64,000 bases of DNA from Caproicibacterium amylolyticum (lineage in GTDB: Bacteria; Bacillota; Clostridia; Oscillospirales; Acutalibacteraceae), in the NCBI RefSeq assembly GCF_014467055.1, contig NZ_CP060696.1, positions 1,116,001 through 1,180,000 of the forward strand. Reading direction: 5' to 3'. Both the position numbers and the translations under genes were made by a program. Below the pieces are notes generated by a model. The model made no database searches, was not told the origin of the DNA, and saw only the letters and a program-made list of their open reading frames with translations. Of the stretch, positions 1-64,000 are shown in pieces. Each line of letters starts with the position of its first letter. Position 1 is the stretch's first letter.

Positions 1-654
1 TTCCAGTTCCGCAAATGTTGTAACGGGTGTACCGACTGCTGCAGACAGCTTCTGCATCCAGCTGACAAAATTTTGATCTTCCGGATGCAGTGCTGTTTCG
101 GGGCGGAAAGACGGCAGAACCTTTGTCGCAAAGCTTGTATCCGCGGCGAGTGCCTTGTGGCAGTGCAGATCATTAACAGGATCGTCCGTTGTGCACAGCG
201 CTGCAACATTGCTGCGGCGAATCAGGGAGCGTACAGAAAATTCCGGCTTCTGCAGCTGTTCATTGCAGGTCTTCCAAATGCGCGGCGCACTTTCTGGTGT
301 CAGCAGGTCATCTACATGAAAGTAACGTTTCAGTTCCAGATGTGTCCAGTGATACATCGGATTGCCCGCACAGCGGGGAATCGTTTCCGCAAATTTCAGA
401 AATTTTTCGTAAGGATCGGCATTACCGGTGATGTATTTCTCCGGGACACCGGCGGCACGCATCAGGCGCCATTTGTAATGGTCTCCGGAAAGCCAGATTT
501 CCGTCATATTGCTGTAGGTTTTGTCCTGCAGGATTTCTTCCGGATTCAGGTGGCAGTGGTAGTCAAATATCGGTGCTTTCTCCGCAAAGCGGTGGTACAG
601 CAGGGAAGCTGTGCCGTTGTGCAGCATAAAATCATCATGAATCAGAGGTTTCAA
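1..654 (-). CDS. uxaC: Glucuronate isomerase, N-terminal 218 residues (runs off left edge)
   Basis: Interconverts D-glucuronate and D-fructuronate (also galacturonate and tagaturonate) at the start of uronate catabolism in the cytoplasm. The translation shows family landmarks in order: FDYHCHLNPEEI with the metal-binding His pair, GDHYKWRLMRAAGVPE, YHWTHLELKRYF, CTTDDPVNDL and KVLPSFRPETA. I chose the TTG at 654 because AAAGGAG lies 11 bases upstream and the resulting MKPLIHDDFML matches the usual family N-terminus; the nearest in-frame ATG is codon 10. The C-terminal half lies outside the window. It is divergent from an AraC regulator, with a direct-repeat operator candidate between them, so local control by uronates is plausible inference. 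Confidence 0.93.
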   Translation of the reverse strand, partial: MKPLIHDDFMLHNGTASLLYHRFAEKAPIFDYHCHLNPEEILQDKTYSNMTEIWLSGDHYKWRLMRAAGVPEKYITGNADPYEKFLKFAETIPRCAGNPMYHWTHLELKRYFHVDDLLTPESAPRIWKTCNEQLQKPEFSVRSLIRRSNVAALCTTDDPVNDLHCHKALAADTSFATKVLPSFRPETALHPEDQNFVSWMQKLSAAVGTPVTTFAELE

Positions 655-730
655 TAGAATATTCACTCCTTTGCAGCGATAAGCTGCATTTATCTGCTTT
701 TCAGTATACTCTGTTTTTTGCATAATACTT

Positions 731-765
731 TGCGAAAATTGCGGAACTGGTATGCAAAAATTGCG
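731..765. promoter_or_regulatory. Direct-repeat operator candidate between uxaC and the AraC regulator
   Basis: Two copies of TGCRAAAATTGCG start at 731 and 753, differing at one of 13 bases, with a 22-bp period (about two helical turns). AraC-family proteins typically bind tandem direct repeats on one DNA face. They lie between divergent uxaC and the regulator gene, so they are the best candidate sites for it. Confidence 0.5.
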
Positions 766-835
766 CAGTTATACCTTGCTTTTTTGGAAAGCATGCGGTA
801 CTATAAATAGAAATCAACATTGCGGAGATAGAACA

Positions 836-1711
836 GTGAAGCAGCTATTTGGCGAATTTACCGACCGGCAGGAAATGATACGGCCGGACTTTGAATATTT
901 TCATTCTGTAAACCGCGAGCCGGTACAGGTGCCGTACCACAGCCATGATTTTTATGAAGTCCTGCTTTTCTTTTCCGGCAATGTGGACTATGTAGTCGAG
1001 GGGCGGGTATATCATCCGCAGCAGGGGGACGTGCTGCTGACCAATAACCGGGAACTGCACCGTCCGCAGGTGCGGGAGGGGCAGACCTATGAACGCATTG
1101 TGCTGTGGCTGCAGCCTGGCTACGTACGTTCGTTGGGCGGCAGCGAAAACTTGGCACTGTGTTTTGAAGCGTCTTCGCGGCAGCATTCCAACCTGCTTCG
1201 TCCGCAGGAGGAGATACGCCGAAAACTTCAAAACCTCTGCGGTGAGTTGGAGCAGGTCTATATTAGCGATGCTTACGGCAGTGCTGCGCTGCGGCGTGCG
1301 TACTGTATGCAGCTTTTGGTTTGGCTGAACCGTGCTTATTTTTCAGCATCGCCGGAGGAACAGAGTGTTGACTGTGACAGCAAGGTGGATGAAATTGTAC
1401 GGTATATCAATGAACATTTAAAAGAGGAATTATCCCTCGATGTGCTTTCCGCACGTTTTTATTTGAGCAAGTATCATTTAACGCGGCAGTTTAAAAAATA
1501 TATGGGCTTTTCCGTGCATCAGTATGTTGTGCGAAAGCGGCTGATTGCAGCGCGGCTGGCTTTGCAGTCCGGCAGTACGCCCGGCGAAGCCTTTGCACAG
1601 AGCGGTTTTGCGGATTATACAAATTTTTCCCGTGCGTTCCGCGCGCAGTACGGCATTTCACCGCGTTCCGTACAGGAGGAAAAATTAACAAAAGGAAGGA
1701 AGAATAGTTGA
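836..1711 (+). CDS. AraC-family transcriptional regulator
   Basis: A 291-residue AraC/XylS regulator. The N-terminal part (about residues 15-105) is a cupin-like ligand-sensing domain with VPYHSHDFYEVLLFFSG and QQGDVLLTNNRELH. The C-terminal part (about 185-285) has two helix-turn-helix motifs, LSLDVLSARFYLSKYHLTRQ and a second around GEAFAQSGFADYTNFSRAF. I chose GTG 836 because GGAG lies 8 bases upstream; an in-frame ATG at 752 would add unrelated residues and overlap the operator repeats. It is followed after 1 base by an esterase gene, so the two are probably co-transcribed. Uronate control is suggested only by the divergent uxaC. Confidence 0.88.
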   Translation: MKQLFGEFTDRQEMIRPDFEYFHSVNREPVQVPYHSHDFYEVLLFFSGNVDYVVEGRVYHPQQGDVLLTNNRELHRPQVREGQTYERIVLWLQPGYVRSLGGSENLALCFEASSRQHSNLLRPQEEIRRKLQNLCGELEQVYISDAYGSAALRRAYCMQLLVWLNRAYFSASPEEQSVDCDSKVDEIVRYINEHLKEELSLDVLSARFYLSKYHLTRQFKKYMGFSVHQYVVRKRLIAARLALQSGSTPGEAFAQSGFADYTNFSRAFRAQYGISPRSVQEEKLTKGRKNS

Positions 1712-1712
1712 A

Positions 1713-2447
1713 ATGAGTCGGAAAGGAACACTGACAGAACTGCCGTGTGGTAAGCGCTCAGTGTTGGTTTACTGTCCTTCTGCGGAATTTTGTAAAGCGC
1801 AGCTGCCGATTGCGTGGATCTGCGCTGGTGACGAGGTACGAACCACATTGGAACAGATACTTTTACAGTTGGAACCGCAGTTTGGCAGAACGTGTGCACC
1901 CTTCTGTATCTGCAGTGTTGTGCCGGCGGAGTGGGGGCGGGATTACACACCGTGGCCGGTACCCTCTCTGTGGAAAAGCGGCGAGCCTTTTACCGGCGGC
2001 GCAAAAGATTTTTTTGAGCTGCTTACCTGTCAGGCAATGCCGTTAGTACAAAAACGGCTTCCGGTCAGTGAGCAGGCGGAGCAGACTGCATTGCTCGGTT
2101 ATTCACTGGGAGGACTTGCTGCTCTCTGGCAAACTGCTCAGGATTGGCATTTCGGCATGTGCGGCAGCATATCGGGTTCTCTTTGGTATGATAATTTTCC
2201 AGCGTGGTTTGCCGAACGTATTGACGGCTTTCGTGAAAAAAAAGTTTATCTTTCTCTGGGACGCAGTGAGGAAAAGACACGTGATCCACGCATGCAGCAA
2301 GTTGGGGACTGTACGCGGCGTGCCGCAGAGTTGCTGCACTCATGTACAAAGCAATCTGTGCTGGAGTGGAACAGCGGCGGGCATTTTACGGGAATCCCGC
2401 AGCGTATTGCAAAGGCTTTGCTCTGGCTTTTTCGGTCGCCACAGTAA
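1713..2447 (+). CDS. Alpha/beta-hydrolase, putative esterase family
   Basis: A 244-residue cytoplasmic protein resembling the esterase D/Fes-like branch of the alpha/beta-hydrolase fold. The nucleophile elbow is LLGYSLGGLAAL (Ser near residue 130), followed by FGMCGSISGSLWYD, typical of the PF00756 group, and a likely catalytic His in SGGHFTGIPQR near the C-terminus. No signal peptide is visible. It starts 1 base after the AraC regulator stop, so it is translationally close and likely in the same transcript. The substrate is unknown; a carbohydrate-ester substrate would fit the neighbouring uronate gene, but that is inference. Confidence 0.75.
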   Translation: MSRKGTLTELPCGKRSVLVYCPSAEFCKAQLPIAWICAGDEVRTTLEQILLQLEPQFGRTCAPFCICSVVPAEWGRDYTPWPVPSLWKSGEPFTGGAKDFFELLTCQAMPLVQKRLPVSEQAEQTALLGYSLGGLAALWQTAQDWHFGMCGSISGSLWYDNFPAWFAERIDGFREKKVYLSLGRSEEKTRDPRMQQVGDCTRRAAELLHSCTKQSVLEWNSGGHFTGIPQRIAKALLWLFRSPQ

Positions 2448-2465
2448 AAAGGATTTATAAAAATA

Positions 2466-2515
2466 AAAAAACACACCTTGAATCAGCTCTAAAAGCCGAA
2501 TTAAGGCGTGTTTTT
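2466..2515. terminator. Bidirectional terminator
   Basis: Stem 2466-2483 pairs with 2498-2515 with few mismatches, with A-runs on the left and T-runs on the right, between the convergent esterase and YjfB-like genes. Confidence 0.75.
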
Positions 2516-2523
2516 GTGTTTGG

Positions 2524-2694
2524 TCAGGCTAAAACGTCCAACTGATGGTTGGAGGCCTGCATGGTCTGAATCAGAGCGGCGCTCTGCGTTTCCTGTGCAG
2601 ACATTGCTTTTTTCAGTACAGAAACGCTGGCTTCCTGCTGCGCCTGTGCCATGTGAAGACTTGTGCTTGTAGCAGCGATAGTGGAAACATCCAT
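2524..2694 (-). CDS. YjfB-family putative motility-associated small protein
   Basis: A 56-residue helical protein starting MDVSTIAATSTSLHMAQAQQ and containing VSVLKKAMSAQETQSAALI. The pattern of Ser/Thr-rich start, VLKKAMDxxExQ core and short C-terminus matches the YjfB family, named for co-occurrence with flagellar genes in Bacillus; its biochemical function is not established. The ATG is preceded by GGAG at 7 bases, and an extended -10 (TGCTATAAT on this strand) lies about 30 bases upstream. It is monocistronic and convergent with the esterase. No flagellar genes are in this window. Confidence 0.72.
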   Translation of the reverse strand: MDVSTIAATSTSLHMAQAQQEASVSVLKKAMSAQETQSAALIQTMQASNHQLDVLA

Positions 2695-2721
2695 CCTATC
2701 ATCTCCAATCTGTTTAACCGC

Positions 2722-2730
2722 ATTATAGCA
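2722..2730 (-). promoter_or_regulatory. Extended -10 promoter for the YjfB-like gene
   Basis: On the minus strand TGC-TATAAT forms an extended -10 with a poor -35, 28 bases before the start codon. Confidence 0.55.
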
Positions 2731-2945
2731 TACTTATCAAAGAAAAGAAAGGAAATTATAAGATTCATTTTGAGAAAAAATGTGACATTCATTTGGAACA
2801 AATGCAGGCAGCGTGTCAACCTGTTTCTATAAGGAAAGCAAAATAATTGCGTAAAAGAGAATCAAAAGCGGCGGGAAGTTCTCTTTTGAAGTACTGCGCA
2901 TAAAATGAACTGTAATAAATTCATTTTGCGAAGGGGAAGAAAATA

Positions 2946-3410
2946 ATGATGACAAACCGGCAGTGTCCGTATGGCTGCGGCCAGCAGAACGGCGGAAGCA
3001 TTGTACATCTGACAGACCATGGACCTGAGCCCTATGTAGTGAATATCGCCAAAGCTGCGCGTGAAAATCGAACTTACCGCACAGCTTTGTGGACTGGCAA
3101 GCATTTGCAGCTTACGGTAATGAGTATCAATCCTGGGGAAGATATTGGGCTGGAGATGCATCCGGATGTGGACCAGTTTATTTGTATTGAAGACGGTCAC
3201 GGCGTTGTAAAAATGGGCAGCGAAAAAGAAAACTTGGATTTCAGGGAAAATGTTTTTGTAGATGATGCTTTTTTCATTCCGGCGGGCAAGTGGCACAATT
3301 TGATCAATACGGGCAGGCGTCCGCTGAAGCTGTTTTCCATCTATGCACCGGTGCAGCATCCGCGCGGAACCGTGCATGCTACCCGTGAGGATGCGCAGGA
3401 AGAACACTGA
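2946..3410 (+). CDS. Cupin-domain protein
   Basis: A 154-residue single-domain cupin. Motif 1 is GLEMHPDVDQFICIEDGHG (about residues 70-88), where one usual His of the HxH pair is replaced by Asp. Motif 2 is IPAGKWHNLINTG (about 117-129) with the metal-binding His. The N-terminus QCPYGCGQQNGGSIVHLTDHGPEPYV carries two Cys. Related clostridial proteins are annotated only as cupins, so enzyme versus sugar-binding role is open. The start has GGGGAAG just upstream. It is monocistronic, preceded by two hairpins and followed by a strong terminator. Confidence 0.8.
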   Translation: MMTNRQCPYGCGQQNGGSIVHLTDHGPEPYVVNIAKAARENRTYRTALWTGKHLQLTVMSINPGEDIGLEMHPDVDQFICIEDGHGVVKMGSEKENLDFRENVFVDDAFFIPAGKWHNLINTGRRPLKLFSIYAPVQHPRGTVHATREDAQEEH

Positions 3411-3441
3411 TGTTTTCAGTATAAGAAATGTCAGATAAGCG

Positions 3442-3492
3442 GTGCTCCTTACTTTTCATTGGGATACATGGAAAGTAAGGAGCACTTTTTTT
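3442..3492 (+). terminator. Strong intrinsic terminator after the cupin gene
   Basis: A 16-bp near-perfect stem (GTGCTCCTTACTTTTC with its complement), 12-nt loop, then a run of seven T. Confidence 0.92.
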
Positions 3493-3638
3493 ATAGTTGC
3501 AGATATATTGACAAAATGATACAATATCAATAATTGGTTAAAAATATTTGAAATATATTAATTTATTTAATATGTAAATTATTACAAAAATCACGAATGA
3601 GTAAATGAATATTCATTTGTTAGATGTATGGGGGATAA

Positions 3639-5576
3639 ATGTTGCAAAGGATGAACGGAAAAACTGCGGAAAATACGAATTCTTTTACGGATGCTTCAAC
3701 AAAAAGGCTGCACTGGTGGAAACGATTTATTCGGAAAGAGTATATGCCTTTTCTAGTACATATTGTTTTTGCATGTGCAGGGATGCTGCTGACATTTTTA
3801 CTGTGCCGAATGGGACATCAAAGGGCGGGCGGTGTTTTACTTGGCCTGACGGTTTTAGGAATACTGTATGGGTTCTGTCTGCTTGTGCTGTACCTAACCG
3901 GATGTTTGCAGTTACTCAAAAAGCAAAGAAGTAGTGTAATTTTATTTTGCTGCTTGATCGTGATAGGAATCAATGCATTTTTTGCCGTGGAAATGCTGAA
4001 TCAGCACACGGTCTATTATTGGGATCAGGCAGATTATTGGCGAAAAACCATTGAAGCATCTCAGATGCTTACAACCAGACCGAGAATGCTTTTGAACAAT
4101 GTCTATGCATCGGTAAATACTGTAGATTACAATCTGGTTATACCGCTGGTGCTTTCCCTGCCGACAAAGATTTTCGGAACAAGTCATGTCGTACATATTT
4201 TGTTGATTCTGAATTTCTTTCTGCTGCCTGGGGCTTTTGTTATTAGTTTAGCTGCCAAAAACAGCGGTGGAGCTCAAAAGGTTCCGCTGCCGCTGCTCTT
4301 TGGGTTGACCGTACTGACACCGGCACTGCTGTATCCGGTACTTGCGGGGTATTTGGACGCATTTTCTCTTTTAGTACTTTCGCTGGCGTTCAGCATGGTT
4401 ATGGGAAAAGAAATTTTTACGTTTAAGCCTGGGCGCTGCTTTTGTCTTGCAGTGTCATTGATTCTTGTTATGCTGGGCAGAAGATATTTTTGTTATTCGG
4501 TTGTTGGTTTGGTGGTCGCGGTTGTTTGCTATATGGTGCTGTGCACAGCATCTAAGCAGATCAGTCAAAAAGAAGCACACTGCTTTGGTGCCAATGTTTG
4601 GACTACAGCAGGGATTGCTGCCGCAGTACTACTCCTTTTTTTCCGTGACTTCATTGTCAAAGCCATGACCAATTCTTATGCCGAACAATACAAAGGCTAC
4701 CAGACTGGCGATACCCTGCATAATTTTAAGCTGTTTGTGCTGTACTTTGGCATTTTGTTTTTTGTCATATGTTCGGCGGATATTGTAGTGGCTATAATGC
4801 GAAAAGATGCGGCCTATTCAGTTTCACTGCTTGTTGCGGCATTTCTTCCGACAGTTCTTTTGTTTCGCGTGCAGAGCATGGGGCCGCATCATTATTACAT
4901 ATCCGTACTGCCGCTGCTGTTGCTGCAGATGCATCTGCTTGGCTGCGTGCAGGACTGGCACCGAGCTTGGAAAAACACAGCCGTTGCGGCAATTTCGGCT
5001 GTCACCGCACTGAATTTTATTTTTGCTTATGTGCCTGCACTGCATGTCGTTCGGGTAAATAATCTGCTTGGCAGTCAGCGTTTTCTACCGCTGCAGCGTG
5101 ATGATATGGCACAGCTGCACGCACTTTGCAGCAAAGTGAATCAGGTTTCAAAAGCGTCCGGAAATGGAAAAGTGTACATGCTGTCAGCATCGTTTCGGCT
5201 CAATTACTCGCTGCTGCAAAATGTGAATGCACCGGCAACGTTTCAAGCTGTGCCAAATTTGTATGCTTCCAATGAAGTTGACCTGCGCGATGGATTTCCG
5301 AAACAATTTTTAAAAGCGGATGTTGTAGTTGTCTGTGACCCAATTCAATATGCGACTACGCCGGAAACAGGGCGGGTCATTGGGTTGCTTGCCAAAGATA
5401 TTTTGCACGAGAGCAAAATATCTAAAAATTATTATCAGGAAGCTGCATTTTTACTTACCGGCAACACAAAAGCCTGCATTTACCGCAGGGTGAAGACATT
5501 TGGCAGCGATGAACTTTCGTTTTTGGAAAGTCAATTCAATCAAATATATCCGCAGTGGCATCTTAAACTGACGTAA
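3639..5576 (+). CDS. Large polytopic membrane protein, possible GT-C glycosyltransferase
   Basis: A 645-residue protein with a hydrophilic N-terminus, about 11-13 predicted hydrophobic segments (residues about 35-445) and a soluble C-terminal region of about 200 residues. After the third segment comes an extracytoplasmic loop with HTVYYWDQADYWRKTIEA. An acidic residue in the first large external loop, multiple membrane spans and a C-terminal globular domain are the layout of GT-C (GT39/GT83-like) lipid-sugar-dependent glycosyltransferases. That call is by architecture, not motif identity. The ATG follows GGGGG by only 4 bases. It stands alone between terminators, with an AT-rich upstream region (3493-3638). 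Confidence 0.55.
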   Translation: MLQRMNGKTAENTNSFTDASTKRLHWWKRFIRKEYMPFLVHIVFACAGMLLTFLLCRMGHQRAGGVLLGLTVLGILYGFCLLVLYLTGCLQLLKKQRSSVILFCCLIVIGINAFFAVEMLNQHTVYYWDQADYWRKTIEASQMLTTRPRMLLNNVYASVNTVDYNLVIPLVLSLPTKIFGTSHVVHILLILNFFLLPGAFVISLAAKNSGGAQKVPLPLLFGLTVLTPALLYPVLAGYLDAFSLLVLSLAFSMVMGKEIFTFKPGRCFCLAVSLILVMLGRRYFCYSVVGLVVAVVCYMVLCTASKQISQKEAHCFGANVWTTAGIAAAVLLLFFRDFIVKAMTNSYAEQYKGYQTGDTLHNFKLFVLYFGILFFVICSADIVVAIMRKDAAYSVSLLVAAFLPTVLLFRVQSMGPHHYYISVLPLLLLQMHLLGCVQDWHRAWKNTAVAAISAVTALNFIFAYVPALHVVRVNNLLGSQRFLPLQRDDMAQLHALCSKVNQVSKASGNGKVYMLSASFRLNYSLLQNVNAPATFQAVPNLYASNEVDLRDGFPKQFLKADVVVVCDPIQYATTPETGRVIGLLAKDILHESKISKNYYQEAAFLLTGNTKACIYRRVKTFGSDELSFLESQFNQIYPQWHLKLT

Positions 5577-5608
5577 AACGACTCGGCAATTTTTAATTTT
5601 TATACAGC

Positions 5609-5654
5609 AAAAAGCCGCACGGCAAGCAAAAACAGCTTAACCGTGCGGCTTTTT
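5609..5654. terminator. Bidirectional terminator between the membrane protein and tRNA-Ser
   Basis: AAAAAGCCGCACGG pairs perfectly with CCGTGCGGCTTTTT across an 18-nt loop, serving the plus-strand gene and the minus-strand tRNA cluster. Confidence 0.88.
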
Positions 5655-5659
5655 CTTTG

Positions 5660-5749
5660 TGGCGGAGAAAGTGGGATTTGAACCCACGCGCCAGTTTCCC
5701 GACCTACTCCCTTAGCAGGGGAGCCCCTTCACCACTTGGGTATTTCTCC
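5660..5749 (-). tRNA. tRNA-Ser (anticodon GCT)
   Basis: A 90-nt class II tRNA on the minus strand: acceptor GGAGAAA/TTTCTCC, anticodon stem CCCCT-loop-AGGGG with GCT read from 5714-5716, long variable arm, GGTTCAAATCC T-loop and encoded CCA end. Confidence 0.95.
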
Positions 5750-5792
5750 ATAGGTGAATTATCTAAAAATATAAACTTATATGTGTAATCTG

Positions 5793-5881
5793 TGGCGGAG
5801 AGGAAGAGATTCGAACTCTTGGTCCCTTGCGGGATCACTGGTTTTCAAGACCAGCTCCATAAACCACTCGGACACCTCTCC
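5793..5881 (-). tRNA. tRNA-Ser (anticodon TGA)
   Basis: An 89-nt class II tRNA: acceptor GGAGAGG/CCTCTCC, anticodon stem CTGGT-loop-ACCAG with TGA at 5845-5847, variable arm GATCCCGCAAGGGACC, T-loop GTTCGAATC, encoded CCA. It is transcribed before tRNA-Ser(GCT), 43 bases away, in the same unit. Confidence 0.95.
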
Positions 5882-5905
5882 ATATCATTAACAAGTGCGT
5901 AAATA

Positions 5906-5935
5906 ATATTAGCACAAACCAACCCAACATGTCAA
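5906..5935 (-). promoter_or_regulatory. Promoter of the tRNA-Ser pair
   Basis: Minus strand TTGACA (5930-5935), 18-bp spacer, TAATAT (5906-5911). The segment just upstream is shared with the other tRNA cluster promoter. Confidence 0.8.
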
Positions 5936-6071
5936 CACTTTTTTGCGATTTTTATTTTTTCTTGTAGAAAAGGTGCTTTTCCATGAAGCAGTATGATACA
6001 TTTTTAACAGCATTTTTTGCTTATCCATAGAAAATCATGCCGATTATTCACAAAGTTTGGCGCTTTTCAAT

Positions 6072-6099
6072 TTGTATTCTTTGAAATCAGGTGTATAAT
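6072..6099 (+). promoter_or_regulatory. Promoter of pta
   Basis: TTGTAT, 16-bp spacer, TATAAT ending at 6099. A GC-rich leader hairpin (6116-6122 with 6133-6139) follows before the start codon. Confidence 0.6.
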
Positions 6100-6175
6100 G
6101 AAAGAGTAAAGTGCTCCCACACGGCCTGCGCGGTGCGGGTCGGGAGTAATCACATACGGAAGGACGTAAGTATCC

Positions 6176-7150
6176 ATGCTTGAAAAAATGATTGAAATCC
6201 TGAAAAAAGAGCCCCGGAAAATTGTATTTCCAGAGGGCACTGATCCCCGCATCCTGCAGGCCGCAAGCCGCCTGAAAAAAGAGGGCTTTCTGACACCGGT
6301 GCTGGTTGGTGCGCAGGACGCTGTAAAGGCTGCCGCCGCTAAGGCTGGCCAGGACATCAGCGGAATTGAAATTGTCGATATTGCAACTTTCCCGGACTTT
6401 GAAAAAATGGTTGCAAAAATGGTGGAACTCCGCCACGGCAAAATGGATGAGGAAACTTGCCGAGCAAGCCTGAAAAAATCCAATTACTTTGGTACCATGT
6501 ATGTAAAGATGGGTTATGCAGATGCACTGCTCGGCGGCGCAACTTATTCCACAGCGGATACTGTACGCCCGGCACTGCAGCTTGTAAAATGCAAGCCCGG
6601 CCACAAAATCGTTACCAGCTGCTTCCTGCTGCATCGTCCGGACGGTAAGGGCGGTACTGAAATGTACGCAATGGGCGACTGTGCCATTAATATTGACCCG
6701 AATGAAGATGAACTGGTCGAAGTTGCACAGGGTACTGCTGAAACAGCCCGTATTTTTGGCATGGACCCGAAGGTTGCTTTCCTTTCCTACAGCACGAAGG
6801 GTTCCGGCAAGGGCGACAGCGTTGACAAAATGCACAATGCAACAGAAAAGCTGCAGGTTTTGAAGCCGGACTTTGATGTAGATGGTGAGCTGCAGTTTGA
6901 CTCCGCTGTTTCTCCGGAAGTTGCTTCGTTGAAAGCACCGGGTTCTAAGGTTGCAGGCAAAGCGAATGTATTTATCTTCCCTGACATCAATGCCGGCAAT
7001 ATTGGCTACAAGATTGCACAGCGTTTAGGCGGTTTTGAGGCTGTAGGCCCAATTATGGCAGGCTTGAATGCACCAATTAATGACCTGTCCCGTGGGTGCA
7101 ATGCAGAAGAAGTTTACAAAATGGCAGTCATTACAGCTGCTTTAAAGTAA
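6176..7150 (+). CDS. pta: Phosphate acetyltransferase
   Basis: Transfers acetyl between CoA and phosphate, making acetyl phosphate for ATP generation via acetate kinase. At 324 residues it has the usual length of the short, single-domain clostridial form. Recognisable stretches are KIVFPEGTDPRILQAA near the N-terminus, YADALLGGATYSTADTVRPALQ, ETARIFGMDPKVAFLSYSTKGS and the C-terminal NIGYKIAQRLGGFEAVGPIMAGLNAPINDLSRG (phosphate/CoA-binding region). The ATG at 6176 follows GGAAGGACGTAAG. It is monocistronic with its own promoter and terminator. Acetate kinase, often adjacent in Clostridia, is not in the window. Confidence 0.96.
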   Translation: MLEKMIEILKKEPRKIVFPEGTDPRILQAASRLKKEGFLTPVLVGAQDAVKAAAAKAGQDISGIEIVDIATFPDFEKMVAKMVELRHGKMDEETCRASLKKSNYFGTMYVKMGYADALLGGATYSTADTVRPALQLVKCKPGHKIVTSCFLLHRPDGKGGTEMYAMGDCAINIDPNEDELVEVAQGTAETARIFGMDPKVAFLSYSTKGSGKGDSVDKMHNATEKLQVLKPDFDVDGELQFDSAVSPEVASLKAPGSKVAGKANVFIFPDINAGNIGYKIAQRLGGFEAVGPIMAGLNAPINDLSRGCNAEEVYKMAVITAALK

Positions 7151-7182
7151 GATTTACCTTTTTAGCAAATTCAAAAGCAGGC

Positions 7183-7206
7183 AGTATATTGACTGCCTGC
7201 TTTTTT
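7183..7206 (+). terminator. Terminator of pta
   Basis: AAGCAGGCAGT / ACTGCCTGCTT stem, 6-nt loop and T-run. Confidence 0.9.
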
Positions 7207-7362
7207 GCATATTATTTTCGTGACAAATTCTCTAGATTGTGGTAATATCTATATATTACGGTATCGTATATACAATTAATTTAGAAAATAATTATAAAAA
7301 ATACAAATTATTCTAAAATGCAGATGAGATTAGTAACAGATTTTCTGGAAGTGATAAATTTA

Positions 7363-8475
7363 ATGCAAACAGACTATTCTGAAAACAGCCTGCAGCCGAT
7401 TAACGAAAAATGGCGTAAATTTCAGTTAAAATCCATGTTTTGCTACACACTTTTAATACTTATCTGTGAATTTATCGGCTATTTTGTAATTAGTGGACTT
7501 AGTATGCTTGAGTGCAGTACATCAAAGTATTTTTTGAAATATCTTCTGTTCCCATCCGGCTGTAATATGCTGCTTACCATTTTTGCATGGCTGCTGTCTG
7601 AAAAAACTAAGGTCGCTGAAACTGCAAAAAACTACATCACCTGCCTGTCAATGGTGGGCATTGCTTTTGTAGTGTCCGTTGTGCATTGTGCTTTTGCGGG
7701 AGTTTATTCAGTGTTTTTGATCCCTGTAATTATGACAATGATTTACGGGGATTTTCGGCTTATCAGCGTTACATCATTGTGCAGCGTTGTACTAAACTGG
7801 GTCAGCGCGATGTACATACGGTGGGATGCTTCTAAAAAACAAACTGCGGATTTAGCTGCCGATTTTATGTTGTCGCTGTTTCTGCTGGGCGGAGTTTTTG
7901 TTGCCTGCGTGGTGATTATTCGTTTTGAAAAAGAGAAGCAGCAAACAATTGCACACAGTGAGCAGGAACGCAGCCGATTGCAGCAGGAACTGCTGCGCGA
8001 CCACCTGACGGGGGTGTACAATCGGCTTGCCTTGACTAATGCACTGGAAAATCTCTGTGCGCCGGAAACAGGCAGTTTCTTCATTGCAATGATGGATATT
8101 GATGATTTTAAGTCAATTAATGATACAGAGGGACATTTAGAGGGGGATGCAGTACTGCGGCACTTGGGTGAGGTCCTGACTAAGGACTGCCCGGACGCGA
8201 TGCCGGTACGTTTTGGCGGCGATGAATTTAGTGTATTGTTTCACGAAAGGAAAAGGGAAGAAGTGCTTTCCGAGCTGAAAAAAGTGCAGAAAGATTTTGC
8301 ACAGTATGGGGGATTGTGTCAAGGAACGCTGCGTCCAACTCTCAGTATTGGTTTGGCAGAGTGGCAGCAGAATATGCTGCCGGAAGAATTGATGCGCTGT
8401 GCAGATGAAGCACTCTATGAATCAAAAATGGGCAAGAAAAACCGGCTGACCGTTTATTCTTCGGAAAAGAAGTAA
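7363..8475 (+). CDS. Membrane-anchored diguanylate cyclase (GGDEF domain)
   Basis: Makes the second messenger cyclic di-GMP from two GTP. About six hydrophobic segments (residues about 25-190) form a membrane sensor region, followed by a short coiled helix (EKEKQQTIAHSEQERSRLQQ) and a C-terminal GGDEF domain from DHLTGVYNRLAL to the end. The active-site loop is RFGGDEFSVLFH, and MDIDDFKSINDTEGH carries the metal/GTP residues. The RxxD inhibitory site expected five residues before GGDEF is absent (CPDA there). I prefer ATG 7363, with GGAAGTGA 8 bases upstream, over an in-frame ATG at 7318 without a binding site. No EAL or HD-GYP partner is nearby. Confidence 0.9.
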   Translation: MQTDYSENSLQPINEKWRKFQLKSMFCYTLLILICEFIGYFVISGLSMLECSTSKYFLKYLLFPSGCNMLLTIFAWLLSEKTKVAETAKNYITCLSMVGIAFVVSVVHCAFAGVYSVFLIPVIMTMIYGDFRLISVTSLCSVVLNWVSAMYIRWDASKKQTADLAADFMLSLFLLGGVFVACVVIIRFEKEKQQTIAHSEQERSRLQQELLRDHLTGVYNRLALTNALENLCAPETGSFFIAMMDIDDFKSINDTEGHLEGDAVLRHLGEVLTKDCPDAMPVRFGGDEFSVLFHERKREEVLSELKKVQKDFAQYGGLCQGTLRPTLSIGLAEWQQNMLPEELMRCADEALYESKMGKKNRLTVYSSEKK

Positions 8476-8511
8476 TGTGTTAAGTCCTTTTTACAGATAC
8501 CTTTTGCAAAT

Positions 8512-8557
8512 AAATAGTCGTCCATGTCACACTGACTCGTGACATGGACGACTATTT
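8512..8557. terminator. Perfect 19-bp inverted repeat between convergent genes
   Basis: AAATAGTCGTCCATGTCAC and its exact complement flank a 7-nt loop, between the cyclase and the GNAT gene. A long T-run is lacking, but position and stem strength suit a bidirectional terminator. Confidence 0.7.
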
Positions 8558-8566
8558 GCTATATTA

Positions 8567-9001
8567 TTATAAAAACTTGCGGAAGTTAAACTGTGCTTTT
8601 TGCTTTGCATAACCGCATTGTTGGTAAAAAGCGTGCGCGCCAATGCGTGTTTCACCGGAAACTAAGCGAACACCGGCGGCACTGCTTTCTTGTGCCCAAT
8701 GTTCTACCGCGGAGAGGAGCATACGGCCAATGCCGTGCTTCTGCCATTCGGCAGCAACTGCAATGCCCATGATATTTTTCATATGCGGTGCATATAACAC
8801 GTCATAATTGCATGCATGAACATAGCCGACAACGTGCTGTCCTTGTACAGCAACGAAAATCTTATCTGAAGAACGGTTCAAAAGTGCGGCTAATTTTGTG
8901 CGTGTTTCATCAGGCGGAAAGTCATATCCAAGCTGTTCGCGGCTGAGTTTACAGATGCTTGTATAGCCCTCAGTGCGGGCTTCACGAATCTGTAGGTTCA
9001 T
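8567..9001 (-). CDS. GNAT-family N-acetyltransferase
   Basis: A 144-residue GNAT protein using acetyl-CoA. Motif A is visible as NIMGIAVAAEWQKHGIGRMLL (pattern V-x-x-x-x-Q-x-x-G-I-G), and motif B as AGVRLVSGETRIGAHAFYQQCGYA. The start ATG is preceded by AAAGGG. It lies 12 bases downstream of the HD-domain gene and is the last gene of a three-gene minus-strand operon. The acceptor substrate is not predictable. Confidence 0.85.
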   Translation of the reverse strand: MNLQIREARTEGYTSICKLSREQLGYDFPPDETRTKLAALLNRSSDKIFVAVQGQHVVGYVHACNYDVLYAPHMKNIMGIAVAAEWQKHGIGRMLLSAVEHWAQESSAAGVRLVSGETRIGAHAFYQQCGYAKQKAQFNFRKFL

Positions 9002-9013
9002 AGCAGTTCCCTT

Positions 9014-9604
9014 TTATTCCGTAAGCCAACCGCTGCTGACAGCGGTGTCCAGCATGTCAGTGCAGACAGGCCAAAGTTCCGGCATATTTTCCTGAATCAA
9101 ATGCAGACGTGCCTCCACCTGCCCGCGGTGAACGTGGTTCAGTTTCCAAGTGTGCCCGTCAGTTGCCATATTGTTGAGTACCGGCTGAAAACGGTCACAA
9201 CAGTTTGCAAAAACAGCATCCGGTGTTTTGCAGGTTTCAAATTCATCCCAGAGTGCGCGGTAGCTTTTGCACTGATCCTGCGGAAGAATGGCAAACAGTT
9301 TGTCAGCGGCAGCCGCTTCTCTCACTGTTTTGCTTTTGTAGCCCTCGGTATCGTAAGCAAAGGTATCTCCGGCATAAATTTCTACCAGGTCATGTGCCAG
9401 ACAAAGCTGCACGGTGTGGTCGCAGGAAATTCCCTGTGGTGCATATTCCTGCAGCAGGGTTGCCATCAACGCAATGTGCCAGCTGTGCTCCGCGTCGGTT
9501 TCTCTGCGGCTGCCGTCTGCAAGAAGTGTGTTTCGGTAGATGGTTTTCATTTTGTCGCATTCCATAGAAAAGGCGATTTGTTTTTGAAAGCGTTCGCTGT
9601 CCAT
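9014..9604 (-). CDS. HD-domain phosphohydrolase (YfbR/HDDC2-like)
   Basis: A 196-residue metal-dependent phosphohydrolase. HD-superfamily metal ligands appear in order: His in DAEHSWHIALMA, the His-Asp doublet in QLCLAHDLVEIYAGDTF, and a distal Asp around ANCCDRFQPVLNN. The order and ETDAEHSWH stretch match the YfbR/HDDC2 5'-deoxynucleotidase group, so nucleoside monophosphate dephosphorylation is likely but not proven. I chose ATG 9604, with GGGGG 7 bases upstream, over an upstream in-frame start overlapping the previous gene. It sits between a CFI-box protein and a GNAT gene with 20- and 12-base gaps. Confidence 0.8.
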   Translation of the reverse strand: MDSERFQKQIAFSMECDKMKTIYRNTLLADGSRRETDAEHSWHIALMATLLQEYAPQGISCDHTVQLCLAHDLVEIYAGDTFAYDTEGYKSKTVREAAAADKLFAILPQDQCKSYRALWDEFETCKTPDAVFANCCDRFQPVLNNMATDGHTWKLNHVHRGQVEARLHLIQENMPELWPVCTDMLDTAVSSGWLTE

Positions 9605-9624
9605 AAGCTTGCCCCCTGTTGAAA

Positions 9625-10515
9625 TTATGATAAATATTGCTGTTCCAAAGAAAGCATCATTTCTGTGTAGCGCTGCAGACAGCTTTGGTTCTGCCCGGCT
9701 GCTGCCTCCTGCATGCACGGCGAAATACAGTTCTGCCACAAAGAGCGGTAAATCTGCTCAGGATTCGGGGCAATGTTGATTGCAACTACAATTGAGGGCG
9801 CAAATGTGTAATATTCCTGAATCAGCAATGGTCCTTCTGACTGCCGGAGCATCCAGCTGTCGCGGAAGCGGCGAAGCGTCTGCAGTTCCGTACAGTCGTC
9901 AGGTTTATGTAGACTGTGGCAGACAGCAGTTGTAATGTAACAGCCCTTCCTGCGCCAGCCACCGTTGATTTTTTCAAAGCTGACGGGGTTCAGCGCTTCT
10001 TTGGGATATTTACTGTTCCAAAGCTGTAAAAAAGCACGCAGTACAATGGCCGCTTCCGGAACCGTGCTGTCGTGCAAAGCAGGAATCAGATAAACGGCGA
10101 CCATCATGCGGTAACGAAAGAACGCTGCACTCTTACTGCTGTGAACCTTGCGGTAATGCAGGTCATCTGTCATGCGGGAAAGCAGTGCTTGGGCAAATGC
10201 TTGGCAGTCTTCATCCTGCACACCCTGAAGTGCTTCCAGAGCAGTGTTTAGGCGACCGTTGTAGGAAGCGAAACAATCCGGGTAGTTTTTTTGTGTAAAG
10301 GCAGGTTCTTCTGCCTCAAAGCGAAAGAGGGCAGGGTCCAGCAGGGAAAGAGCCTGCTGCAAACGTTTTCCACCATCTGGTTCTGCGGCAGTAGGGGCAA
10401 ACAGAGCGGTTATATCAATGGGCTTTGCGCAGTACATACACACAACCTGCTCAATACCGACTGGCACCTGCAGTTCCAGCCCACAGTAGGGGCAGCGAAT
10501 CGGCTTATATTCCAT
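9625..10515 (-). CDS. Zinc-ribbon protein with C-terminal CFI-box domain
   Basis: A 296-residue protein. The N-terminus has a zinc ribbon, CPYCGLELQVP and CMYCAKPI (residues about 8-35). The middle is helical without recognised motif. The C-terminus has CYITTAVC followed by ELQTLRRFRDSWML and IQEYYTFAPSIVVAI, the signature of the CFI-box-CTERM domain found in many bacterial proteins of unknown function. The start ATG follows AAAGGAGG. It is first in an operon with the HD hydrolase and GNAT genes, behind its own promoter. No function can be assigned. Confidence 0.72.
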   Translation of the reverse strand: MEYKPIRCPYCGLELQVPVGIEQVVCMYCAKPIDITALFAPTAAEPDGGKRLQQALSLLDPALFRFEAEEPAFTQKNYPDCFASYNGRLNTALEALQGVQDEDCQAFAQALLSRMTDDLHYRKVHSSKSAAFFRYRMMVAVYLIPALHDSTVPEAAIVLRAFLQLWNSKYPKEALNPVSFEKINGGWRRKGCYITTAVCHSLHKPDDCTELQTLRRFRDSWMLRQSEGPLLIQEYYTFAPSIVVAINIAPNPEQIYRSLWQNCISPCMQEAAAGQNQSCLQRYTEMMLSLEQQYLS

Positions 10516-10558
10516 GCGGTGCCTCCTTTTCAGGTAACAAAGATTATGTAACCTTTTA

Positions 10559-10587
10559 AGTATAGCAGACCCAATGTTTAAAAACAA
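10559..10587 (-). promoter_or_regulatory. Promoter of the CFI-box/HD/GNAT operon
   Basis: Minus strand TTGTTT (10582-10587), 17-bp spacer, TATACT (10559-10564). Confidence 0.6.
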
Positions 10588-10602
10588 CCCTGCTAATTAT
10601 AC

Positions 10603-11946
10603 TTAGGAATGCAGGCTTTGCATCCATTTCTTTTTCCGAAATATGATCAGAGAAATTGTTAGCCGGACGCATTCTTCCAGAGAAAGAATGAAATAGACCC
10701 ATGGAATCGGCAGATTCCAGACAAAGGCTGAAAGCAGCCCCAGCGGTACGCCGAAAGCCCACGTTCCGACGATGTCAATCCACATTACATATTTCGTTTT
10801 GCCGCCGCTGCGGAGTATACCGCCGCCTAAAACCATGTTCTGCACTTTAACAGGGGAGATAACCGCGTACGCAGTCAGAATTTGAACGGCTGTTGCTTTT
10901 ACTGCATCTTCCACCTGATAAATTTGAACATACAGTCCGCTTAACAGCAGCAGTAGGACAGAGAGCCCAACCGAACAATACAGACCGTATCGCATCAGTT
11001 TTTTGGATTCGTGATATGCCTGTTCATATCCATTACTGCCAAGCGTTTTCCCGATTATAATTCCGGCAGCTTGTGCCAAACCGGTTAAAGCACCTATCAT
11101 CAGTCCCTGAATTGGGTTCGTCAGTGTCATGGCCGCACAGCTTTGGGTGCCCATATGACCGTAGATGACAGCGTAGACATTTTCTCCAAGGCTCCACAAA
11201 AATTCAGTAATTAAAATTGGTATGAGAATCACAAGATACTGTTTCCTGCCAAGATTCCCAAGCTGAATTGTAAAGGGAATTTTTTTGTTTTGCTTTTTGT
11301 TGTATTTCAGCAGGAATATGAGGACAAATAGGAAGTTTGCGAGTTGTGCAATCACAGTCGCAAGTGCAGCACCGTTTACTCCCATGGGAGCAAAACCAAA
11401 TTTGCCGAAAATAAAGACATAGTTCAGCCCGGTGTTGATGACAGCGGCCAATATACTGGCATACAGCGGCAAACTGGCTTTTCCTCTGCAGCGAAGCAGC
11501 GTGGACAAAATTGTGGCGCCGGCAATCGGCAGATTTGTAAATGCCATGATCTGCAGGTAACCGGCCGCGGTTTGATTGGTTAATGGGTCAGAAGTGTACA
11601 TCTGCATGATTTGGCTGGAAAAAAAGACACACAGTACAGTAAATATAGCTGCAAGGCCCAGCGCAGCCAGCAGATTGATGTAAAAACTGCAGCGAATATT
11701 TTTTTCATCCTTTTTTCCTATGTATTGTGAAATCATAATACCGGCAACAGCAGCGATGGCTGAAACCAGAACCGAAAAAATGGATGAAAACTTGCTGGCA
11801 AGCCCGATTCCCGCAATGCTGGCGCTGCCAAGCTGTCCAATCATAATTTGGTCAATCATGCTGAAAGAGGACTGCAGCATGGACTGCAGAGTTACCGGGA
11901 CGGCAATGCTGCAGACGGTTTTCAAAAATTGATTTTCTTTGTTCAT
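10603..11946 (-). CDS. MATE-family multidrug/metabolite exporter
   Basis: A 447-residue, 12-segment antiporter of the MATE family in the cytoplasmic membrane. The first half has AVPVTLQSMLQSSFSMIDQIMIGQLGSASIAGIGLA, typical of the NorM/DinF branch, mirrored in the second half around PIQGLMIGALTGLAQAAGIIIGKTLG. I chose ATG 11946 (AAAGGA 6 bases upstream) giving MNKENQFLK; a further in-frame upstream extension lacks support. It lies downstream of the lacI-type gene on the same strand, with a perfect 12-bp palindrome in the gap, so repression by that regulator is likely. Substrate unknown. Confidence 0.9.
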   Translation of the reverse strand: MNKENQFLKTVCSIAVPVTLQSMLQSSFSMIDQIMIGQLGSASIAGIGLASKFSSIFSVLVSAIAAVAGIMISQYIGKKDEKNIRCSFYINLLAALGLAAIFTVLCVFFSSQIMQMYTSDPLTNQTAAGYLQIMAFTNLPIAGATILSTLLRCRGKASLPLYASILAAVINTGLNYVFIFGKFGFAPMGVNGAALATVIAQLANFLFVLIFLLKYNKKQNKKIPFTIQLGNLGRKQYLVILIPILITEFLWSLGENVYAVIYGHMGTQSCAAMTLTNPIQGLMIGALTGLAQAAGIIIGKTLGSNGYEQAYHESKKLMRYGLYCSVGLSVLLLLLSGLYVQIYQVEDAVKATAVQILTAYAVISPVKVQNMVLGGGILRSGGKTKYVMWIDIVGTWAFGVPLGLLSAFVWNLPIPWVYFILSLEECVRLTISLIIFRKKKWMQSLHS

Positions 11947-12027
11947 ATAAATTCCTTTCACCGACATAATGCTTTTGCTCGTGCGTGCACACATCGGGCA
12001 AAGAATTCAGTTCATGTTTTATGTCTG

Positions 12028-12039
12028 GAAAGCGCTTTC
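12028..12039. promoter_or_regulatory. LacI-type operator candidate before the MATE gene
   Basis: GAAAGCGCTTTC is a perfect palindrome with the central CG typical of LacI/GalR operators, about 80 bases upstream of the exporter start. A weak promoter-like pair flanks it on the minus strand. Confidence 0.55.
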
Positions 12040-12139
12040 TGTAACATCTCCCTTTATTTTAAAGGGGGGAGGCAGAACATACAATAGGTTAAACGCGTAA
12101 CCCACAACAAATATGCGGTGCGGAATTTATGCAAGCTGC

Positions 12140-13159
12140 TTATTCTATAGTTTTAACGCTCTTTCGCTTTACAAGAGTAACGGGAAGCGTTATGGTGGTT
12201 CCTTCTGCTTCGCCGGATTTTAGTTGTGCTAAGGTTTTCAGTGCCAGCCTGGCTCTTTGTGCTCCGTCCTGCTTTATTGAAGTTAATGCGGGCACTACCT
12301 GCTGGCAAATTGGAGTATCGTCAAAGCCGATGATTGAAATATCCTCCGGAATACGGATCTCCTGTTCCTGCAGAAACTGCATCAGGTCTACTGCGTAATA
12401 GTCCGAAACTGCAAAAACGGCGGTATATTTTTTTAATGTTTCAAGATGTGTGCCGTAAAAAATCCGGCGCTCCGTTTTTGCCATTGGAATCTGCATAAAG
12501 TCAGTATTTGCAGCTCCGAAGCCTTTTTGAAAGCCTTGGTATCGGCTCAAATCCATGCAGATTCCATTATCGGAAATGCAAAGTGCTTTTTTGTGGCCAA
12601 GCTGTTTTAAATAAGTTCCCGCCTGAAAACCGCCGTCAAAATTATCGACGATTAAATTGCAGATTCGTCCCGGTGTTTTAAAATAGCCATCGTACACAAC
12701 AAAAGGAACGTGCATAGCTTCCCGCAGTTTATTGAAATCCTGTTCGCAAAAACCAATCAGGACCATGCCTTCAAGGTTCCACATGGAAGCAAACCGCACG
12801 ATATCGGTTATGGCGGTCGTTGTCTTTACCATCATGAAGTACCCTGCTGCTTCAATTTCCGCGGATAGAAAATTGAGCGATGATGCGATGAAAACATCTT
12901 CAAGAACATGTCCTTCGTATTTTTCATGGTTATTGATGACGACACCGATAATCCTGGAGTCGTTTTGTGCCAAAAGAATACCTGCCATGCTGGGAATGTA
13001 CTGCCGCTTTTCTAAAAGCTCCTGCACGCGGCCAACGGTTTCGTCAGATATTTTTTTTGTTTTTCCATGTATGACATTGGAGACCGTGGCAGTGCTTACT
13101 CCAAGCTCGTCCGCAATGTCGCAAATACGAACGCGCTGTGTTTGATTGGGCTGTTCCAA
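12140..13159 (-). CDS. LacI/GalR-family transcriptional regulator
   Basis: A 339-residue repressor. The N-terminal helix-turn-helix is VRICDIADELGVSTATVSNVIHGK (residues about 9-32) with a hinge helix after EKRQYIPS. The rest is a periplasmic-binding-protein-like effector domain, with RIIGVVINNHEKYE at its start and ISIIGFDDTPICQQVVPALTSI near its end, the usual LacI landmarks. The TTG start has GGAGG 7 bases upstream. The adjacent downstream MATE gene, with a LacI-type palindrome in front of it, is the best target candidate. Effector unknown. Confidence 0.92.
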   Translation of the reverse strand: MEQPNQTQRVRICDIADELGVSTATVSNVIHGKTKKISDETVGRVQELLEKRQYIPSMAGILLAQNDSRIIGVVINNHEKYEGHVLEDVFIASSLNFLSAEIEAAGYFMMVKTTTAITDIVRFASMWNLEGMVLIGFCEQDFNKLREAMHVPFVVYDGYFKTPGRICNLIVDNFDGGFQAGTYLKQLGHKKALCISDNGICMDLSRYQGFQKGFGAANTDFMQIPMAKTERRIFYGTHLETLKKYTAVFAVSDYYAVDLMQFLQEQEIRIPEDISIIGFDDTPICQQVVPALTSIKQDGAQRARLALKTLAQLKSGEAEGTTITLPVTLVKRKSVKTIE

Positions 13160-13293
13160 TGTGTATCCTCCTTTTTAAAAATCATTTGCTCCAGCAGAAT
13201 TTCATTATACATGAGTGCAGAACGTTGTGTAAGGTGATTTAGCAAATTGTGCAGATAAAAAAGAATGGGGCAGAAGCTTGTTTAAAATATAAA

Positions 13294-13328
13294 AGCCGGT
13301 CAGAAACATTTTGCGTTTCCGACCGGCT
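13294..13328 (-). terminator. Terminator of the DUF134-NifX gene
   Basis: AGCCGGTC/GACCGGCT with an inner GAAAC/GTTTC stem, followed on the minus strand by TTTTATATTTT. Confidence 0.85.
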
Positions 13329-13363
13329 GGTTTGCGTTGCTGTATAAAAGATGTGTTGTGCTT

Positions 13364-14158
13364 TTAGGATTCGGAACAGTGATGTTCGCCGCAGCCATGC
13401 TCCCCGCAGGAGCCTTCCGTGTGATGCTCTCCATGGTGATTGCACTGCACATTGGGGTTAAACTGAAGGCTGCCCGTTAGCAGATTTTCCACTGCTGCGT
13501 CAGCTTCACCGGAAACACCGCCATAAAGCTGAATCCCAGCTTCGGAAAGTGCCTGCTGAGCGCCGCCGCCGATACCGCCGCAGATCAGGACGGTTACACC
13601 GGCAGATTTCAAAAAGCCTGCCAGTGCACCGTGACCGCTGCCGTTGGTGTTTACCAGTGTGGATGCGGTGACTTTACCGTTTTCCACGTCGTAGAGTTTA
13701 AACTGTTCTGTGTGACCAAAGTGCTGAAAAATTTGTTCGTTTTCGTAAGTGACTGCAATTTTCATTGGAAATCCTCCTGTATGGGTTTGTGCGTGCTTGT
13801 TTTCAGTGTTTTTGGTTGTGCAGCTATGGTGCCTGCAGCGGCCGCAGCCGCAGCCCTGTGCACTGCCGTCACAAAGTACATAGTCACCGCCTTGAATGAA
13901 TAGTTCCTGCTGATTGACAAGACACTGTGCAAGTTTCACGCGTGCGCGGTTGTAAATAGCCTGCACCGTTGTGCGGGCAACATCCATTTGTGCTGCGCAC
14001 TGTTCCTGTGTTAAATTTTCCAGATCAATCAGCCGAATCGTCTCAAATTCATCCAGTGTCATGGTAATACTCGGTTGTGCAGCGGAAGTTTCCTTAGGAC
14101 CAAAGCGACCGCAGCCGGGCAGTGCGCAGATGCGGCGGCGTTTGCAGGGCCTTGGCAT
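13364..14158 (-). CDS. DUF134 helix-turn-helix / NifX-like fusion protein
   Basis: A 264-residue two-part protein. Residues 1-about 100 are a DUF134 (UPF0251) DNA-binding protein: MPRPCKRRRICALPGCGRFG, then a sigma-70-like HTH around LDLENLTQEQCAAQMDVARTTV (shown in part). A Cys/His-rich linker (GCGCGRCRHHSC) leads to residues 132-264, a dinitrogenase iron-molybdenum cofactor (NifX/NifB-like) domain, MKIAVTYENEQIFQHFGHTEQF through CGGIGGGAQQALSEAGI, with a His/Cys-rich tail. The two parts are commonly separate neighbouring genes. Here they form one frame, but AGGAGG precedes an internal ATG at 13765. Two identical palindromes cover the promoter, suggesting autoregulation. Probably metal or Fe-S related; no nitrogenase genes are present. 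Confidence 0.85.
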   Translation of the reverse strand: MPRPCKRRRICALPGCGRFGPKETSAAQPSITMTLDEFETIRLIDLENLTQEQCAAQMDVARTTVQAIYNRARVKLAQCLVNQQELFIQGGDYVLCDGSAQGCGCGRCRHHSCTTKNTENKHAQTHTGGFPMKIAVTYENEQIFQHFGHTEQFKLYDVENGKVTASTLVNTNGSGHGALAGFLKSAGVTVLICGGIGGGAQQALSEAGIQLYGGVSGEADAAVENLLTGSLQFNPNVQCNHHGEHHTEGSCGEHGCGEHHCSES

Positions 14159-14178
14159 ACTGCATCAGCTCCTTTTAT

Positions 14179-14233
14179 TGACATATGTCATTTATGATGC
14201 AGCCAGTATAACACGAATAATGACATATGTCAA
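14179..14233 (-). promoter_or_regulatory. Promoter with twin palindromic operators for the DUF134-NifX gene
   Basis: TGACATATGTCA occurs exactly at 14179-14190 and 14221-14232, 42 bp apart (four helical turns). The distal copy contains the -35 TTGACA (14228-14233); a 17-bp spacer leads to TATACT (14205-14210). The proximal copy lies downstream of the -10. Confidence 0.8.
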
Positions 14234-14270
14234 TAATAAATAATTCGGAATTTACGATTACGGATAAAAC

Positions 14271-14308
14271 AAAAAAGCTAGGAAATCCGCAGATTTCCTA
14301 GCTTTTTT
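14271..14308 (-). terminator. Terminator of the tRNA-Trp/Asp/Thr cluster
   Basis: AAAAAAGCTAGGAAATC pairs perfectly with GATTTCCTAGCTTTTTT across a 4-nt loop. Confidence 0.9.
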
Positions 14309-14310
14309 GA

Positions 14311-14386
14311 TGGAGCTGCTAATGCGATTCGAACGCATGACCTCATCCTTACCAAGGATGTGCTCTGCCAACTGAGCCATAGCAGC
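14311..14386 (-). tRNA. tRNA-Thr (anticodon GGT)
   Basis: A 76-nt cloverleaf: acceptor GCTGCTA/TAGCAGC, anticodon stem CATCC-TTGGTAA-GGATG with GGT, T-arm ATGCG-TTCGAAT-CGCAT, encoded CCA. Confidence 0.95.
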
Positions 14387-14389
14387 AAA

Positions 14390-14466
14390 TGGCGACTCGG
14401 AACGGGATCGAACCGTCGACCTCTAGCGTGACAGGCTAGCGTTCTAACCAGCTGAACTACCGAGCC
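14390..14466 (-). tRNA. tRNA-Asp (anticodon GTC)
   Basis: A 77-nt cloverleaf: acceptor GGCTCGG/CCGAGTC (one G-T pair), anticodon stem CTAGC-CTGTCAC-GCTAG with GTC, T-loop GTTCGATCC, encoded CCA. Three bases from tRNA-Thr. Confidence 0.95.
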
Positions 14467-14469
14467 ACA

Positions 14470-14545
14470 TGGCAGGGGCAGAAGGACTTGAACCCTCGGC
14501 ACGTGGTTTTGGAGACCACTGCTCTACCAACTGAGCTATACCCCT
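14470..14545 (-). tRNA. tRNA-Trp (anticodon CCA)
   Basis: A 76-nt cloverleaf: acceptor AGGGGTA/TGCCCCT (one mismatch near the base), anticodon stem GTGGT-CTCCAAA-ACCAC with CCA, T-loop GTTCAAGTC, encoded CCA. First tRNA of the cluster. Confidence 0.95.
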
Positions 14546-14586
14546 ATGTTGTGTATGCGTTGTGGTCATCCCCAAGCGCGAGATTA

Positions 14587-14615
14587 ATATTACCACGCGG
14601 GCGGACAAATGTCAA
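14587..14615 (-). promoter_or_regulatory. Promoter of the tRNA-Trp/Asp/Thr cluster
   Basis: Minus strand TTGACA (14610-14615), 17-bp spacer, TAATAT (14587-14592), preceded by the same AT-rich upstream segment as the tRNA-Ser pair. Confidence 0.85.
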
Positions 14616-14672
14616 CACTTTTTTGCGCTTTTTTGCAATATTTCGAAAAAAACGCTTTTCTGGAAACAGGGC

Positions 14673-14701
14673 TTGACAGAACTTTTTTGAATCTGTATAA
14701 T
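14673..14701 (+). promoter_or_regulatory. Consensus promoter of rpsU
   Basis: TTGACA, 17-bp spacer, TATAAT: a perfect sigma-A consensus 67 bases before the rpsU start. Confidence 0.9.
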
Positions 14702-14767
14702 ATTTGTTGTGTAACAGATATCGATTACAGATAACCCCTGCCTTTTGGCGGATGGGAGGGAAAATAC

Positions 14768-14944
14768 ATGGCTGAGGTCCGAGTAAAAGACAATGAGTCT
14801 CTGGACAGTGCTCTGCGCCGCTTCAAGAAGCAGTGTGCACGTTCCGGGGTCATTGCTGAGGTCCGCAAAAGAGAGGCTTACGAAAAGCCTTCTGTTCGGC
14901 GGAAGAAAAAATCCGAAGCAGCCCGTAAGCGTAAGTTTAAGTAA
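14768..14944 (+). CDS. rpsU: 30S ribosomal protein S21
   Basis: A small-subunit ribosomal protein involved in initiation-site selection. The 58-residue product begins [20 protein letters not shown] and ends in a basic tail ([15 protein letters not shown]), which is the full family length and pattern. GGGAGG lies 7 bases before the ATG. It has a perfect consensus promoter and its own terminator. Confidence 0.97.
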
Positions 14945-14976
14945 TTAAACTTTCACTTCGGTTTCTTAGGTACATG

Positions 14977-15003
14977 GAAAGCGGGCTTTGGGCCCGCTTT
15001 TTT
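14977..15003 (+). terminator. Terminator of rpsU
   Basis: AAAGCGGGC / GCCCGCTTT stem with a short loop and T-run, just before yqeG. Confidence 0.85.
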
Positions 15004-15026
15004 ATCGTAAAGAGAGGAGATTGTAC

Positions 15027-15542
15027 TTGACGCTGAAAATGCCCCTTTATTCAGTTGACAGGGTTACGCAAATTACACCGAAACTGCTGCACAGCATCGG
15101 CGCAAAGGCAGTCCTGCTGGATGTGGACAACACACTTTCTCCGCCGGAAAGTCAAGTCCCTTTTCCGGGTACCATACAGTGGGTGCAGCGGATGCGCAGC
15201 GAGGGCTTTCAGCTGATTATTCTCTCTAACAATTTCCGCCGCCGTGTGGCTCCCTTTGCAGCGCAGTATGGCCTGCCGTATGTCAGCTTTGCCTTAAAAC
15301 CGCTGCCGGGCGGGTATTTGCGCGCACTGCGCAGGCTGCACGTTTGCCGGCAACAGGCTGTGGTGATTGGGGATCAGGTTTATACCGATATACTGGGTGC
15401 AAATTTGGTTGGGCTAAAGTCCATTTTGATTACACCATGCGTGCAGGAGGACTCTGTGTCTTTCCTTAGAAGAAGGCATGGGGAAGAAGCCATTCGCCGT
15501 GAATTAAAAGAAACCGGACGTCATATCGTGCCAAAGGAGTGA
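15027..15542 (+). CDS. yqeG: YqeG-family HAD phosphatase
   Basis: A 171-residue HAD-superfamily IIIA phosphatase. Motif I is AVLLDVDNTLSPP (nucleophile and acid Asp), motif II the Ser in LIILSNNFRRRV, and motif III/IV KPLPGG followed by VVIGDQVYTDILGANLVG. Phosphatidylglycerophosphate and other substrates have been proposed for relatives, but the function here is inferred only as phosphatase. I chose TTG 15027 because GAGGAG lies 7 bases upstream; ATG 15039 is an alternative. The stop is 6 bases before aroQ, so they form an operon. Confidence 0.9.
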   Translation: MTLKMPLYSVDRVTQITPKLLHSIGAKAVLLDVDNTLSPPESQVPFPGTIQWVQRMRSEGFQLIILSNNFRRRVAPFAAQYGLPYVSFALKPLPGGYLRALRRLHVCRQQAVVIGDQVYTDILGANLVGLKSILITPCVQEDSVSFLRRRHGEEAIRRELKETGRHIVPKE

Positions 15543-15548
15543 CTGACA

Positions 15549-15989
15549 TTGGCAAAGAAAAAAATTCTGCTGCTGCTGGGGCCGAATCTGGACATGGTCG
15601 GCGTGCGTGAGCAGGGCGTTTATGGAACAGAAACAACGGAAAGTATCAATCAGGAAATCCGGGCACTTGCCGAAAAGCTGAATTTTGAGTTGGATATCTA
15701 TCAATCCAACCATGAGGGTGACCTGATTGACAAAATTCACGCGGCGCGCGGTGTTTATGACGGCTGCATTTTAAATGCCGGGGCACTTACACATTACAGT
15801 TACGCGCTGCGGGATGCAATTACCTGCGTGCACGGTGTTCCCTTTATTGAAACGCATATGAGCAACATTCATGCGCGTGAAGAATTCCGCCACACCAGCG
15901 TAATTGCTCCTGTTTGTGCCGGACAGATTTCCGGATTTGGGAAAACAAGCTATTTTCTGGCACTTTATGCTCTACAGGGGTTGCTTTAA
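15549..15989 (+). CDS. aroQ: 3-dehydroquinate dehydratase, type II
   Basis: Converts 3-dehydroquinate to 3-dehydroshikimate in the shikimate pathway. The 146-residue length is typical of the dodecameric type II enzyme. Motifs: LLGPNLDMVGVREQGVYG with the catalytic Arg/Tyr loop, YQSNHEGDLIDKIH, LNAGALTHYSYALRDAI and PFIETHMSNIHAREEFRHTS with the catalytic His. The usual LN-G start of the first motif is LLG here. The TTG start has AAAGGAG 9 bases upstream. It follows yqeG after 6 bases. Confidence 0.95.
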   Translation: MAKKKILLLLGPNLDMVGVREQGVYGTETTESINQEIRALAEKLNFELDIYQSNHEGDLIDKIHAARGVYDGCILNAGALTHYSYALRDAITCVHGVPFIETHMSNIHAREEFRHTSVIAPVCAGQISGFGKTSYFLALYALQGLL

Positions 15990-16010
15990 TCCCGTTTTTT
16001 TTGAAACGGC

Positions 16011-16039
16011 TTGAAATTCTGCCGAAAATAAGATACACT
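16011..16039 (+). promoter_or_regulatory. Promoter of efp
   Basis: TTGAAA, 17-bp spacer, TACACT, 48 bases before the efp start. Confidence 0.65.
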
Positions 16040-16086
16040 ATTCCTAAGTATGATTTTGTTATTTATTTGAATTGGAGGATACACGA

Positions 16087-16644
16087 ATGATCTCTGCAGG
16101 TGATTTCAGAAACGGCGTGACCTTTGACATGGATGGTCAGGTTGTTTCCATTATCGAATTCCAGCATGTAAAGCCGGGCAAGGGTGCCGCTTTTGTGCGC
16201 ACAAAAATCCGCAACGTAATTACCGGTGCTGTAACGGAGCGTACTTTTAACCCGAATGATAAATATCCGGTCGCTTATATTGAGCGCAAGGACATGCAGT
16301 ACCTTTATAATGACGGCGACCTTTACTACTTTATGGATTCCGAAACTTTCGAGCAGATTCCGATTAACAAGAGCGTGCTCGGCGACAGCTTCAAGTTTGT
16401 AAAAGAAAATATGGACTGCAAGGTCCTGTCCTACAAGGGCAATGTTTTCGGCATTGAGCCGCCGAACTTTGTTGAACTGCAGATCACCAAGACCGACCCC
16501 GGCTTTAAGGGCGACACTGCTACAAACGCAACCAAGCCTGCTACACTGGAAACCGGCGCTGAAATTAAGGTTCCGCTGTTCATCAATGAGGGAGAAGTTA
16601 TCCGCATTGATACACGCACAGGTGAATATATGGAGCGTGCCTGA
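16087..16644 (+). CDS. efp: Elongation factor P
   Basis: Relieves ribosome stalling at consecutive prolines by entering near the E site. The 185-residue product has the three beta-barrel domains of EF-P: an N-terminal KOW-like domain with [17 protein letters not shown], where the Lys of PGKG is the position modified in many bacteria, and a C-terminal OB domain ending [19 protein letters not shown]. The ATG has GGAGG 9 bases upstream. In many relatives a peptidase gene separates aroQ and efp; here they are about 100 bases apart with an efp promoter between. Confidence 0.97.
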
Positions 16645-16659
16645 GTCATACTTGCTTTG

Positions 16660-16692
16660 AACAATTCCGGGTGCAAAAACCCGGAATTGTTT
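16660..16692 (+). terminator. Terminator of efp
   Basis: AACAATTCCGGGT pairs perfectly with ACCCGGAATTGTT around a 6-nt loop. Confidence 0.8.
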
Positions 16693-16733
16693 ATTGTATA
16701 AAAATTAACATGGTCAGAAAAAGGAGGTTTATC

Positions 16734-17198
16734 ATGACAGTCACCGAAAAAGTTTCTTACATCCGCGGTTTGGCCGAAGGGTTGGAGCTGGACGAGAACA
16801 AAAAAGAAGTGAAAGTCATCAATGCCATTATTGACCTGCTCGAGGACCTTTCTCAGTCTGTAACAGACGTTGAGGATGTTGTTTCCGACGTAGAGGGTCA
16901 GTTGGACGAGGTGGATGAGGACCTGGGTTCTCTGGAACGCTTTGTTTATGACATCGATGATGAAGATGAGGACGACGACGGCTGCGGCTGTGGCTGCGAA
17001 GACGACGATGAGGACGAGTACTACGAAGTGACCTGCCCGAACTGTCACGAAACCATTTGCCTTTCTCAGGACATTGTGGAAGATGGCCAGATGGAGTGCC
17101 CGAACTGCGGCGAAGTGCTTGAATTTGACTTGGTCGATGAAGATGAAGACGACGATGCATGCAGCTGCGGCTGTACACACGACGACGAAAAGGAATAA
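16734..17198 (+). CDS. CD1247-type acidic zinc-ribbon protein
   Basis: A 154-residue, strongly acidic protein. The N-terminus VSYIRGLAEGLELDENKKEV, then IIDLLEDLSQSVTDVEDVV as a coiled helix, matches the CD1247 N-terminal domain family of Clostridia. A Cys-rich acidic spacer (GCGCGCEDDDEDE) precedes a zinc ribbon, CPNC-x17-18-CPNC, and a second acidic Cys cluster (ACSCGC). Function unknown; a protein- or rubredoxin-like metal-binding role is only a guess. ATG 16734 has AGGAGG 6 bases upstream. It has terminators on both sides. Confidence 0.8.
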   Translation: MTVTEKVSYIRGLAEGLELDENKKEVKVINAIIDLLEDLSQSVTDVEDVVSDVEGQLDEVDEDLGSLERFVYDIDDEDEDDDGCGCGCEDDDEDEYYEVTCPNCHETICLSQDIVEDGQMECPNCGEVLEFDLVDEDEDDDACSCGCTHDDEKE

Positions 17199-17216
17199 AA
17201 TAACTTTTCTTTACGG

Positions 17217-17306
17217 AAAAATGCTTGCAGGGCTTGCGCAGCCTGCGGGCATTTTTTGTTTTTTATTGAAAACAAAAAACTGTTGACTGCGCTGTCAACA
17301 GTTTTG
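17217..17306 (+). terminator. Tandem terminators after the CD1247-type gene
   Basis: First hairpin 17217-17256 (AAAATGC...GCATTTTTT with TGCAGG/CCTGCG), second 17276-17306 (AAACTGTTGAC/GTCAACAGTTT), each with T-runs. Confidence 0.8.
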
Positions 17307-17358
17307 CAGGAATAGAATTTAGAATTTTGTGTAAAACAAACGGGAAAGTTGGTTTTGC

Positions 17359-17387
17359 TTGACAGTATGTCAATCCAGTTGTATAAT
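17359..17387 (+). promoter_or_regulatory. Consensus promoter with palindrome before the Crp/Fnr gene
   Basis: TTGACA (17359-17364), 17-bp spacer, TATAAT (17382-17387). The -35 is the left arm of the perfect palindrome TTGACA-GTA-TGTCAA (17359-17373), a likely autoregulatory site. Confidence 0.8.
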
Positions 17388-17433
17388 TTTTAACAGATAT
17401 ATTGTCTTAAATAATACAGTTTAGGGGTAGAAA

Positions 17434-18126
17434 ATGCGTGAACTGAAAAAAGAAGAGTCCTTTTTCAGAATGATGCAGGAGCTTCCGCTTTTTGCGGGTA
17501 TTTCCCGGCAAACAGCAGAGTTTGCTTTTCATGATGAATCGTGTCACTGCAGCGCATTTTTGGCTGGTGAAGCACTTCCACCGGGACGGCGGGTCGGTTT
17601 GGTTTGCGCCGGTGAAGTTCGGGCTTTTAAGCGCACCGCAGGCGGGGGAGAAGTGCTGCTGAACACATTTCGGCAAGGCGGTGTGTTTGGCCTTGCCGGT
17701 GCGTTTCTGATGGACAGTGTGCCGCTTTCCCTACTGCGTGCAAAACGTGCCTCGGTCGTTCTGTTTTTGGAGTTGCCGCTCCTGCGCAGACTTTTTGCGG
17801 CAGATGCACAGACGGCGGAAAATTACATTGCTTATCTTTCCGGCCGGGTGGAGTTTCTGACGCAGCGCATCAGTGTTTCTTCCGGCGGCACAGCAGAACA
17901 GCGGCTGGCATCGTGGCTGCTCTCGCAGCCGGATGACAACGGAAGTGTATGCCTGCCGTGCAGTGTGGCAAACCTTTCCGGCTTGCTGGGCATCAGCCGT
18001 GCTTCCTTGTACCGTGTGCTGGAAAATCTGCAGCAGGCGGATATCATTGCACAGCACGGGCGAACAGTTTTGCTGAAAAACCGTGGCAAACTTTCTGATT
18101 TCGCAGGGCATTCAGATGAAATATAA
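17434..18126 (+). CDS. Crp/Fnr-family transcriptional regulator
   Basis: A 230-residue regulator with an N-terminal cyclic-nucleotide-binding fold (residues about 20-130, with [23 protein letters not shown] and [14 protein letters not shown]) and a C-terminal winged helix ([23 protein letters not shown], 175-205). The Cys residues Cys39 and Cys41 in SCHCSAF are not an obvious Fnr cluster, so the effector is open. It precedes an ABC importer on the same strand by 61 bases and probably controls it; a palindrome over its own promoter suggests autoregulation. Confidence 0.88.
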
Positions 18127-18187
18127 GCCGCTTTCCAATCGGAATCGGTTTTATATATGATTTTATTGAGAGAAGGATTATACAACT

Positions 18188-19243
18188 ATGCAGTTAAAAA
18201 AACGTGTTTCAGCTTTAGCCCTTGCTGTGGTTTTGGCGTTGTCCGCAACAGCCTGCTCCGGCACCGGCTCTTCTTCTACAGGCTCTTCGGCAGCGGAAAG
18301 CGCTTCCTCCGCGGCTTCTTCTGCTGCTTCCTCTGCGGCAACAACAGAAAAGACAACGATCAAAGTGGGTACGCTGAAAGGGCCAACCGGACTTGGCATG
18401 CTCAAAATGATGCAGGACGCAGACGCAAAAACAACAACCAATGACTATAAATTTGCCTTGGATACAGCACCAACGGCGGCAGTTGCAAAGCTGACTTCCG
18501 GCGAAGTGGACATGGCTGGTCTGCCTACAAATCTAGCGGCTTCCCTTTACAAAAAAACCAACGGCAAAATGCAGCTGCTGGAGATTAATACACTCGGCGT
18601 TCTGTCCATTGTAACCAACGGCGAAACAATCACTTCTATTAAGGACTTGAAGGGTAAAAAAATTGTTTCTTCCGGCAAAGGTTCTGTGCCGGAGTATGCA
18701 TTCAATTACATTCTGAAGCAGAACGGACTGAACCCAGAAAAAGATGTTCAGGTAGAATATGCTTCCGAGCATGCCGCAGCGATGACAAAGCTGGTTTCTG
18801 GTCAGGTGAAGATTGCCGTTCTGCCGGAGCCGTTTGTAACGCAGACACTTGCAAAGTGCAAAACCGCGAAAATTGCGCTGAACATGACGGATGAATGGAG
18901 CAAGGTTGTCAAGGACGGCAGCGTTTTGACAATGGGCTGCATGGTTGTGCGCAAAGATTTTGCGGAAAAGCACAAGGATGCAGTGAATCAGTTCCTTGCG
19001 GACTATAAGGCAAGCTCCGAGTACGCAAATCAAAACGCAGAAGCAACCGGCAAACTGGCTGAAAAGTACCTTGGCATGCCTGCGGCCGTTGCAGCAAAGG
19101 CTATCCCGAATTGCAGCCTTACGTTTATGGATGGCGATGAGATGAAAGCAAAAGTGCAGCCGTTCTTTAAAATTATGTATCAGGAAAACCCGCAATCTAT
19201 AGGAGGAAAGCTGCCGGATGACGGTATTTACTATCAGAAGTAA
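18188..19243 (+). CDS. ABC transporter substrate-binding lipoprotein (NMT1/SsuA-like)
   Basis: A 351-residue extracytoplasmic lipoprotein. The signal peptide ends in the lipobox LSATAC, followed by a Ser/Ala-rich tether of about 35 residues. The mature part begins IKVGTLKGPTGLGMLKMM and contains ALDTAPTAAVAKLTSGEVDMAGLP and KIAVLPEPFVTQTL, typical of COG0715 binding proteins (nitrate, sulfonate, taurine, pyrimidine precursors). The substrate cannot be named. The ATG follows GAAGGATTATACAACT. The 3' end overlaps the permease by 26 bases. Confidence 0.88.
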   Translation: MQLKKRVSALALAVVLALSATACSGTGSSSTGSSAAESASSAASSAASSAATTEKTTIKVGTLKGPTGLGMLKMMQDADAKTTTNDYKFALDTAPTAAVAKLTSGEVDMAGLPTNLAASLYKKTNGKMQLLEINTLGVLSIVTNGETITSIKDLKGKKIVSSGKGSVPEYAFNYILKQNGLNPEKDVQVEYASEHAAAMTKLVSGQVKIAVLPEPFVTQTLAKCKTAKIALNMTDEWSKVVKDGSVLTMGCMVVRKDFAEKHKDAVNQFLADYKASSEYANQNAEATGKLAEKYLGMPAAVAAKAIPNCSLTFMDGDEMKAKVQPFFKIMYQENPQSIGGKLPDDGIYYQK

Positions 19244-20021
19244 AAAACAGAAACCGGTAAAATATTTCGGCAGAATTTCGCGGTGGGTGTTTTCTGCGGC
19301 GGTATGGCTGATTTTATGGCAGATTGCCGCTGCTGCAGTGCAGGAGGAGATACTCTTAGTGTCTCCTTTTTCTGTTCTGTGCAGACTGGGGGAACTTGCC
19401 CGCACAGAGGAATTCTGGTTGACGATTACAGGCAGTATGCTGCGGATTCTGCTTGGTTTTGTGATTGCCCTGATTACGGGAACACTGCTTGCTGTGGCAA
19501 CCAGCCGCAGCAAGCTTTGCTACACACTGTTTTATCCGATTGTCAGCATTATTAAGGCAACGCCGGTTGCTTCCTTTATTATTTTGGCAATGGTTTGGCT
19601 GACTTCTGCGAAAATCCCCGTTTTTACGGCATCCTTAATTGTTCTGCCGCTTTTTTGGCAGAATGTTTCCAACGGAATTGCAGAGACGGACAAAAACTTA
19701 TTGGAAATGGCACAGGTTTATCATTTCGGCAAGCTGCGTACACTGGTCAAAATTTATGTGCCGTCCGTTTTGCCGTACTTTTCCGCCGCTTGTGATATCG
19801 GCATTGGTATGGCGTGGAAAGCCGGTGTGGCGGCGGAAGTTTTGGCGAACACCTCTCTTTCCATTGGCGGGAATCTCTACAATGCAAAAATTTACTTGGA
19901 AACGCCGGATTTGTTTGCATGGACGGCAGCAATTATTGTACTCAGCATTGCACTTGAAAAGGGACTGGGCCGCCTGATGCGCTGGGCAATCCGCAGGCTG
20001 AGCGCGGGAGGATGTCAATGA
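19218..20021 (+). CDS. ABC transporter permease (SsuC/TauC-like)
   Basis: A 267-residue integral membrane protein with about six hydrophobic segments. The coupling (EAA-type) loop is EMAQVYHFGKLRTLVKIYVP (about residues 160-179), which contacts the ATPase. PIVSIIKATPVASFIILAMVW is typical of the sulfonate/nitrate permease branch. The ATG lies inside the binding-protein gene, preceded by GGAGG at 11 bases. The stop overlaps the ATPase start in ATGA, implying coupled translation. Confidence 0.9.
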   Translation: MTVFTIRSKKQKPVKYFGRISRWVFSAAVWLILWQIAAAAVQEEILLVSPFSVLCRLGELARTEEFWLTITGSMLRILLGFVIALITGTLLAVATSRSKLCYTLFYPIVSIIKATPVASFIILAMVWLTSAKIPVFTASLIVLPLFWQNVSNGIAETDKNLLEMAQVYHFGKLRTLVKIYVPSVLPYFSAACDIGIGMAWKAGVAAEVLANTSLSIGGNLYNAKIYLETPDLFAWTAAIIVLSIALEKGLGRLMRWAIRRLSAGGCQ

Positions 20022-20632
20022 AAGTGGAATTACAGAATGTCTGCTTTGCTTATGCCGAAAACAGACGGATTTTGGAACATTTCAGTCTTTCCTTCCCGGA
20101 AAGGGGAACAGTCTGCCTGCTGGGACGTTCCGGCTGTGGCAAAACAACACTGCTGCGTTTGCTTGCCGGTCTGGAAGTGCCGCAGTCCGGTTGTGTGCTG
20201 CGTCCTGCCAAAACGGCTGTTGTATTTCAGGAGGATCGCCTGCTGCCGTGGGCAACTGCACGCAGCAATGTTGCAGCTGTGCTGCCAGCAGAAAAGAAAG
20301 AAGCGCTGCGGCAGGCTGGGGAATGGCTGCAAAAGCTCGGCTTGGCAGGCAGCGAAGACGTATTGCCGGGGAAATTATCAGGCGGCATGCGTCAGCGGGT
20401 CGCTTTGGCGCGGGCGCTGGCTTTCAAACCGGAACTGCTGCTGCTGGATGAGCCATTCCACGCACTGGATGCAGAAACGCGTGCAGCTTGCACACAAGTG
20501 TTAAAAGAAGAAGGCACACAAAAACTGACCATACTGGTCACACACAATCTGGAAGAAGCCAAAATACTTTCCGACTGTACTTACTGTCTGCAAGGGTCAC
20601 CGCTGCAGGTTTTGCCGCAGTTGGAAGTGTAA
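20018..20632 (+). CDS. ABC transporter ATP-binding protein (SsuB/TauB-like)
   Basis: A 204-residue ATPase with Walker A GRSGCGKTTLL, Q-loop VVFQEDRLLPW, signature LSGGMRQRVALARAL, Walker B LLLLDEPFHALDAE and switch His in ILVTHNLEEA. It is shorter than most relatives (about 240-260) because it ends soon after the H-loop. I chose ATG 20018 (GGGAGG 6 bases upstream) rather than ATG 20012, which would leave no spacing. Last gene of the importer operon, followed by a terminator. Confidence 0.92.
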   Translation: MKVELQNVCFAYAENRRILEHFSLSFPERGTVCLLGRSGCGKTTLLRLLAGLEVPQSGCVLRPAKTAVVFQEDRLLPWATARSNVAAVLPAEKKEALRQAGEWLQKLGLAGSEDVLPGKLSGGMRQRVALARALAFKPELLLLDEPFHALDAETRAACTQVLKEEGTQKLTILVTHNLEEAKILSDCTYCLQGSPLQVLPQLEV

Positions 20633-20672
20633 GTCTTTTTGTTTAGAAACTTCGTAAATGCAATACAATTAG

Positions 20673-20713
20673 GTTCCGCCCAAATGGCCTTCTGCCTATG
20701 GGCGGAATTTTTA
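20673..20713 (+). terminator. Terminator of the ABC importer operon
   Basis: TTCCGCCCA / TGGGCGGAA stem with a 16-nt loop and T-run. Confidence 0.85.
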
Positions 20714-20715
20714 TG

Positions 20716-20744
20716 TTTGCTTTGATAAGCAAATGTGCTATAAT
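20716..20744 (+). promoter_or_regulatory. Promoter of the leader RNA / CapD-like gene
   Basis: TTTGCT, 17-bp spacer ending in extended TGC, TATAAT (20739-20744). Confidence 0.7.
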
Positions 20745-20751
20745 ACATTGG

Positions 20752-20885
20752 TTAGAGCAATGTTCATAGTTACTGATGCAAGGTCAGGACCCTGAGTTTG
20801 CAGCCCACCTTTTCCAGAGGCAGGCACCTTTTTATCCCCTTTCCTATGCTGCTAAGTTTAAAACCGTAGGGCTGCGGTTGTTTTC
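20752..20885 (+). ncRNA. Candidate structured leader or small RNA
   Basis: About 130 nt begin 7 bases after the -10. TTAG (20752-20755), AGC (20756-20758) and ATAG (20766-20769) can pair with CTAA (20852-20855), GCT (20848-20850) and CTAT (20844-20847), closing the element. Inside is a hairpin with TGCAA/TTGCA (20777-20781 with 20798-20802) and TCAG/CTGA (20784-20787 with 20792-20795). A pyrimidine-rich single strand follows, then terminator AAAACCG...CGGTTGTTTT (20859-20885). No Rfam family was recognised. It could be a riboswitch-type attenuator for the downstream gene or a free RNA (6S RNA should be checked). Confidence 0.45.
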
Positions 20886-20972
20886 TATGAAAACGACGAA
20901 AAGCAGTTTTCTAACAATTTTGTGGGGATTGCTTTAAATTGCGAAGATACCGCATACATGGGAGATTTGAAA

Positions 20973-22904
20973 ATGAAGAAAACAAACCGGATTTTCCGAA
21001 ATATATCGCTGAAAAGCCTGGTTCCGCAGCTTGTTGTGGACTGCCTGAGTGTTTTTTTAGGTTATTGGCTTGCGTTTGTACTGCGCTTTGACACTTTTAA
21101 TTTCGATTATTACCAGCGGGAAACGTTCAATTTTTGGATTCCGTGGCTGATCCTTATCCATCTTGTCTGTTTCTTTGTGGCACGTTTTTACAATACCCGA
21201 TGGGAATACTGCAGTATCGATGAAATATTCCAAATCTTTTTGGGCTCTACCGTTGCAGCAGCTATCTGCTTTTTGCTGGTGCACTATGGCAGTGCATTTT
21301 TCTACGTCAGCAAGTTTTGGCGCGGTGTTTATGTGATTGCGTACGTGCTGATTTTCGGCTTTGTGTGCATTACGCGCATCAGCGTACGTTTTGCTTATCG
21401 CCTGCGGCGTTCTCACCTCGCTGGGCGGATGTCTGACGAATTCAAGCGTGTAATGATTGTCGGTGCGGGCGAAATGGGCTCCATGCTGATTAAGGACATG
21501 AAAAATGCGCCGGAAAGCAAGGGCGTACCGGTTGTTGCAATCGACGATGACCCCAAAAAACGCGGCACCCGCATTAATGGTGTGAAAATTATTGGCGGCA
21601 GAAATCAGATTCCCCGCATTGCGGCGCGCTATAATATTGACGAAATCCTACTGGCTATGTCGGCGGTTTCCATGCCGGACAAGCAGGATATCATGCATAT
21701 CTGCGCTTCCACAGGCTGTGAATTAAAAACAATTCCTGCTTTGTATGAAATTGTTGAGGGCAGTCCCGCGAGCATGCAGGTGCATGACGTGGACATTACC
21801 GACCTGCTCGGACGTGACGAAATCCGTCTGAACACAGAGGAAATCAGCGGCTATCTGCAGGGCAAAACCATTATGGTAACGGGCGGCGGCGGTTCTATCG
21901 GCAGTGAACTGTGTCGGCAGATTGCGCATTTCAAACCGAAAAAGATTGTTGTATTCGATATTTATGAAAACAACGCTTATGATCTGCAGAACGAAATGAA
22001 AATTCGCTATGGCGGTGATTTGGACCTCGAGGTCATTATCGGCTCTGTGCGTGACCGCGCACGTGTGGAGCACGTTATGCGTGTATACAAGCCGGATGTT
22101 CTGTTCCACGCTGCAGCACATAAGCATGTTCCGCTGATGGAGCTGAGCCCGGGCGAAGCAGTCAAGAATAATGTGTTTGGTACATGGAATGTTGCGCAGG
22201 CGTGCGATAAGTACGGTGTAAAGCGCATGGTACTGATTTCTACGGATAAAGCAGTCAATCCGACAAATATTATGGGTGCAACAAAACGTATCTGCGAGTT
22301 GGTTATTCAGTACATGAGCCGCCACAGCAGCCACACGGAGTATGTTGCCGTGCGTTTTGGCAATGTGCTGGGCAGCAGCGGCAGCGTAATTCCGCTATTT
22401 AAGCGGCAGATCGCTGCAGGCGGCCCGGTAACTGTTACCCATCCGGATATCATTCGCTACTTCATGACGATTCCGGAAGCGGCGCGTCTGGTCATTCAGG
22501 CCGGCGGTATGGCACACGGCGGCGAGATTTTCGTACTGGACATGGGACAGCCGGTTAAGATTGTTGACTTGGCACGCAACCTGATTCGTCTTTCCGGTTA
22601 TGAGCCGGATGTAGATATCAAGATTGAGTTTACTGGCCTGCGTCCGGGTGAAAAGCTGTATGAAGAGCTGCTTCTGGATGCAGAGGGCAAATGCGAAAAA
22701 ACAGACCACGATTTGATTTACATCGGTTCTCCGATTCAGTTTAATGAAGCAAGTTTCTTGACGGATTTAGAAGAACTGCGCGGCGTTGCCGGTGTGGATA
22801 ACACCGCAATGGTTGCGATTGTACATCGTTTGGTGCCAACTTACTCCGGCCATGCAGACAAAACGGATTTGCTGGCGGCGGAAGCTGACAAAGAAGGCGT
22901 CTAA
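20973..22904 (+). CDS. CapD/EpsC-type nucleotide-sugar dehydratase/epimerase, membrane anchored
   Basis: A 643-residue polysaccharide biosynthesis protein, probably a UDP-sugar 4,6-dehydratase or epimerase. Four N-terminal hydrophobic segments (about residues 15-140) are followed by a Rossmann CoA-binding-like domain (VMIVGAGEMGSMLIKD) and a second NAD-binding SDR domain beginning MVTGGGGSIGSELCRQIA. The active site STDKAVNPTNIMGATKR has Met in place of the usual Tyr, as is normal for this family. RFGNVLGSSGSVIPLFKRQI is another landmark. I chose ATG 20973, with GGGAG 9 bases upstream. A structured leader with terminator precedes it. Confidence 0.93.
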   Translation: MKKTNRIFRNISLKSLVPQLVVDCLSVFLGYWLAFVLRFDTFNFDYYQRETFNFWIPWLILIHLVCFFVARFYNTRWEYCSIDEIFQIFLGSTVAAAICFLLVHYGSAFFYVSKFWRGVYVIAYVLIFGFVCITRISVRFAYRLRRSHLAGRMSDEFKRVMIVGAGEMGSMLIKDMKNAPESKGVPVVAIDDDPKKRGTRINGVKIIGGRNQIPRIAARYNIDEILLAMSAVSMPDKQDIMHICASTGCELKTIPALYEIVEGSPASMQVHDVDITDLLGRDEIRLNTEEISGYLQGKTIMVTGGGGSIGSELCRQIAHFKPKKIVVFDIYENNAYDLQNEMKIRYGGDLDLEVIIGSVRDRARVEHVMRVYKPDVLFHAAAHKHVPLMELSPGEAVKNNVFGTWNVAQACDKYGVKRMVLISTDKAVNPTNIMGATKRICELVIQYMSRHSSHTEYVAVRFGNVLGSSGSVIPLFKRQIAAGGPVTVTHPDIIRYFMTIPEAARLVIQAGGMAHGGEIFVLDMGQPVKIVDLARNLIRLSGYEPDVDIKIEFTGLRPGEKLYEELLLDAEGKCEKTDHDLIYIGSPIQFNEASFLTDLEELRGVAGVDNTAMVAIVHRLVPTYSGHADKTDLLAAEADKEGV

Positions 22905-22909
22905 AAACG

Positions 22910-22951
22910 AAAGGACTTTCGGAAAGCTGTAGGCTTTTCGAAGGTCCTTTT
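22910..22951 (+). terminator. Terminator of the CapD-like gene
   Basis: AAAGGAC...GTCCTTTT outer stem with GAAAGC/GCTTTTC inner pairing. Confidence 0.8.
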
Positions 22952-23001
22952 CTCATAGTCAAACGCGGTTCTGCATACACTTGGGTAGGAGGGATGCGCC
23001 T

Positions 23002-23709
23002 GTGCGGTTCCTGATTGTTTTGCGAAAACGTGCTGCCTTGATTGGAATACTTGTCTTGTGCATTGGCTTCTGCTGTGCAGCTCGTGCTTTGGCCTGTTTA
23101 CAGGCCATGCCGGAGGAACCGCTGTGTTCGGTAAAGACCGTGCAGAATGCCGCAGCTGTTACCTTTGATGCAGACACCGATGCTGAGCAGATTCCAGCAA
23201 TACTTAGGGCACTGCGCAGTAAAAATGTAAAAGCAACTTTTTTTGTTACCGGTGTTTGGACAGAAAAATATCCCCGTACACTGCGGCAGATTGCGCAGGA
23301 AGGACACGAAATCGGCTGCCACGGCGACCTGCACAGGGATTTGACTGCCATGACAGAAGAACAGCAGCGACAGGATCTTGTTGCGTGCTGCAAAAAAATC
23401 AAAGCAGCCTGTGGCGTGGAACCGAAGTGGCTGCGCCCACCGTATCGTCGGTGGAATGATGCTTTACTGCGGCAGGCGCATGAACTGGGCCTGCACTTGG
23501 CGGACTGTTCCGCAATGACAGATGACTGGAGAAATGTCGCGCCGGCAGTAATCAGTGAACAGGCAATTAACCGCCTGCAGCCCGGTGGAATATTGCTGCT
23601 GAACTGCAGCGGACTCAATACGGCAACTGCGCTGCCGCATATTCTGCAGGCACTGCAGAGCAGAGGGACTTCACTTTGCACCGTTTCACAGCTGGCAGCG
23701 CTTGCGTAA
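23002..23709 (+). CDS. NodB-type polysaccharide deacetylase, PdaB-like, with altered motifs
   Basis: A 235-residue protein with an N-terminal membrane anchor (residues about 10-35) and a NodB domain. Motif 1 is AVTFDADTD, so the metal-binding Asp of TFDD is replaced by Ala. Motif 2, HGDLHRD, keeps both His. Motif 3 is WLRPPYR, motif 4 DCSAMTDDW, and motif 5 ILLLNCSG has Asn where His is usual. Sporulation-associated PdaB/YlxY proteins also lack parts of the site, so this may be a non-classical or inactive form. I chose GTG 23002 (GGAGG 9 bases upstream). It forms an operon with the next small gene. Confidence 0.78.
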   Translation: MRFLIVLRKRAALIGILVLCIGFCCAARALACLQAMPEEPLCSVKTVQNAAAVTFDADTDAEQIPAILRALRSKNVKATFFVTGVWTEKYPRTLRQIAQEGHEIGCHGDLHRDLTAMTEEQQRQDLVACCKKIKAACGVEPKWLRPPYRRWNDALLRQAHELGLHLADCSAMTDDWRNVAPAVISEQAINRLQPGGILLLNCSGLNTATALPHILQALQSRGTSLCTVSQLAALA

Positions 23710-23722
23710 AGGAGATATGAAA

Positions 23723-23959
23723 ATGGCTCGTATTACAGAAATTCGAAGCACTTCCCGCCCGATTCGGGTGAAGAACAGAACAGCGCTTGAATATTCTCAA
23801 AATGAAAAGTATTTTTCAATTTGGGTGCAGTCTGCCGGTCAGGAAGGAGAAAGCAGCCTGCATCCGCTGGACATTCAGCTTGACCGGGAAATGGCAGCTC
23901 AGCTCTGCAGCCGTCTGCACAGCTTTCTTTCAGATACAAAAGATGAAGCTTTTTATTAA
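23723..23959 (+). CDS. Small protein of unknown function (78 residues)
   Basis: Starts MARITEIRSTSRPIRVKNRT and continues with YFSIWVQSAGQEG and DREMAAQLCSRLHSFLSDTKD. It appears soluble, with an N-terminal beta-rich and C-terminal helical half. I do not recognise a family. ATG 23723 has AAAGGAG 8 bases upstream, an excellent site, and the gene starts 13 bases after the deacetylase stop, which together support real expression. It precedes a spore protein gene, but the link is positional only. Confidence 0.65.
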   Translation: MARITEIRSTSRPIRVKNRTALEYSQNEKYFSIWVQSAGQEGESSLHPLDIQLDREMAAQLCSRLHSFLSDTKDEAFY

Positions 23960-24001
23960 AAAAAACGGATATATTTGCTTGCATTACTCCTTAAATTTAC
24001 A

Positions 24002-24031
24002 GTAATAAAAACCTTGTGTAGGCGCAAACTA
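24002..24031 (+). promoter_or_regulatory. Possible sigma-G-type promoter of the spore protein gene
   Basis: GTAATA, 17-bp gap, CAAACTA resembles the forespore consensus (GNATR ... CATNNTA) imperfectly, about 50 bases before the SASP start. Weak evidence alone. Confidence 0.3.
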
Positions 24032-24083
24032 TGAAAGCAAACGCAAGATATAACATTTTTCAATAGGAAAAAGGAGTGTATTG

Positions 24084-24296
24084 ATGATGGCAAGCAATTC
24101 TTCTACTAGCAGCAACAAATTGGTCGTTCCGGAGGCTCGTGCGGCACTGGACAAGTTCAAGATGGAAGCAGCTTCTGAAGTGGGTGTCAATCTGAAAGAA
24201 GGCTACAACGGTGACCTTACAAGCCGCGAAGCCGGCAGCGTTGGCGGCCAGATGGTTAAAAAAATGATTCAGTCCTACGAAGAGGGCATGAAGTAA
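24084..24296 (+). CDS. Alpha/beta-type small acid-soluble spore protein
   Basis: A DNA-coating protein of dormant spores that protects against UV and heat and is degraded at germination. The 70-residue product contains LVVPEARAALDKFKMEAASE, GVNLKEGYNGDLTSREAGSVGG and MVKKMIQSYEEG, the two conserved SASP segments. The E-V-G site near residue 34 corresponds to the germination protease region. ATG 24084 has AAGGAG 7 bases upstream. It has its own strong terminator. It is direct evidence for sporulation ability. Confidence 0.95.
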   Translation: MMASNSSTSSNKLVVPEARAALDKFKMEAASEVGVNLKEGYNGDLTSREAGSVGGQMVKKMIQSYEEGMK

Positions 24297-24312
24297 GTTC
24301 GGCTTCTCTTCA

Positions 24313-24344
24313 GGGCGCCATGCCGGGCGGCATGGCGCCCTTTT
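24313..24344 (+). terminator. Terminator of the SASP gene
   Basis: Perfect 12-bp GC-rich stem GGGCGCCATGCC/GGCATGGCGCCC with a tetraloop and TTTT. Confidence 0.93.
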
Positions 24345-24381
24345 ACATAGTATTTACGCTTGTGGCTGAAAAATGATTTTT

Positions 24382-24774
24382 TCAGCTGATATAATCTTCT
24401 ACGATACGCTGAAGTTCCTCTGAAGTCTGTACAGAAATTCCGCTGTGCAAAAGCCGCTGATCCGCCGCGGGCAGCGACTCTGTTTTAACGTGCAGAATGC
24501 GGAACGGCACGGTTTCTCCTACACGGAAAATGCCGATTTCTCCATTGTAGGTTTTTACCAGATAAACAGCCATCCTGCCGCCGGATGAAACAGCGGAGGA
24601 AGTTGGCGGGGCGGTACTTTCTTGACTTGAAGGCGCATTTGCGCTAGAATAAACGAATGTGCTGGATGGTGTTTTTTTGGTTTCAAGCACATCGTTTGAT
24701 ACGGAAAGGGATACAACCAGCAGCGCTGCAATGACAACAGCGCACACCAGCATTACGATATTCAGCTTTTTCAC
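24382..24774 (-). CDS. BofC-like small exported protein
   Basis: A 130-residue protein with an N-terminal signal anchor (LNIVMLVCAVVIAALLVVSL), a Ser/Pro-rich linker, and a C-terminal domain YLVKTYNGEIGIFRVGETVP...LPAADQRLLHSGISV...ELQRIVEDYIS. That ending, with LP-x-x-D-x-x-L-x-x-GI and a final ELxxxxEDY, is the BofC C-terminal domain pattern common in Clostridia. In Bacillus, BofC restrains SpoIVB signalling during sporulation; such a role here is inference. The start is GTG with GAGGTGA upstream. It is divergent from the PBP gene. Confidence 0.72.
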   Translation of the reverse strand: MKKLNIVMLVCAVVIAALLVVSLSVSNDVLETKKTPSSTFVYSSANAPSSQESTAPPTSSAVSSGGRMAVYLVKTYNGEIGIFRVGETVPFRILHVKTESLPAADQRLLHSGISVQTSEELQRIVEDYIS

Positions 24775-24911
24775 AAGGCATCACCTCGGAAGCAGTATGC
24801 GCATTTTCTGGAAAAATATACATTTTTTCTTGAAATTGCAGCGGACGGGGTAAACTGCTTTCAGCGGGATTGATTGCGTTGGCGGCAGACCACAATCGTG
24901 GAGGAAACAGA

Positions 24912-27269
24912 ATGAAGAAAACGGACAGAGATACCAACTATATAAACGGACAGATGCGTGACCACACGGCGTCTGCGACCGGTGCTTCAGTTTTCCGTGT
25001 AATTGGGAAGGTCCTGCTTACGGCTGCTGTTATCCTGTTGATAACAATGATTATTGTCGGCATATCTCTGCTTTCTTTTGTATTCAGCATGAAAGATGAA
25101 TCAGTGAAGATTGATTTAGCGGAGTACAAGCAGACTTATACCAGCTACCTGTATGTCAACGGTTCAGGCGACAACAGAAATCAGCCGGTGCAGAAGCTTT
25201 CGCTGCACAGCGGTGAACAGCGTGTTTGGGTGGACTACGCAAAAATTCCTAAGGCAATGAAGGATGCAATGGTTGCTATTGAGGACAAACGCTTTTGGGA
25301 CCACAGCGGTGTTGACTGGAAGCGTACTGCCGGCGCTATGCTGAATCTTGTTGGCGGTTCAAACAGCTACGGCGGTTCCACCATCACGCAGCAGCTCATT
25401 AAAAACCTGACGCAGGAAGATGAAGTCAGCCTGACCAGAAAGGTCAAGGAGATTTTCCGTGCTGTCAACCTGGAAAAGAAGTACAGCAAAGAGCAAATTT
25501 TGGAGGCATACCTGAACTGTGTACCGTATGGCTCCGGTACACAGGGTGTGCAGGCTGCAGCCAATCTTTACTTTGGCAAAAATATTCAGGACTGCGATAT
25601 AGCCCAGTGCGCGGCTATTGCCGGTATTACGCAGAACCCTGCCAAGTACACCCCATTGGTGCACAAGGATAACAACCGTATCCGTCAGCAGACCGTTCTT
25701 ACTGCCATGCATGACCAGAAATTGATCACAGATGCTGAGTACACTCAGGCTATGAAGGAAAGCGAAAACATGACCTTTGTGGGCAAAAAAGGCTCCGACA
25801 CCAGCAATCAGGTTTGGGACTGGTACACAGAAGCGGTTATTCGCGATGTGCAGACTGCGCTGATGAATAAATACAGTTGCTCCAGCAGTGCTGCAAGCAA
25901 TATGATTTATAGCTCCGGCCTGAAAATTTATTCAGCGGAAGATCAGGATTTGCAAAAAACTGCACAGGATTACATTTTGCACAGCGGTATTTTGGATGAT
26001 GACAAAGACGTACAGACGGGCTTTTGTGCGGTTGGCTATGATGGGCGTGTGCTTGCCACTGTCGGCAGCAGAAACCAAAAGACCGCCAATTTGGTCAATT
26101 CCTATGCCACAATGCTGAAGTTTCAGTCCGGTTCTTCTGTAAAGCCGATTTCAACTTATGCGCCGGCACTAGACAAAGGACAGATTACTTATTCCTCGCT
26201 GGTCAAAGATGAAAAAGTTGAAAATTATTTTCCGGACGGCAGCGCAGGCCCAAACAACTGGAGTTCTGACACCCAGTCAGCCGTGTGCCACGGTGAGGTG
26301 ACCGTGCAGGAAGCGCTGGCACATTCCTACAACTGTGCGGCGGCACAGGTCTGTAAGGCTTTTGGCATTACAAACAGCTACAACTTTATGGTACAGAAGC
26401 TGGGCTTCTCCAACTGCCTGACAAAAGAGGACAGCCAACTGCTGGGCAATATGTCACTGGGCGGCCAGACACAGGGTGTTACGGTACTGAACATGGCTGC
26501 TGCCTATGAGATTTTTGGCAACGGCGGCAAATATTATCAGCCCTATACTTTCTATAAAGTGCTTGACCACAGCGGAAACGTGATTATTGACAATACAACC
26601 AAAGCACCGGTACAGGCAATCAGCTCCGTGTCCGCATCCATTATGAACCGGCTGCTGCGCACAGTTGTAACCGACGGTACTGCAACCGCAGTCAATATTG
26701 ACGGCTGGGATATTGTCGGCAAAACCGGTACAACGGATAATGATGTAAACAGCTGGTTTGTCGGCTGCAGCCCGTATGCGACAGGCGCGGTGTGGACAGG
26801 CTACGGCAAAAATAAAACGCTTTCCAGCACCACTTACTCTAAAGCTTTGTGGAAAGGTATCTTTGAAAAATACCTTGCAAACAAAACACAAAAAGATTTT
26901 ACATTTGACGGAAGCATGGTGAAAAAGTCATATTGTGTGCGTACCGGACTGCTTGCCGGCAGCGGCTGCGCAGATACAAAAGACGGCTATTACGACAGCA
27001 ACAACCTGCCAAAGGTGTGCGACGGCAATCACGGCTCTGGGGGAAGTGCAAGCGAACCGGATGAAAGCAGTACCGGAGGCGAAAGTCAGCAGGCCACCTC
27101 GCAGGCTGAAAGCAACGGCGGCGGTGAGGAACCGGCAAGCCAGACACCGCAGTCCAGTGAGCCGGCTGCTTCCAGCCAGCACGGCGAAGAATCGAAAGCG
27201 CCGGTGGAAAGCAAGCCTGCGGCATCGCAGAAACCAACTTCTGCTCCGTCAGAAGGAAACGCAGGATAA
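24912..27269 (+). CDS. Class A penicillin-binding protein (PBP1a-type)
   Basis: A bifunctional peptidoglycan glycosyltransferase/transpeptidase of 785 residues, anchored by one N-terminal segment (about 30-60). The GT51 domain has EDKRFWDHSGVDWKRTAGAM with the catalytic Glu, GGSTITQQLIKNL and RKVKEIFRAVNLEKKYSKEQ. The transpeptidase domain has SSVKP (nucleophile Ser), SYN and KTGTT. A Ser/Glu/Pro-rich C-terminal tail of about 80 residues (from about 705) is probably a disordered cell-wall segment. ATG 24912 has GGAGG 7 bases upstream. It is monocistronic with its own terminator. Confidence 0.95.
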   Translation: MKKTDRDTNYINGQMRDHTASATGASVFRVIGKVLLTAAVILLITMIIVGISLLSFVFSMKDESVKIDLAEYKQTYTSYLYVNGSGDNRNQPVQKLSLHSGEQRVWVDYAKIPKAMKDAMVAIEDKRFWDHSGVDWKRTAGAMLNLVGGSNSYGGSTITQQLIKNLTQEDEVSLTRKVKEIFRAVNLEKKYSKEQILEAYLNCVPYGSGTQGVQAAANLYFGKNIQDCDIAQCAAIAGITQNPAKYTPLVHKDNNRIRQQTVLTAMHDQKLITDAEYTQAMKESENMTFVGKKGSDTSNQVWDWYTEAVIRDVQTALMNKYSCSSSAASNMIYSSGLKIYSAEDQDLQKTAQDYILHSGILDDDKDVQTGFCAVGYDGRVLATVGSRNQKTANLVNSYATMLKFQSGSSVKPISTYAPALDKGQITYSSLVKDEKVENYFPDGSAGPNNWSSDTQSAVCHGEVTVQEALAHSYNCAAAQVCKAFGITNSYNFMVQKLGFSNCLTKEDSQLLGNMSLGGQTQGVTVLNMAAAYEIFGNGGKYYQPYTFYKVLDHSGNVIIDNTTKAPVQAISSVSASIMNRLLRTVVTDGTATAVNIDGWDIVGKTGTTDNDVNSWFVGCSPYATGAVWTGYGKNKTLSSTTYSKALWKGIFEKYLANKTQKDFTFDGSMVKKSYCVRTGLLAGSGCADTKDGYYDSNNLPKVCDGNHGSGGSASEPDESSTGGESQQATSQAESNGGGEEPASQTPQSSEPAASSQHGEESKAPVESKPAASQKPTSAPSEGNAG

Positions 27270-27280
27270 CAAGGTAATCG

Positions 27281-27328
27281 TTCAGGGCTGCGGCAAGTGC
27301 ATTTTGCATATTGCCGCAGCCCTGAATT
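27281..27328 (+). terminator. Terminator of the PBP gene
   Basis: TTCAGGGCTGCGGCAA pairs with TTGCCGCAGCCCTGAA across a 14-nt loop. Confidence 0.85.
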
Positions 27329-27380
27329 CTTAAATTCCTGTCATATGCGGCTGAAATCGCCGTAAAAGAATGAAAAACGG

Positions 27381-27409
27381 TTGAAACTTGCAAAAAAACA
27401 TGTTAAACT
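27381..27409 (+). promoter_or_regulatory. Promoter of hom-thrB-lysC
   Basis: TTGAAA, 17-bp spacer, TAAACT. The leader contains a GC hairpin (27447-27453 with 27460-27466). Confidence 0.6.
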
Positions 27410-27504
27410 GATAAAGCGTCCATAGGAATCATGAGTTTGTTCATTTACCGGGCTTCTGCGCCCGGTTCTGTTCATAAAATGCGGTCATTAAGGGAGTGCT
27501 GAAG

Positions 27505-28749
27505 ATGGTCGAAATCGCAGTCATGGGGTACGGCGTGGTTGGTACCGGCGTAATAGAGGTGCTCGCGAAGCATGCTGAGGGGCTGACGCTTCGCGCACAT
27601 GAGGGGATACACGTGAAGTATGTCCTTGTGCGCAGGGATTTTCCAAATCCTCCAATGATGGGTACATTCACGAAGTCTTTCGACCAGATTCTGAATGACC
27701 CCGAAGTAAAAATCGTTGTGGAAGTCATGGGCGGGCTTGCCCCGGCGTATGATTATGTGCGCCGCTGCCTGTTGGCAGGCAAAAGCGTGGTTACTTCCAA
27801 CAAAGAGCTGGTTGCTGCAAAGGGTGCCGACCTGCTGCAGATTGCCAAAGACAAAAATGTGAATTTTCTGTTTGAAGCGAGTGTTGGCGGCGGCATTCCG
27901 ATTATCCGCCCAATGAGCCAGTGCCTTGCGGCAAATGACGTGGTTGGTGTGGCCGGCATTTTAAATGGCACAACGAACTATATCCTGACCAAAATGTTTC
28001 GCGACGGTGCGGACTTTAAAAATGCATTGGCAGAAGCACAGCGGCTGGGTTATGCGGAGCGTGACCCGTCCGCGGATGTAGAGGGCGCGGATGCCTGCCG
28101 CAAAATTTGCATTTTGGCATCCCTTGCTTATGGAAAGCATGTTTATCCGAAGCAGGTACACACCGAAGGCATCACGCAGATTGCTCTTGCTGATGTGGAA
28201 TATGCGGAAAGTTGGGGCGGCGTTGTCAAGCTGATTGGCGAAGTAAAGCGTACGGCGAACAAAAAAATTTCCATTATTGTCTGCCCGATGTTTGTGGAGC
28301 GCGAAAGCCAGCTTGCAAATGTAGATGATGTATTTAACGGCATTATGGTGCGGGGCGATGTGACTGGCGATATTGTTTTTTACGGCAAAGGCGCGGGCAA
28401 GATGCCGACAGCCAGTGCGGTGGTTGCAGATGTGATTGACTGTGTCAAACATCTGAAGGCACGCAAGTACCTTTACTGGGCGGATGGCGAGCCGGACTAT
28501 GTAGAGGATTACCGGAATGAGTCGCGTATGTTCTTTGTGCGTGCGCACGCAGCGGATGCCGATGATGCGTTTGACAAGGCGGCTGAATTGTTCAGCGGTG
28601 CAGTACGGCTGTTCCGCAAAAAGCCTGTGTCCGGCGAATTCGCGTTTGTTACGGAGCATCTGCCCGAAAAGGACTGTGACGAAAAGCTGCAGGCGCTGGA
28701 AGCGGCGGGCATTACTGTGGATAACCGCATTCGTATTGGTGAGATGTAA
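27505..28749 (+). CDS. hom: Homoserine dehydrogenase
   Basis: Reduces aspartate semialdehyde to homoserine with NAD(P)H, the branch point toward threonine and methionine. The 414-residue product has an N-terminal Rossmann motif (AVMGYGVVGTGVIEVL), the catalytic region FEASVGGGIPIIRPM, ILNGTTNYILTKM and LGYAERDPSADVEGADACRK, and a C-terminal ACT domain (about residues 340-414) for feedback regulation. ATG 27505 has GGGAG 8 bases upstream. First gene of hom-thrB-lysC. Confidence 0.96.
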   Translation: MVEIAVMGYGVVGTGVIEVLAKHAEGLTLRAHEGIHVKYVLVRRDFPNPPMMGTFTKSFDQILNDPEVKIVVEVMGGLAPAYDYVRRCLLAGKSVVTSNKELVAAKGADLLQIAKDKNVNFLFEASVGGGIPIIRPMSQCLAANDVVGVAGILNGTTNYILTKMFRDGADFKNALAEAQRLGYAERDPSADVEGADACRKICILASLAYGKHVYPKQVHTEGITQIALADVEYAESWGGVVKLIGEVKRTANKKISIIVCPMFVERESQLANVDDVFNGIMVRGDVTGDIVFYGKGAGKMPTASAVVADVIDCVKHLKARKYLYWADGEPDYVEDYRNESRMFFVRAHAADADDAFDKAAELFSGAVRLFRKKPVSGEFAFVTEHLPEKDCDEKLQALEAAGITVDNRIRIGEM

Positions 28750-28790
28750 AGAAAATAAATAGAAGTCAGTTCGGTAGGGAGTAAGGAATT

Positions 28791-29687
28791 ATGATACGCA
28801 TACAAGTACCGGCAACCAGCGCCAATCTGGGTTCCGGCTTTGATTCACTCGGCATTGCACTGAATCTGTACAATCAGGTTTGGATGGAAGAATCGGACTC
28901 GATTGATATTTCCTGTAAAGACGATGTACAGGTGCCGCTGGATGAACATAATCTGATTTACTGGGCTGCAAAACAGCTGTATGAGCAGTGCGGCCGCAAG
29001 CTGCCGGGCATGAAAATCGTACAGCTGAACAATATCCCGATGGCGCGCGGGTTAGGCAGCAGTTCCGCCTGCATCGTTGCGGGTATTCTGGGTGCGAACC
29101 GCCTGCTTGGCAGTCCACTGGATACGAAGGAACTGGTGACCCTCGCAACGAAAATCGAGGGCCATCCGGACAATGTTGCCCCGGCACTGGAAGGCGGCCT
29201 GGTTGCTTCCGCGATTGAAGGCGGCAAGGTTTACAGTGTAAGTGTGCCGGTTTCCGACAAAATCAGCTTTGTAGTCTTTATTCCGCCGTTTGAGCTAAAA
29301 ACAGAAAAGGCGCGTTCTGTGCTGCCGGACAGCTACAGCCGCGCGGATGCAGTGTATAATCTTTCCCGCTCCGCGCTGATGACAGCTTCGCTCTTTTCCG
29401 GCAATCTGGAAAACCTGCGCGTGGCTGTGCAGGATAAGATTCATCAGCCGTACCGTTCCGGCCTGATTGAAAATTACGACGATGTCTGCCGGATGAGCTA
29501 CGAGCTTGGTACACTGGGAACCTGCATCAGCGGCGCTGGCCCGACCATTATTTCCATGGTAAAGGCGGAGGAAGCACAGAACTTTGAAAGAACGGCGCGG
29601 GCACATTTGGAAGATAAGGGCATGGGGGATTGGCAGGTAAAGCTGCTGATGACGGAATCCTGCGGTGCAAAGATTTTTATTGAGTAA
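28791..29687 (+). CDS. thrB: Homoserine kinase
   Basis: Phosphorylates homoserine for threonine synthesis. The 298-residue GHMP kinase begins IQVPATSANLGSGFDSLGIALNLYN and has the ATP-binding loop PMARGLGSSSACIVAGILGA. GHPDNVAPALEGGLVAS and GTCISGAGPTIISMV are the remaining motifs. It follows hom by 41 bases and precedes lysC by 46, forming one operon. Threonine synthase is not in the window. Confidence 0.96.
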   Translation: MIRIQVPATSANLGSGFDSLGIALNLYNQVWMEESDSIDISCKDDVQVPLDEHNLIYWAAKQLYEQCGRKLPGMKIVQLNNIPMARGLGSSSACIVAGILGANRLLGSPLDTKELVTLATKIEGHPDNVAPALEGGLVASAIEGGKVYSVSVPVSDKISFVVFIPPFELKTEKARSVLPDSYSRADAVYNLSRSALMTASLFSGNLENLRVAVQDKIHQPYRSGLIENYDDVCRMSYELGTLGTCISGAGPTIISMVKAEEAQNFERTARAHLEDKGMGDWQVKLLMTESCGAKIFIE

Positions 29688-29733
29688 TTCTTGTGCTGTT
29701 TGATTGATTATAAGAAGATGGAGGATGAACTGT

Positions 29734-30945
29734 ATGAGTCTTATTGTACAGAAGTTTGGCGGCAGTTCTGTGGCAAATGCAGAGAGGGTCTTTCATGTAG
29801 CAGAAATTGTCACGAACACCTACAAGCAGGGAAACGACGTGGTGGTGGTCGTTTCCGCGCAGGGCGATACAACGGATGACCTGATTGCCAAGGCAAATGA
29901 GATCAATCCGCACGCCAGCAAGCGTGAAATGGATATGCTGCTGACCGCAGGCGAGCAGATGAGTGCTTCGCTGATGGCAATGGCGATTGAAAAGCTGGGT
30001 TTCCCGGTGGTTTCCCTGCTGGGCTGGCAGGCGGGATTTGTTACCAGTACCGCGTATGGCAGCGCCCGTATTCACCGCGTGGAGCCGGACCGTATCCGCA
30101 AGGAACTGGACAAAAAGAACATTGTGGTTGTCACCGGCTTCCAGGGTGTTAACCGCTACGATGACATGACCACGCTGGGCCGCGGCGGCAGTGACACCAG
30201 TGCAGTTGCCATTGCAGCAACCATGCATGCGGACTTGTGCCAAATCTTTACGGATGTAGAGGGTGTGTTTACCGCAGACCCACGTAAAGTTAAGAATGCC
30301 AAAAAGCTCAGCTGTATTTCTTATGACGAAATGCTGGAGCTTGCCACACTGGGTGCGCAGGTTCTGAACAACCGCTCTGTTGAGATGGCAAAAAAATACG
30401 GCATTGAGCTGGAAGTACTCTCCAGCATGACCAACAAACCGGGTACAATCGTAAGGGAGGCTAATAAAGTGGAAGAGATGCTTATCAGCGGTGTTGCGAA
30501 GGATAATGACGTGGCCCGCATTTCAATTATCGGTGTGCCGGACCGTCCGGGCCTTGCATTCAAGATTTTCACAAAGCTTGCGGCAAAAAATGTGAACGTC
30601 GATATTATTCTGCAGTCTGTTGGCCGCAACGGAACCAAGGACATCAGCTTTACGGTTGGCCGCGATAACCTGCAGGACACCATGGACCTGCTCGGACCTT
30701 ATGTGGAAATGATTGGTGCCACCAGTGTCGTGTATGACGACCATGTGGCAAAGGTCAGCATCGTCGGCGCCGGTATGGAATCTCACCCGGGTGTTGCTTC
30801 CACTATGTTTGAATCCCTGTTTGATGCCAACATCAACATTCAGATGATTTCCACAAGTGAAATTAAGATTTCTGTTCTGATTGATCAGGACGATGCCGAT
30901 AAGGCAGTTTCTGTCATTCACAGAAAGTTTTATGGTGACAAGTAA
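29734..30945 (+). CDS. lysC: Aspartate kinase
   Basis: Makes aspartyl phosphate, the first step of the lysine/threonine/methionine pathway. The 403-residue product has the kinase start IVQKFGGSSVANAERV, substrate loop TLGRGGSDTSAVAIAA and FTDVEGVFTADPRKV, then two ACT domains (from about residue 262) with ISIIGVPDRPGLAFKIF and VSIVGAGMESHPGVAS, the feedback-inhibited monofunctional type. I chose ATG 29734 (GGAGG 9 bases upstream). Last gene of the operon. Confidence 0.96.
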   Translation: MSLIVQKFGGSSVANAERVFHVAEIVTNTYKQGNDVVVVVSAQGDTTDDLIAKANEINPHASKREMDMLLTAGEQMSASLMAMAIEKLGFPVVSLLGWQAGFVTSTAYGSARIHRVEPDRIRKELDKKNIVVVTGFQGVNRYDDMTTLGRGGSDTSAVAIAATMHADLCQIFTDVEGVFTADPRKVKNAKKLSCISYDEMLELATLGAQVLNNRSVEMAKKYGIELEVLSSMTNKPGTIVREANKVEEMLISGVAKDNDVARISIIGVPDRPGLAFKIFTKLAAKNVNVDIILQSVGRNGTKDISFTVGRDNLQDTMDLLGPYVEMIGATSVVYDDHVAKVSIVGAGMESHPGVASTMFESLFDANINIQMISTSEIKISVLIDQDDADKAVSVIHRKFYGDK

Positions 30946-30964
30946 GCGAAAAATTCACTTTTGC

Positions 30965-31006
30965 AAAGCTGCCGCGGCAAAGCATCCGCGGCGGCTTTTT
31001 GTTTTT
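30965..31006 (+). terminator. Terminator of hom-thrB-lysC
   Basis: AAAGCTGCCGCGG / CCGCGGCGGCTTT stem followed by a long T-rich run. Confidence 0.9.
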
Positions 31007-31030
31007 TCGCAGGCGGAAAGCCTCCTTTTC

Positions 31031-31059
31031 TTGCCCTTTTCGGCGGAATATGCTATACT
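31031..31059 (+). promoter_or_regulatory. Promoter of miaB
   Basis: TTGCCC, 17-bp spacer ending TGC, TATACT. Confidence 0.6.
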
Positions 31060-31125
31060 AAATTGCCAACCGCAAAATAATAATTTTGCAAAAGATTTTT
31101 GATATAAAATGGGGAGGGCTTGTTT

Positions 31126-32538
31126 TTGGCAGAACAGCTTGATACACAGACTGCCGCAGGGCAGCACTATACAGAGCAGCTGCGGGAAATTATGCAGGTG
31201 CGAAAGCGCGGGGAAGTGCCGCTTGCTTTTGTGCATACCTACGGCTGCCAGCAAAACGTGGCAGACAGTGAAAAAATCAAGGGCATGCTGGAAAAGATGG
31301 GCTTTGCCTTTACGGATACGCCGGAAAATGCCGATTTTATTCTGTTTAACACCTGCGCCGTACGAGAGCACGCAGAAGATCGTGTTTTCGGCAACGTCGG
31401 TGCGCTCAAAAACATCAAACGGCGGTTTCCCGGCGTCATCATTGCCCTGTGCGGCTGCATGATGGAGCAGGAACACGTTGCTCAGCGGATTCATGACAGT
31501 TATCCGTTTGTCAACCTGCTGTTTGGCACACATCAGATATGCAATTTTCCGCAACTGCTGTTCACCTGTATTACGGACAGCACACGTGTTTTTGCGCGCG
31601 GCGGAGAAGAACAAGATAAAGAAATTGCAGAAAACTTGCCGATTCACCGCGACGGCAAAACAAAGGCGTGGCTGACGGTTATGTACGGCTGTGACAATTT
31701 CTGCTCTTACTGTGTAGTGCCGTATGTGCGCGGGCGCGAACGTTCCCGCACACCGAAAGCGGTGCAGGCGGAGTTTGAAGGACTGGTGCGGCAGGGTTAC
31801 AAGGACATTACCCTGCTGGGGCAGAACGTCAATTCCTATGGCAAAAAGCCGGACTGCGGTGTGAACTTTGCGCAGCTTTTAAAGCGTCTGGACGCAGTAC
31901 CGGGGGACTACCGCATCCGCTTCATGACCAGCCACCCGAAGGACTGTACTCATGAACTGCTGGACGTTATGGCGGCGGGCAAACACATTGCACACCACCT
32001 GCATCTGCCGTTTCAGTCCGGCAATGACCGCGTGCTGAAAGAAATGAACCGGCACTATGACCGTGCAAAGTATTTGGAACTGATTGCGTACGCCAGAAGT
32101 GTGATGCCGGATTTGAGTTTGACCAGCGATGTAATTGTCGGTTTCCCCGGCGAAACCTACGAAGAATTCAAGGACACGGTTTCGCTGATTGAAAAAGTTG
32201 GCTTTACCAGCCTGTTTACGTTTATTTTCTCGCCGCGTGAAGGGACTCGCGCTGAAAAAATGCCGGATCCGATTCCAGCGGAAGAAAAGTCCCGTTGGTT
32301 TCAGGAACTGTGCGCAGCGCAGGAACAGATTGCGGCAAAGCGCTGTGCGTCTGCGGTCGGCACAGTGCAGCGGGTACTGGTGGAAGAAAAGAACCCCAAA
32401 ACCGGTTTGCTCACCGGGCGCACCGGCGGCAACGTGGTAGTTGATTTTCCGGGTGAAGAGTCGCTGTGCGGTACTTTCCAGATGGTGAAAATCACCGCCG
32501 CACGCAACTGGATTTTAACCGGCGAACTCTGCGGGTAA
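31126..32538 (+). CDS. miaB: tRNA-2-methylthio-N6-dimethylallyladenosine synthase
   Basis: Radical-SAM enzyme that adds a methylthio group to i6A37 of tRNA, acting after MiaA. The 470-residue product has the UPF0004 domain with auxiliary-cluster Cys (FVHTYGCQQNVADSEK, LFNTCAVREHAED, GCMMEQ), the radical-SAM motif GCDNFCSYCVVPYVRGRERS and a C-terminal TRAM domain. The TTG start at 31126 has GGAGGG 7 bases upstream. It heads miaB-ylbF-mutS-(GNAT-HD)-mutL. Confidence 0.96.
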   Translation: MAEQLDTQTAAGQHYTEQLREIMQVRKRGEVPLAFVHTYGCQQNVADSEKIKGMLEKMGFAFTDTPENADFILFNTCAVREHAEDRVFGNVGALKNIKRRFPGVIIALCGCMMEQEHVAQRIHDSYPFVNLLFGTHQICNFPQLLFTCITDSTRVFARGGEEQDKEIAENLPIHRDGKTKAWLTVMYGCDNFCSYCVVPYVRGRERSRTPKAVQAEFEGLVRQGYKDITLLGQNVNSYGKKPDCGVNFAQLLKRLDAVPGDYRIRFMTSHPKDCTHELLDVMAAGKHIAHHLHLPFQSGNDRVLKEMNRHYDRAKYLELIAYARSVMPDLSLTSDVIVGFPGETYEEFKDTVSLIEKVGFTSLFTFIFSPREGTRAEKMPDPIPAEEKSRWFQELCAAQEQIAAKRCASAVGTVQRVLVEEKNPKTGLLTGRTGGNVVVDFPGEESLCGTFQMVKITAARNWILTGELCG

Positions 32539-32595
32539 TTTCATTTTGTTTATCCATACTATTACTATAAAAAATCATTTTTAAGGAGAACTCAC

Positions 32596-32997
32596 ATGGA
32601 CGTTATTGAAGCAACCAGAGAACTTGGCAAGGCACTGCAGGCAGACCCCCGTTTCACAAGAATGCAGGAAGTTGGCGCACAGTGCGACAAAGATAAGGAA
32701 CTGCAGGAAATGGTCGGCGAGTTTAACCTCAAGCGTATGAACCTGAACAACGAAATGCAGAAAAAGCCGCAGGACGAAGAAAAGGTAAACAAGCTCAATG
32801 CGGAACTGCAGGAAGTTTACAAAAAGGTTATGGCGAACCCGAACATGATTATCTACAACGCGGCGCAGCAGGAAATGGATACACTGCTCAAGCGTGTTTA
32901 CGGCATTATCTCCAAATGTGCGGACGGCGAAGACCCGGCTACTGCAGATTATGACGCCTGCACCCATGACTGCACCAGCTGTGGTGGCTGCCACTAA
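32596..32997 (+). CDS. YlbF/YmcA-family regulator
   Basis: A 133-residue helical protein of the YlbF/YmcA family. In Bacillus these form a complex with YaaT that binds Fe-S clusters and promotes RNase Y-dependent mRNA maturation and sporulation. The helical core runs from MDVIEATRELGKALQADPRF to about residue 115. A C-terminal CTHDCTSCGGCH tail offers four Cys and two His for metal or Fe-S binding. GGAG lies just before the ATG. Position after miaB mirrors ymcB-ymcA in Bacillus. Which paralogue it is cannot be settled. Confidence 0.83.
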   Translation: MDVIEATRELGKALQADPRFTRMQEVGAQCDKDKELQEMVGEFNLKRMNLNNEMQKKPQDEEKVNKLNAELQEVYKKVMANPNMIIYNAAQQEMDTLLKRVYGIISKCADGEDPATADYDACTHDCTSCGGCH

Positions 32998-33035
32998 TTT
33001 ATATCCTGAAAACTGTTTGAGGAGGAACCCGGCAC

Positions 33036-35651
33036 ATGGCAAATCTTTCGCCAATGATGAAGCAGTACTTTGACATTAAAAAGCAGTATCCGGACACGAT
33101 CCTGTTCTTTCGTCTAGGCGATTTTTATGAAATGTTCTATGACGACGCAAAGCTGGCGTCCCGTGAGCTGGACCTCACTCTGACCGGGCGCGACTGCGGG
33201 CAGGAGGAACGCGCACCCATGTGCGGTGTACCGTTCCACAGCTATGAAACGTATCTTGCGAAGCTGGTGGCAAAGGGCTACAAAGTCGCTATTTGTGAGC
33301 AGATGGAGGACCCGGCACTTGCCAAAGGTCTGGTGAAGCGCGACATTATCCGCGTAGTAACCCCCGGTACCGTTTTGGAAAGCAGTATGCTCGACGAATC
33401 CCGAAACAACTATATTTGCTCTGTCTACGTCCGCGGGAATACCGCGGGCGTCTGTTTTGCGGACATTTCTACGGGCGAACTTTATGCAACGGTACTGACG
33501 GCGGAACTTGCAGAGCAGCTGAAAAATGAGCTTTCCCGCTACTCTCCAAGTGAAATTCTGGTCAACAGCGCGGTGCTGGACTTTACCCAACTGCCTGACT
33601 TTATCCGCAACCGGCTGTCAGCCAGTCTGGAACTGCTGGAAGACGGCGAGTATGAGCAGCAAAAGACTACAGAGGAAGTGCAGAAACAATTCGGAGGCAA
33701 AACGCTGGAGGATTTAGAGCTGGCGGACAAGCCGGAACTGACAGCAGCATTAGGTGCGCTGTTTTCCTATCTGCACCGCACCCAGCGTACGGGAATTGAG
33801 CGAATTGCTTCTGTGCAGCTGTACAGCGGTGCGCAGTACATGAAGCTGGACCTCAGCGCGCGGCGCAATCTGGAACTGATTGAAACCATGCGCAGCAAGG
33901 AAAAGCGCGGTTCTCTGCTTTGGGTGCTTGACAAGACCCATACGCCTATGGGCAAGCGTTTGATTCGCACATGGATGGAACAGCCGCTGTTAAGCCCTGC
34001 TGCCATTAGCCGCCGCCTGAACGCGGTGGAGGAATTGACCGGTGACGCGGTGCTGCGGGATGAGATTGCCGAGGAACTCTCCGGCATCCATGACTTGGAG
34101 CGCGTGATGTCCCGCGTGGTATATGGCAGCGCAAATGGACGGGAGCTGCGTTCCCTGGAAAGTACTGCACGCCGCCTGCCGCCGCTGCGCTCTGCCATCA
34201 AAGGGGTACAGTCCCAGCTGCTTTGTTCAATTCTGGAGAACATTGACCCGCTTTCTGACATTGCAGATTTGGTCGACCGCGCGATTGTGGAGGAGCCGCC
34301 GTTTTCCCTGCGTGAGGGCGGCATCATCAGATCCGGCTTCAGTGAGGAACTGGACCTGCTCAAGGGCGATATGAGCAGCGGACGCGGGATTTTGGCGGAT
34401 ATTGAAGCAAAAGAGCGCGAGCGCACCGGAATACCAAAGCTGAAAGTCGGCTACAACCGCGTGTTTGGGTACTACATAGAAGTATCGAATGCCTACAAAG
34501 AACAAGTGCCGCCGGAGTATATCCGCAAGCAGACTCTGACAAACTGTGAGCGCTTTATTACGCCGGAACTGAAAGATCTGGAGGGCCGTATTCTTGGCGC
34601 ACACGATAAAAGCGTGCAGCTGGAGCATTCGCTTTTTGAGCAGGTGCGCAAGGAAATCGCGGGGCAGATGGAGCGTGTGCAGCATACGGCTGTTGCAATT
34701 GCGCAGCTGGACGTGCTGCTCTCCTTTGCGCAGGTCAGTGTGGATAATCAGTATACCCGTCCAATCGTAGATATGAGTGGAAAACTGGAACTGCGTGAAA
34801 GCCGCCATCCGGTCGTAGAAGCGCTGCTGAACGCGCCTTTTGTACCGAATGATGTAACACTGGACAAAGACGAAAACCGCGTTGCCATCATTACAGGGCC
34901 GAATATGGCGGGTAAATCCACCTACATGCGGCAGGTGGCGCTGATTACGATTATGGCGCAGATTGGCTGTTTTGTGCCGGCGGCCTCTGCGCGGGTCGGT
35001 ATTGCGGACGCAATTTTTACCCGTGTGGGTGCATCGGATGACCTTGCGGCGGGGCAGTCTACTTTCATGGTGGAAATGGCAGAGGTCGCGGACATTTTGA
35101 AGAATGCAACCTCCAACAGTCTGGTGATTCTGGACGAAATCGGCCGCGGTACTTCCACTTACGATGGCATGAGCATTGCGCGTGCGGTGGTGGAGTTTGT
35201 TGCAAACAAGCGGACGCTGGGTGCAAAAACGCTTTTTGCGACCCATTACCACGAACTGACCGTTTTGGAGGATTTGCTGGATGGCGTAAAAAATTATAAT
35301 ATTGCCTGCAAAAAGCACGGCGACGACATTACATTTTTGCGGCGAATTGTGCGCGGCGGTGCGGACGAAAGCTACGGCATTGAAGTGGCGAAGCTTGCCG
35401 GTGTGCCGAATAAAGTGGTAAAGCGCGCTAAGCAGATTCTGGCGGAACTGACCAGCGCGGCACCGGCGGTTCCGCAGAGCCGGAAGCTCGCAAAGCAGGA
35501 GGAAGCGGTGCCTTTACAAATGACGCTGACACCGCCAGGTGAAGCGGAAGCGTTGGAGCGTCTGCGTCAGATAGATGTAAACACCCTGACACCGATTGAA
35601 TGTATGAATGAACTGTTTGAACTTGCCAAGATGGTCAAAGGAGGAAGCTGA
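33036..35651 (+). CDS. mutS: DNA mismatch repair protein MutS
   Basis: Recognises mismatches and starts repair with MutL. The 871-residue product begins with the mismatch-binding domain (FFRLGDFYEMFYDDAKLASR, carrying the Phe-x-Glu stacking motif). It continues through connector, lever and clamp domains to the C-terminal ABC-type ATPase with Walker A GPNMAGKSTYMRQ and Walker B LVILDEIGRGTSTYDG, and ATHYHELT. GGAGG precedes the ATG. The stop is 2 bases before a GNAT gene start. Confidence 0.98.
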   Translation: MANLSPMMKQYFDIKKQYPDTILFFRLGDFYEMFYDDAKLASRELDLTLTGRDCGQEERAPMCGVPFHSYETYLAKLVAKGYKVAICEQMEDPALAKGLVKRDIIRVVTPGTVLESSMLDESRNNYICSVYVRGNTAGVCFADISTGELYATVLTAELAEQLKNELSRYSPSEILVNSAVLDFTQLPDFIRNRLSASLELLEDGEYEQQKTTEEVQKQFGGKTLEDLELADKPELTAALGALFSYLHRTQRTGIERIASVQLYSGAQYMKLDLSARRNLELIETMRSKEKRGSLLWVLDKTHTPMGKRLIRTWMEQPLLSPAAISRRLNAVEELTGDAVLRDEIAEELSGIHDLERVMSRVVYGSANGRELRSLESTARRLPPLRSAIKGVQSQLLCSILENIDPLSDIADLVDRAIVEEPPFSLREGGIIRSGFSEELDLLKGDMSSGRGILADIEAKERERTGIPKLKVGYNRVFGYYIEVSNAYKEQVPPEYIRKQTLTNCERFITPELKDLEGRILGAHDKSVQLEHSLFEQVRKEIAGQMERVQHTAVAIAQLDVLLSFAQVSVDNQYTRPIVDMSGKLELRESRHPVVEALLNAPFVPNDVTLDKDENRVAIITGPNMAGKSTYMRQVALITIMAQIGCFVPAASARVGIADAIFTRVGASDDLAAGQSTFMVEMAEVADILKNATSNSLVILDEIGRGTSTYDGMSIARAVVEFVANKRTLGAKTLFATHYHELTVLEDLLDGVKNYNIACKKHGDDITFLRRIVRGGADESYGIEVAKLAGVPNKVVKRAKQILAELTSAAPAVPQSRKLAKQEEAVPLQMTLTPPGEAEALERLRQIDVNTLTPIECMNELFELAKMVKGGS

Positions 35652-35652
35652 A

Positions 35653-36135
35653 ATGTCTGTAACAGTACGGTTAATGACGGCAAAAGATTACGAGGCGGCG
35701 GCACCGATGCTTTGCGGAATTCAAAATGTGCACGCAAAGGCGCGGCCCGACCAGTTTGTAATATGTAACGAATTTTCCCGTGAAAAATTCGAAAAAACTT
35801 TGGCGGAATCCTATGCCTTTTTAGCGGAAGCGGACGGAAAACCGGCGGGCTACTGTATTATGACCGAAAAACACTTTGACGGCAAGGAAGGTATAACAGT
35901 ACCGCACTCCCTTGCGTTTGTGGAAGATTTGTTTGTCAAATCAGAATTTCGCAGGCAGGGCATCGGCGAACTGCTGATGAAAACCATGCAGGATAAAGCA
36001 AAAGAACGCAAATTGGGACACTTTGAATTGAAGGTTTGGTGTTTTAATGAAGGTGCGATTCATTTGTACGAAAAGCTCGGTTTCCGGCCGAAATACCTCT
36101 GCATGGAATTGCCGGACGGTTTGGCGGAGGAATAA
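35653..36135 (+). CDS. GNAT-family N-acetyltransferase between mutS and mutL
   Basis: A 160-residue acetyltransferase: SLAFVEDLFVKSEFRRQGIGELLM is the acetyl-CoA motif A (Q/R-x-x-G-x-G), and LKVWCFNEGAIHLYEKLGFRP is motif B. The acceptor may be an amine, antibiotic or protein; sequence does not tell. ATG 35653 has GGAGG 8 bases upstream, inside the end of mutS. It abuts the HD gene with no gap, so the genes are co-transcribed. Confidence 0.85.
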   Translation: MSVTVRLMTAKDYEAAAPMLCGIQNVHAKARPDQFVICNEFSREKFEKTLAESYAFLAEADGKPAGYCIMTEKHFDGKEGITVPHSLAFVEDLFVKSEFRRQGIGELLMKTMQDKAKERKLGHFELKVWCFNEGAIHLYEKLGFRPKYLCMELPDGLAEE

Positions 36136-36753
36136 ATGCAACTCGATAAAGAAAGACTGCAGGTAATTTTGCGAAACGAATTGGAAGGGCAGCAGGACAG
36201 TGCCGGCCGCGGTGTTTGGACGGTTGACCACTGCATTCGCTCAGCGGAACTGGCACTTCAGCTTCGGCAGGCTGCCGGACTGCCCGAAACTTTGGACGAG
36301 CTGGTTTACACAGCGGCACTGTTCCATGATGTTTCGCATGACAGTGCAGAGCACAATGGCCATGCCGCCGCAGGCGCAAAACGGATGCGGAAGCTTTTGA
36401 CCGGTGTGGTGGGGGATATGCTGCTGGAGCAGGCGGTGCAGATTGTCCACATACACGACGACCGCAAACCGGAGGACGGCCGCAGCGACGCGGCACATTT
36501 GGTGCAGGACGCGGACATGATTGACCACTTTGGTACGCTCTGTATCTGGGCAACCTTTGGCTATTCTGCCCTGCACGGCAGAAATTTACAGGACTCGCTG
36601 GAACATTTGCAGCGTGACCGTGAGAAATGCATAGGTTACATAAAACTTATGCACTTTGAGGTTTCCAGAGCGGAGCTTTCGCGCCGTCTGAACGCACAGC
36701 AGGCCTTTTTTGAGCTTGCACAGAAAGAGTCCAGCGGAATGCTGACAAATTAA
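36136..36753 (+). CDS. HD-domain hydrolase
   Basis: A 205-residue metal-dependent phosphohydrolase. The HD set is VDHCIRSAELALQLR (first His), AALFHDVSHDSAEHNGHAAAG (His-Asp doublet plus downstream His) and LVQDADMIDHFG (distal Asp). This order matches the COG1418-type HD proteins such as YedJ; the substrate is unknown, nucleotides being usual. ATG is directly after the GNAT stop (TAA-ATG). It lies 20 bases before mutL, within the mismatch repair operon. Confidence 0.82.
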   Translation: MQLDKERLQVILRNELEGQQDSAGRGVWTVDHCIRSAELALQLRQAAGLPETLDELVYTAALFHDVSHDSAEHNGHAAAGAKRMRKLLTGVVGDMLLEQAVQIVHIHDDRKPEDGRSDAAHLVQDADMIDHFGTLCIWATFGYSALHGRNLQDSLEHLQRDREKCIGYIKLMHFEVSRAELSRRLNAQQAFFELAQKESSGMLTN

Positions 36754-36773
36754 CAGAAAGTGTGGTGTAAGAA

Positions 36774-38750
36774 ATGCCAAAAATTAATGTATTGGATAAG
36801 CACGTTGCGGAGCTGATTGCAGCGGGCGAGGTTGTGGAGCGGCCTGCCTCTGTGATTAAGGAACTGACAGAAAATACGATTGATGCAGGTGCTACGGCGG
36901 TGACAGTGGAAATTAAACATGGCGGGATTACCTTTATGCGTGTAACGGACAACGGCTGCGGAATTGCCCGCGAAGACGTGCCGCTGGCATTTCTGCGCCA
37001 CGCAACCAGCAAGGTGAGCAGTCAGGAGGATCTGTCACATATCGGTACGCTGGGCTTCCGCGGGGAAGCGCTGGCTTCGATTGCGGCGGTTGCGCATGTA
37101 GAACTGCTTACCCGCACAGAAGGGGAACTTGCCGGCACACGCTACTTGATTTCCGGTGGGGAAGAGGAAGCCTGTGAGGATGCCGGCTGTGCGCAGGGTA
37201 CTACCTTTGTAATGCGAGACCTCTTTTACAATACACCCGCGCGCATGAAATTCCTGAAAAAAGATGTGACCGAGGGCAACGCTTCCGCGGCGGTAGTAGA
37301 CCACGCGGCCCTGTCACACCCGGAGGTCGCTTTTCGCTTTCTGCGCGACGGCAAAGAAACCCTGCATACGCCCGGTGACGGTAAACTGAAAAATTCTGTT
37401 TTTGCAGTTTTCGGCAGGGAGTTTACGCAGGGGCTGATTCCGGTCAAATACGAGCTGAACGGCGTAAAAGTTTGGGGCTATATCAGCAAACCCGTTGCAT
37501 CCCGCCCGAACCGCAGTATGCAGAATTTCTTTTTGAACGGCCGATATGTGAAGTCCAAAACCGCAATGGTCGCCATGGAGGAGGCCTTTAAGGGCAGTCT
37601 GATGGTTGGGCGTTTCCCCGCGTGCGTACTGCACCTGCAGGTGGACTTTTCCGCGGTGGATGTCAATGTACACCCAAGCAAAATAGAAATTCGCTTCATG
37701 AATGAAAAGCCTATCTTTGAAGCGGTATATCACGGTGTGAAAACCGCCCTACAGCAGGAGGACGCACCGAGCGTACTCAAGCTGAATCCGGCGCAGACAC
37801 AGACCAAACCTGTACTGCTCAATGCGCCGGTTTCTCCGGTGCAGCAAGTGCCACTGATGCCTGTAAAGGGCGGTGTTCCTGCAGTACATGACAGTGCGAC
37901 GTTTGAACGGCGTGAGGCACTGAAAACGCCTGAAAATACTGACGAATTTCCTGTGAAGCTAGAAACTTTACAGACTGAAAATTTGTTTGAAAAAGCACGC
38001 CAGTCGGATGAGCAGATTTTTGCCGAGAAAGGGAATCGCTTTACAGACAGAATTGAGTCAATGCCGCCACAGCTGCAGCCGGATGCGGTAACAGATTCCA
38101 AGCCACAGTTGGCGCAGAAATCTTTAAAAACGGATACGGAGGAAGCAGCAGACCCCGAACCATATTCCGCTCAGAATACAGACGAAGTACCGCTAAAGCT
38201 GGTGGGCGAAGCATTCAGCACGTACATCCTTGTTCAACAGGGGGACGATGAACTGCGCGTAATTGACAAGCACGCAGCGCACGAACGGATGCTTTATGAA
38301 AAACTAAAAGCAGAGGCGAGTGAGCCGGAGCAGCAGCTGCTGCTTGCGCCGGTAGCCGTTACCCTTTCCAAAGAAGAATATTCGGCGATATTGCAGAATC
38401 TGGAGGTGCTCGCAAAAGCTGGCTTTGAAGTTGAGGACTTTGGTTCCGGTACAGTGCTGGTTCGCAGCGTGCCGGTCATGCTGCAGGAGGATTTGCAGGC
38501 AGCGGTGGAGGAGATTGCCGGTTACCTTGCGGAGAGCCGCACCAGTATTTTAACGGAAAAGCTAGACTGGCTGTATCACAATATTGCCTGCCGCGCGGCT
38601 ATCAAGGCGGGGGATGAGAGCACACCAATGGAACTTGCACAGTTGGTAACCCGTCTGGAAAAAGAGGATATTCGTTACTGCCCACACGGTCGTCCGGTGT
38701 CTATTGTGCTGAAGCGCAGGGACTTGGAGCATCAGTTCGGCAGAATCTAA
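36774..38750 (+). CDS. mutL: DNA mismatch repair protein MutL
   Basis: Couples mismatch recognition to strand removal. The 658-residue product has the GHKL ATPase (AGEVVERPASVIKELTENTIDAG with the catalytic Glu, DNGCGI and GFRGEALASIAAV), a variable linker (about 340-460) and a C-terminal endonuclease domain. That domain carries the endonuclease motif D-K-H-A-x2-E-x4-E in IDKHAAHERMLYEK, and ACRAAIKAG and YCPHGRP, so it is the nicking type expected where MutH is absent. The usual ENSIDAG is ENTIDAG. Confidence 0.97.
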   Translation: MPKINVLDKHVAELIAAGEVVERPASVIKELTENTIDAGATAVTVEIKHGGITFMRVTDNGCGIAREDVPLAFLRHATSKVSSQEDLSHIGTLGFRGEALASIAAVAHVELLTRTEGELAGTRYLISGGEEEACEDAGCAQGTTFVMRDLFYNTPARMKFLKKDVTEGNASAAVVDHAALSHPEVAFRFLRDGKETLHTPGDGKLKNSVFAVFGREFTQGLIPVKYELNGVKVWGYISKPVASRPNRSMQNFFLNGRYVKSKTAMVAMEEAFKGSLMVGRFPACVLHLQVDFSAVDVNVHPSKIEIRFMNEKPIFEAVYHGVKTALQQEDAPSVLKLNPAQTQTKPVLLNAPVSPVQQVPLMPVKGGVPAVHDSATFERREALKTPENTDEFPVKLETLQTENLFEKARQSDEQIFAEKGNRFTDRIESMPPQLQPDAVTDSKPQLAQKSLKTDTEEAADPEPYSAQNTDEVPLKLVGEAFSTYILVQQGDDELRVIDKHAAHERMLYEKLKAEASEPEQQLLLAPVAVTLSKEEYSAILQNLEVLAKAGFEVEDFGSGTVLVRSVPVMLQEDLQAAVEEIAGYLAESRTSILTEKLDWLYHNIACRAAIKAGDESTPMELAQLVTRLEKEDIRYCPHGRPVSIVLKRRDLEHQFGRI

Positions 38751-38784
38751 AATCGCATTTTCCATAAAATTACCAATTTATTTC

Positions 38785-38836
38785 TAACAAATTTGTTATG
38801 AATTCATTTGATTTTTTGCCTGTATTCGTTTAAAAT
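38785..38836 (+). promoter_or_regulatory. miaA operon promoter with adjacent palindrome
   Basis: TTGATT (38808-38813), 17-bp spacer, TAAAAT (38831-38836). Just upstream is the perfect 14-bp palindrome TAACAAATTTGTTA (38785-38798), a possible regulator site. Confidence 0.55.
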
Positions 38837-38928
38837 GTTATGTGAGTTTACATAATCATGAAACACGGCAGGCCGCGCTGCTTTGCAGAAAGGCAGAACA
38901 AAAACAGTTCAGAGGTGCATTTGCGAAA

Positions 38929-39876
38929 ATGAAAAGAATCCCCGTGGCAGTTGTTGCCGGGCCAACCGCATCCGGAAAAACAAAGCTTGCCGTTTCCTTG
39001 TGCAAAGCGCTTGACGGTGAGGTCATTTCTGCGGATTCCATGCAGATTTATCAGGGCATGCAGATTGCCAGTGCAAAACCTACCCTGGAAGAAATGGATG
39101 GCGTGCCGCACCATCTGTTGGATTTTCAGCCGCTGGGGAAGCCGTTCAGCGTTGCGGATTATGTGGAACTTGCAGGCAAAACGGTGCAGAACATTCACGA
39201 TGCCGGAAAGCTGCCGGTAATCGCGGGCGGAACGGGTCTTTATATTCGCAGTCTGCTGCAGGGAATTGACTTTGCGCCGCAGAACGCCGATCCGGCAGTT
39301 CGCGCGGAACTTGAGGCAGCGGAACAGCGTGAAGGGATAGAGCCGCTTTATGAAGAGTTGGGGCGTGTTGACCCGCAGGCGGCGCAGGCAATTCATCCGA
39401 ACAATAAAAAACGGGTTATCCGCGCATTGGAAATGTACCGTACAACCGGCCGCACTATGGCAGAGAATGCAGCACTTTCCCGCCGAAAAGAAAGTCCCTA
39501 TGAAGCCTGCTTCCTCTGCCTTGCCTTTCGGGACAGGCAGAAGCTGTATGACCGCATTAATCAGCGTGTGGACAGCATGCTGGAAGCCGGATTAGTGCAG
39601 GAAGCAAAGGAAGTGTTTGCTTCCTGCGGCCCGACCGCGGTGCAGGCAATCGGCTATAAGGAACTGCAGCCGTATTTTCGCGGAACATGTTCGCTGGAAG
39701 CCGCGGCGGAGTCCATCAAACGGGAAACCCGCCGCTACGCTAAGCGGCAGCTGACGTGGTTTCGCAGGGAAGAAACCGCCCAGTGGCTTTGGGTGGATGA
39801 TTATCCGGATACAGCAGCACTTGCTGAAAGTGCACTGCAAAAAGTACAGCTCTTTTTGAAAGGATGCAGCCTATGA
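38929..39876 (+). CDS. miaA: tRNA dimethylallyltransferase
   Basis: Transfers a dimethylallyl group to N6 of A37 in tRNAs reading UNN codons, producing the MiaB substrate. The 315-residue product has the P-loop VVAGPTASGKTKLAV, the DSMQIYQGMQIASAKPT motif, VIAGGTGLYIRSLLQG and a C-terminal RRYAKRQLTWFR stretch. I chose ATG 38929 because it gives MKRIPVAVVAGPTASGKT, the family N-terminus; an upstream in-frame ATG at 38842 adds 29 residues overlapping the leader. The stop overlaps the next start in ATGA. Confidence 0.96.
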   Translation: MKRIPVAVVAGPTASGKTKLAVSLCKALDGEVISADSMQIYQGMQIASAKPTLEEMDGVPHHLLDFQPLGKPFSVADYVELAGKTVQNIHDAGKLPVIAGGTGLYIRSLLQGIDFAPQNADPAVRAELEAAEQREGIEPLYEELGRVDPQAAQAIHPNNKKRVIRALEMYRTTGRTMAENAALSRRKESPYEACFLCLAFRDRQKLYDRINQRVDSMLEAGLVQEAKEVFASCGPTAVQAIGYKELQPYFRGTCSLEAAAESIKRETRRYAKRQLTWFRREETAQWLWVDDYPDTAALAESALQKVQLFLKGCSL

Positions 39877-41159
39877 ACATGAACAGTCTGTGGCTGAAAA
39901 GAATTGTGTCAGGAACCATTGCGGCTTTGATTCTGATTTTTGTAGGATATCAGGTTTATCACGCGAATTTTGTGCGGCAGAAAACCGAAACGGCGCTGTA
40001 CAAAACCGCCGAAGAATCCATTACTGTGAATGGCTACGCGGTTCGGCAGGAACAGCTGGTGACCAATGACAACGGCGGTGTGCTGCAGTACGATATTGAG
40101 GACGGCGGCAAGGTGGACAAAGGCGGCACAGTTGCACACGCCTACAAAAGTGTGGAGGATGCGGGTGTTCTGCAGAAAAAAGAACGCTTGACACAGGAAC
40201 TGACCAGTCTGCAGGAACTTGCCAGCCAGGGGTCTTACGCGGATGCCAATGCAGATAATATGGATTCTCTGCTGAATGACCAGCTGCTCAATGTCATACA
40301 GGATGCCAAAGACGGGGATGCCGATATTTCCGATTCCCGGCTGAAACTGCTTTCTCTGCTGAATCAAAAGCAGCTTGCCGGCGGACAGGTTAAGAATTTT
40401 TCCGCACGCATCAGTGCTTTGCAGCAGCAGATTTCTGCCCTGAACTCCAGCGGTAACGGGGAGGAACTGGGCAAAGTCAGTGCGTCGGCCTCCGGCTACT
40501 TTACGAGCAAGGCAGACGGCTATGAGTCCGTTTTCAGCTATACAAATGTCAAGGAGCTGTTCCCGGAAAATCTGGCCGACTCTGTCAAACCGACGGCGGT
40601 GCCGAAAAATGTGGTCGGCAAGGTCTGCTCACAGTTTAACTGGTACTACGCCTGCGTGGTAAATGCCGCGGATGCCGCAAAACTGAAGCCGGACACCAGT
40701 GTAAAAATCACATTTCCATTTGCAAGTTCCGCTTCGGCAAATGCCACTGTGGTGCGCATTAACCAAAAAACAAAGACCTCAAGCGCGGCAGTTATTCTTG
40801 AGTGCAACGTAATGGACAGTGCACTGGCTAATATTCGCCACGAAACGGCGAAAATTACAATTAATACTTATCAGGGAATTCAAATCAGCCAGAAAACGGT
40901 TCATTTTGAAAAGGTCAAACAGACCGTAAAGCAGGATGGAAAAGAAGTTGAGCAGGTAAAAACCGTCGAGGGTGTTTTTGTTATGTACGGCATAGAAATG
41001 AAGTTTAAGCAGATTGTGCCGCTTTACAGTGATGGTACTTACATCTATTGCGACCCGAATCCGGATTCCAGCCTGCTGGCTACCAGTGAAAGCGTTCAGC
41101 TTTATGATGAAGTCATTATAGAAGGAAAGGGACTTTCTGATGGAAAAATCATTGAGTGA
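39873..41159 (+). CDS. HlyD-like membrane-anchored protein
   Basis: A 428-residue protein with one N-terminal membrane segment (about residues 10-30). A beta-rich lipoyl-like half-motif follows (VNGYAVRQEQLVTND, IEDGGKVDKGGTVAHAYKS), then a helical hairpin (about 105-190, Gln/Leu-rich) and a C-terminal beta-barrel region. This is the layout of HlyD/RND periplasmic adaptors, which in monoderms bridge membrane transporters and the wall. No transporter partner is adjacent. It overlaps miaA by 4 bases and the yggS start by 20, so translation is coupled on both sides. Confidence 0.72.
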   Translation: MNMNSLWLKRIVSGTIAALILIFVGYQVYHANFVRQKTETALYKTAEESITVNGYAVRQEQLVTNDNGGVLQYDIEDGGKVDKGGTVAHAYKSVEDAGVLQKKERLTQELTSLQELASQGSYADANADNMDSLLNDQLLNVIQDAKDGDADISDSRLKLLSLLNQKQLAGGQVKNFSARISALQQQISALNSSGNGEELGKVSASASGYFTSKADGYESVFSYTNVKELFPENLADSVKPTAVPKNVVGKVCSQFNWYYACVVNAADAAKLKPDTSVKITFPFASSASANATVVRINQKTKTSSAAVILECNVMDSALANIRHETAKITINTYQGIQISQKTVHFEKVKQTVKQDGKEVEQVKTVEGVFVMYGIEMKFKQIVPLYSDGTYIYCDPNPDSSLLATSESVQLYDEVIIEGKGLSDGKIIE

Positions 41160-41883
41160 CGAAGAACTGCAGAAGCGTTTTCAGGATGTGGAAGAAAACC
41201 TGAAAATTGTAGAGGAGAACATTGCCGCTGCGGCAGAGTGTTCCGGCCGCAGGCGGGAGGACATTACCCTGCTGGCGGCAACGAAAACCGTGCCGGTGGA
41301 GGTCATCAACCACGGGATTGAGGCGGGCATCCGCTGTATTGGTGAAAACCGCGTGCAGGAGCTGACCGAAAAGTATGACGGCTACCGGAAAGACTTGGCG
41401 GATGTGCAGTTTATCGGCCACCTGCAGACTAACAAAGTGAAGTACCTGATTGGCCGCGTCAGTATGATTCAGAGCATTGACAGCGAAAAGCTGGCAAAGG
41501 AAGTTTCCCGGCTTTCCGTGCGTGACGGCCTTACCACCGATATTTTGCTGGAAGTGAATATCGGCAGGGAAGAAAACAAATCGGGCGTTTTGCCGGAAAA
41601 TTTGGAAGAACTTCTCGGAATAGTTTCAAAGATGCCGAACGTCTGTGTGAAAGGGTTAATGGCAATTCCCCCCGCAGATGCACAGCCGAAAGAAACTTTT
41701 GCGTATTTCACTAAAATGCGTCAATATTTTGTTGACATAAGCACGAAAAAAATAGATAATGTTAATATGCAGCTTCTCTCAATGGGAATGTCCGCGGATT
41801 ATCCAATGGCCATTGAGGCCGGCGCAAACATGGTTCGCGTGGGTTCCGCCCTGTTTGGAGCAAGAGATTATTCTAAAAAGTAA
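41140..41883 (+). CDS. yggS: YggS-family PLP-binding protein
   Basis: A 247-residue PLP homeostasis protein (PLPBP/YggS/YlmE) related to the alanine racemase N-terminal barrel, without known catalysis. The PLP Lys is in LLAATKTVPVEVI, followed by GENRVQELTEKY, FIGHLQTNKVKYLIG, LLEVNIGREENKSG and LSMGMSADYPMAIEAGANMVRVGSALFG. The start ATG lies inside the previous gene. In Gram-positive bacteria it is commonly found directly before sepF, as here. Confidence 0.95.
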   Translation: MEKSLSDEELQKRFQDVEENLKIVEENIAAAAECSGRRREDITLLAATKTVPVEVINHGIEAGIRCIGENRVQELTEKYDGYRKDLADVQFIGHLQTNKVKYLIGRVSMIQSIDSEKLAKEVSRLSVRDGLTTDILLEVNIGREENKSGVLPENLEELLGIVSKMPNVCVKGLMAIPPADAQPKETFAYFTKMRQYFVDISTKKIDNVNMQLLSMGMSADYPMAIEAGANMVRVGSALFGARDYSKK

Positions 41884-41913
41884 AAGCACATAATTTTAGG
41901 AGGGCTTATTAAT

Positions 41914-42405
41914 ATGGCAGGACTGATGCAGAAATTCAAGGATTTATGGAATCCTCCTGAGGAAGAATACGGCGACTACGACTATGAGGCGGAACAGCCG
42001 GAAGAAGAACCTGCACGTCCACGCGCAGAAGAGCGCCGGCAGCCTTCTTCTTACCGCCGTTCTGAGCAGTCGTCCGCCCGTTCAGATTCTGATGGCAAGG
42101 TTGTAAATCTGAATGCTTCTGCGGCACAGCTGCAGGTTGTGATTTTTAAGCCGGAGCACTTCGGCGAAGAAACCTGCGCTGTGGCAGATGAACTGCTGCA
42201 CGGCAACACAGTTGTGCTGAATCTGGAGGATACACAGAAGGATATTTCCCGCCGCATTATTGACTTCTTGAGCGGTGTTGCCTATGCTAATGGCGGAAAA
42301 ATCAAGCGTGTTGCTACCAATACATTCATCATAACGCCTTACAATGTGGATTTGATGGGCGAAGAGGCAATGGATGAAACTGAAAGCAGCGGTGCTTACT
42401 TCTGA
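41914..42405 (+). CDS. sepF: Cell division protein SepF
   Basis: Tethers and bundles FtsZ at the division site. The 163-residue product has an N-terminal amphipathic membrane-binding helix (AGLMQKFKDLWNPP), a disordered acidic linker with Arg/Ser repeats, and the C-terminal SepF domain (about residues 70-155) including VVIFKPEHFGEETCAVADEL, VVLNLEDTQKDISRRIIDFL and TFIITPYNVDL. The ATG has AGGAGG upstream. The stop overlaps the ylmH start by one base (TGATG). Confidence 0.96.
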   Translation: MAGLMQKFKDLWNPPEEEYGDYDYEAEQPEEEPARPRAEERRQPSSYRRSEQSSARSDSDGKVVNLNASAAQLQVVIFKPEHFGEETCAVADELLHGNTVVLNLEDTQKDISRRIIDFLSGVAYANGGKIKRVATNTFIITPYNVDLMGEEAMDETESSGAYF

Positions 42406-43154
42406 TGCAGACAGAGGATGAAATCCTGCGTGCAAAGCTGCGGGATGCGGTTCGTTTGGCACGCAGCGGCAGCGGGGCGCACTTTGTGGGCTTTCTGGAT
42501 GAGCATGAAGCTGCTGTGGCGGAAGCATTTGTGCAGGCAGAGCACTTTGCAGACTACATGCTGTGGGGTGGCTTCCCGGAAGCGGAGCGCGTTTGCTTCG
42601 GTGCTTTTCCGGAGTGGATGGAGCCTGCCGGTGATGCATTTCCAATCGAAACCGTTACGGTAGCTTTTCGCAGCTGTGACAGCCTTTCACACCGGGATTT
42701 TCTCGGTGCGCTGATTGGTGCAGGCATTACCCGCGAAGTGCTGGGAGATATTCTGCCGGAAGACGGCAGGTGTGTCTTTTTTCTGCGCAGCGAGATGGCC
42801 GATTTTCTGCTTTCACAGATTACAAAAATCGGCAGGGTCGGTGTAAAACTGCAAAGAGGAGCCGCGCTGTCCCTGCCGCAGGCACACCATTACCAGCCAT
42901 TTTCCACCGTAATTGCTTCCGCAAGGCTTGACTGCGTTGCGGCGGCCTGCACCGGTTTAAGCCGGGAAAAGGCGCGGGTGCTGCTGAGCAGCGGTGCCGT
43001 GCAGGTAGACCATGTTTCTGTATGCGATGCGGATTTCGCAGTGCGGGAAGGGTCGCTTCTGTCCGTTCGCGGAAAGGGCAGATTTCGGATTGATGCTTTG
43101 AGTCAGCCGACTAAGAAAGGTCGGTTGCGGCTGGAAGGTCGAAAGTTTATATAA
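42405..43154 (+). CDS. ylmH: YlmH-family RNA-binding S4-domain protein
   Basis: A 249-residue protein of the YlmH group, which in Bacillus binds stalled 50S subunits and supports peptidyl-tRNA rescue. The N-terminal and middle domains are alpha/beta (FVGFLDEHEAAVAEAF; GAFPEWMEP; LGALIGAGITREVLGDI, all typical). The C-terminal S4 domain is ACTGLSREKARVLLSSGAVQ with SLLSVRGKGRFRID. Translation is coupled to sepF through a one-base overlap. Confidence 0.93.
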   Translation: MQTEDEILRAKLRDAVRLARSGSGAHFVGFLDEHEAAVAEAFVQAEHFADYMLWGGFPEAERVCFGAFPEWMEPAGDAFPIETVTVAFRSCDSLSHRDFLGALIGAGITREVLGDILPEDGRCVFFLRSEMADFLLSQITKIGRVGVKLQRGAALSLPQAHHYQPFSTVIASARLDCVAAACTGLSREKARVLLSSGAVQVDHVSVCDADFAVREGSLLSVRGKGRFRIDALSQPTKKGRLRLEGRKFI

Positions 43155-43172
43155 TTTTGGAGGTCAAGGCAG

Positions 43173-43964
43173 ATGCTGTCATTGAATGATATCAAACACA
43201 AAAGATTTCAGAAAGCAAGCCTTCGCGGCGGGTATATGCGTGAAGAGGTAGACGATTTTCTGGATGAAGTTGAGTCTTCCTATGACGCGCTGATACAGAA
43301 AACAGCTGAACAGCACGATGAACTGGAGCGCAGGGATGCCCGTGCCCGTCAGCTGCAGGATAAAATCAAGGAACTGGAAAACCAAATTGAAAAGTACCGC
43401 AAAGAAGAGGACGAGATTAAAGAAGCCCTCGTCAGTGCGCAGAAAATGCGGGATGCTTCTGTGCGGGAAGCACGCCATCAGGCGGAAGCAATTTTGAATG
43501 ACGCCAACTTGAAAGCGAAAGACATTGTTGCAAGTGCATCCAGGGAAATTGACGGGCAGAAGGAAAAGCTGCAGGAAATGAAGCAGGCAGTCACGGACTT
43601 CCGTTCCACTTTGCTGAACCTTTACAAGCAGCATATTACGCTGATCAATGACCTGCCGCATCAGGAGCCAAAACAGCCGGAAGTTAAAGAAGCGGAAGAA
43701 GAAACGGCTGAGCCGGAGACAGAGGAAGCGCCAGCAGCGGATGAACCACCCGTGGCAACGGGCAATTCCACACAGGAATCCGCTGAGGATGATAAACCGG
43801 AACCGGTAACTTTCGCTACTACAGAGGATGAGCCGGATTACCTGACGGCAAAGCCGTTTGAACCGGTTCATACTGAAAAAGAAACAAAATCTCCCGTTGC
43901 CTTTGGCGAGGAGTATGACTTAGACGATGATGACGCCTCTGAAATTTTCAGCAGAAGACGTTGA
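43173..43964 (+). CDS. divIVA: DivIVA-family cell division/pole protein
   Basis: A 263-residue membrane-curvature-sensing coiled-coil protein. The conserved N-terminus reads LNDIKHKRFQKASLRGGYM, then REEVDDFLDEVE, followed by a long coiled coil (about residues 30-150). The C-terminal 110 residues are acidic and Pro/Glu-rich (likely disordered). It has GGAGG before the ATG. Its order after ylmH and before ileS is the normal Firmicute order. Confidence 0.94.
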   Translation: MLSLNDIKHKRFQKASLRGGYMREEVDDFLDEVESSYDALIQKTAEQHDELERRDARARQLQDKIKELENQIEKYRKEEDEIKEALVSAQKMRDASVREARHQAEAILNDANLKAKDIVASASREIDGQKEKLQEMKQAVTDFRSTLLNLYKQHITLINDLPHQEPKQPEVKEAEEETAEPETEEAPAADEPPVATGNSTQESAEDDKPEPVTFATTEDEPDYLTAKPFEPVHTEKETKSPVAFGEEYDLDDDDASEIFSRRR

Positions 43965-44019
43965 TTTCATAAAAATTAGCTTGTGTGCAGCGTGAACGTT
44001 GAAGGAGAGAAGAACACCG

Positions 44020-46812
44020 ATGGATTATAAAAGCACTCTGAATTTGCCAAAAACTGAATTCCCGATGCAGGCGCATTTGCCCAAACGGGAGCCGGATACT
44101 CTTGCGGCGTGGGAAACAGAAGACCTGTACGGTCAGGTCATGAAAAAAAATGAGGGCAAGCCGGTTTATGTCTTGCATGATGGCCCTCCGTATGCAAACG
44201 GCGATATCCATCTGGGAACCGCTCTCAACAAAGTTCTGAAAGATATGATTGTCCGTTCCAAGAACATGTCCGGTTTTCAGGCGCCGTATGTTCCCGGCTG
44301 GGATACGCATGGCCTGCCGACCGAGCTGAAAGCCCGCAAAAAGGCTGGTGTTACTAACAGTGAAACGATTTCTGATGTAGAACTGCGCAAAATTTGCCGT
44401 GAATTCGCGCTTTCCTACATTGACGGTCAGCGCAATGAATTTAAGCGTCTGGGTGGTCTTGGCGATTGGTCCCATCCATACGTTACCCTGACGCATGACT
44501 ATGAAGCAAAGCAAATTGAAATTTTTTCTAATATGTGCGAAAAAGGTCTGATTTACAAGGGCCTTAAGCCAGTTTACTGGTGCCCGGACTGCAAAACCGC
44601 ACTGGCAGAAGCTGAAATTGAGTACGCAGAGGATCCCTGCGATTCCATTTACGTAAAATTCCGTGTAACAGATGACAAGGGTTTCCTGACCGCAAAGGGT
44701 GCTGATCTTGCGCACACCTATTTTGTCATTTGGACAACTACCACCTGGACAATTCCCGCAAACGAAGCGATTTGCCTCGGCCCGGATTTTGAGTATTCTT
44801 TGATTCAGTGTGACGGTGAATATTACGTAATGGCTTCTGCACTGTATGAATCTGCTATGGCGGAAGCAGGCAAGACCGGTTATTCTGTTGTTGCAACCTT
44901 TAAGGGCAGCGAGTGCGAATACATGAAGGCAAAGCACCCGTTCCTGGATCGCGAATCTTTGGTTATTGTCGGTGACCATGTTACATTGGACAGCGGTACT
45001 GGCTGTGTTCATACAGCTCCCGGCCACGGCGTTGATGACTACAATGTCTGCCATGACCATTATCAGGAACTGCCGATTATTGTTCCGGTGGACGCAAACG
45101 GCCGCATGACCGAGGAAGCCGGCGAGCGCTTTGCGGGCCTGACAACCGGTGAAGCCAACAAAGCGATTGCGGATTATTTGATTGAAATCGGTGCAATGTT
45201 TGCGCGCAAAAAGATTATTCACCAGTATCCGCACTGCTGGCGCTGCAAAAAGCCGATTCTGTTCCGTGCAACCGAGCAGTGGTTCTGCTCTGTGGACGCG
45301 ATTAAGGACAAGGCAGTTGAGGAAATCAACAAAGTACAGTGGATTCCGGCTTGGGGTCGTGACCGCATTACCTCTATGGTGCGTGAGCGCAACGACTGGT
45401 GTATTTCCCGTCAGCGCCGCTGGGGTGTGCCGATTCCGATTTTCTACTGTAAAGATTGCGGCGAGCCGCTCATAAGCAAAGAAGCTATGGCGAACGTTTC
45501 CAAGCTATTTGCAGAAAAGGGCAGTGACGCGTGGTATACAACAGAGGCCAAAGATATTGTGCCGCAGGGAACAAAGTGCAGCAAGTGCGGCTGCACAGAA
45601 TTCACCAAAGAGCATGATATCATGGATGTTTGGTTCGACTCTGGCGTTTCTCACGCTGCGGTTGCCGATCAGCGCCCGCAGCTGCATTGGCCTGCTGATC
45701 TTTATCTGGAGGGTGCTGACCAGTACCGTGGCTGGTTCCAGTCCAGTTTGCTGACCAGTACTGCGTGGCGCGGTCAGGCTCCGTATAAGGCCGTGTGTAC
45801 ACACGGCTGGGTAGTTGACGGCGAGGGCCGCAAGATGAGTAAGTCCCTTGGCAACGGCATTGACCCGCAGGAGATTATCGACCAGTATGGTGCTGACATT
45901 CTGCGCTTGTGGGTTGCTTCATCTGATTACCATGCGGATATCCGTGTTTCCAAAGAAATCCTCAAGCAGCTTTCCGATGCATACCGAAAAATCCGCAATA
46001 CCGCGCGTTATATGCTGGGCAACCTGCACGATTTTGACCCGGATAAGGATGCAGTACCGGAAGCCGACTTGCAGGAAATTGACCGTTGGGCGCTGTGTAA
46101 GTTTGATGAACTCATTGGCAAAGTCCGCGAGGGATACGATACCTTTGAGTTCCATAATGCATACCATGCGATTCACAATTTCTGTGTTGTGGACATGAGT
46201 AACTTCTATTTGGACGTTGCAAAAGACCGCCTTTACACGGAAAAAACGGACAGCAAGACTCGCCGTGCCGTACAGACGGTGATGTATACCATCCTTAGCG
46301 GTATGACGCGTCTGGTTGCGCCGATTCTGGCATATACCAGTGAGGAAATTTGGAAGTCTATGCAGCATGCTTCAGCTGAAGATGCAGGTTCTGTCATGCT
46401 CAACGAGTTCCCGAAAGCAAGCGGCGTGAAAGTGGATGACGAATTCCTGGCACACTGGGATCGTATCCACGCAGTACGTGATGACGTGAAAAAGGCTTTG
46501 GAGCAGGCACGCAAGCAGAAAGTGATTGGTGCTTCACTGGACGCAAAGGTTCAGCTGTTCTGCACAGGTGAATTGTACGACTTTGTGAAGAGTGTAGAGG
46601 CTGAACTGCTGCCAGTGCTCATTGTTTCCGCAGTTGAAGTGGTTAACGGCGGAACCGGTGAGTACACCGAAGTTGCACTGGAAAACTTCTCTGTTACCGT
46701 TTCCCACGCAGAGGGTGAAAAATGCGCACGCTGCTGGATGTACAGTGACACCGTTGGCAAGGATGCCGCACACCCGGATGTTTGTGAGCGCTGCGCGCAC
46801 GTTCTTGCGTAA
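44020..46812 (+). CDS. ileS: Isoleucyl-tRNA synthetase
   Basis: Charges tRNA-Ile. The 930-residue class I enzyme has the HIGH-type motif PYANGDIHLGTALNK, the CP1 editing domain (WTTTTWTIPANEAI, GTGCVHTAPGHGVDDY), KMSKS in GRKMSKSLGNGIDP, and a C-terminal zinc site CARCWMYSDTVG...CERC. This is the bacterial (type 1) form. ATG 44020 has GGAGAG 10 bases upstream. The stop is followed by a hairpin and lspA. Confidence 0.98.
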   Translation: MDYKSTLNLPKTEFPMQAHLPKREPDTLAAWETEDLYGQVMKKNEGKPVYVLHDGPPYANGDIHLGTALNKVLKDMIVRSKNMSGFQAPYVPGWDTHGLPTELKARKKAGVTNSETISDVELRKICREFALSYIDGQRNEFKRLGGLGDWSHPYVTLTHDYEAKQIEIFSNMCEKGLIYKGLKPVYWCPDCKTALAEAEIEYAEDPCDSIYVKFRVTDDKGFLTAKGADLAHTYFVIWTTTTWTIPANEAICLGPDFEYSLIQCDGEYYVMASALYESAMAEAGKTGYSVVATFKGSECEYMKAKHPFLDRESLVIVGDHVTLDSGTGCVHTAPGHGVDDYNVCHDHYQELPIIVPVDANGRMTEEAGERFAGLTTGEANKAIADYLIEIGAMFARKKIIHQYPHCWRCKKPILFRATEQWFCSVDAIKDKAVEEINKVQWIPAWGRDRITSMVRERNDWCISRQRRWGVPIPIFYCKDCGEPLISKEAMANVSKLFAEKGSDAWYTTEAKDIVPQGTKCSKCGCTEFTKEHDIMDVWFDSGVSHAAVADQRPQLHWPADLYLEGADQYRGWFQSSLLTSTAWRGQAPYKAVCTHGWVVDGEGRKMSKSLGNGIDPQEIIDQYGADILRLWVASSDYHADIRVSKEILKQLSDAYRKIRNTARYMLGNLHDFDPDKDAVPEADLQEIDRWALCKFDELIGKVREGYDTFEFHNAYHAIHNFCVVDMSNFYLDVAKDRLYTEKTDSKTRRAVQTVMYTILSGMTRLVAPILAYTSEEIWKSMQHASAEDAGSVMLNEFPKASGVKVDDEFLAHWDRIHAVRDDVKKALEQARKQKVIGASLDAKVQLFCTGELYDFVKSVEAELLPVLIVSAVEVVNGGTGEYTEVALENFSVTVSHAEGEKCARCWMYSDTVGKDAAHPDVCERCAHVLA

Positions 46813-46824
46813 AAAATGAAAATC

Positions 46825-46853
46825 AGCGGGGCGGGAAACTGCTCCGCTTTTTG
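46825..46853 (+). terminator. Hairpin/terminator after ileS
   Basis: AGCGGGGC/GCTCCGCT stem with one G-T pair, 8-nt loop, TTTTT. It lies only 19 bases before lspA, so it may attenuate rather than stop read-through. Confidence 0.65.
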
Positions 46854-46871
46854 TATATCGGGAGGAAAACT

Positions 46872-47381
46872 ATGACAAAGAAAACCTGTACGCCGCTGCT
46901 GGTCCTGGTGCTGGCGGTCTGCTCTGTGATTGTTGACCAGCTGTTGAAGCTAGCGGTCATTCAATTTTTAATGCCGGTTGGTTCCCATACATTGATTCCC
47001 AATTTTTTGTCACTGGACTATCTGGAAAACCGGGGTGCGGCATTTGGCATTTTTCAGAACCGCCAGTGGATGATTGCGGTGATTACCGGAATTATTTGTA
47101 TTTTTGTGGTTGCTGCGCTGTTTCGCTATAAACATCATGATGTCCTTTCCTGGGCGGCCTGCACACTGATTTTGGGCGGCGGTGTTGGAAATATTATTGA
47201 CCGCGTGCTGCGGGGGTATGTTGTGGATTTTATCCACTTCCATTTCTTTCCGTATATTTTTAATTTTGCTGATATCTGTGTTGTCATTGGTGTAGCACTG
47301 CTGATTCTGCACATCTTTTTCAACGAGCAGGAGGAAAGTAAACAAAAGCCGGCAGAGAAAGCAGAAGAAAAAGATGGCTGA
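46872..47381 (+). CDS. lspA: Lipoprotein signal peptidase
   Basis: Aspartic membrane protease that removes the signal peptide from diacylated prolipoproteins. The 169-residue protein has four hydrophobic segments and the family boxes IVDQLLKLAV, ENRGAAFGIFQN, LGGGVGNIIDRVLRGYVVDFIHFHF and FNFADICVVIGV, with catalytic Asp in the NIIDR and FNFAD boxes. GGGAGG lies 6 bases before ATG 46872. The 3' end overlaps the pseudouridine synthase by 8 bases. Confidence 0.97.
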   Translation: MTKKTCTPLLVLVLAVCSVIVDQLLKLAVIQFLMPVGSHTLIPNFLSLDYLENRGAAFGIFQNRQWMIAVITGIICIFVVAALFRYKHHDVLSWAACTLILGGGVGNIIDRVLRGYVVDFIHFHFFPYIFNFADICVVIGVALLILHIFFNEQEESKQKPAEKAEEKDG

Positions 47382-48294
47382 AATTTATCATTTTACGGTC
47401 AGTGAAGAACAGGCAGGACTGCGTCTGGATAAATTTCTGAGTGAGCAGCAAATCGGCCTGACGCGCTCATTGGCTGAAAAATACATTACCGAAGGCTGCG
47501 TCAAGCTGGCCGGAAAGCCGCTTTCTAAAAGTTACCGGGTAGAGGCAGGGGATGTGCTGACGGCAGAAATTCCGGAGCCGAAGGCACTGGATGTGCTGCC
47601 GGAAGCAATTCCGCTTGATATTGTGTATGAGGACAGCGACCTATTGGTAGTCAATAAGCCCAAAGGTATGGTCGTGCATCCAGCACCGGGCAATTATACC
47701 GGAACGCTTGTGAATGCGCTGTTAGCTTACTGCGGCGATACGCTTTCCGGAATTAACGGTGTGATTCGCCCTGGCATTGTACACCGCATTGACAAAGACA
47801 CCAGCGGGCTGCTGATTGTTGCAAAAAATGATTTTGCACACAAGCATTTGGCAGAGCAGATTAAGGTGCACAGTTTTACCCGCATTTATGAAGCAGTTGT
47901 ATACGGCAATTTAAAAGAGGACAGCGGCACCGTGGATGAACCGATTGGCAGGCATCCGGTGGACAGAAAAAAGATGGCCGTAACCGAAAAGAACAGCCGA
48001 AATGCGGTTACACATTTTCAGGTGCTTTTGCGGTATCAGGGTTTTACGTATGTGCGGCTGAAGCTTGAAACTGGCCGTACACACCAGATTCGTGTGCATA
48101 TGGCGTACCTTGGGCATCCGGTAGCAGGCGACCCGGTTTATGGGCCGAAAAAACCTGTACCGGGACTGCAAGGACAGTGCCTGCATGCCCGTGTAATTGG
48201 CTTTGTGCATCCACGTACGGGGCAATACATGGAATTCACCAGTGACCTGCCGGCGTATTTTACAGGGTTTCTGGGGAAGCTGAAGCAGCCGTAA
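47374..48294 (+). CDS. RluA-family pseudouridine synthase (RluD-like)
   Basis: Converts uridine to pseudouridine in rRNA. The 306-residue product has an N-terminal S4 domain (LRLDKFLSEQQIGLTRSLAE) and the catalytic domain with the conserved Asp in GIVHRIDKDTSGLLIVAKN, plus LETGRTHQIRVHMAYLGHPVAGD. Length and position after lspA match RluD-type proteins; the exact target is inferred. Start ATG overlaps lspA. Confidence 0.95.
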   Translation: MAEIYHFTVSEEQAGLRLDKFLSEQQIGLTRSLAEKYITEGCVKLAGKPLSKSYRVEAGDVLTAEIPEPKALDVLPEAIPLDIVYEDSDLLVVNKPKGMVVHPAPGNYTGTLVNALLAYCGDTLSGINGVIRPGIVHRIDKDTSGLLIVAKNDFAHKHLAEQIKVHSFTRIYEAVVYGNLKEDSGTVDEPIGRHPVDRKKMAVTEKNSRNAVTHFQVLLRYQGFTYVRLKLETGRTHQIRVHMAYLGHPVAGDPVYGPKKPVPGLQGQCLHARVIGFVHPRTGQYMEFTSDLPAYFTGFLGKLKQP

Positions 48295-48303
48295 GGAGAA
48301 AGT

Positions 48304-49113
48304 ATGCAGTTAAAAGACATTTTGCTGGTTTCAGATTTGGACGGCACATTGATTGATAAATCCTATCAGATTCCACAGTGCAATATTGACGCACTGATGC
48401 GCTTTCGCGAACTTGGCGGTCATTTTGTAATGGCTACCGGGCGTACGCGGCAGTCTGCGGGACGTTACGTGCCGCTGATTCAGCCGGATTTACCGTGCAT
48501 TTTGCTGAATGGTACAGTCCTATATGACTTCGGGATGCAAAGGCCTACAGATGTGCTGTCTGTTTCACCGGAGTCGCTGACTGTGTTGCTGCAGTCGGTT
48601 CTGCGAAAGTTTCCGGCTGCCGTCGGCGTCGAACTGTTTAATACAAATGAAGTTGCAATCCTCTGCCGCAACCGCTATATCAGCAATACGATGACACCGG
48701 AAGTGGATCTGCCGATTGAGCGGCTTGTGGATTTTCCACAGCCATGGTGTAAGGTGCTGCTTGGCTGTGAACCGCAGAAAATGTTTGCGCTAAAAACATT
48801 TCTGCAGGAACAGCCGCATGAAGGACTGCAATTTGTTTTTACCGGACCGGAGTTCTTGGAAATTATGCCGGCAGGAGTGAACAAGGGCGCGGCACTTCAA
48901 AAACTGATGAAGCAATACGGCTTTTGCAGGGAAGCAGTGTTTGCAGCGGGGGACTACGAAAATGATAAGGAGATGCTGCAGACAGCGGGGTTTGCAGCGG
49001 TTCCGGCAGATGGTCAGCCGCAAATGCAGCAGCTTGCGGACTTGGTAACTTGCCCATGTGCGGAGGGCGCTGTAGCTGATGTTGTGGACTATTTGGTAAA
49101 ACACTATGGATGA
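48304..49113 (+). CDS. Cof-type HAD phosphatase
   Basis: A 269-residue HAD-IIB hydrolase: motif I LLVSDLDGTLIDKSYQ, motif II ATGRTRQSA, motif III in PAGVNKGAALQKL (Lys), and motif IV AAGDYENDKEMLQTAG (metal-binding Asp; GDY replaces the usual GDS/GDN). Sugar phosphates and cofactor phosphates are common substrates; none can be named. GGAG lies just upstream. Its 3' end overlaps the ComEA-like gene by 8 bases. Confidence 0.9.
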   Translation: MQLKDILLVSDLDGTLIDKSYQIPQCNIDALMRFRELGGHFVMATGRTRQSAGRYVPLIQPDLPCILLNGTVLYDFGMQRPTDVLSVSPESLTVLLQSVLRKFPAAVGVELFNTNEVAILCRNRYISNTMTPEVDLPIERLVDFPQPWCKVLLGCEPQKMFALKTFLQEQPHEGLQFVFTGPEFLEIMPAGVNKGAALQKLMKQYGFCREAVFAAGDYENDKEMLQTAGFAAVPADGQPQMQQLADLVTCPCAEGAVADVVDYLVKHYG

Positions 49114-49459
49114 GGAACGCATACATATTCGCATATTAATTGGCATTGCGGCTGTTTTGGCGGCGCTCTGCATTGGTTACACGCTGCTTTTCGTGCCGCC
49201 CATTACCACCCCGGCGGCGGTTGTAACGACGGATGCAGCATCCGTACCGCTGAGCCGGGCTTATAACGGCAAGGTACATTTAAATAGTGCACCCGCTTCC
49301 CAGTTGGAAAGCCTAAAAGGTATCGGCAGTGCGCTGGCGAAGCGAATTCTTGATTATCGCACAGAGCATGGCGGCTTTCAGTCGATTGACGAGCTAAAAA
49401 ATGTGAAAGGCGTGGGGGAGAAGCTTTTTGCAGAGATTAAAGACCAGATTGATTTATAA
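49106..49459 (+). CDS. ComEA-like helix-hairpin-helix protein
   Basis: A 117-residue protein with one N-terminal membrane segment (about residues 10-32) and a C-terminal DNA-binding helix-hairpin-helix pair, KVHLNSAPASQLESLKGIGSALAKRIL and ELKNVKGVGEKLFAEIK (each shown in part). This matches the DNA receptor ComEA, though the SLBB domain seen in Bacillus ComEA is absent, so it is the short form. ComEC is not nearby. Its start overlaps the Cof gene. Confidence 0.85.
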   Translation: MDEERIHIRILIGIAAVLAALCIGYTLLFVPPITTPAAVVTTDAASVPLSRAYNGKVHLNSAPASQLESLKGIGSALAKRILDYRTEHGGFQSIDELKNVKGVGEKLFAEIKDQIDL

Positions 49460-49464
49460 AGTTG

Positions 49465-49500
49465 AGAGAACCTGACACCTGTTGTCAGGTTCTCTTTGTT
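49465..49500 (+). terminator. Terminator after the lspA-comEA run
   Basis: AGAGAACCTGACA/TGTCAGGTTCTCT, 5-nt loop, then TTGTT. Confidence 0.88.
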
Positions 49501-49637
49501 ATAATGACCTAAAGAAAATCTTCGTACAAAAAAACTCCCTGTTTCGAGTCGGAAAATGAGAGGAAGCGGTTTACAGAAGGGGATAGAATTTTATACAGAA
49601 GCAGCTTACACTTACATAAGAAAGAGAGAATTTTGAA

Positions 49638-50324
49638 ATGAAAATACTCGTGATCAATGGTTCGCCGTACAAAGAAAACAGTACAACGCTGAAACTCACC
49701 AAAACTTTTCTTGAGGGCATGGGAGAAACAGCAGAAATTGTAAATACAGTTGACCTGCACGTGAATCCTTGCCGGGCCTGCTATGCCTGTTGGATAAAAA
49801 CCGGGGGTAAATGTGTACAGCAGGATGATGCCACGGAAGTTTTGGAAAAGATTCGGCAGGCTGAGCTTGTCATCTGGTCGGTACCGCTCTATGCTTATTC
49901 CGCACCTGCACACTGTAAGGCACTGATGGATAGGACCTTGTGTTTCAATCAGCCGGAAATGTATGTCGGTACGGATGGCCGGGCACATCATTACGGCTAT
50001 GAAGATGGTTCCAAGCGCACCGTATTGATTTCCAGCGGCGGTTTGCCGAATGTGAAAGGTAACTTTGACGGACTCGTGTTTCAGCTCGCGCATATGTTCG
50101 GTAAAAACACCGCGGTCATCTGCTGCGCAGAAGCAGCTCTGTTCTTAAATTCGGAAACACAGGCTCTGACACAGCATTATTTGGAAGCGGTCAAAAGTGC
50201 TGGAGCGGAATATAAAGCGGATGGCAAAATCAGTGCTTTCACACAGCAAGTGTTGGATACGCCAATGATTCCGCAGGATGTGTACATTCAGAATACGAAT
50301 GCGGCATTTGCAAAAATGCACTAA
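49638..50324 (+). CDS. Flavodoxin-fold NAD(P)H-dependent oxidoreductase
   Basis: A 228-residue FMN-dependent reductase. The FMN phosphate loop is VINGSPYKENSTTLKL, followed by the CRACYACW motif with Cys typical of the iron-sulfur-flavoprotein-like/quinone reductase group, and WSVPLYAYSAPAHCKALMDR. It probably reduces quinones, azo compounds or thiols; the substrate is open. GAGAG lies upstream. It starts a plus-strand group with a GyrI-like protein, a TIGR04076 protein and a DJ-1-like protein. Confidence 0.88.
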   Translation: MKILVINGSPYKENSTTLKLTKTFLEGMGETAEIVNTVDLHVNPCRACYACWIKTGGKCVQQDDATEVLEKIRQAELVIWSVPLYAYSAPAHCKALMDRTLCFNQPEMYVGTDGRAHHYGYEDGSKRTVLISSGGLPNVKGNFDGLVFQLAHMFGKNTAVICCAEAALFLNSETQALTQHYLEAVKSAGAEYKADGKISAFTQQVLDTPMIPQDVYIQNTNAAFAKMH

Positions 50325-50335
50325 GGAGCAAAGCA

Positions 50336-50797
50336 ATGGCTTACAATTTGAGAGAAGTAACGATTCGCACAAACAATTCGGAACGAGGGATGCAGCAGAT
50401 CGGCGCGCTCTGGCAGGACATTACCAGCGGCAAGCTGCCGCTGCTGTTTGACAGTACGCATCAATTTTTGCCGGGCGTTTCTCCCGTTTCTCGGTACAGC
50501 AATTATGCAAGTGATGAAAACGGTGATTATGACTTGACGGTCATGGCGGTACAGTCTGACTTCTTTGCCAATATGGAAGGAAAGGTGCAGCAGGGGCTGT
50601 ACAAAAAATATGATGTTAAGGACGCAGACGGAAGTGTGGAAGCTTGCACACAGAAAGCATGGGCAGCGGTTTGGGCGCAGCAGAAAGCCGGCGAAATCCA
50701 CCGTACGTTTACGGAAGATTACGAAAGCAGCGTACCCGCGCAGTACACTAAGGACGGATGTGCGCATTGTTATCTGTACATTGCAGCTGCAAAATGA
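50336..50797 (+). CDS. GyrI-like / AraC effector-binding domain protein
   Basis: A 153-residue free-standing small-molecule-binding domain: REVTIRTNNSERGMQQIGALWQDI, SRYSNYASDENGDYDLTVMAV, then EIHRTFTEDYESSVPA and CYLYIAAAK. This is the order of the SOUL-like GyrI fold in integron-associated effector-binding proteins, which have no DNA-binding domain. Such proteins may hydrolyse or sequester drugs. It starts 11 bases after the reductase, so the two are probably co-transcribed. Confidence 0.75.
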   Translation: MAYNLREVTIRTNNSERGMQQIGALWQDITSGKLPLLFDSTHQFLPGVSPVSRYSNYASDENGDYDLTVMAVQSDFFANMEGKVQQGLYKKYDVKDADGSVEACTQKAWAAVWAQQKAGEIHRTFTEDYESSVPAQYTKDGCAHCYLYIAAAK

Positions 50798-50814
50798 ATG
50801 TGAGGTAAATCATT

Positions 50815-51162
50815 ATGAAAAAATGGTATGACGAAGAATACGAATGGGAAATTGAAGTTACAGGCTTTCTCCGCAGTGACCACACGGAACGGTACTGCCG
50901 GAACGGCGAAGAAATCGGTGACAAATATACCTGTACTTATGGCTGCCCTGTAAATGCAGATGGGCAGGGGATTTGCTCCAAAACCATGATGATGATGTTC
51001 CCCATCATGGAAGCTGTTAGGAGCGGCGGAGATTTGGAGAACATCGGCGGCAGCAGCAAATACTGCAAAGACATTGTCTGTCCGGACGGCTGCGTCATGT
51101 TCAGAATGACAGCAAAAAGACTTGGCAATGAGAACATTTTTAAGGGGAAGTTTTTTGATTAA
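50815..51162 (+). CDS. TIGR04076-family protein
   Basis: A 115-residue soluble protein with EWEIEVTGFLRSDH at the start, six Cys (including CTYGCP, YCKD and CPDGC) and VMFRMTAKRL at the end. The strand-start pattern, central FPIMEAVRSGGD and CPDGxVxFRMxxK ending match the TIGR04076 family, whose function is unknown. It follows the GyrI-like gene by 17 bases. The Cys content suggests metal binding, but this is a guess. Confidence 0.65.
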   Translation: MKKWYDEEYEWEIEVTGFLRSDHTERYCRNGEEIGDKYTCTYGCPVNADGQGICSKTMMMMFPIMEAVRSGGDLENIGGSSKYCKDIVCPDGCVMFRMTAKRLGNENIFKGKFFD

Positions 51163-51234
51163 AGCAATCCGAAGAAACAGCGGTATTTGCCAAGAAAATG
51201 CAATGCAGAATTTTTGAGTGAGGATGGTGTGGTT

Positions 51235-51846
51235 TTGAAACAGACGGTTTTGTTTGTCGTATTGGATTTGTATGCCGACTGGGAAGCGGCTTATCTTTCT
51301 TCTGCTGTCCTGAATCTGGGGCAGGGGAAGTATGCTGTCAAAACGATTTCGCTTACCAAAGAACCGATTCATTCGCTGGGCGGTTTTACGCTGCTGCCGG
51401 ACTATGATTTGCAATCTGTACCGGAAGATTTTGCGGGATTGATTTTAATTGGCGGTGATTTTTGGCGGGATGCGGCCGCGCGGCAGACGGAGCCTTTGGT
51501 GAAACGTGCACTGGCGGAAAATAAAGTGCTTGGCGGCATTTGCGCCGCTTCTGCTTTTCTCGGTGCCATTGGCGCGCTGAATACCGTGCGGCACACCAGC
51601 AACGATTTAGATTACATGAAGCAGTGGGCGGGCAACAACTACACCGGCGAGCAGAACTATTTGCAGCAGCAGGCAGTGCGTGACGGCAACGTGGTTACAG
51701 CTAACGGCACAGCAGCGCTGGAATTTGCAAAAGAGGTACTGGAAGCTTTGCAGCTTGCACCGGAAAGTGAAATAGAGAGGTGGTACAATTTTTACAAGCT
51801 CGGTTTTTACAGGTTTGCGGAAGCGGACAGCTGCACGATAGCATAA
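51235..51846 (+). CDS. DJ-1/PfpI-family protein
   Basis: A 203-residue class I glutamine-amidotransferase-like protein. The nucleophile elbow is GGICAASAFLGAIG (Cys), with LILIGGDFWRD and the start VLFVVLDLYADWEAAYLSSA. Members include glyoxalase III-like, chaperone-like and peptidase-like proteins, so the function is unsettled. I chose TTG 51235 (AGGA 10 bases upstream); in-frame TTG 51187 and GTG 51229 are alternatives. Last gene of the small redox-type cluster, followed by a bidirectional terminator. Confidence 0.83.
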   Translation: MKQTVLFVVLDLYADWEAAYLSSAVLNLGQGKYAVKTISLTKEPIHSLGGFTLLPDYDLQSVPEDFAGLILIGGDFWRDAAARQTEPLVKRALAENKVLGGICAASAFLGAIGALNTVRHTSNDLDYMKQWAGNNYTGEQNYLQQQAVRDGNVVTANGTAALEFAKEVLEALQLAPESEIERWYNFYKLGFYRFAEADSCTIA

Positions 51847-51891
51847 AAAAGACTGTGTCGGCAGAAAAGATTCTGCCGACACAGTCTTTTT
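51846..51891. terminator. Bidirectional terminator
   Basis: AAAAAGACTGTGTCGGCAGAA pairs exactly with its complement (stem of about 20 bp, tetraloop AAGA), between convergent genes. Confidence 0.92.
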
Positions 51892-51900
51892 ACATAAGTT

Positions 51901-52146
51901 TTATTCCAATTCGTCGTTTACGGAATTGCTTTGCTGTTCATTCAGGTATTTTTCAGCGGCTTTGCCCAGTACCGGCAGAGAAGCGTCCATTTCGTCCATG
52001 CAGCGTACTGTGCGTACACAGAAGAAAATTCCGGCGGCAAGAGAAACAACAGCGCTTATGGCAGAGATAATGCCAATGGTTTTCAGAGCATTGTGCAGAT
52101 CCTTATGTGTCACATGAACTCCTTCAAAACAGTTGGGGCAAAACAT
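51901..52146 (-). CDS. Small CxxC membrane protein of unknown function
   Basis: An 81-residue protein starting MFCPNCFEGVHVTHKDLHN, with a CxxC near the N-terminus, one hydrophobic segment (about residues 23-46) and an acidic tail. I do not recognise a family. AAAGGAGG lies 8 bases before the ATG, and it begins 15 bases after the phosphofructokinase stop, so it is expressed from that operon. One CxxC pair alone could bind zinc only as a dimer or with other ligands. Confidence 0.7.
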   Translation of the reverse strand: MFCPNCFEGVHVTHKDLHNALKTIGIISAISAVVSLAAGIFFCVRTVRCMDEMDASLPVLGKAAEKYLNEQQSNSVNDELE

Positions 52147-52161
52147 TTGTAAAACCTCCTT

Positions 52162-53238
52162 TTAATCGCCAAAGCTTACGCCAATATCACGTGCGGTCTT
52201 TATGACCTCACAGTCCAACGGAACGGTCTTTAATTTACCAGCAACTTCACTCAGCGGCACCGGCACAATCTCGTTGTTGCGCATGGCAACCATAAAGCCG
52301 TATTTTTTCTGTTTAATCAGATGCGCGGCTGCAGCACCAAAGCGCGTGGAAAGCACGCGGTCATAAGGGCAGGGAGCACCGCCGCGCTGAATGTGGCCGG
52401 GTACGGTTACGCGGATTTCGTGGCCGGTTGCGTCCTCAAGTTCTTTTGCAAGGCGGTAGGAAATAGAGGGATAGTTTTCAGCAGCTCGCTTTGCTTTCAG
52501 TTCTTTTTTGCTCATCTGGGATTCTTCTTTAGAAATAGCGCCCTCGGCAACAGCAAGAATGGAGAAACGCTTGCCGGCTTTGCTGCGCTGTTCAATGACG
52601 TTGGCGATACTATCCACCGTATAGGGAATCTCCGGCAGCAGGATAGCATCTGCACTGCCGGCAATGCCTGCGTGCAGGGTCAGCCAGCCAACCTTGTGTC
52701 CCATGACTTCCACGATGAAAATGCGGCCGTGGGAAGTGGCGGTCGTGTGAATGCAGTCCAATACATTGGCGGCAACATCCACAGCACTCTGAAAGCCGAA
52801 AGTAATATCCGTACCCCAAATATCATTATCAATAGTTTTGGGCATGGTAACTACGTGCAGCCCTTCTTCGCTGAGCAGGTTGGCGGTTTTGTGTGTGCCG
52901 TTTCCACCGAGAATCACCAGGCAGTCAAGATCCATTTTTTTGTAGTTGTCCTTCATGTTCTGGACTTTGTCGCCGCTGTTTTCGTCAATGACACGCATTA
53001 GTTTAAAAGGCTGGCGGCTGGTGCCGAGAATCGTGCCGCCCAGAGTGATGATGCCGGAAAAATCGTGCGGTTTCATTTTGTGGTAATTGCCCTCAATTAG
53101 GCCCCGGTAGCCGTCCTCAATTCCGTAAATTTCAATGTCCTTGCCAAATTCACACAGAAGCGCTTTTCCCAGTCCGCGGATGGCTGCATTTAGCCCTTGA
53201 CAGTCGCCGCCGCTGGTCAGTATCCCTATTTTTCGCAT
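52162..53238 (-). CDS. 6-phosphofructokinase
   Basis: Phosphorylates fructose 6-phosphate in glycolysis. The 358-residue product has GILTSGGDCQGLNAAIRG, LVILGGNGTHKTANLLSEEG and PKTIDNDIWGTDITFGF, with GHIQRGGAPCPYDRVL. The position that separates ATP- from PPi-dependent enzymes is Gly (GGNGT) here, favouring ATP, but the Lys in PKTIDND is shared with PPi enzymes; group III ATP-PFKs combine both. The usual metal Asp of GGDG is Asn. I chose ATG 53238. An extended -10 promoter lies upstream. Confidence 0.93.
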   Translation of the reverse strand: MRKIGILTSGGDCQGLNAAIRGLGKALLCEFGKDIEIYGIEDGYRGLIEGNYHKMKPHDFSGIITLGGTILGTSRQPFKLMRVIDENSGDKVQNMKDNYKKMDLDCLVILGGNGTHKTANLLSEEGLHVVTMPKTIDNDIWGTDITFGFQSAVDVAANVLDCIHTTATSHGRIFIVEVMGHKVGWLTLHAGIAGSADAILLPEIPYTVDSIANVIEQRSKAGKRFSILAVAEGAISKEESQMSKKELKAKRAAENYPSISYRLAKELEDATGHEIRVTVPGHIQRGGAPCPYDRVLSTRFGAAAAHLIKQKKYGFMVAMRNNEIVPVPLSEVAGKLKTVPLDCEVIKTARDIGVSFGD

Positions 53239-53291
53239 GATTCCCACGCCCTTTTCAGAAAAATGATGAATGTTTCCTGTTGTTCCTTTAT

Positions 53292-53300
53292 ATTATAGCA
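53292..53300 (-). promoter_or_regulatory. Extended -10 promoter of the phosphofructokinase gene
   Basis: Minus strand TGC-TATAAT, 54 bases before the start codon; the -35 is poor. Confidence 0.55.
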
Positions 53301-53338
53301 CAAACTGGCAGATTGAAAAGAATGGTTCCGAAAAACGG

Positions 53339-55474
53339 TCAGTCAGAAGTTCTGGGGCTGTAAAGCGGATTAAAAGGTTTTTCTTCGTTTTGTGCGGAAA
53401 GCTTCTGCACAGCCTCCTGCGCAAGCCGGCTGAACTCCGTTTGGCAGTTGCAGGGTGTTTTGCCACGCCGGTCAATATGCTCATATTCTTTGCTGCTCTG
53501 CATGACGCGTGCATTGATGTTGTCGCTGAGCATCAGGTCCAGTGTGTCAAATGCGCGCTGTTTTAAATCAGGGTCTTCAATGGGAAAGACCAGCTCCACG
53601 CGGCGGTCAAGGTTGCGGGGCATCCAATCTGCACTGCCCATATAAATTTTCGGATTGCCCCCGTTTTCAAAGCGAAATATTCGGCTGTGTTCCAGCAACT
53701 GCCCGACAATGCTGATGACCTGAATGTTTTCACTTACACCAATTAAACCCGGAATCAGGCAGCAGATGCCGCGGACAATCAGCCGGACGGGAACACCGGC
53801 TTTGCTTGCTTCATACAGCAGGGAAATAATCGCGGGGTCAACCAGAGAGTTGACCTTTGCAGTAATGCCGCTGGGCAGTCCCTGCTGTGCATTTTGAATT
53901 TCCTGCTGTATCATATATTCAAAGAAGCGGCGCATGCCGTGCGGTGCAACAATCATTTTGTTGTACTCCGGCGGGCGGCTGTAGCCGGTCAGTACATTGA
54001 ACAGGCTGCTTGCGTCAATGCCAAACGGTTCCTTGCAGGTGAAAAGACCGATATCCGTGTAAATTTTTGCGGTGGAATCGTTATAGTTGCCGGTGCCCAT
54101 ATGCAGGTAGCGGCGGATGCCGTCCTCTTCGCGGCGAACGACCAGCGCGATTTTGCAGTGTGTTTTCAACCCGGCAAGGCCGTAAATGACGTGGCAGCCC
54201 GCATTTTCCAGCTTCTTTGCCCAAAGAATGTTGTTTTCCTCGTCAAAGCGGGCTTTCAGTTCCACCAGAACCGTTACCTGCTTGCCGTTTTCCGCAGCGC
54301 GGATGAGCGCCGCAACAATCGGGGAGTGGCCGCTTACGCGGTACAGCGTCTGCTTAATGGCGAGCACATCTTCATCTTCGGCGGCGGCGCGGATAAAGTT
54401 CACAACAATATCAAAACTTTCATAGGGGTGGTGCACCATGCGGTCTTTTTCCCGAATCGCCTCGAAAATATCATCATAACCCCAGAAATCCACCGGCGGA
54501 TACACCGGCTTAATTGGTTTGAAGCACATGGCTTCGCACCCGGGCAAATTTGCAAACTTGGAGAAGAACGTTAAATCCAGTGGACCGGCAAGTTCATAAA
54601 TGCTGCTGTCTTCCACATCCAGCATTTCCAGAAGAAAGTCCTTGGTGGCGGGGTCACATTTCTGCAGGATTTCCAGCCGTACAGGTGCGCCGCGCTTGCG
54701 CTTTTTGATGGACTTCTGGATTTCAATCAGAAGATCCTCGGATTCCTCGTCGATGTCCAGATCACTGTTGCGGGTAATGCGGAACGGACAGGTGGAACGA
54801 ATGCGCCGTTCCTCAAAAAGTTCCTCCATACAGTACATGATTACGTTTTCCAGCAGGACAAAACAGCGCCCCTTTTTGCTTGGCAACTCCAGGTAGCGTG
54901 AAAGGATGGACGGCACTTGTACAACAGCAAAGCAGTCTTCGTCGTCATCCTTGCCCTGCAGACGGACAGCAATGTTCAGGCTCTTATTGGCAAGGAAGGG
55001 GAAAGGCCGGCTGCGGTCAACTGCCAGCGGTGTCAGCACCGGAAAAAGAATGCGGTTAAAGTACGCGGAAAGGTAGCCGCGTTGTTCCTCGTCCATTTCC
55101 TCTGGTGACAGAAAAATAATTCCGCTTCGTTTCAGTGCGGGCAGAATAGAACGGTGCAGGCAGGAATACTGTTTTTCAGAAAACTCGTGGATTTTTTTTG
55201 CCAATGCCTGGTAAATTTCATCCGGCATCATACCGCTTGGGTCCGGCTTGCGGTATTTGCTGCGTACCTGTTCCATCACACCTGCAACACGTACCATGAA
55301 GAATTCATCCAGGTTGCTTGCGGTAATGGACAAAAAGCGGACACGCTCCATCACCGGATTTTCTTTTTCAAAGCATTCTTCCAGTACGCGCATATTAAAG
55401 TCCATCCAACTGAGTTCCCGATTGTAATAGGGAACTTGTGGGACGGTCGCTTTTGCTGCTATTTTTTCGCTCAT
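53339..55474 (-). CDS. ppk1: Polyphosphate kinase 1
   Basis: Reversibly polymerises the terminal phosphate of ATP into polyphosphate. The 711-residue product has the usual N, H, C1 and C2 domains. The start YYNRELSWMDFNMRVLEE is typical. The phosphorylated His lies in GLAGLKTHCKIALVVRR, followed by HMGTGNYNDSTAKIYTDIGL. The second active-site His is in SIVGQLLEHSRIFRF. Strong GGAGG before the ATG. It is 34 bases downstream of ppx on the same strand. Confidence 0.97.
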   Translation of the reverse strand: MSEKIAAKATVPQVPYYNRELSWMDFNMRVLEECFEKENPVMERVRFLSITASNLDEFFMVRVAGVMEQVRSKYRKPDPSGMMPDEIYQALAKKIHEFSEKQYSCLHRSILPALKRSGIIFLSPEEMDEEQRGYLSAYFNRILFPVLTPLAVDRSRPFPFLANKSLNIAVRLQGKDDDEDCFAVVQVPSILSRYLELPSKKGRCFVLLENVIMYCMEELFEERRIRSTCPFRITRNSDLDIDEESEDLLIEIQKSIKKRKRGAPVRLEILQKCDPATKDFLLEMLDVEDSSIYELAGPLDLTFFSKFANLPGCEAMCFKPIKPVYPPVDFWGYDDIFEAIREKDRMVHHPYESFDIVVNFIRAAAEDEDVLAIKQTLYRVSGHSPIVAALIRAAENGKQVTVLVELKARFDEENNILWAKKLENAGCHVIYGLAGLKTHCKIALVVRREEDGIRRYLHMGTGNYNDSTAKIYTDIGLFTCKEPFGIDASSLFNVLTGYSRPPEYNKMIVAPHGMRRFFEYMIQQEIQNAQQGLPSGITAKVNSLVDPAIISLLYEASKAGVPVRLIVRGICCLIPGLIGVSENIQVISIVGQLLEHSRIFRFENGGNPKIYMGSADWMPRNLDRRVELVFPIEDPDLKQRAFDTLDLMLSDNINARVMQSSKEYEHIDRRGKTPCNCQTEFSRLAQEAVQKLSAQNEEKPFNPLYSPRTSD

Positions 55475-55508
55475 GCTTGTTTCCTCCGTTTGCGGTGAAC
55501 CTGTCCGG

Positions 55509-57056
55509 TCAAATCAGATTCTGCTTTACTTTCAGCACCGGATCTAAGCCGAAAACATCCTTAAAGAAAGTTGAGCACTGTTCAAATGCCCACTTTTCCA
55601 GGAAGAGATTTTCGTTGGACTCTACAGCGACAATCATCTGTTCATCCAGAAGTTTGACGGTAATGTTTTTGATTTTTTGCTTCTGCGATTTGTCCAGCGC
55701 ATTTGCCAGCCGGAAAATGGCCACCAGTTTGGCGATATCCGTGCGGCCTTGTTCCGGCATAGTAATGTACTCCATATCCCGAAAGTCCGGCACGGTGTAT
55801 TCATTGTACCGCGCAACATAGGCGGTCAGCAAAATGTTTTGGCTGGTAATGCCGTAAATGTCCGTGTGACGGATGATGTCAAAACTGGCTCTCAGGTGGT
55901 CTTTGACAGAAACATAGTGGCCGCTTTCGTGCAGAATGGCAGCAAGTTCCAGTGCAAGCCGCTGGTCGGCACCCATGCCGTGCAGCGGCTTGAGCCGGTC
56001 AAACATGGTGCAGGCAGTCTGCCGTACAACATCCGTGTGTACTTTGTTGCAGTGATAGTTTTCTGCAATGTGGTTTGCACAGGAAATTGCGTTGGTGTGT
56101 ACATATTCAGTATATTCATTTTTTCGCTTGGGTATCAGCATTTGGCGCATTAAAGCGTCCCAAAGGTCTACCTGCGGAGAAAGCACCTTTTGTGCGGAAG
56201 TTTTTTGTATCAGCTGCATATAGATGCACAAAGCAGAGTACAGAAGCTCTGCAGATTTTTCAGAAATGTTGTACCGCTGGGCGATTTTGTCTGGCCGCAG
56301 AGAGCGGATGCGGCGGTACAGCTTGCCGATTTCTTTAACAGGAATGGAGTAAATGCTTTTTTTTAGGTCTGTGCCGCACAGCTGCGCGATCAGTTCCATT
56401 TCATTTCCGGTCAGAATAATGTTGTGAATGTCAAACTGAAACATATTCTGACAGCCCAGCGTTGTTTCCAGATATTCTTCAACAACCGTACCGAAATCTT
56501 CGGTCTGTTCCTGAATGCTGCCCAGCATATCGTGCAGCTTCAGTGCACCGATAGGAATATTTTGGGAATCAATCATGGCACTGCCGTCGTACACAGCAGC
56601 ACCAATCGTACCGCTGCCGATAAAGGAAAGCAGCGTGCAGCCCGGCTCCAGCGCACCGGCGTTTTTCAGGGAAGTGAGTATTTCCGAGTAAATGAGCGTT
56701 TTTTCCTCGTCATCCTCCAGTACTTCCACGGTGAGGTTGTTCTGTACCTTCAGCTGGTCAAGTACATAGGCGCGGTTTTCCGCTTCCCGAAAAGCGGTCG
56801 TTGCAACGGCACGGTATTGGGTAATTCCGTATTCTTTCATAAGCGCGGTAAAGCCCGCAAGTGCCCGGCTCATCTCGCGAATGCATTCAAAGCTGATTTT
56901 CTTTTCCGTAAAAACTTCATGCCCAAGCGGCAGGGGATAAACCAGTTGGTCCAGGTCGCAGATTTCTCCTTTGCGCAGCTGTGCGATACGCAGTTTCAGT
57001 TCACTGGAACCGATATCAATAACGGCCGCGGCTTTTGGGTATTTCCGTCTGTTCAT
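55509..57056 (-). CDS. ppx: Ppx/GppA exopolyphosphatase with C-terminal HD domain
   Basis: Releases phosphate from polyphosphate or converts pppGpp to ppGpp. Residues 1-about 310 are the sugar-kinase-fold phosphatase: AAVIDIGSSELKLRIAQL, YRAVATTAFREAENRAYVLD, LLSFIGSGTIGAAVYDGS. The C-terminus (about 330-515) has an HD domain (ALELAAILHESGHYVSVKDH). It precedes ppk1, so synthesis and breakdown of polyphosphate are co-expressed. Its promoter is divergent from the nitrilase gene. Confidence 0.94.
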   Translation of the reverse strand: MNRRKYPKAAAVIDIGSSELKLRIAQLRKGEICDLDQLVYPLPLGHEVFTEKKISFECIREMSRALAGFTALMKEYGITQYRAVATTAFREAENRAYVLDQLKVQNNLTVEVLEDDEEKTLIYSEILTSLKNAGALEPGCTLLSFIGSGTIGAAVYDGSAMIDSQNIPIGALKLHDMLGSIQEQTEDFGTVVEEYLETTLGCQNMFQFDIHNIILTGNEMELIAQLCGTDLKKSIYSIPVKEIGKLYRRIRSLRPDKIAQRYNISEKSAELLYSALCIYMQLIQKTSAQKVLSPQVDLWDALMRQMLIPKRKNEYTEYVHTNAISCANHIAENYHCNKVHTDVVRQTACTMFDRLKPLHGMGADQRLALELAAILHESGHYVSVKDHLRASFDIIRHTDIYGITSQNILLTAYVARYNEYTVPDFRDMEYITMPEQGRTDIAKLVAIFRLANALDKSQKQKIKNITVKLLDEQMIVAVESNENLFLEKWAFEQCSTFFKDVFGLDPVLKVKQNLI

Positions 57057-57124
57057 TTTGGCACCGCCTGTTCCAAATCAAATAATTTTAAGCTATAATT
57101 AAAGAATCATTAATTCCTAGTTAG

Positions 57125-57153
57125 ATTATACCAATTTTCGCGGGATTGAGCAA
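57125..57153 (-). promoter_or_regulatory. Promoter of ppx-ppk1
   Basis: Minus strand TTGCTC (57148-57153), 17-bp spacer, TATAAT (57125-57130). Confidence 0.65.
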
Positions 57154-57211
57154 GAACATTCTTGTTAATTTTAACTTAAATTTAACAAATATCGGAAGGA
57201 GACTGTTACTT

Positions 57212-58033
57212 ATGAAACTGGCGCTGCTGCAAATGGCGGTTGGGGAACAAAAGCAGGAAAATCTGCATCACGCATGGAACATGGTGAAAGATGCGGCACA
57301 GCAGGGAGCACAGTTGGCGGTGCTGCCGGAAATGTTCCTTTGCCCCTACGAAAATGAAAGCTTTGTCCGTTCAGCGGAGGAAGCTGGTGGCACAGCCTGG
57401 CAGACGCTTTCGCGTACGGCGGCAGAAAACCACATTTGGCTTGTCGGCGGCAGCTTCCCAGAAAAAGGCGGGGAGCACCTTTACAACACCTGCTTTGTGT
57501 TTGACCCGCGGGGCAGGCAGGCGGCACGCCACCGGAAAATGCATTTGTTTGATATTGATGTGGAAGGCAGACAGTCATTTCGGGAATCTGACACGTTTTC
57601 TGCCGGAAATGATGTAACGGTATTTGATACGGAATTCGGCAGAATTGGTGTATGCATTTGTTTTGACCTGCGCTTTCCGGAACTTGCCGGGCTGATGACG
57701 CAGCGGGGAGCACAAATGCTAGTGGTGCCAGCAGCTTTTAATATGACAACCGGACCCGTGCACTGGGAGCTTTTGTTTCGCCAGCGTGCGGTGGACAATC
57801 AGCTTTTCACAGCGGGTGTGGCTCCGGCGCGGGATGAGGCGGCATCTTACGTTTCCTATGCAAATTCGATTTTGTGTTCACCATGGGGAACAGTTCTTGC
57901 ACGTGCCGGTTCTGATGAAGCCTGCCTGCTTTATGATGTGGACTTTTCGCAGAATGATGCGGTTCGGCACCAACTGCCGCTACTTTCTGCCAAACGAACG
58001 GATATTTATGAACTGTGCGAAAAATGTAAATAA
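57212..58033 (+). CDS. Nitrilase-superfamily carbon-nitrogen hydrolase (omega-amidase-like)
   Basis: A 273-residue amidase. The catalytic triad is visible as Glu in LAVLPEMFLCPY, Lys in ARHRKMHLFDID and Cys in IGVCICFDLRFPEL. The YEN after the Glu motif and HLFDIDV after the Lys suit the omega-amidase/Nit2 branch, which hydrolyses alpha-ketoglutaramate or related dicarboxylic monoamides. ATG 57212 has GGAG about 10 bases upstream. Monocistronic with its own terminator. Confidence 0.9.
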   Translation: MKLALLQMAVGEQKQENLHHAWNMVKDAAQQGAQLAVLPEMFLCPYENESFVRSAEEAGGTAWQTLSRTAAENHIWLVGGSFPEKGGEHLYNTCFVFDPRGRQAARHRKMHLFDIDVEGRQSFRESDTFSAGNDVTVFDTEFGRIGVCICFDLRFPELAGLMTQRGAQMLVVPAAFNMTTGPVHWELLFRQRAVDNQLFTAGVAPARDEAASYVSYANSILCSPWGTVLARAGSDEACLLYDVDFSQNDAVRHQLPLLSAKRTDIYELCEKCK

Positions 58034-58073
58034 AAGCTGCTTCCGCCGCAGTGCAGCAGCGGAAGCAGCTTTT
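58032..58073 (+). terminator. Terminator of the nitrilase gene
   Basis: AAAAGCTGCTTCCGC...GCGGAAGCAGCTTTT, near-perfect stem. Confidence 0.9.
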
Positions 58074-58119
58074 ATGTTTTCATGCAAAGTGACTTTGCAA
58101 AATAAATATAGAAATAAAA

Positions 58120-58147
58120 AATCCACAAGCAAACTGCTTGTGGATTA
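58120..58147 (-). terminator. Terminator of tRNA-Ser(GGA)
   Basis: AATCCACAAGCA/TGCTTGTGGATT, followed on the minus strand by TTTTTATTT. Confidence 0.85.
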
Positions 58148-58151
58148 ATTG

Positions 58152-58238
58152 TGGCGGAGAGGATGCGACTCGAACGCACAATGCCTTGCGGCACACCACA
58201 TTTCCAATGTGGCTCCTTACCAATTAGAATACCTCTCC
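58152..58238 (-). tRNA. tRNA-Ser (anticodon GGA)
   Basis: An 87-nt class II tRNA: acceptor GGAGAGG/CCTCTCC, anticodon stem CCACA-TTGGAAA-TGTGG with GGA (58203-58205), variable arm, T-loop GTTCGAGTC, encoded CCA. Third serine isoacceptor in the window. Confidence 0.95.
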
Positions 58239-58280
58239 AAATGGTAATACTTTATGTCGCTTTTTATCAGCGACTCAATT

Positions 58281-58308
58281 ATTATAGCATGATTTTCAGA
58301 AAATGCAA
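58281..58308 (-). promoter_or_regulatory. Promoter of tRNA-Ser(GGA)
   Basis: Minus strand TTGCAT (58303-58308), 16-bp spacer, TATAAT (58281-58286). It lacks the upstream element seen before the other tRNA clusters. Confidence 0.75.
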
Positions 58309-58356
58309 GCTTTTTTCCGTAAAAAGATGATATTTTTTTCTTTTTACAGGATAGGA

Positions 58357-58385
58357 TTGCACGCGGGCGTTTCTTGCGGTACAAT
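58357..58385 (+). promoter_or_regulatory. Promoter of asnS
   Basis: TTGCAC, 17-bp spacer, TACAAT. The leader contains an 11-bp stem (58415-58425 with 58469-58479) closing just before the ribosome binding site. Confidence 0.65.
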
Positions 58386-58500
58386 AAATTTACCGAAAAA
58401 ATAATATTATTTTAGCTGGATAAAGTGCAAAATTGCCAGAAATATGCGGTAAAGCTGCGTTGGGCATCCTTTATTCAGCCAAAAGCAGGAGGAAATACAG

Positions 58501-59895
58501 TTGGAACGGGTAAAAATTGCTGAACTCTATAAAAACAGCGAAGCGTTCGGCACAAAGACGATTACCGTCTGCGGCTGGGTACGCTCTGTGCGCGACAGCA
58601 AAACGCTTGGATTTATTGATTTGAATGACGGCAGCTGCTTTAAAGGGCTGCAAATTGTTTTTGAAGCGGAGAAAGTCGAAAATTTTGCAGAAGTCGCAAA
58701 ATATAATGTAGGCGCGGCCATCTGTGTAAAAGGCGAACTGCTGCTGACCCCGCAGGCAAAGCAGCCGTTTGAGCTGCATGCCACGGAAATCACACTGGAG
58801 GGCGCTTCCACACCGGACTATCCGCTGCAGAAAAAGCGCCACAGTGTGGAGTATCTGCGCAGCATTGCACATCTGCGCCCGCGCACTAATTTGTTTTCTG
58901 CCGCGTTCCGCGTGCGTTCAGCAGCAGCATACGGCATTCACAAGTTCTTTCAGGAGCAGGGCTTTGTTTATGCGCATACTCCACTGATTACCGCCAGCGA
59001 CTGCGAGGGCGCCGGTGAGATGTTCCGCGTGACAACGCTGGATCCTGCCAACCCGCCGCGCAAAGAAGACGGCACAGTGGACTTTAACGAGGACTTCTTC
59101 CAAAAGCCTGCGTCCCTGACAGTTTCCGGTCAGTTGGAAGCGGAGTGCATGGCAATGGCATTTGGCCAGGTTTACACCTTTGGCCCGACTTTCCGTGCAG
59201 AAAAATCCTACACACAGCGGCACGCAGCAGAATTTTGGATGATTGAGCCGGAAATCGCCTTTGCGGAGCTGGAAGACGTGATGGAACTTGCAGAAGCGAT
59301 GATGAAGTATGTCATCCGTTACGTCATGGATACCTGCCCGCAGGATTTGGCTTTCTGCAATCAGTTTGTGGACAAGGGCCTGCTTGACCGCCTGCAGAAT
59401 GTAGTGGACAATGACTTTGCACGTGTTACCTACACCGAAGCGGTGGAAATCCTGAAAAAACACAATGACAAGTTTGAATATAAAGTGGACTGGGGCACCG
59501 ACCTGCAGACTGAACACGAAAAGTTCCTGACCGAGCAGATTTATAAGCGTCCAGTGTTTGTCACGAATTATCCGGCGGAAATCAAAGCTTTCTATATGCG
59601 TGCCAATGAGGACGATAAGACTGTTGCCGCAGTTGACCTGCTAGTGCCCGGTATCGGCGAAATCATCGGCGGCAGCCAGCGCGAGGAGCGTCTGGATGTA
59701 CTGGAAACGAAAATGAAAAAGTTGGGCATGAACCCGGAGGACTACTGGTGGTATCTTGACCTGCGCCGCTACGGCAGCACACGTCACGGCGGTTACGGCC
59801 TTGGTTTTGAGCGCCTGATTATGTATTTGACCGGCATCCAGAATATCCGTGACGTGCTCCCATTCCCACGCACAACCGGCAGCGCAGAGTTTTAA
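58501..59895 (+). CDS. asnS: Asparaginyl-tRNA synthetase
   Basis: Charges tRNA-Asn. The 464-residue class IIb enzyme has an N-terminal OB anticodon-binding domain ([25 protein letters not shown], shown in part), motif 2 [25 protein letters not shown] and motif 3 [16 protein letters not shown]. The TTG start at 58501 has AGGAGG 8 bases upstream. A leader RNA stem precedes it and a structured RNA candidate follows its stop. Confidence 0.97.
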
Positions 59896-59910
59896 CGCCA
59901 CACAAGCTCA

Positions 59911-60152
59911 TGGTTACTTTCTGTCGCTTTCTTAGAAAGCGACTAGGGTCGTGGCAGCGAAGCTCGCCACGATCTTGTACTTAGTATATTAAGAAGCAGG
60001 TCTGGGCTGCAAGCCCAGGGCCTTAGCAATTATGTGGCTTGTTTCAATGGACCGTTTCATGCGGAAAACCCTCGCAGAGGGTTCCCTTACGTACCTGACT
60101 TGATCGTGACCGGAAAAGAAGTTCGCTGCAGGAGCGCAGCGGGCTTCTTTTT
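59911..60152 (+). ncRNA. Candidate multibranched structured RNA with intrinsic terminator
   Basis: A 240-nt segment without a credible ORF holds nested helices. Long-range P1: 59911-59917 with 60106-60112. Hairpins: 59923-59931/59935-59943 (9 bp), 59947-59955/59966-59974 (9 bp with a G-T pair), 60002-60008/60012-60018 (7 bp), 60067-60073/60077-60083 (7 bp). A second long-range helix pairs 59994-60001 with 60093-60101 (one bulge) and abuts the CTGGGCT hairpin. The terminator GAAG..CGCTGC..GCAGCG..CTTC with TTTTTT ends it (60119-60152). Strand is set by the T-run. No own promoter is visible, so it may be the asnS 3' part or processed. The family is not recognised; the raiA motif and other large clostridial RNAs should be tested. 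Confidence 0.6.
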
Positions 60153-60238
60153 TATGCAATTCTGCGTGTCGCTTTCACCAAAAATGGCATAGTATAGACA
60201 CATACAGTTTGTGTATTTGCAAGATTTTGATTTTGCTC

Positions 60239-60267
60239 TTGCATTTTCCTTCGCTAATAGGTACAAT
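60239..60267 (+). promoter_or_regulatory. Promoter of the aminotransferase gene
   Basis: TTGCAT, 17-bp spacer, TACAAT, 54 bases before the start. Confidence 0.7.
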
Positions 60268-60320
60268 AGTAAAGGCTTATGACACGTTTTTGAGATATTG
60301 AGAAGTTGGGAGATGCATGT

Positions 60321-61604
60321 TTGTTGGAATTCCAGAAAATGTCCGAAAAAGAACTACAGAGTCTGAAAGCAGAACTTACAGAAAAATTTGAGGCGTGCAA
60401 AGCACAGGGCCTCAAGCTGAATATGGCGCGCGGTAAACCTGGCGCAGACCAGCTTGCCCTTTCTATGGGAATGCTTGATGCTCTGAATTCCAAGTCAGAC
60501 ATGAAAGCTTCTGACGGAATGGACTGCCGCAACTACGGTGAGCCGGACGGATTGCCGGAAATGCGGCAGCTGATGGGGCAGCTGATGGGTCTGCCGGCAG
60601 AGAATGTGATTGTTGGCGGTAATTCCAGCCTAAACATGATGTTTGACACCGTTTCCTGTGCGATGACCCATGGCTTGGCAGGTGAAAAGCCGTGGTGCCA
60701 GCAGGGAAAGCTCAAATTCCTCTGCCCGGCACCAGGCTATGACCGTCACTTTGCGGTAACAGAATATTTTGGTTTTGAGCTTATCACGGTTCCTATGCTG
60801 TCAACGGGGCCTGACATGGATGTAGTCGAGAAACTGACTGGCAGTGACGCTTCCATTAAGGGCATTTGGTGCGTACCGAAATATGCAAACCCGACCGGTA
60901 TTACATTTTCGGATGAAACAGTGCGTCGGTTTGCGGCACTGAAGCCTGCAGCACCGGATTTTCGCATTTTCTGGGATAACGCCTACTGCGTGCATGAACT
61001 GACGGATACACCGGATGTGTTGCTGAATTTGTGGGAGGAATGCCGCAAAAACGGCAATGAGGATTTGCCGCTGTTCTTTGCTTCCACCAGCAAAATTACA
61101 TTTCCGGGTGCCGGCATTGCAGCTATGGGCGCAAGTGAAAAAAACCTGAATACTCTGCGTGAACATTACAAATATCAGACGATTGGCCCGGATAAATTGA
61201 ATCAGTTGCGGCATCTGTCATTCCTGAAAAACATGGACGGCATTCATGCACAGATGCAGAAGCATCGTACGCTGATTGCACCCAAGTTTGAAGCGGTGGA
61301 AAAGACTTTTCAGGAACAGCTGGCAGGGAAGGGCATTGCCGAATGGACGAAGCCAAACGGCGGCTATTTTATCAGTGTGGATGTGCTGAACGGCTGTGCA
61401 AAACGTACCGTTGCTCTGTGCAAAGAGGCTGGCGTTACCCTGACTGGCGCGGGTGCGACTTATCCTTATAAAAAAGACCCGAATGACAGCAACATTCGTG
61501 TGGCACCGACTTACCCGCCGCTGGCGGAGATAAAAGCGGCGGCGGAACTGTTTTGCCTTTGTGCACAGCTTGCCGCCTGCGAAAAACTGCTGGAGAAAGC
61601 ATAA
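60321..61604 (+). CDS. Class I-like aminotransferase (aspartate aminotransferase subgroup Ic)
   Basis: A 427-residue PLP enzyme. The PLP Lys lies in FFASTSKITFPGAGIAAMG. Other landmarks are LNMARGKPGADQLALSMGML, NYGEPDGLPEMRQLMGQLMG, VGGNSSLNMMFDTVS, CVPKYANPTGITFSDE and DNAYCVHEL. The N-terminal ARGKP and PKYANPTG stretches match the AlvT/AspT-type (Corynebacterium aspartate aminotransferase) family, so aspartate-oxoglutarate transamination is the best guess. The TTG at 60321 has GGGAG 8 bases upstream. Own promoter; terminator at 61683. Confidence 0.9.
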   Translation: MLEFQKMSEKELQSLKAELTEKFEACKAQGLKLNMARGKPGADQLALSMGMLDALNSKSDMKASDGMDCRNYGEPDGLPEMRQLMGQLMGLPAENVIVGGNSSLNMMFDTVSCAMTHGLAGEKPWCQQGKLKFLCPAPGYDRHFAVTEYFGFELITVPMLSTGPDMDVVEKLTGSDASIKGIWCVPKYANPTGITFSDETVRRFAALKPAAPDFRIFWDNAYCVHELTDTPDVLLNLWEECRKNGNEDLPLFFASTSKITFPGAGIAAMGASEKNLNTLREHYKYQTIGPDKLNQLRHLSFLKNMDGIHAQMQKHRTLIAPKFEAVEKTFQEQLAGKGIAEWTKPNGGYFISVDVLNGCAKRTVALCKEAGVTLTGAGATYPYKKDPNDSNIRVAPTYPPLAEIKAAAELFCLCAQLAACEKLLEKA

Positions 61605-61682
61605 AATCTGCATATTTTGCATGAAAAAGGAGCTGCTCGCAAAAGGATGCTCCAATAAGGCAGTATAATCAAGTTTCAAGGA

Positions 61683-61711
61683 ACGGCATGATTTCGGTCA
61701 TGTCGTTTTTT
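61683..61711 (+). terminator. Terminator of the aminotransferase gene
   Basis: ACGGCATGA/TCATGTCGT with one G-T pair and TTTTTT. Confidence 0.8.
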
Positions 61712-61714
61712 CGC

Positions 61715-62026
61715 TTTTTACATCATTGAGCAGACATGCAGGAAGTATTTCCATACAGTCATAAACAACTTGCCTTCGATTTTCTCATACATCTTCTTGG
61801 CAGCACTTCACATTTTGCTCTGTACGGTATCCAGATACCAGCTCAAAAAATCATTCTGCTTCTGCGTAAATTCACCCTTTAGTTTCATTGCCCATTCCTG
61901 ATAGTCGACAACGAATGGGTTTTTAATCCTGCTTCTGGATGATATAATAAGGCGGTTGTTTTTGTTATAAATATAGTAACAGTGAGTCAAACGCAAATGC
62001 CGTTTTTTATTTCCAGAAATATTTGA
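61715..62026 (-). pseudogene. Possible decayed gene fragment
   Basis: On the minus strand a frame without a good start reads RIKNPFVVDYQEWAMKLK, GEFTQKQNDFLSWYLDTVQ, then SKM-stop (61808), and continues in the same frame after the stop as SAAKKMYEKIEGKLFMTVWK to a second stop near the hairpin at 61711. The amino acid composition looks protein-like across the internal stop, suggesting a nonsense-broken gene end. I do not recognise the parent protein. No start codon with a binding site is present. It lies in an AT-rich patch. Confidence 0.35.
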
Positions 62027-62086
62027 TCAATTAAGCAATATGTAGATTAAGAAAGAGTATTTCTTCGAAGAAAGGAAAAAACGAGA

Positions 62087-62617
62087 ATGAAATTGGCAGT
62101 GAATGAAAAAGAATTTTCAATAGAGCAATTATTAGGGAAAGGGAAAGGCGGCTATTCTTATCTGGTTTCTGATGGTGAGAAGGAATATGTACTTAAGCAA
62201 ATTCATCACGAGCCATGTGATTATTATCAGTTTGGAAATAAAATAGAAGCTGAAGTGAATGATTATAAACGTTTGGACAGTATAGGGATTCCAATTCCCA
62301 AAATGATTGATGTGGATATAAAAAATGAACGTATATTAAAAGAATATATAGAGGGAGAAACAATATATCAACTGGTACTTAATGACAAAATGCAAGCAGA
62401 ATATATAGAGCAGGCAAAAGCAATGTGCAAACTTCTTTATCCTGCCAACACAAATATTGATTATTTTCCAACAAACTTTGTAGTGCAGGATGGAATCATC
62501 TATTATATCGATTTCGAATGTAACAACTATACAGAAGAGTGGAATTTTGAAAATTGGGGAATTAAGTATTGGTCAAAAACGCCAGAGTTTATGGAGTACG
62601 TCCATAATTATAAATGA
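62087..62617 (+). CDS. Minimal protein-kinase-fold protein (176 residues)
   Basis: A compact kinase-like protein resembling the Bud32/RIO or aminoglycoside-kinase group. The glycine loop is LLGKGKGGYSYLV (residues 15-27), the ATP-binding Lys is in YVLKQIHH (Lys37), the catalytic loop is NIDYFPTNF (Asp125, Asn130; pattern D-x-x-P-x-N without the usual HR/HG), and the metal Asp is in YYIDFECNN (Asp142). The C-lobe is short. The substrate is unknown. The gene is clearly AT-richer than its neighbours, between decayed sequences, so recent acquisition is likely. AAAGGA lies 10 bases before the ATG. Confidence 0.72.
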   Translation: MKLAVNEKEFSIEQLLGKGKGGYSYLVSDGEKEYVLKQIHHEPCDYYQFGNKIEAEVNDYKRLDSIGIPIPKMIDVDIKNERILKEYIEGETIYQLVLNDKMQAEYIEQAKAMCKLLYPANTNIDYFPTNFVVQDGIIYYIDFECNNYTEEWNFENWGIKYWSKTPEFMEYVHNYK

Positions 62618-63203
62618 AAACTTTGATTTGTGAAGGGCTCAACAATTTTGAAGCGGTGAGAAGCGCTTGTATGGCATCAAGTAAAGTATATTTGGATTTT
62701 ATACTATACGAAATATGAAAAAAACTCGCCGACAGGATTGGCAAGGTTGGCGCACCGAAAACCGAATTGAAATCCAGATTCCTTTTCAAAATGTTTTCCG
62801 GGATGTACGCCTCCGGTTGGGACAGCTCCCTGGTGGAGAAGCAATACTGAATCGAGCAGGGCTGAATCAGGAAATAATCGGCTTGACAAACAAGAATTCG
62901 TGGGAACGAGACGATGATTATACCGCAAATGAATGAAGGCATAAATTTATTTTTAAAAAATGGGAAGATGGCATTGCACAAATTCCTTTTCAGGCACCGA
63001 AGAATAGCGGATTGCTGATGAAAACAAAATTCTTGATTAAGGCTTTATTGTAACCTCTCCAAAGGGGCAGTCCCTTTTCTGATTTAACAGAAAAACAAAC
63101 TGGAAACATTGACTTTCCTGTACAAAAAAACTATAATAGACTGTGTTACGTCTGCGAATATGCTTACTTTCGCGGAAAACAAAACACATTGGAGGACTTG
63201 CGC
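62618..63203 (+). other. AT-rich intergenic stretch, no confident gene
   Basis: 586 bases between the kinase-like gene and secD. Short open frames occur on both strands (for example 62715-62936 plus, 62589-62981 minus) but lack binding sites, family resemblance or conserved composition. One plus frame reads KLADRIGKVGAPKTELKSRF then FKMFSGMYASGWDSSLVEKQ before several stops, which looks like decayed coding sequence of unknown origin. The last 100 bases hold the secD promoter. Confidence 0.5.
63109..63137 (+). promoter_or_regulatory. Promoter of secD
   Basis: TTGACT, 17-bp spacer, TATAAT, 67 bases before the start. Confidence 0.8.
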
Positions 63204-64000
63204 ATGAAGCGAGCACGAAAACCGGTCTTTTTCATCGTTGCAATCCTCATCTTGGCCTTTACGTTCGTTTCCATTTCGGGCGTCTACTCTTACAAAGGCG
63301 ATACCAAGACGACCTATGTAAAAGGTGTCGGGGATATCAGATGGGGCATTGACATTAAAGGCGGTGTAGAGGCAACTTTTTCCCCTGAGTCAAACGGAGC
63401 AAGTGTGACAAAGGAGCAGATGGATTCCGCTAAATCCGTTATTGAAACACGGTTGGTACAGAACAACATTACCGACTACGAACTTTACGCGGATTACAGT
63501 CAGCACAAAATCATTACACGTTTTCCGTGGCAGAGCGGCGAAACAAACTTTGACCCGGAATCCGCCATCAAAGAACTGGCGGCTACATCCGTTCTGACCT
63601 TCCGCGAGGGAAGTGAGTATACCAACACCACTACCGGAAGTGATGGACAACCTATTCACACTACGCCAAAAGGCACTACAGCCAGCAGCATATTCCTCAA
63701 AGGCAGCGATGTAAAGTCTGCTCGCTCGGGTGTAACACAGGATTCTTCCACTGGTGCCACCCAGTATGTTGTGGAATTGGAACTGACATCTGACGGCGGG
63801 AAAAAGTTTGCGGATGCGACGAAAAAGGTTGCAAATGCAGGAAGCACGCTGTCTATCTGGATGGATGACACCATGATTTCCTCCGCAACAGTTGATAAAA
63901 CTAAATTCGGTGCCACCGGCATTACTGGCGGCAAGGCGGAAATCAGCGGCAACTTTACTTCTGAATCCGCCACAAAGTTGGCAAACCAGATTAACTCCGG
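63204..64000 (+). CDS. secD: Protein translocase subunit SecD, N-terminal part (runs off right edge)
   Basis: SecDF uses the proton gradient to help pull preproteins out of SecYEG. The 265 visible codons begin MKRARKPVFFIVAILILAFT, the first membrane segment, then the conserved D1-type motif DIRWGIDIKGGVEATFSP and a large extracytoplasmic region (SAKSVIETRLVQNNITDYEL; ATSVLTFREGSEY; GGKKFADATKKVANAG). GGAGG lies 8 bases before the ATG. The rest, and probably secF, lie beyond the window. Confidence 0.93.
   Translation, partial: MKRARKPVFFIVAILILAFTFVSISGVYSYKGDTKTTYVKGVGDIRWGIDIKGGVEATFSPESNGASVTKEQMDSAKSVIETRLVQNNITDYELYADYSQHKIITRFPWQSGETNFDPESAIKELAATSVLTFREGSEYTNTTTGSDGQPIHTTPKGTTASSIFLKGSDVKSARSGVTQDSSTGATQYVVELELTSDGGKKFADATKKVANAGSTLSIWMDDTMISSATVDKTKFGATGITGGKAEISGNFTSESATKLANQINS

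Follow-up and report, generated by a model that had tools for sequence, protein, structure and literature searches.

The asnS gene of Caproicibacterium amylolyticum is followed by a noncoding stretch of about 240 nt which folds into several hairpins and ends in a transcription terminator. A first-pass annotation of the window (the whole 64,000-nucleotide stretch of contig NZ_CP060696.1 that was analysed) regarded it as a structured RNA candidate, possibly new. The locus raises the question whether this structure belongs to an RNA of asnS or to DNA that has come to lie there. Our analysis favours the latter, and a dispersed hairpin repeat of mobile type is a better reading than an RNA of asnS. 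The sequence is scattered over the genome, has two interchangeable end types that occur in inward-facing pairs, carries local hairpins that covary, and is absent from sister sites. We put at about 0.72 the probability that positions 59914-60031 are one copy of a dispersed DNA element that is built of hairpins and non-autonomous, a mosaic resembling REPINs and MITEs. This copy most likely inserted after the host species had split from its sister.

Structure of the region downstream of asnS

The gene encoding asparagine--tRNA ligase (asnS, 58501-59895, plus strand) was assigned by NCBIfam models NF003037 (673.5 bits) and TIGR00457 (626.9 bits), both above cut-off. A tRNA gene is located upstream on the opposite (minus) strand (58155-58238), and the next gene downstream, on the plus strand (60306-61604), encodes an aspartate aminotransferase of type Ic (NF053594, 644.6 bits; PF12897). 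The intrinsic terminator of asnS is predicted by folding at 60115-60153 (plus strand), and the sister genome G001 has a terminator at the corresponding spot. Between the asnS stop codon and this terminator, on the plus strand, sits a 118-bp copy of a dispersed repeat of compact subtype (59914-60031), consisting of an A-type end (hairpins H1 and H2), a short hairpin and a further hairpin, H3, and terminating in AGCAATT. Three of its hairpins are strong and one is weak. H1 (59923-59943) has GTCGCTTTC and GAAAGCGAC on either side of its loop and is the covarying helix 1 of the analyses below; H2 (59949-59972) is seen in the fold and is helix 2 of the covariation tests; the weak short hairpin CTTAGTATATTAAG (59980-59993) appears in the fold only and is missing from the consensus structure of alignment A1; H3 (60001-60019) reads TCTGGGCT GCA AGCCCAGG and is helix 3 on A1. 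The repeat is followed by a unique tail (60032-60114) without convincing homologue, in which folding gives a hairpin of AACCCTC and GAGGGTT around GCA (60067-60083). The tail also supplies the 3' strands of two long-range helices, 59911-59917 with 60106-60112 and 59994-60001 with 60093-60101, which join repeat sequence to unique sequence. All of these, the local hairpins, the terminator and both long-range helices, had been listed in the first-pass annotation, and sequence and folds place them exactly where it had put them.

That the region pairs far more than a 3' untranslated region requires was likewise borne out. The stretch 59896-60155 folds at -107.9 kcal/mol compared with a shuffled mean of -78.7 (z -5.8), and none of 200 shuffles was as low. 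The excess lies mainly in the first part of the 260 nt: the repeat with eight upstream bases (59906-60031) reaches -53.3, below all 400 shuffles (mean -36.1), and the tail alone (60032-60114) is not unusual at -17.0 versus -21.1, with 366 of 400 shuffles folding equally well or better. The extra pairing between repeat and tail, i.e. the long-range helices, amounts to -11.5 versus a mean of -4.2, and two of 400 shuffled tails were as low. When this energy test was applied to 17 copies, four of them (the focal copy, L003, L008 and L011) stood out, with no more than 3 of 150 shuffles reaching their energy, and 13 did not; a closing pairing with the tail is therefore not general in the repeat family.

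No known RNA family was recognised in the element, in agreement with the first-pass annotation. Its suggestion of raiA or another Rfam class found no backing: among 4227 Rfam models, which we take to include the raiA motif, none gave a credible match even at E <= 10. The best was ar35 (E 0.022, 23.9 bits compared with a gathering score of 45), and credible matches were confined to tRNAs in the window and to a TPP riboswitch (L008:1210-1309, minus strand) near the repeat copy at 556 kb.

A dispersed repeat with inward-facing ends

A BLAST search of the own genome (2,996,201 bp) with 59890-60160 matched 45 places. Except for the self match, all matches fall inside query positions 18-146, corresponding to window positions 59907-60035, and the tail 60032-60114 had no match in this search. 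The proposed single 240-nt RNA proper to asnS thus dissolves into a multi-copy dispersed repeat over the first 118 bp, then unique sequence and the asnS terminator. A 30-mer around H1 gave 36 matches at up to three mismatches versus none for the reversed control. The tail was rejected as a repeat in its own right, since its best match had an E-value of 2.9 and none was convincing. At that E-value its hairpin AACCCTCGCAGAGGGTT (60067-60083) weakly resembles a hairpin located further downstream in the elements of other genomes, a likeness seen in three of the six tail matches listed, two of the three being one place. Given this resemblance, the focal element may have lost part of its original length.

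R2, a covariance model built on the two hairpins H1 and H2 of the end unit, detected 92 matches in the own genome at E <= 0.01, 90 of them at or below 3e-4. Sorted by a script using a rule set by eye, the ends comprise 44 of type A, 41 of type F and 7 others; among these 92, the A ends start sharply at TTRCTTTC. The copies printed form a mosaic, with a shared start TTRCTTTCYGTCGCTTTCTNAGAAAGCGAC (end type A), a variable second hairpin and alternative third hairpins; in many, an F-type end, about GCCCTTACAGTAAAAGTTTCGCCCGCC, follows as a second end in inverted orientation. Both end types are structured and face inward but differ in sequence, and the ends of the compact subtype share by eye only a short AATTACT/AGTAATT likeness. 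Neighbouring, non-overlapping R2 matches at most 600 bp apart face inward (plus, then minus) in 18 of 18 pairs and delimit elements of 165-360 bp; random placement gave a mean of 0.48 inward pairs and a maximum of 4 in 2000 trials. Two overlapping close pairs face inward too. A single recognised end is present at 52 of the 72 merged places, and the focal copy is such a singlet, having an A end and no inverted partner. At 2991480, 2631732, 2388700 and 2342671, hairpin modules appear by eye to be nested within other modules, as if repeats target each other.

The repeat is largely extragenic. The genes on either side of the 72 places are tandem in 35 cases, convergent in 22 and divergent in 8; the remaining 7 places overlap a crude ORF, here one of at least 120 aa, so that 65 are clear by this test; 80 of the 92 R2 matches are clear of ORFs of at least 100 aa. 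An RNA element acting in its own mRNA should be oriented. Of the single-ended copies flanked by tandem genes, 10 are sense and 13 antisense, which at these small numbers shows no strand preference.

The repeat in the sister species and beyond

Among named proteins, the one closest to AsnS comes from Caproicibacterium (93% identity), which places the genome in or near that genus; the AsnS protein of the sister genome G001 is 92% identical. Following its asnS stop codon are 34 unaligned bp compared with 238 bp (element plus tail) here, and then matching terminator and downstream sequence. When the 72 own-genome places were compared with 14 G001 stretches and the asnS locus, seven sites could be placed. 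All seven lack the element in G001, a result in which gain here and loss there are not distinguishable site by site, and one of the seven element-free gaps holds an unrelated reading frame. Neither a target-site duplication nor a precise empty site was seen in these sister gaps, which are too diverged for exact borders. Six relatives (L069, L070, L071, L073, L076, L077) carry no element after asnS; this count leaves out three minus-strand loci whose downstream side was unread (L072, L074, L075) and a paralogue (L078). The asnS downstream region, to which the first-pass annotation had looked for conservation among related genomes, is thus devoid of the element in those read, while the hairpins are conserved at copies in relatives. 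With none at asnS in these six, and BLAST matches to the element in just 3 of 11 genomes of the genus, the own included, a conserved RNA linked to asnS was rejected. In G001, three copies follow each other at distances of about 200-260 bp (G001:C1:2839918-2840472; L009, L011, L018), and local tandem growth therefore also occurs.

Further afield, a structure model, R1, gave matches at E <= 1e-3 in 13 of the 200 family genomes, and R2 matched 63 of 391 genomes of the class at the same threshold, the own genome being included in both counts. Among the 63, 19 have at least five matches and 44 have one to four, many of them weak, with at most 13 candidates per genome scored. Over the phylum, R2 matched 10 of 398 genomes at E <= 1e-5, again including the own; six are outside the class, with one or two weak matches each. 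Outside the genus, more hairpins often follow the H1-H2 unit, and close end pairs in the R2 listing of the class are not always inward. When named genomes, possibly without records like the own genome, were scanned for the H3 pattern, two loci emerged, and the titles of their records name Hafnia and Spirochaetales. Two IMG/VR viral contigs (L227, L228) contain an exact F-like H1 end (2 matches); the A pattern had no exact match in viral contigs, and the repeat pattern was not found in plasmids.

Covariation of the local hairpins

Two alignments were used. A1 contains 19 copies found by sequence in three species (11 from the own genome, 6 from G001 and 2 from G006). They were chosen from the 40 places printed for the own genome and from 16 loci of G001 and G006. 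A1 is restricted to the compact A-D layout; copies whose third hairpin is broken or of a different kind, such as L015 and L016, were omitted, which favours helix 3. On A1, 94.7% of cells pair and double changes occur in 7 of 29 pairs. The covariation score exceeded that of 500 of 500 shuffles and of every slid version, and the number of double-changed pairs was reached by 19 of 500 shuffles. In helix 3, pairs flip CG/UA and UA/CG between species.

A2 contains 36 copies, 10 from three genomes of the same genus and 26 from 11 other genomes, the latter representing 26 of the 27 other-genome loci printed (L094, a partial match, is omitted). Because these 26 were found with structure model R1, A2 is biased towards structure. 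Double changes occur in 9 of its 13 pairs, and the score of 0.398 versus 0.167 was reached by none of 500 shuffles. In helix 1, columns 19-31 are CG in 20 copies, UA in 16 and broken in none. The count of further pair types was not above shuffles on either alignment (reached by 337 of 500 on A1 and 396 of 500 on A2). The local hairpins are conserved with compensatory changes between copies and between genera. Of the helices listed in the first-pass annotation, covariation thus extends to the local ones; both long-range helices are excluded from this evidence, since the tail that supplies their 3' strands has no convincing homologue.

Search for a mobilising enzyme

The Y1_Tnp profile (PF01797) had no match in the own genome, and the same search was positive in 5 of 14 control genomes. 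With no detectable Y1 transposase, the repeat is by that test not a RAYT REPIN. Mobility by a group II intron was rejected: the lone RVT_1 match of the own genome scores 59.7 compared with a cut-off of 300 for group II intron reverse transcriptase and 240.5 compared with a cut-off of 235 for retron St85 reverse transcriptase. This gene (L114:1279-2319, near 2558263 of the own genome; NF038233, 240.5 bits) is preceded by one for a PRTase-CE domain protein (L114:40-717; PF24390), and from their domain content the two probably constitute a retron defence system. An autonomous element at 840918-843177 or 2067393-2070996 was also dismissed, as L166, L168 and L187, which cover these spans partly, contain ordinary ORFs.

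Discussion

The repeat is dispersed, has inverted ends, lies largely outside genes and is missing from sister sites, all of which would be expected of a non-autonomous mobile element. The conserved hairpins are real, and a reading as RNA is therefore partly supported. A new class of structured RNA, in which selection at the RNA level keeps the helices and the copies are either small-RNA genes scattered over the genome or elements for the processing or stability of 3' UTRs, would suit the covariation on A1 and A2, the prevalence of convergent (22) over divergent (8) surroundings and the position of the focal copy before a terminator. It would also suit the above-chance pairing of repeat and tail at the focal locus (stronger than 398 of 400 shuffles), which a mobile element leaves unexplained and which counts against that reading. 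The same holds for the lack of an inverted partner at the focal copy and at most places, for the end pairs of other genomes that do not all face inward, and for the failure to find a target-site duplication, a precise empty site or, among Y1 and RVT_1 matches, a mobiliser. We nevertheless consider such a class unlikely, as the copies between tandem genes show no strand preference (on small numbers), comparable sites of the sister species lack them and the end pairs face inward. Covariation by itself is no proof of RNA; despite it, a DNA repeat of mobile type is indicated by the copy number, the empty sister sites and the absence of a strand preference.

Somewhat less likely again is a DNA repeat serving the host, such as a two-way transcription barrier between genes or a BIME-like site bound by gyrase or a nucleoid protein, spread mainly by recombination and not by a transposase. 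The mosaic modules with hairpins within hairpins (by eye) and the extragenic, more often convergent than divergent, placement would fit it, but recombination alone does not readily seed unrelated gaps and the inward end pairs resemble the ends of an element. Very improbable is a true RAYT-moved REPIN family whose RAYT has been lost from the own genome or escapes detection: although REPINs, in the available part of PMC3116915, consist of palindromic units set as inverted doublets, PF01797 is missing here under a search that works in control genomes, and every end comprises two hairpins, about 65 nt together.

If the focal sequence is a copy of a mobile element, the end hairpins H1-H2 would be the signal recognised, perhaps in extruded or single-stranded form, by a transposase or another mobiliser supplied in trans, and the middle modules would be exchanged or nested through later insertion and recombination. 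The focal copy would then be a one-ended compact form, transcribed within the asnS 3' UTR only because it is placed before the terminator.

MITEs are characterised by terminal inverted repeats, target-site duplication and an autonomous parent transposon. Like them, the repeat is short, has no ORF of its own that we could see and is absent from comparable sister sites, and its ends face inward, though types A and F differ in sequence. It differs in that its ends are hairpins themselves; no target-site duplication was found in the diverged sister gaps, and no autonomous parent at the three loci read for one. BIMEs are bound by IHF, gyrase or Pol I. BIMEs and other mosaic intergenic repeats, the subject of PMC2817692, combine palindromic modules between genes, as the present repeat does; ours differs in sequence and hosts and has nested hairpins. 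REPINs are the nearest described layout: according to the part of PMC3116915 at hand, they are extragenic palindromic units that occur in many copies per genome, some one-ended and others paired in inverted orientation about a variable spacer. Extragenic inverted doublets, one-ended copies and high copy number are thus common to both, whereas the repeat studied here has a two-hairpin end unit (about 65 nt), two interchangeable end types, pairs spanning 165-360 bp and a genome without detectable Y1/RAYT gene. CGTC-tagged REPs are, in the portion of PMC3733652 available, palindromic dispersed repeats for which no dedicated transposase was found, occurring in Proteobacteria, Chlorobi, Bacteroidetes, Spirochaetes and Thermotogae. 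Our A-type ends contain CGTC as well, but not as an unpaired tag: GTC pairs within H1 of the A ends, and F ends have CGCC. The accessible part of PMC12306157 tabulates many Bacillota REP sequences, Acetivibrio clariflavus included, under broad palindrome criteria; REP-like repeats in Bacillota as such are therefore not new, and that table may or may not include this family. Among the literature matches listed, taken from outside the subscription journals, there was no description of this repeat.

A screen for structured RNAs would call the locus downstream of asnS a new noncoding RNA, real covariation included. We tentatively propose, at slightly less than an even chance, a large, unnamed clostridial superfamily of double-hairpin-ended miniature mobile elements which is moved by an enzyme other than Y1/RAYT and grows by hairpin-in-loop nesting. 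If this is true, many clostridial genomes harbour a repeat mobilised by such an enzyme, and the question which enzyme moves REP-like repeats without RAYT becomes testable in culturable relatives of Caproicibacterium.
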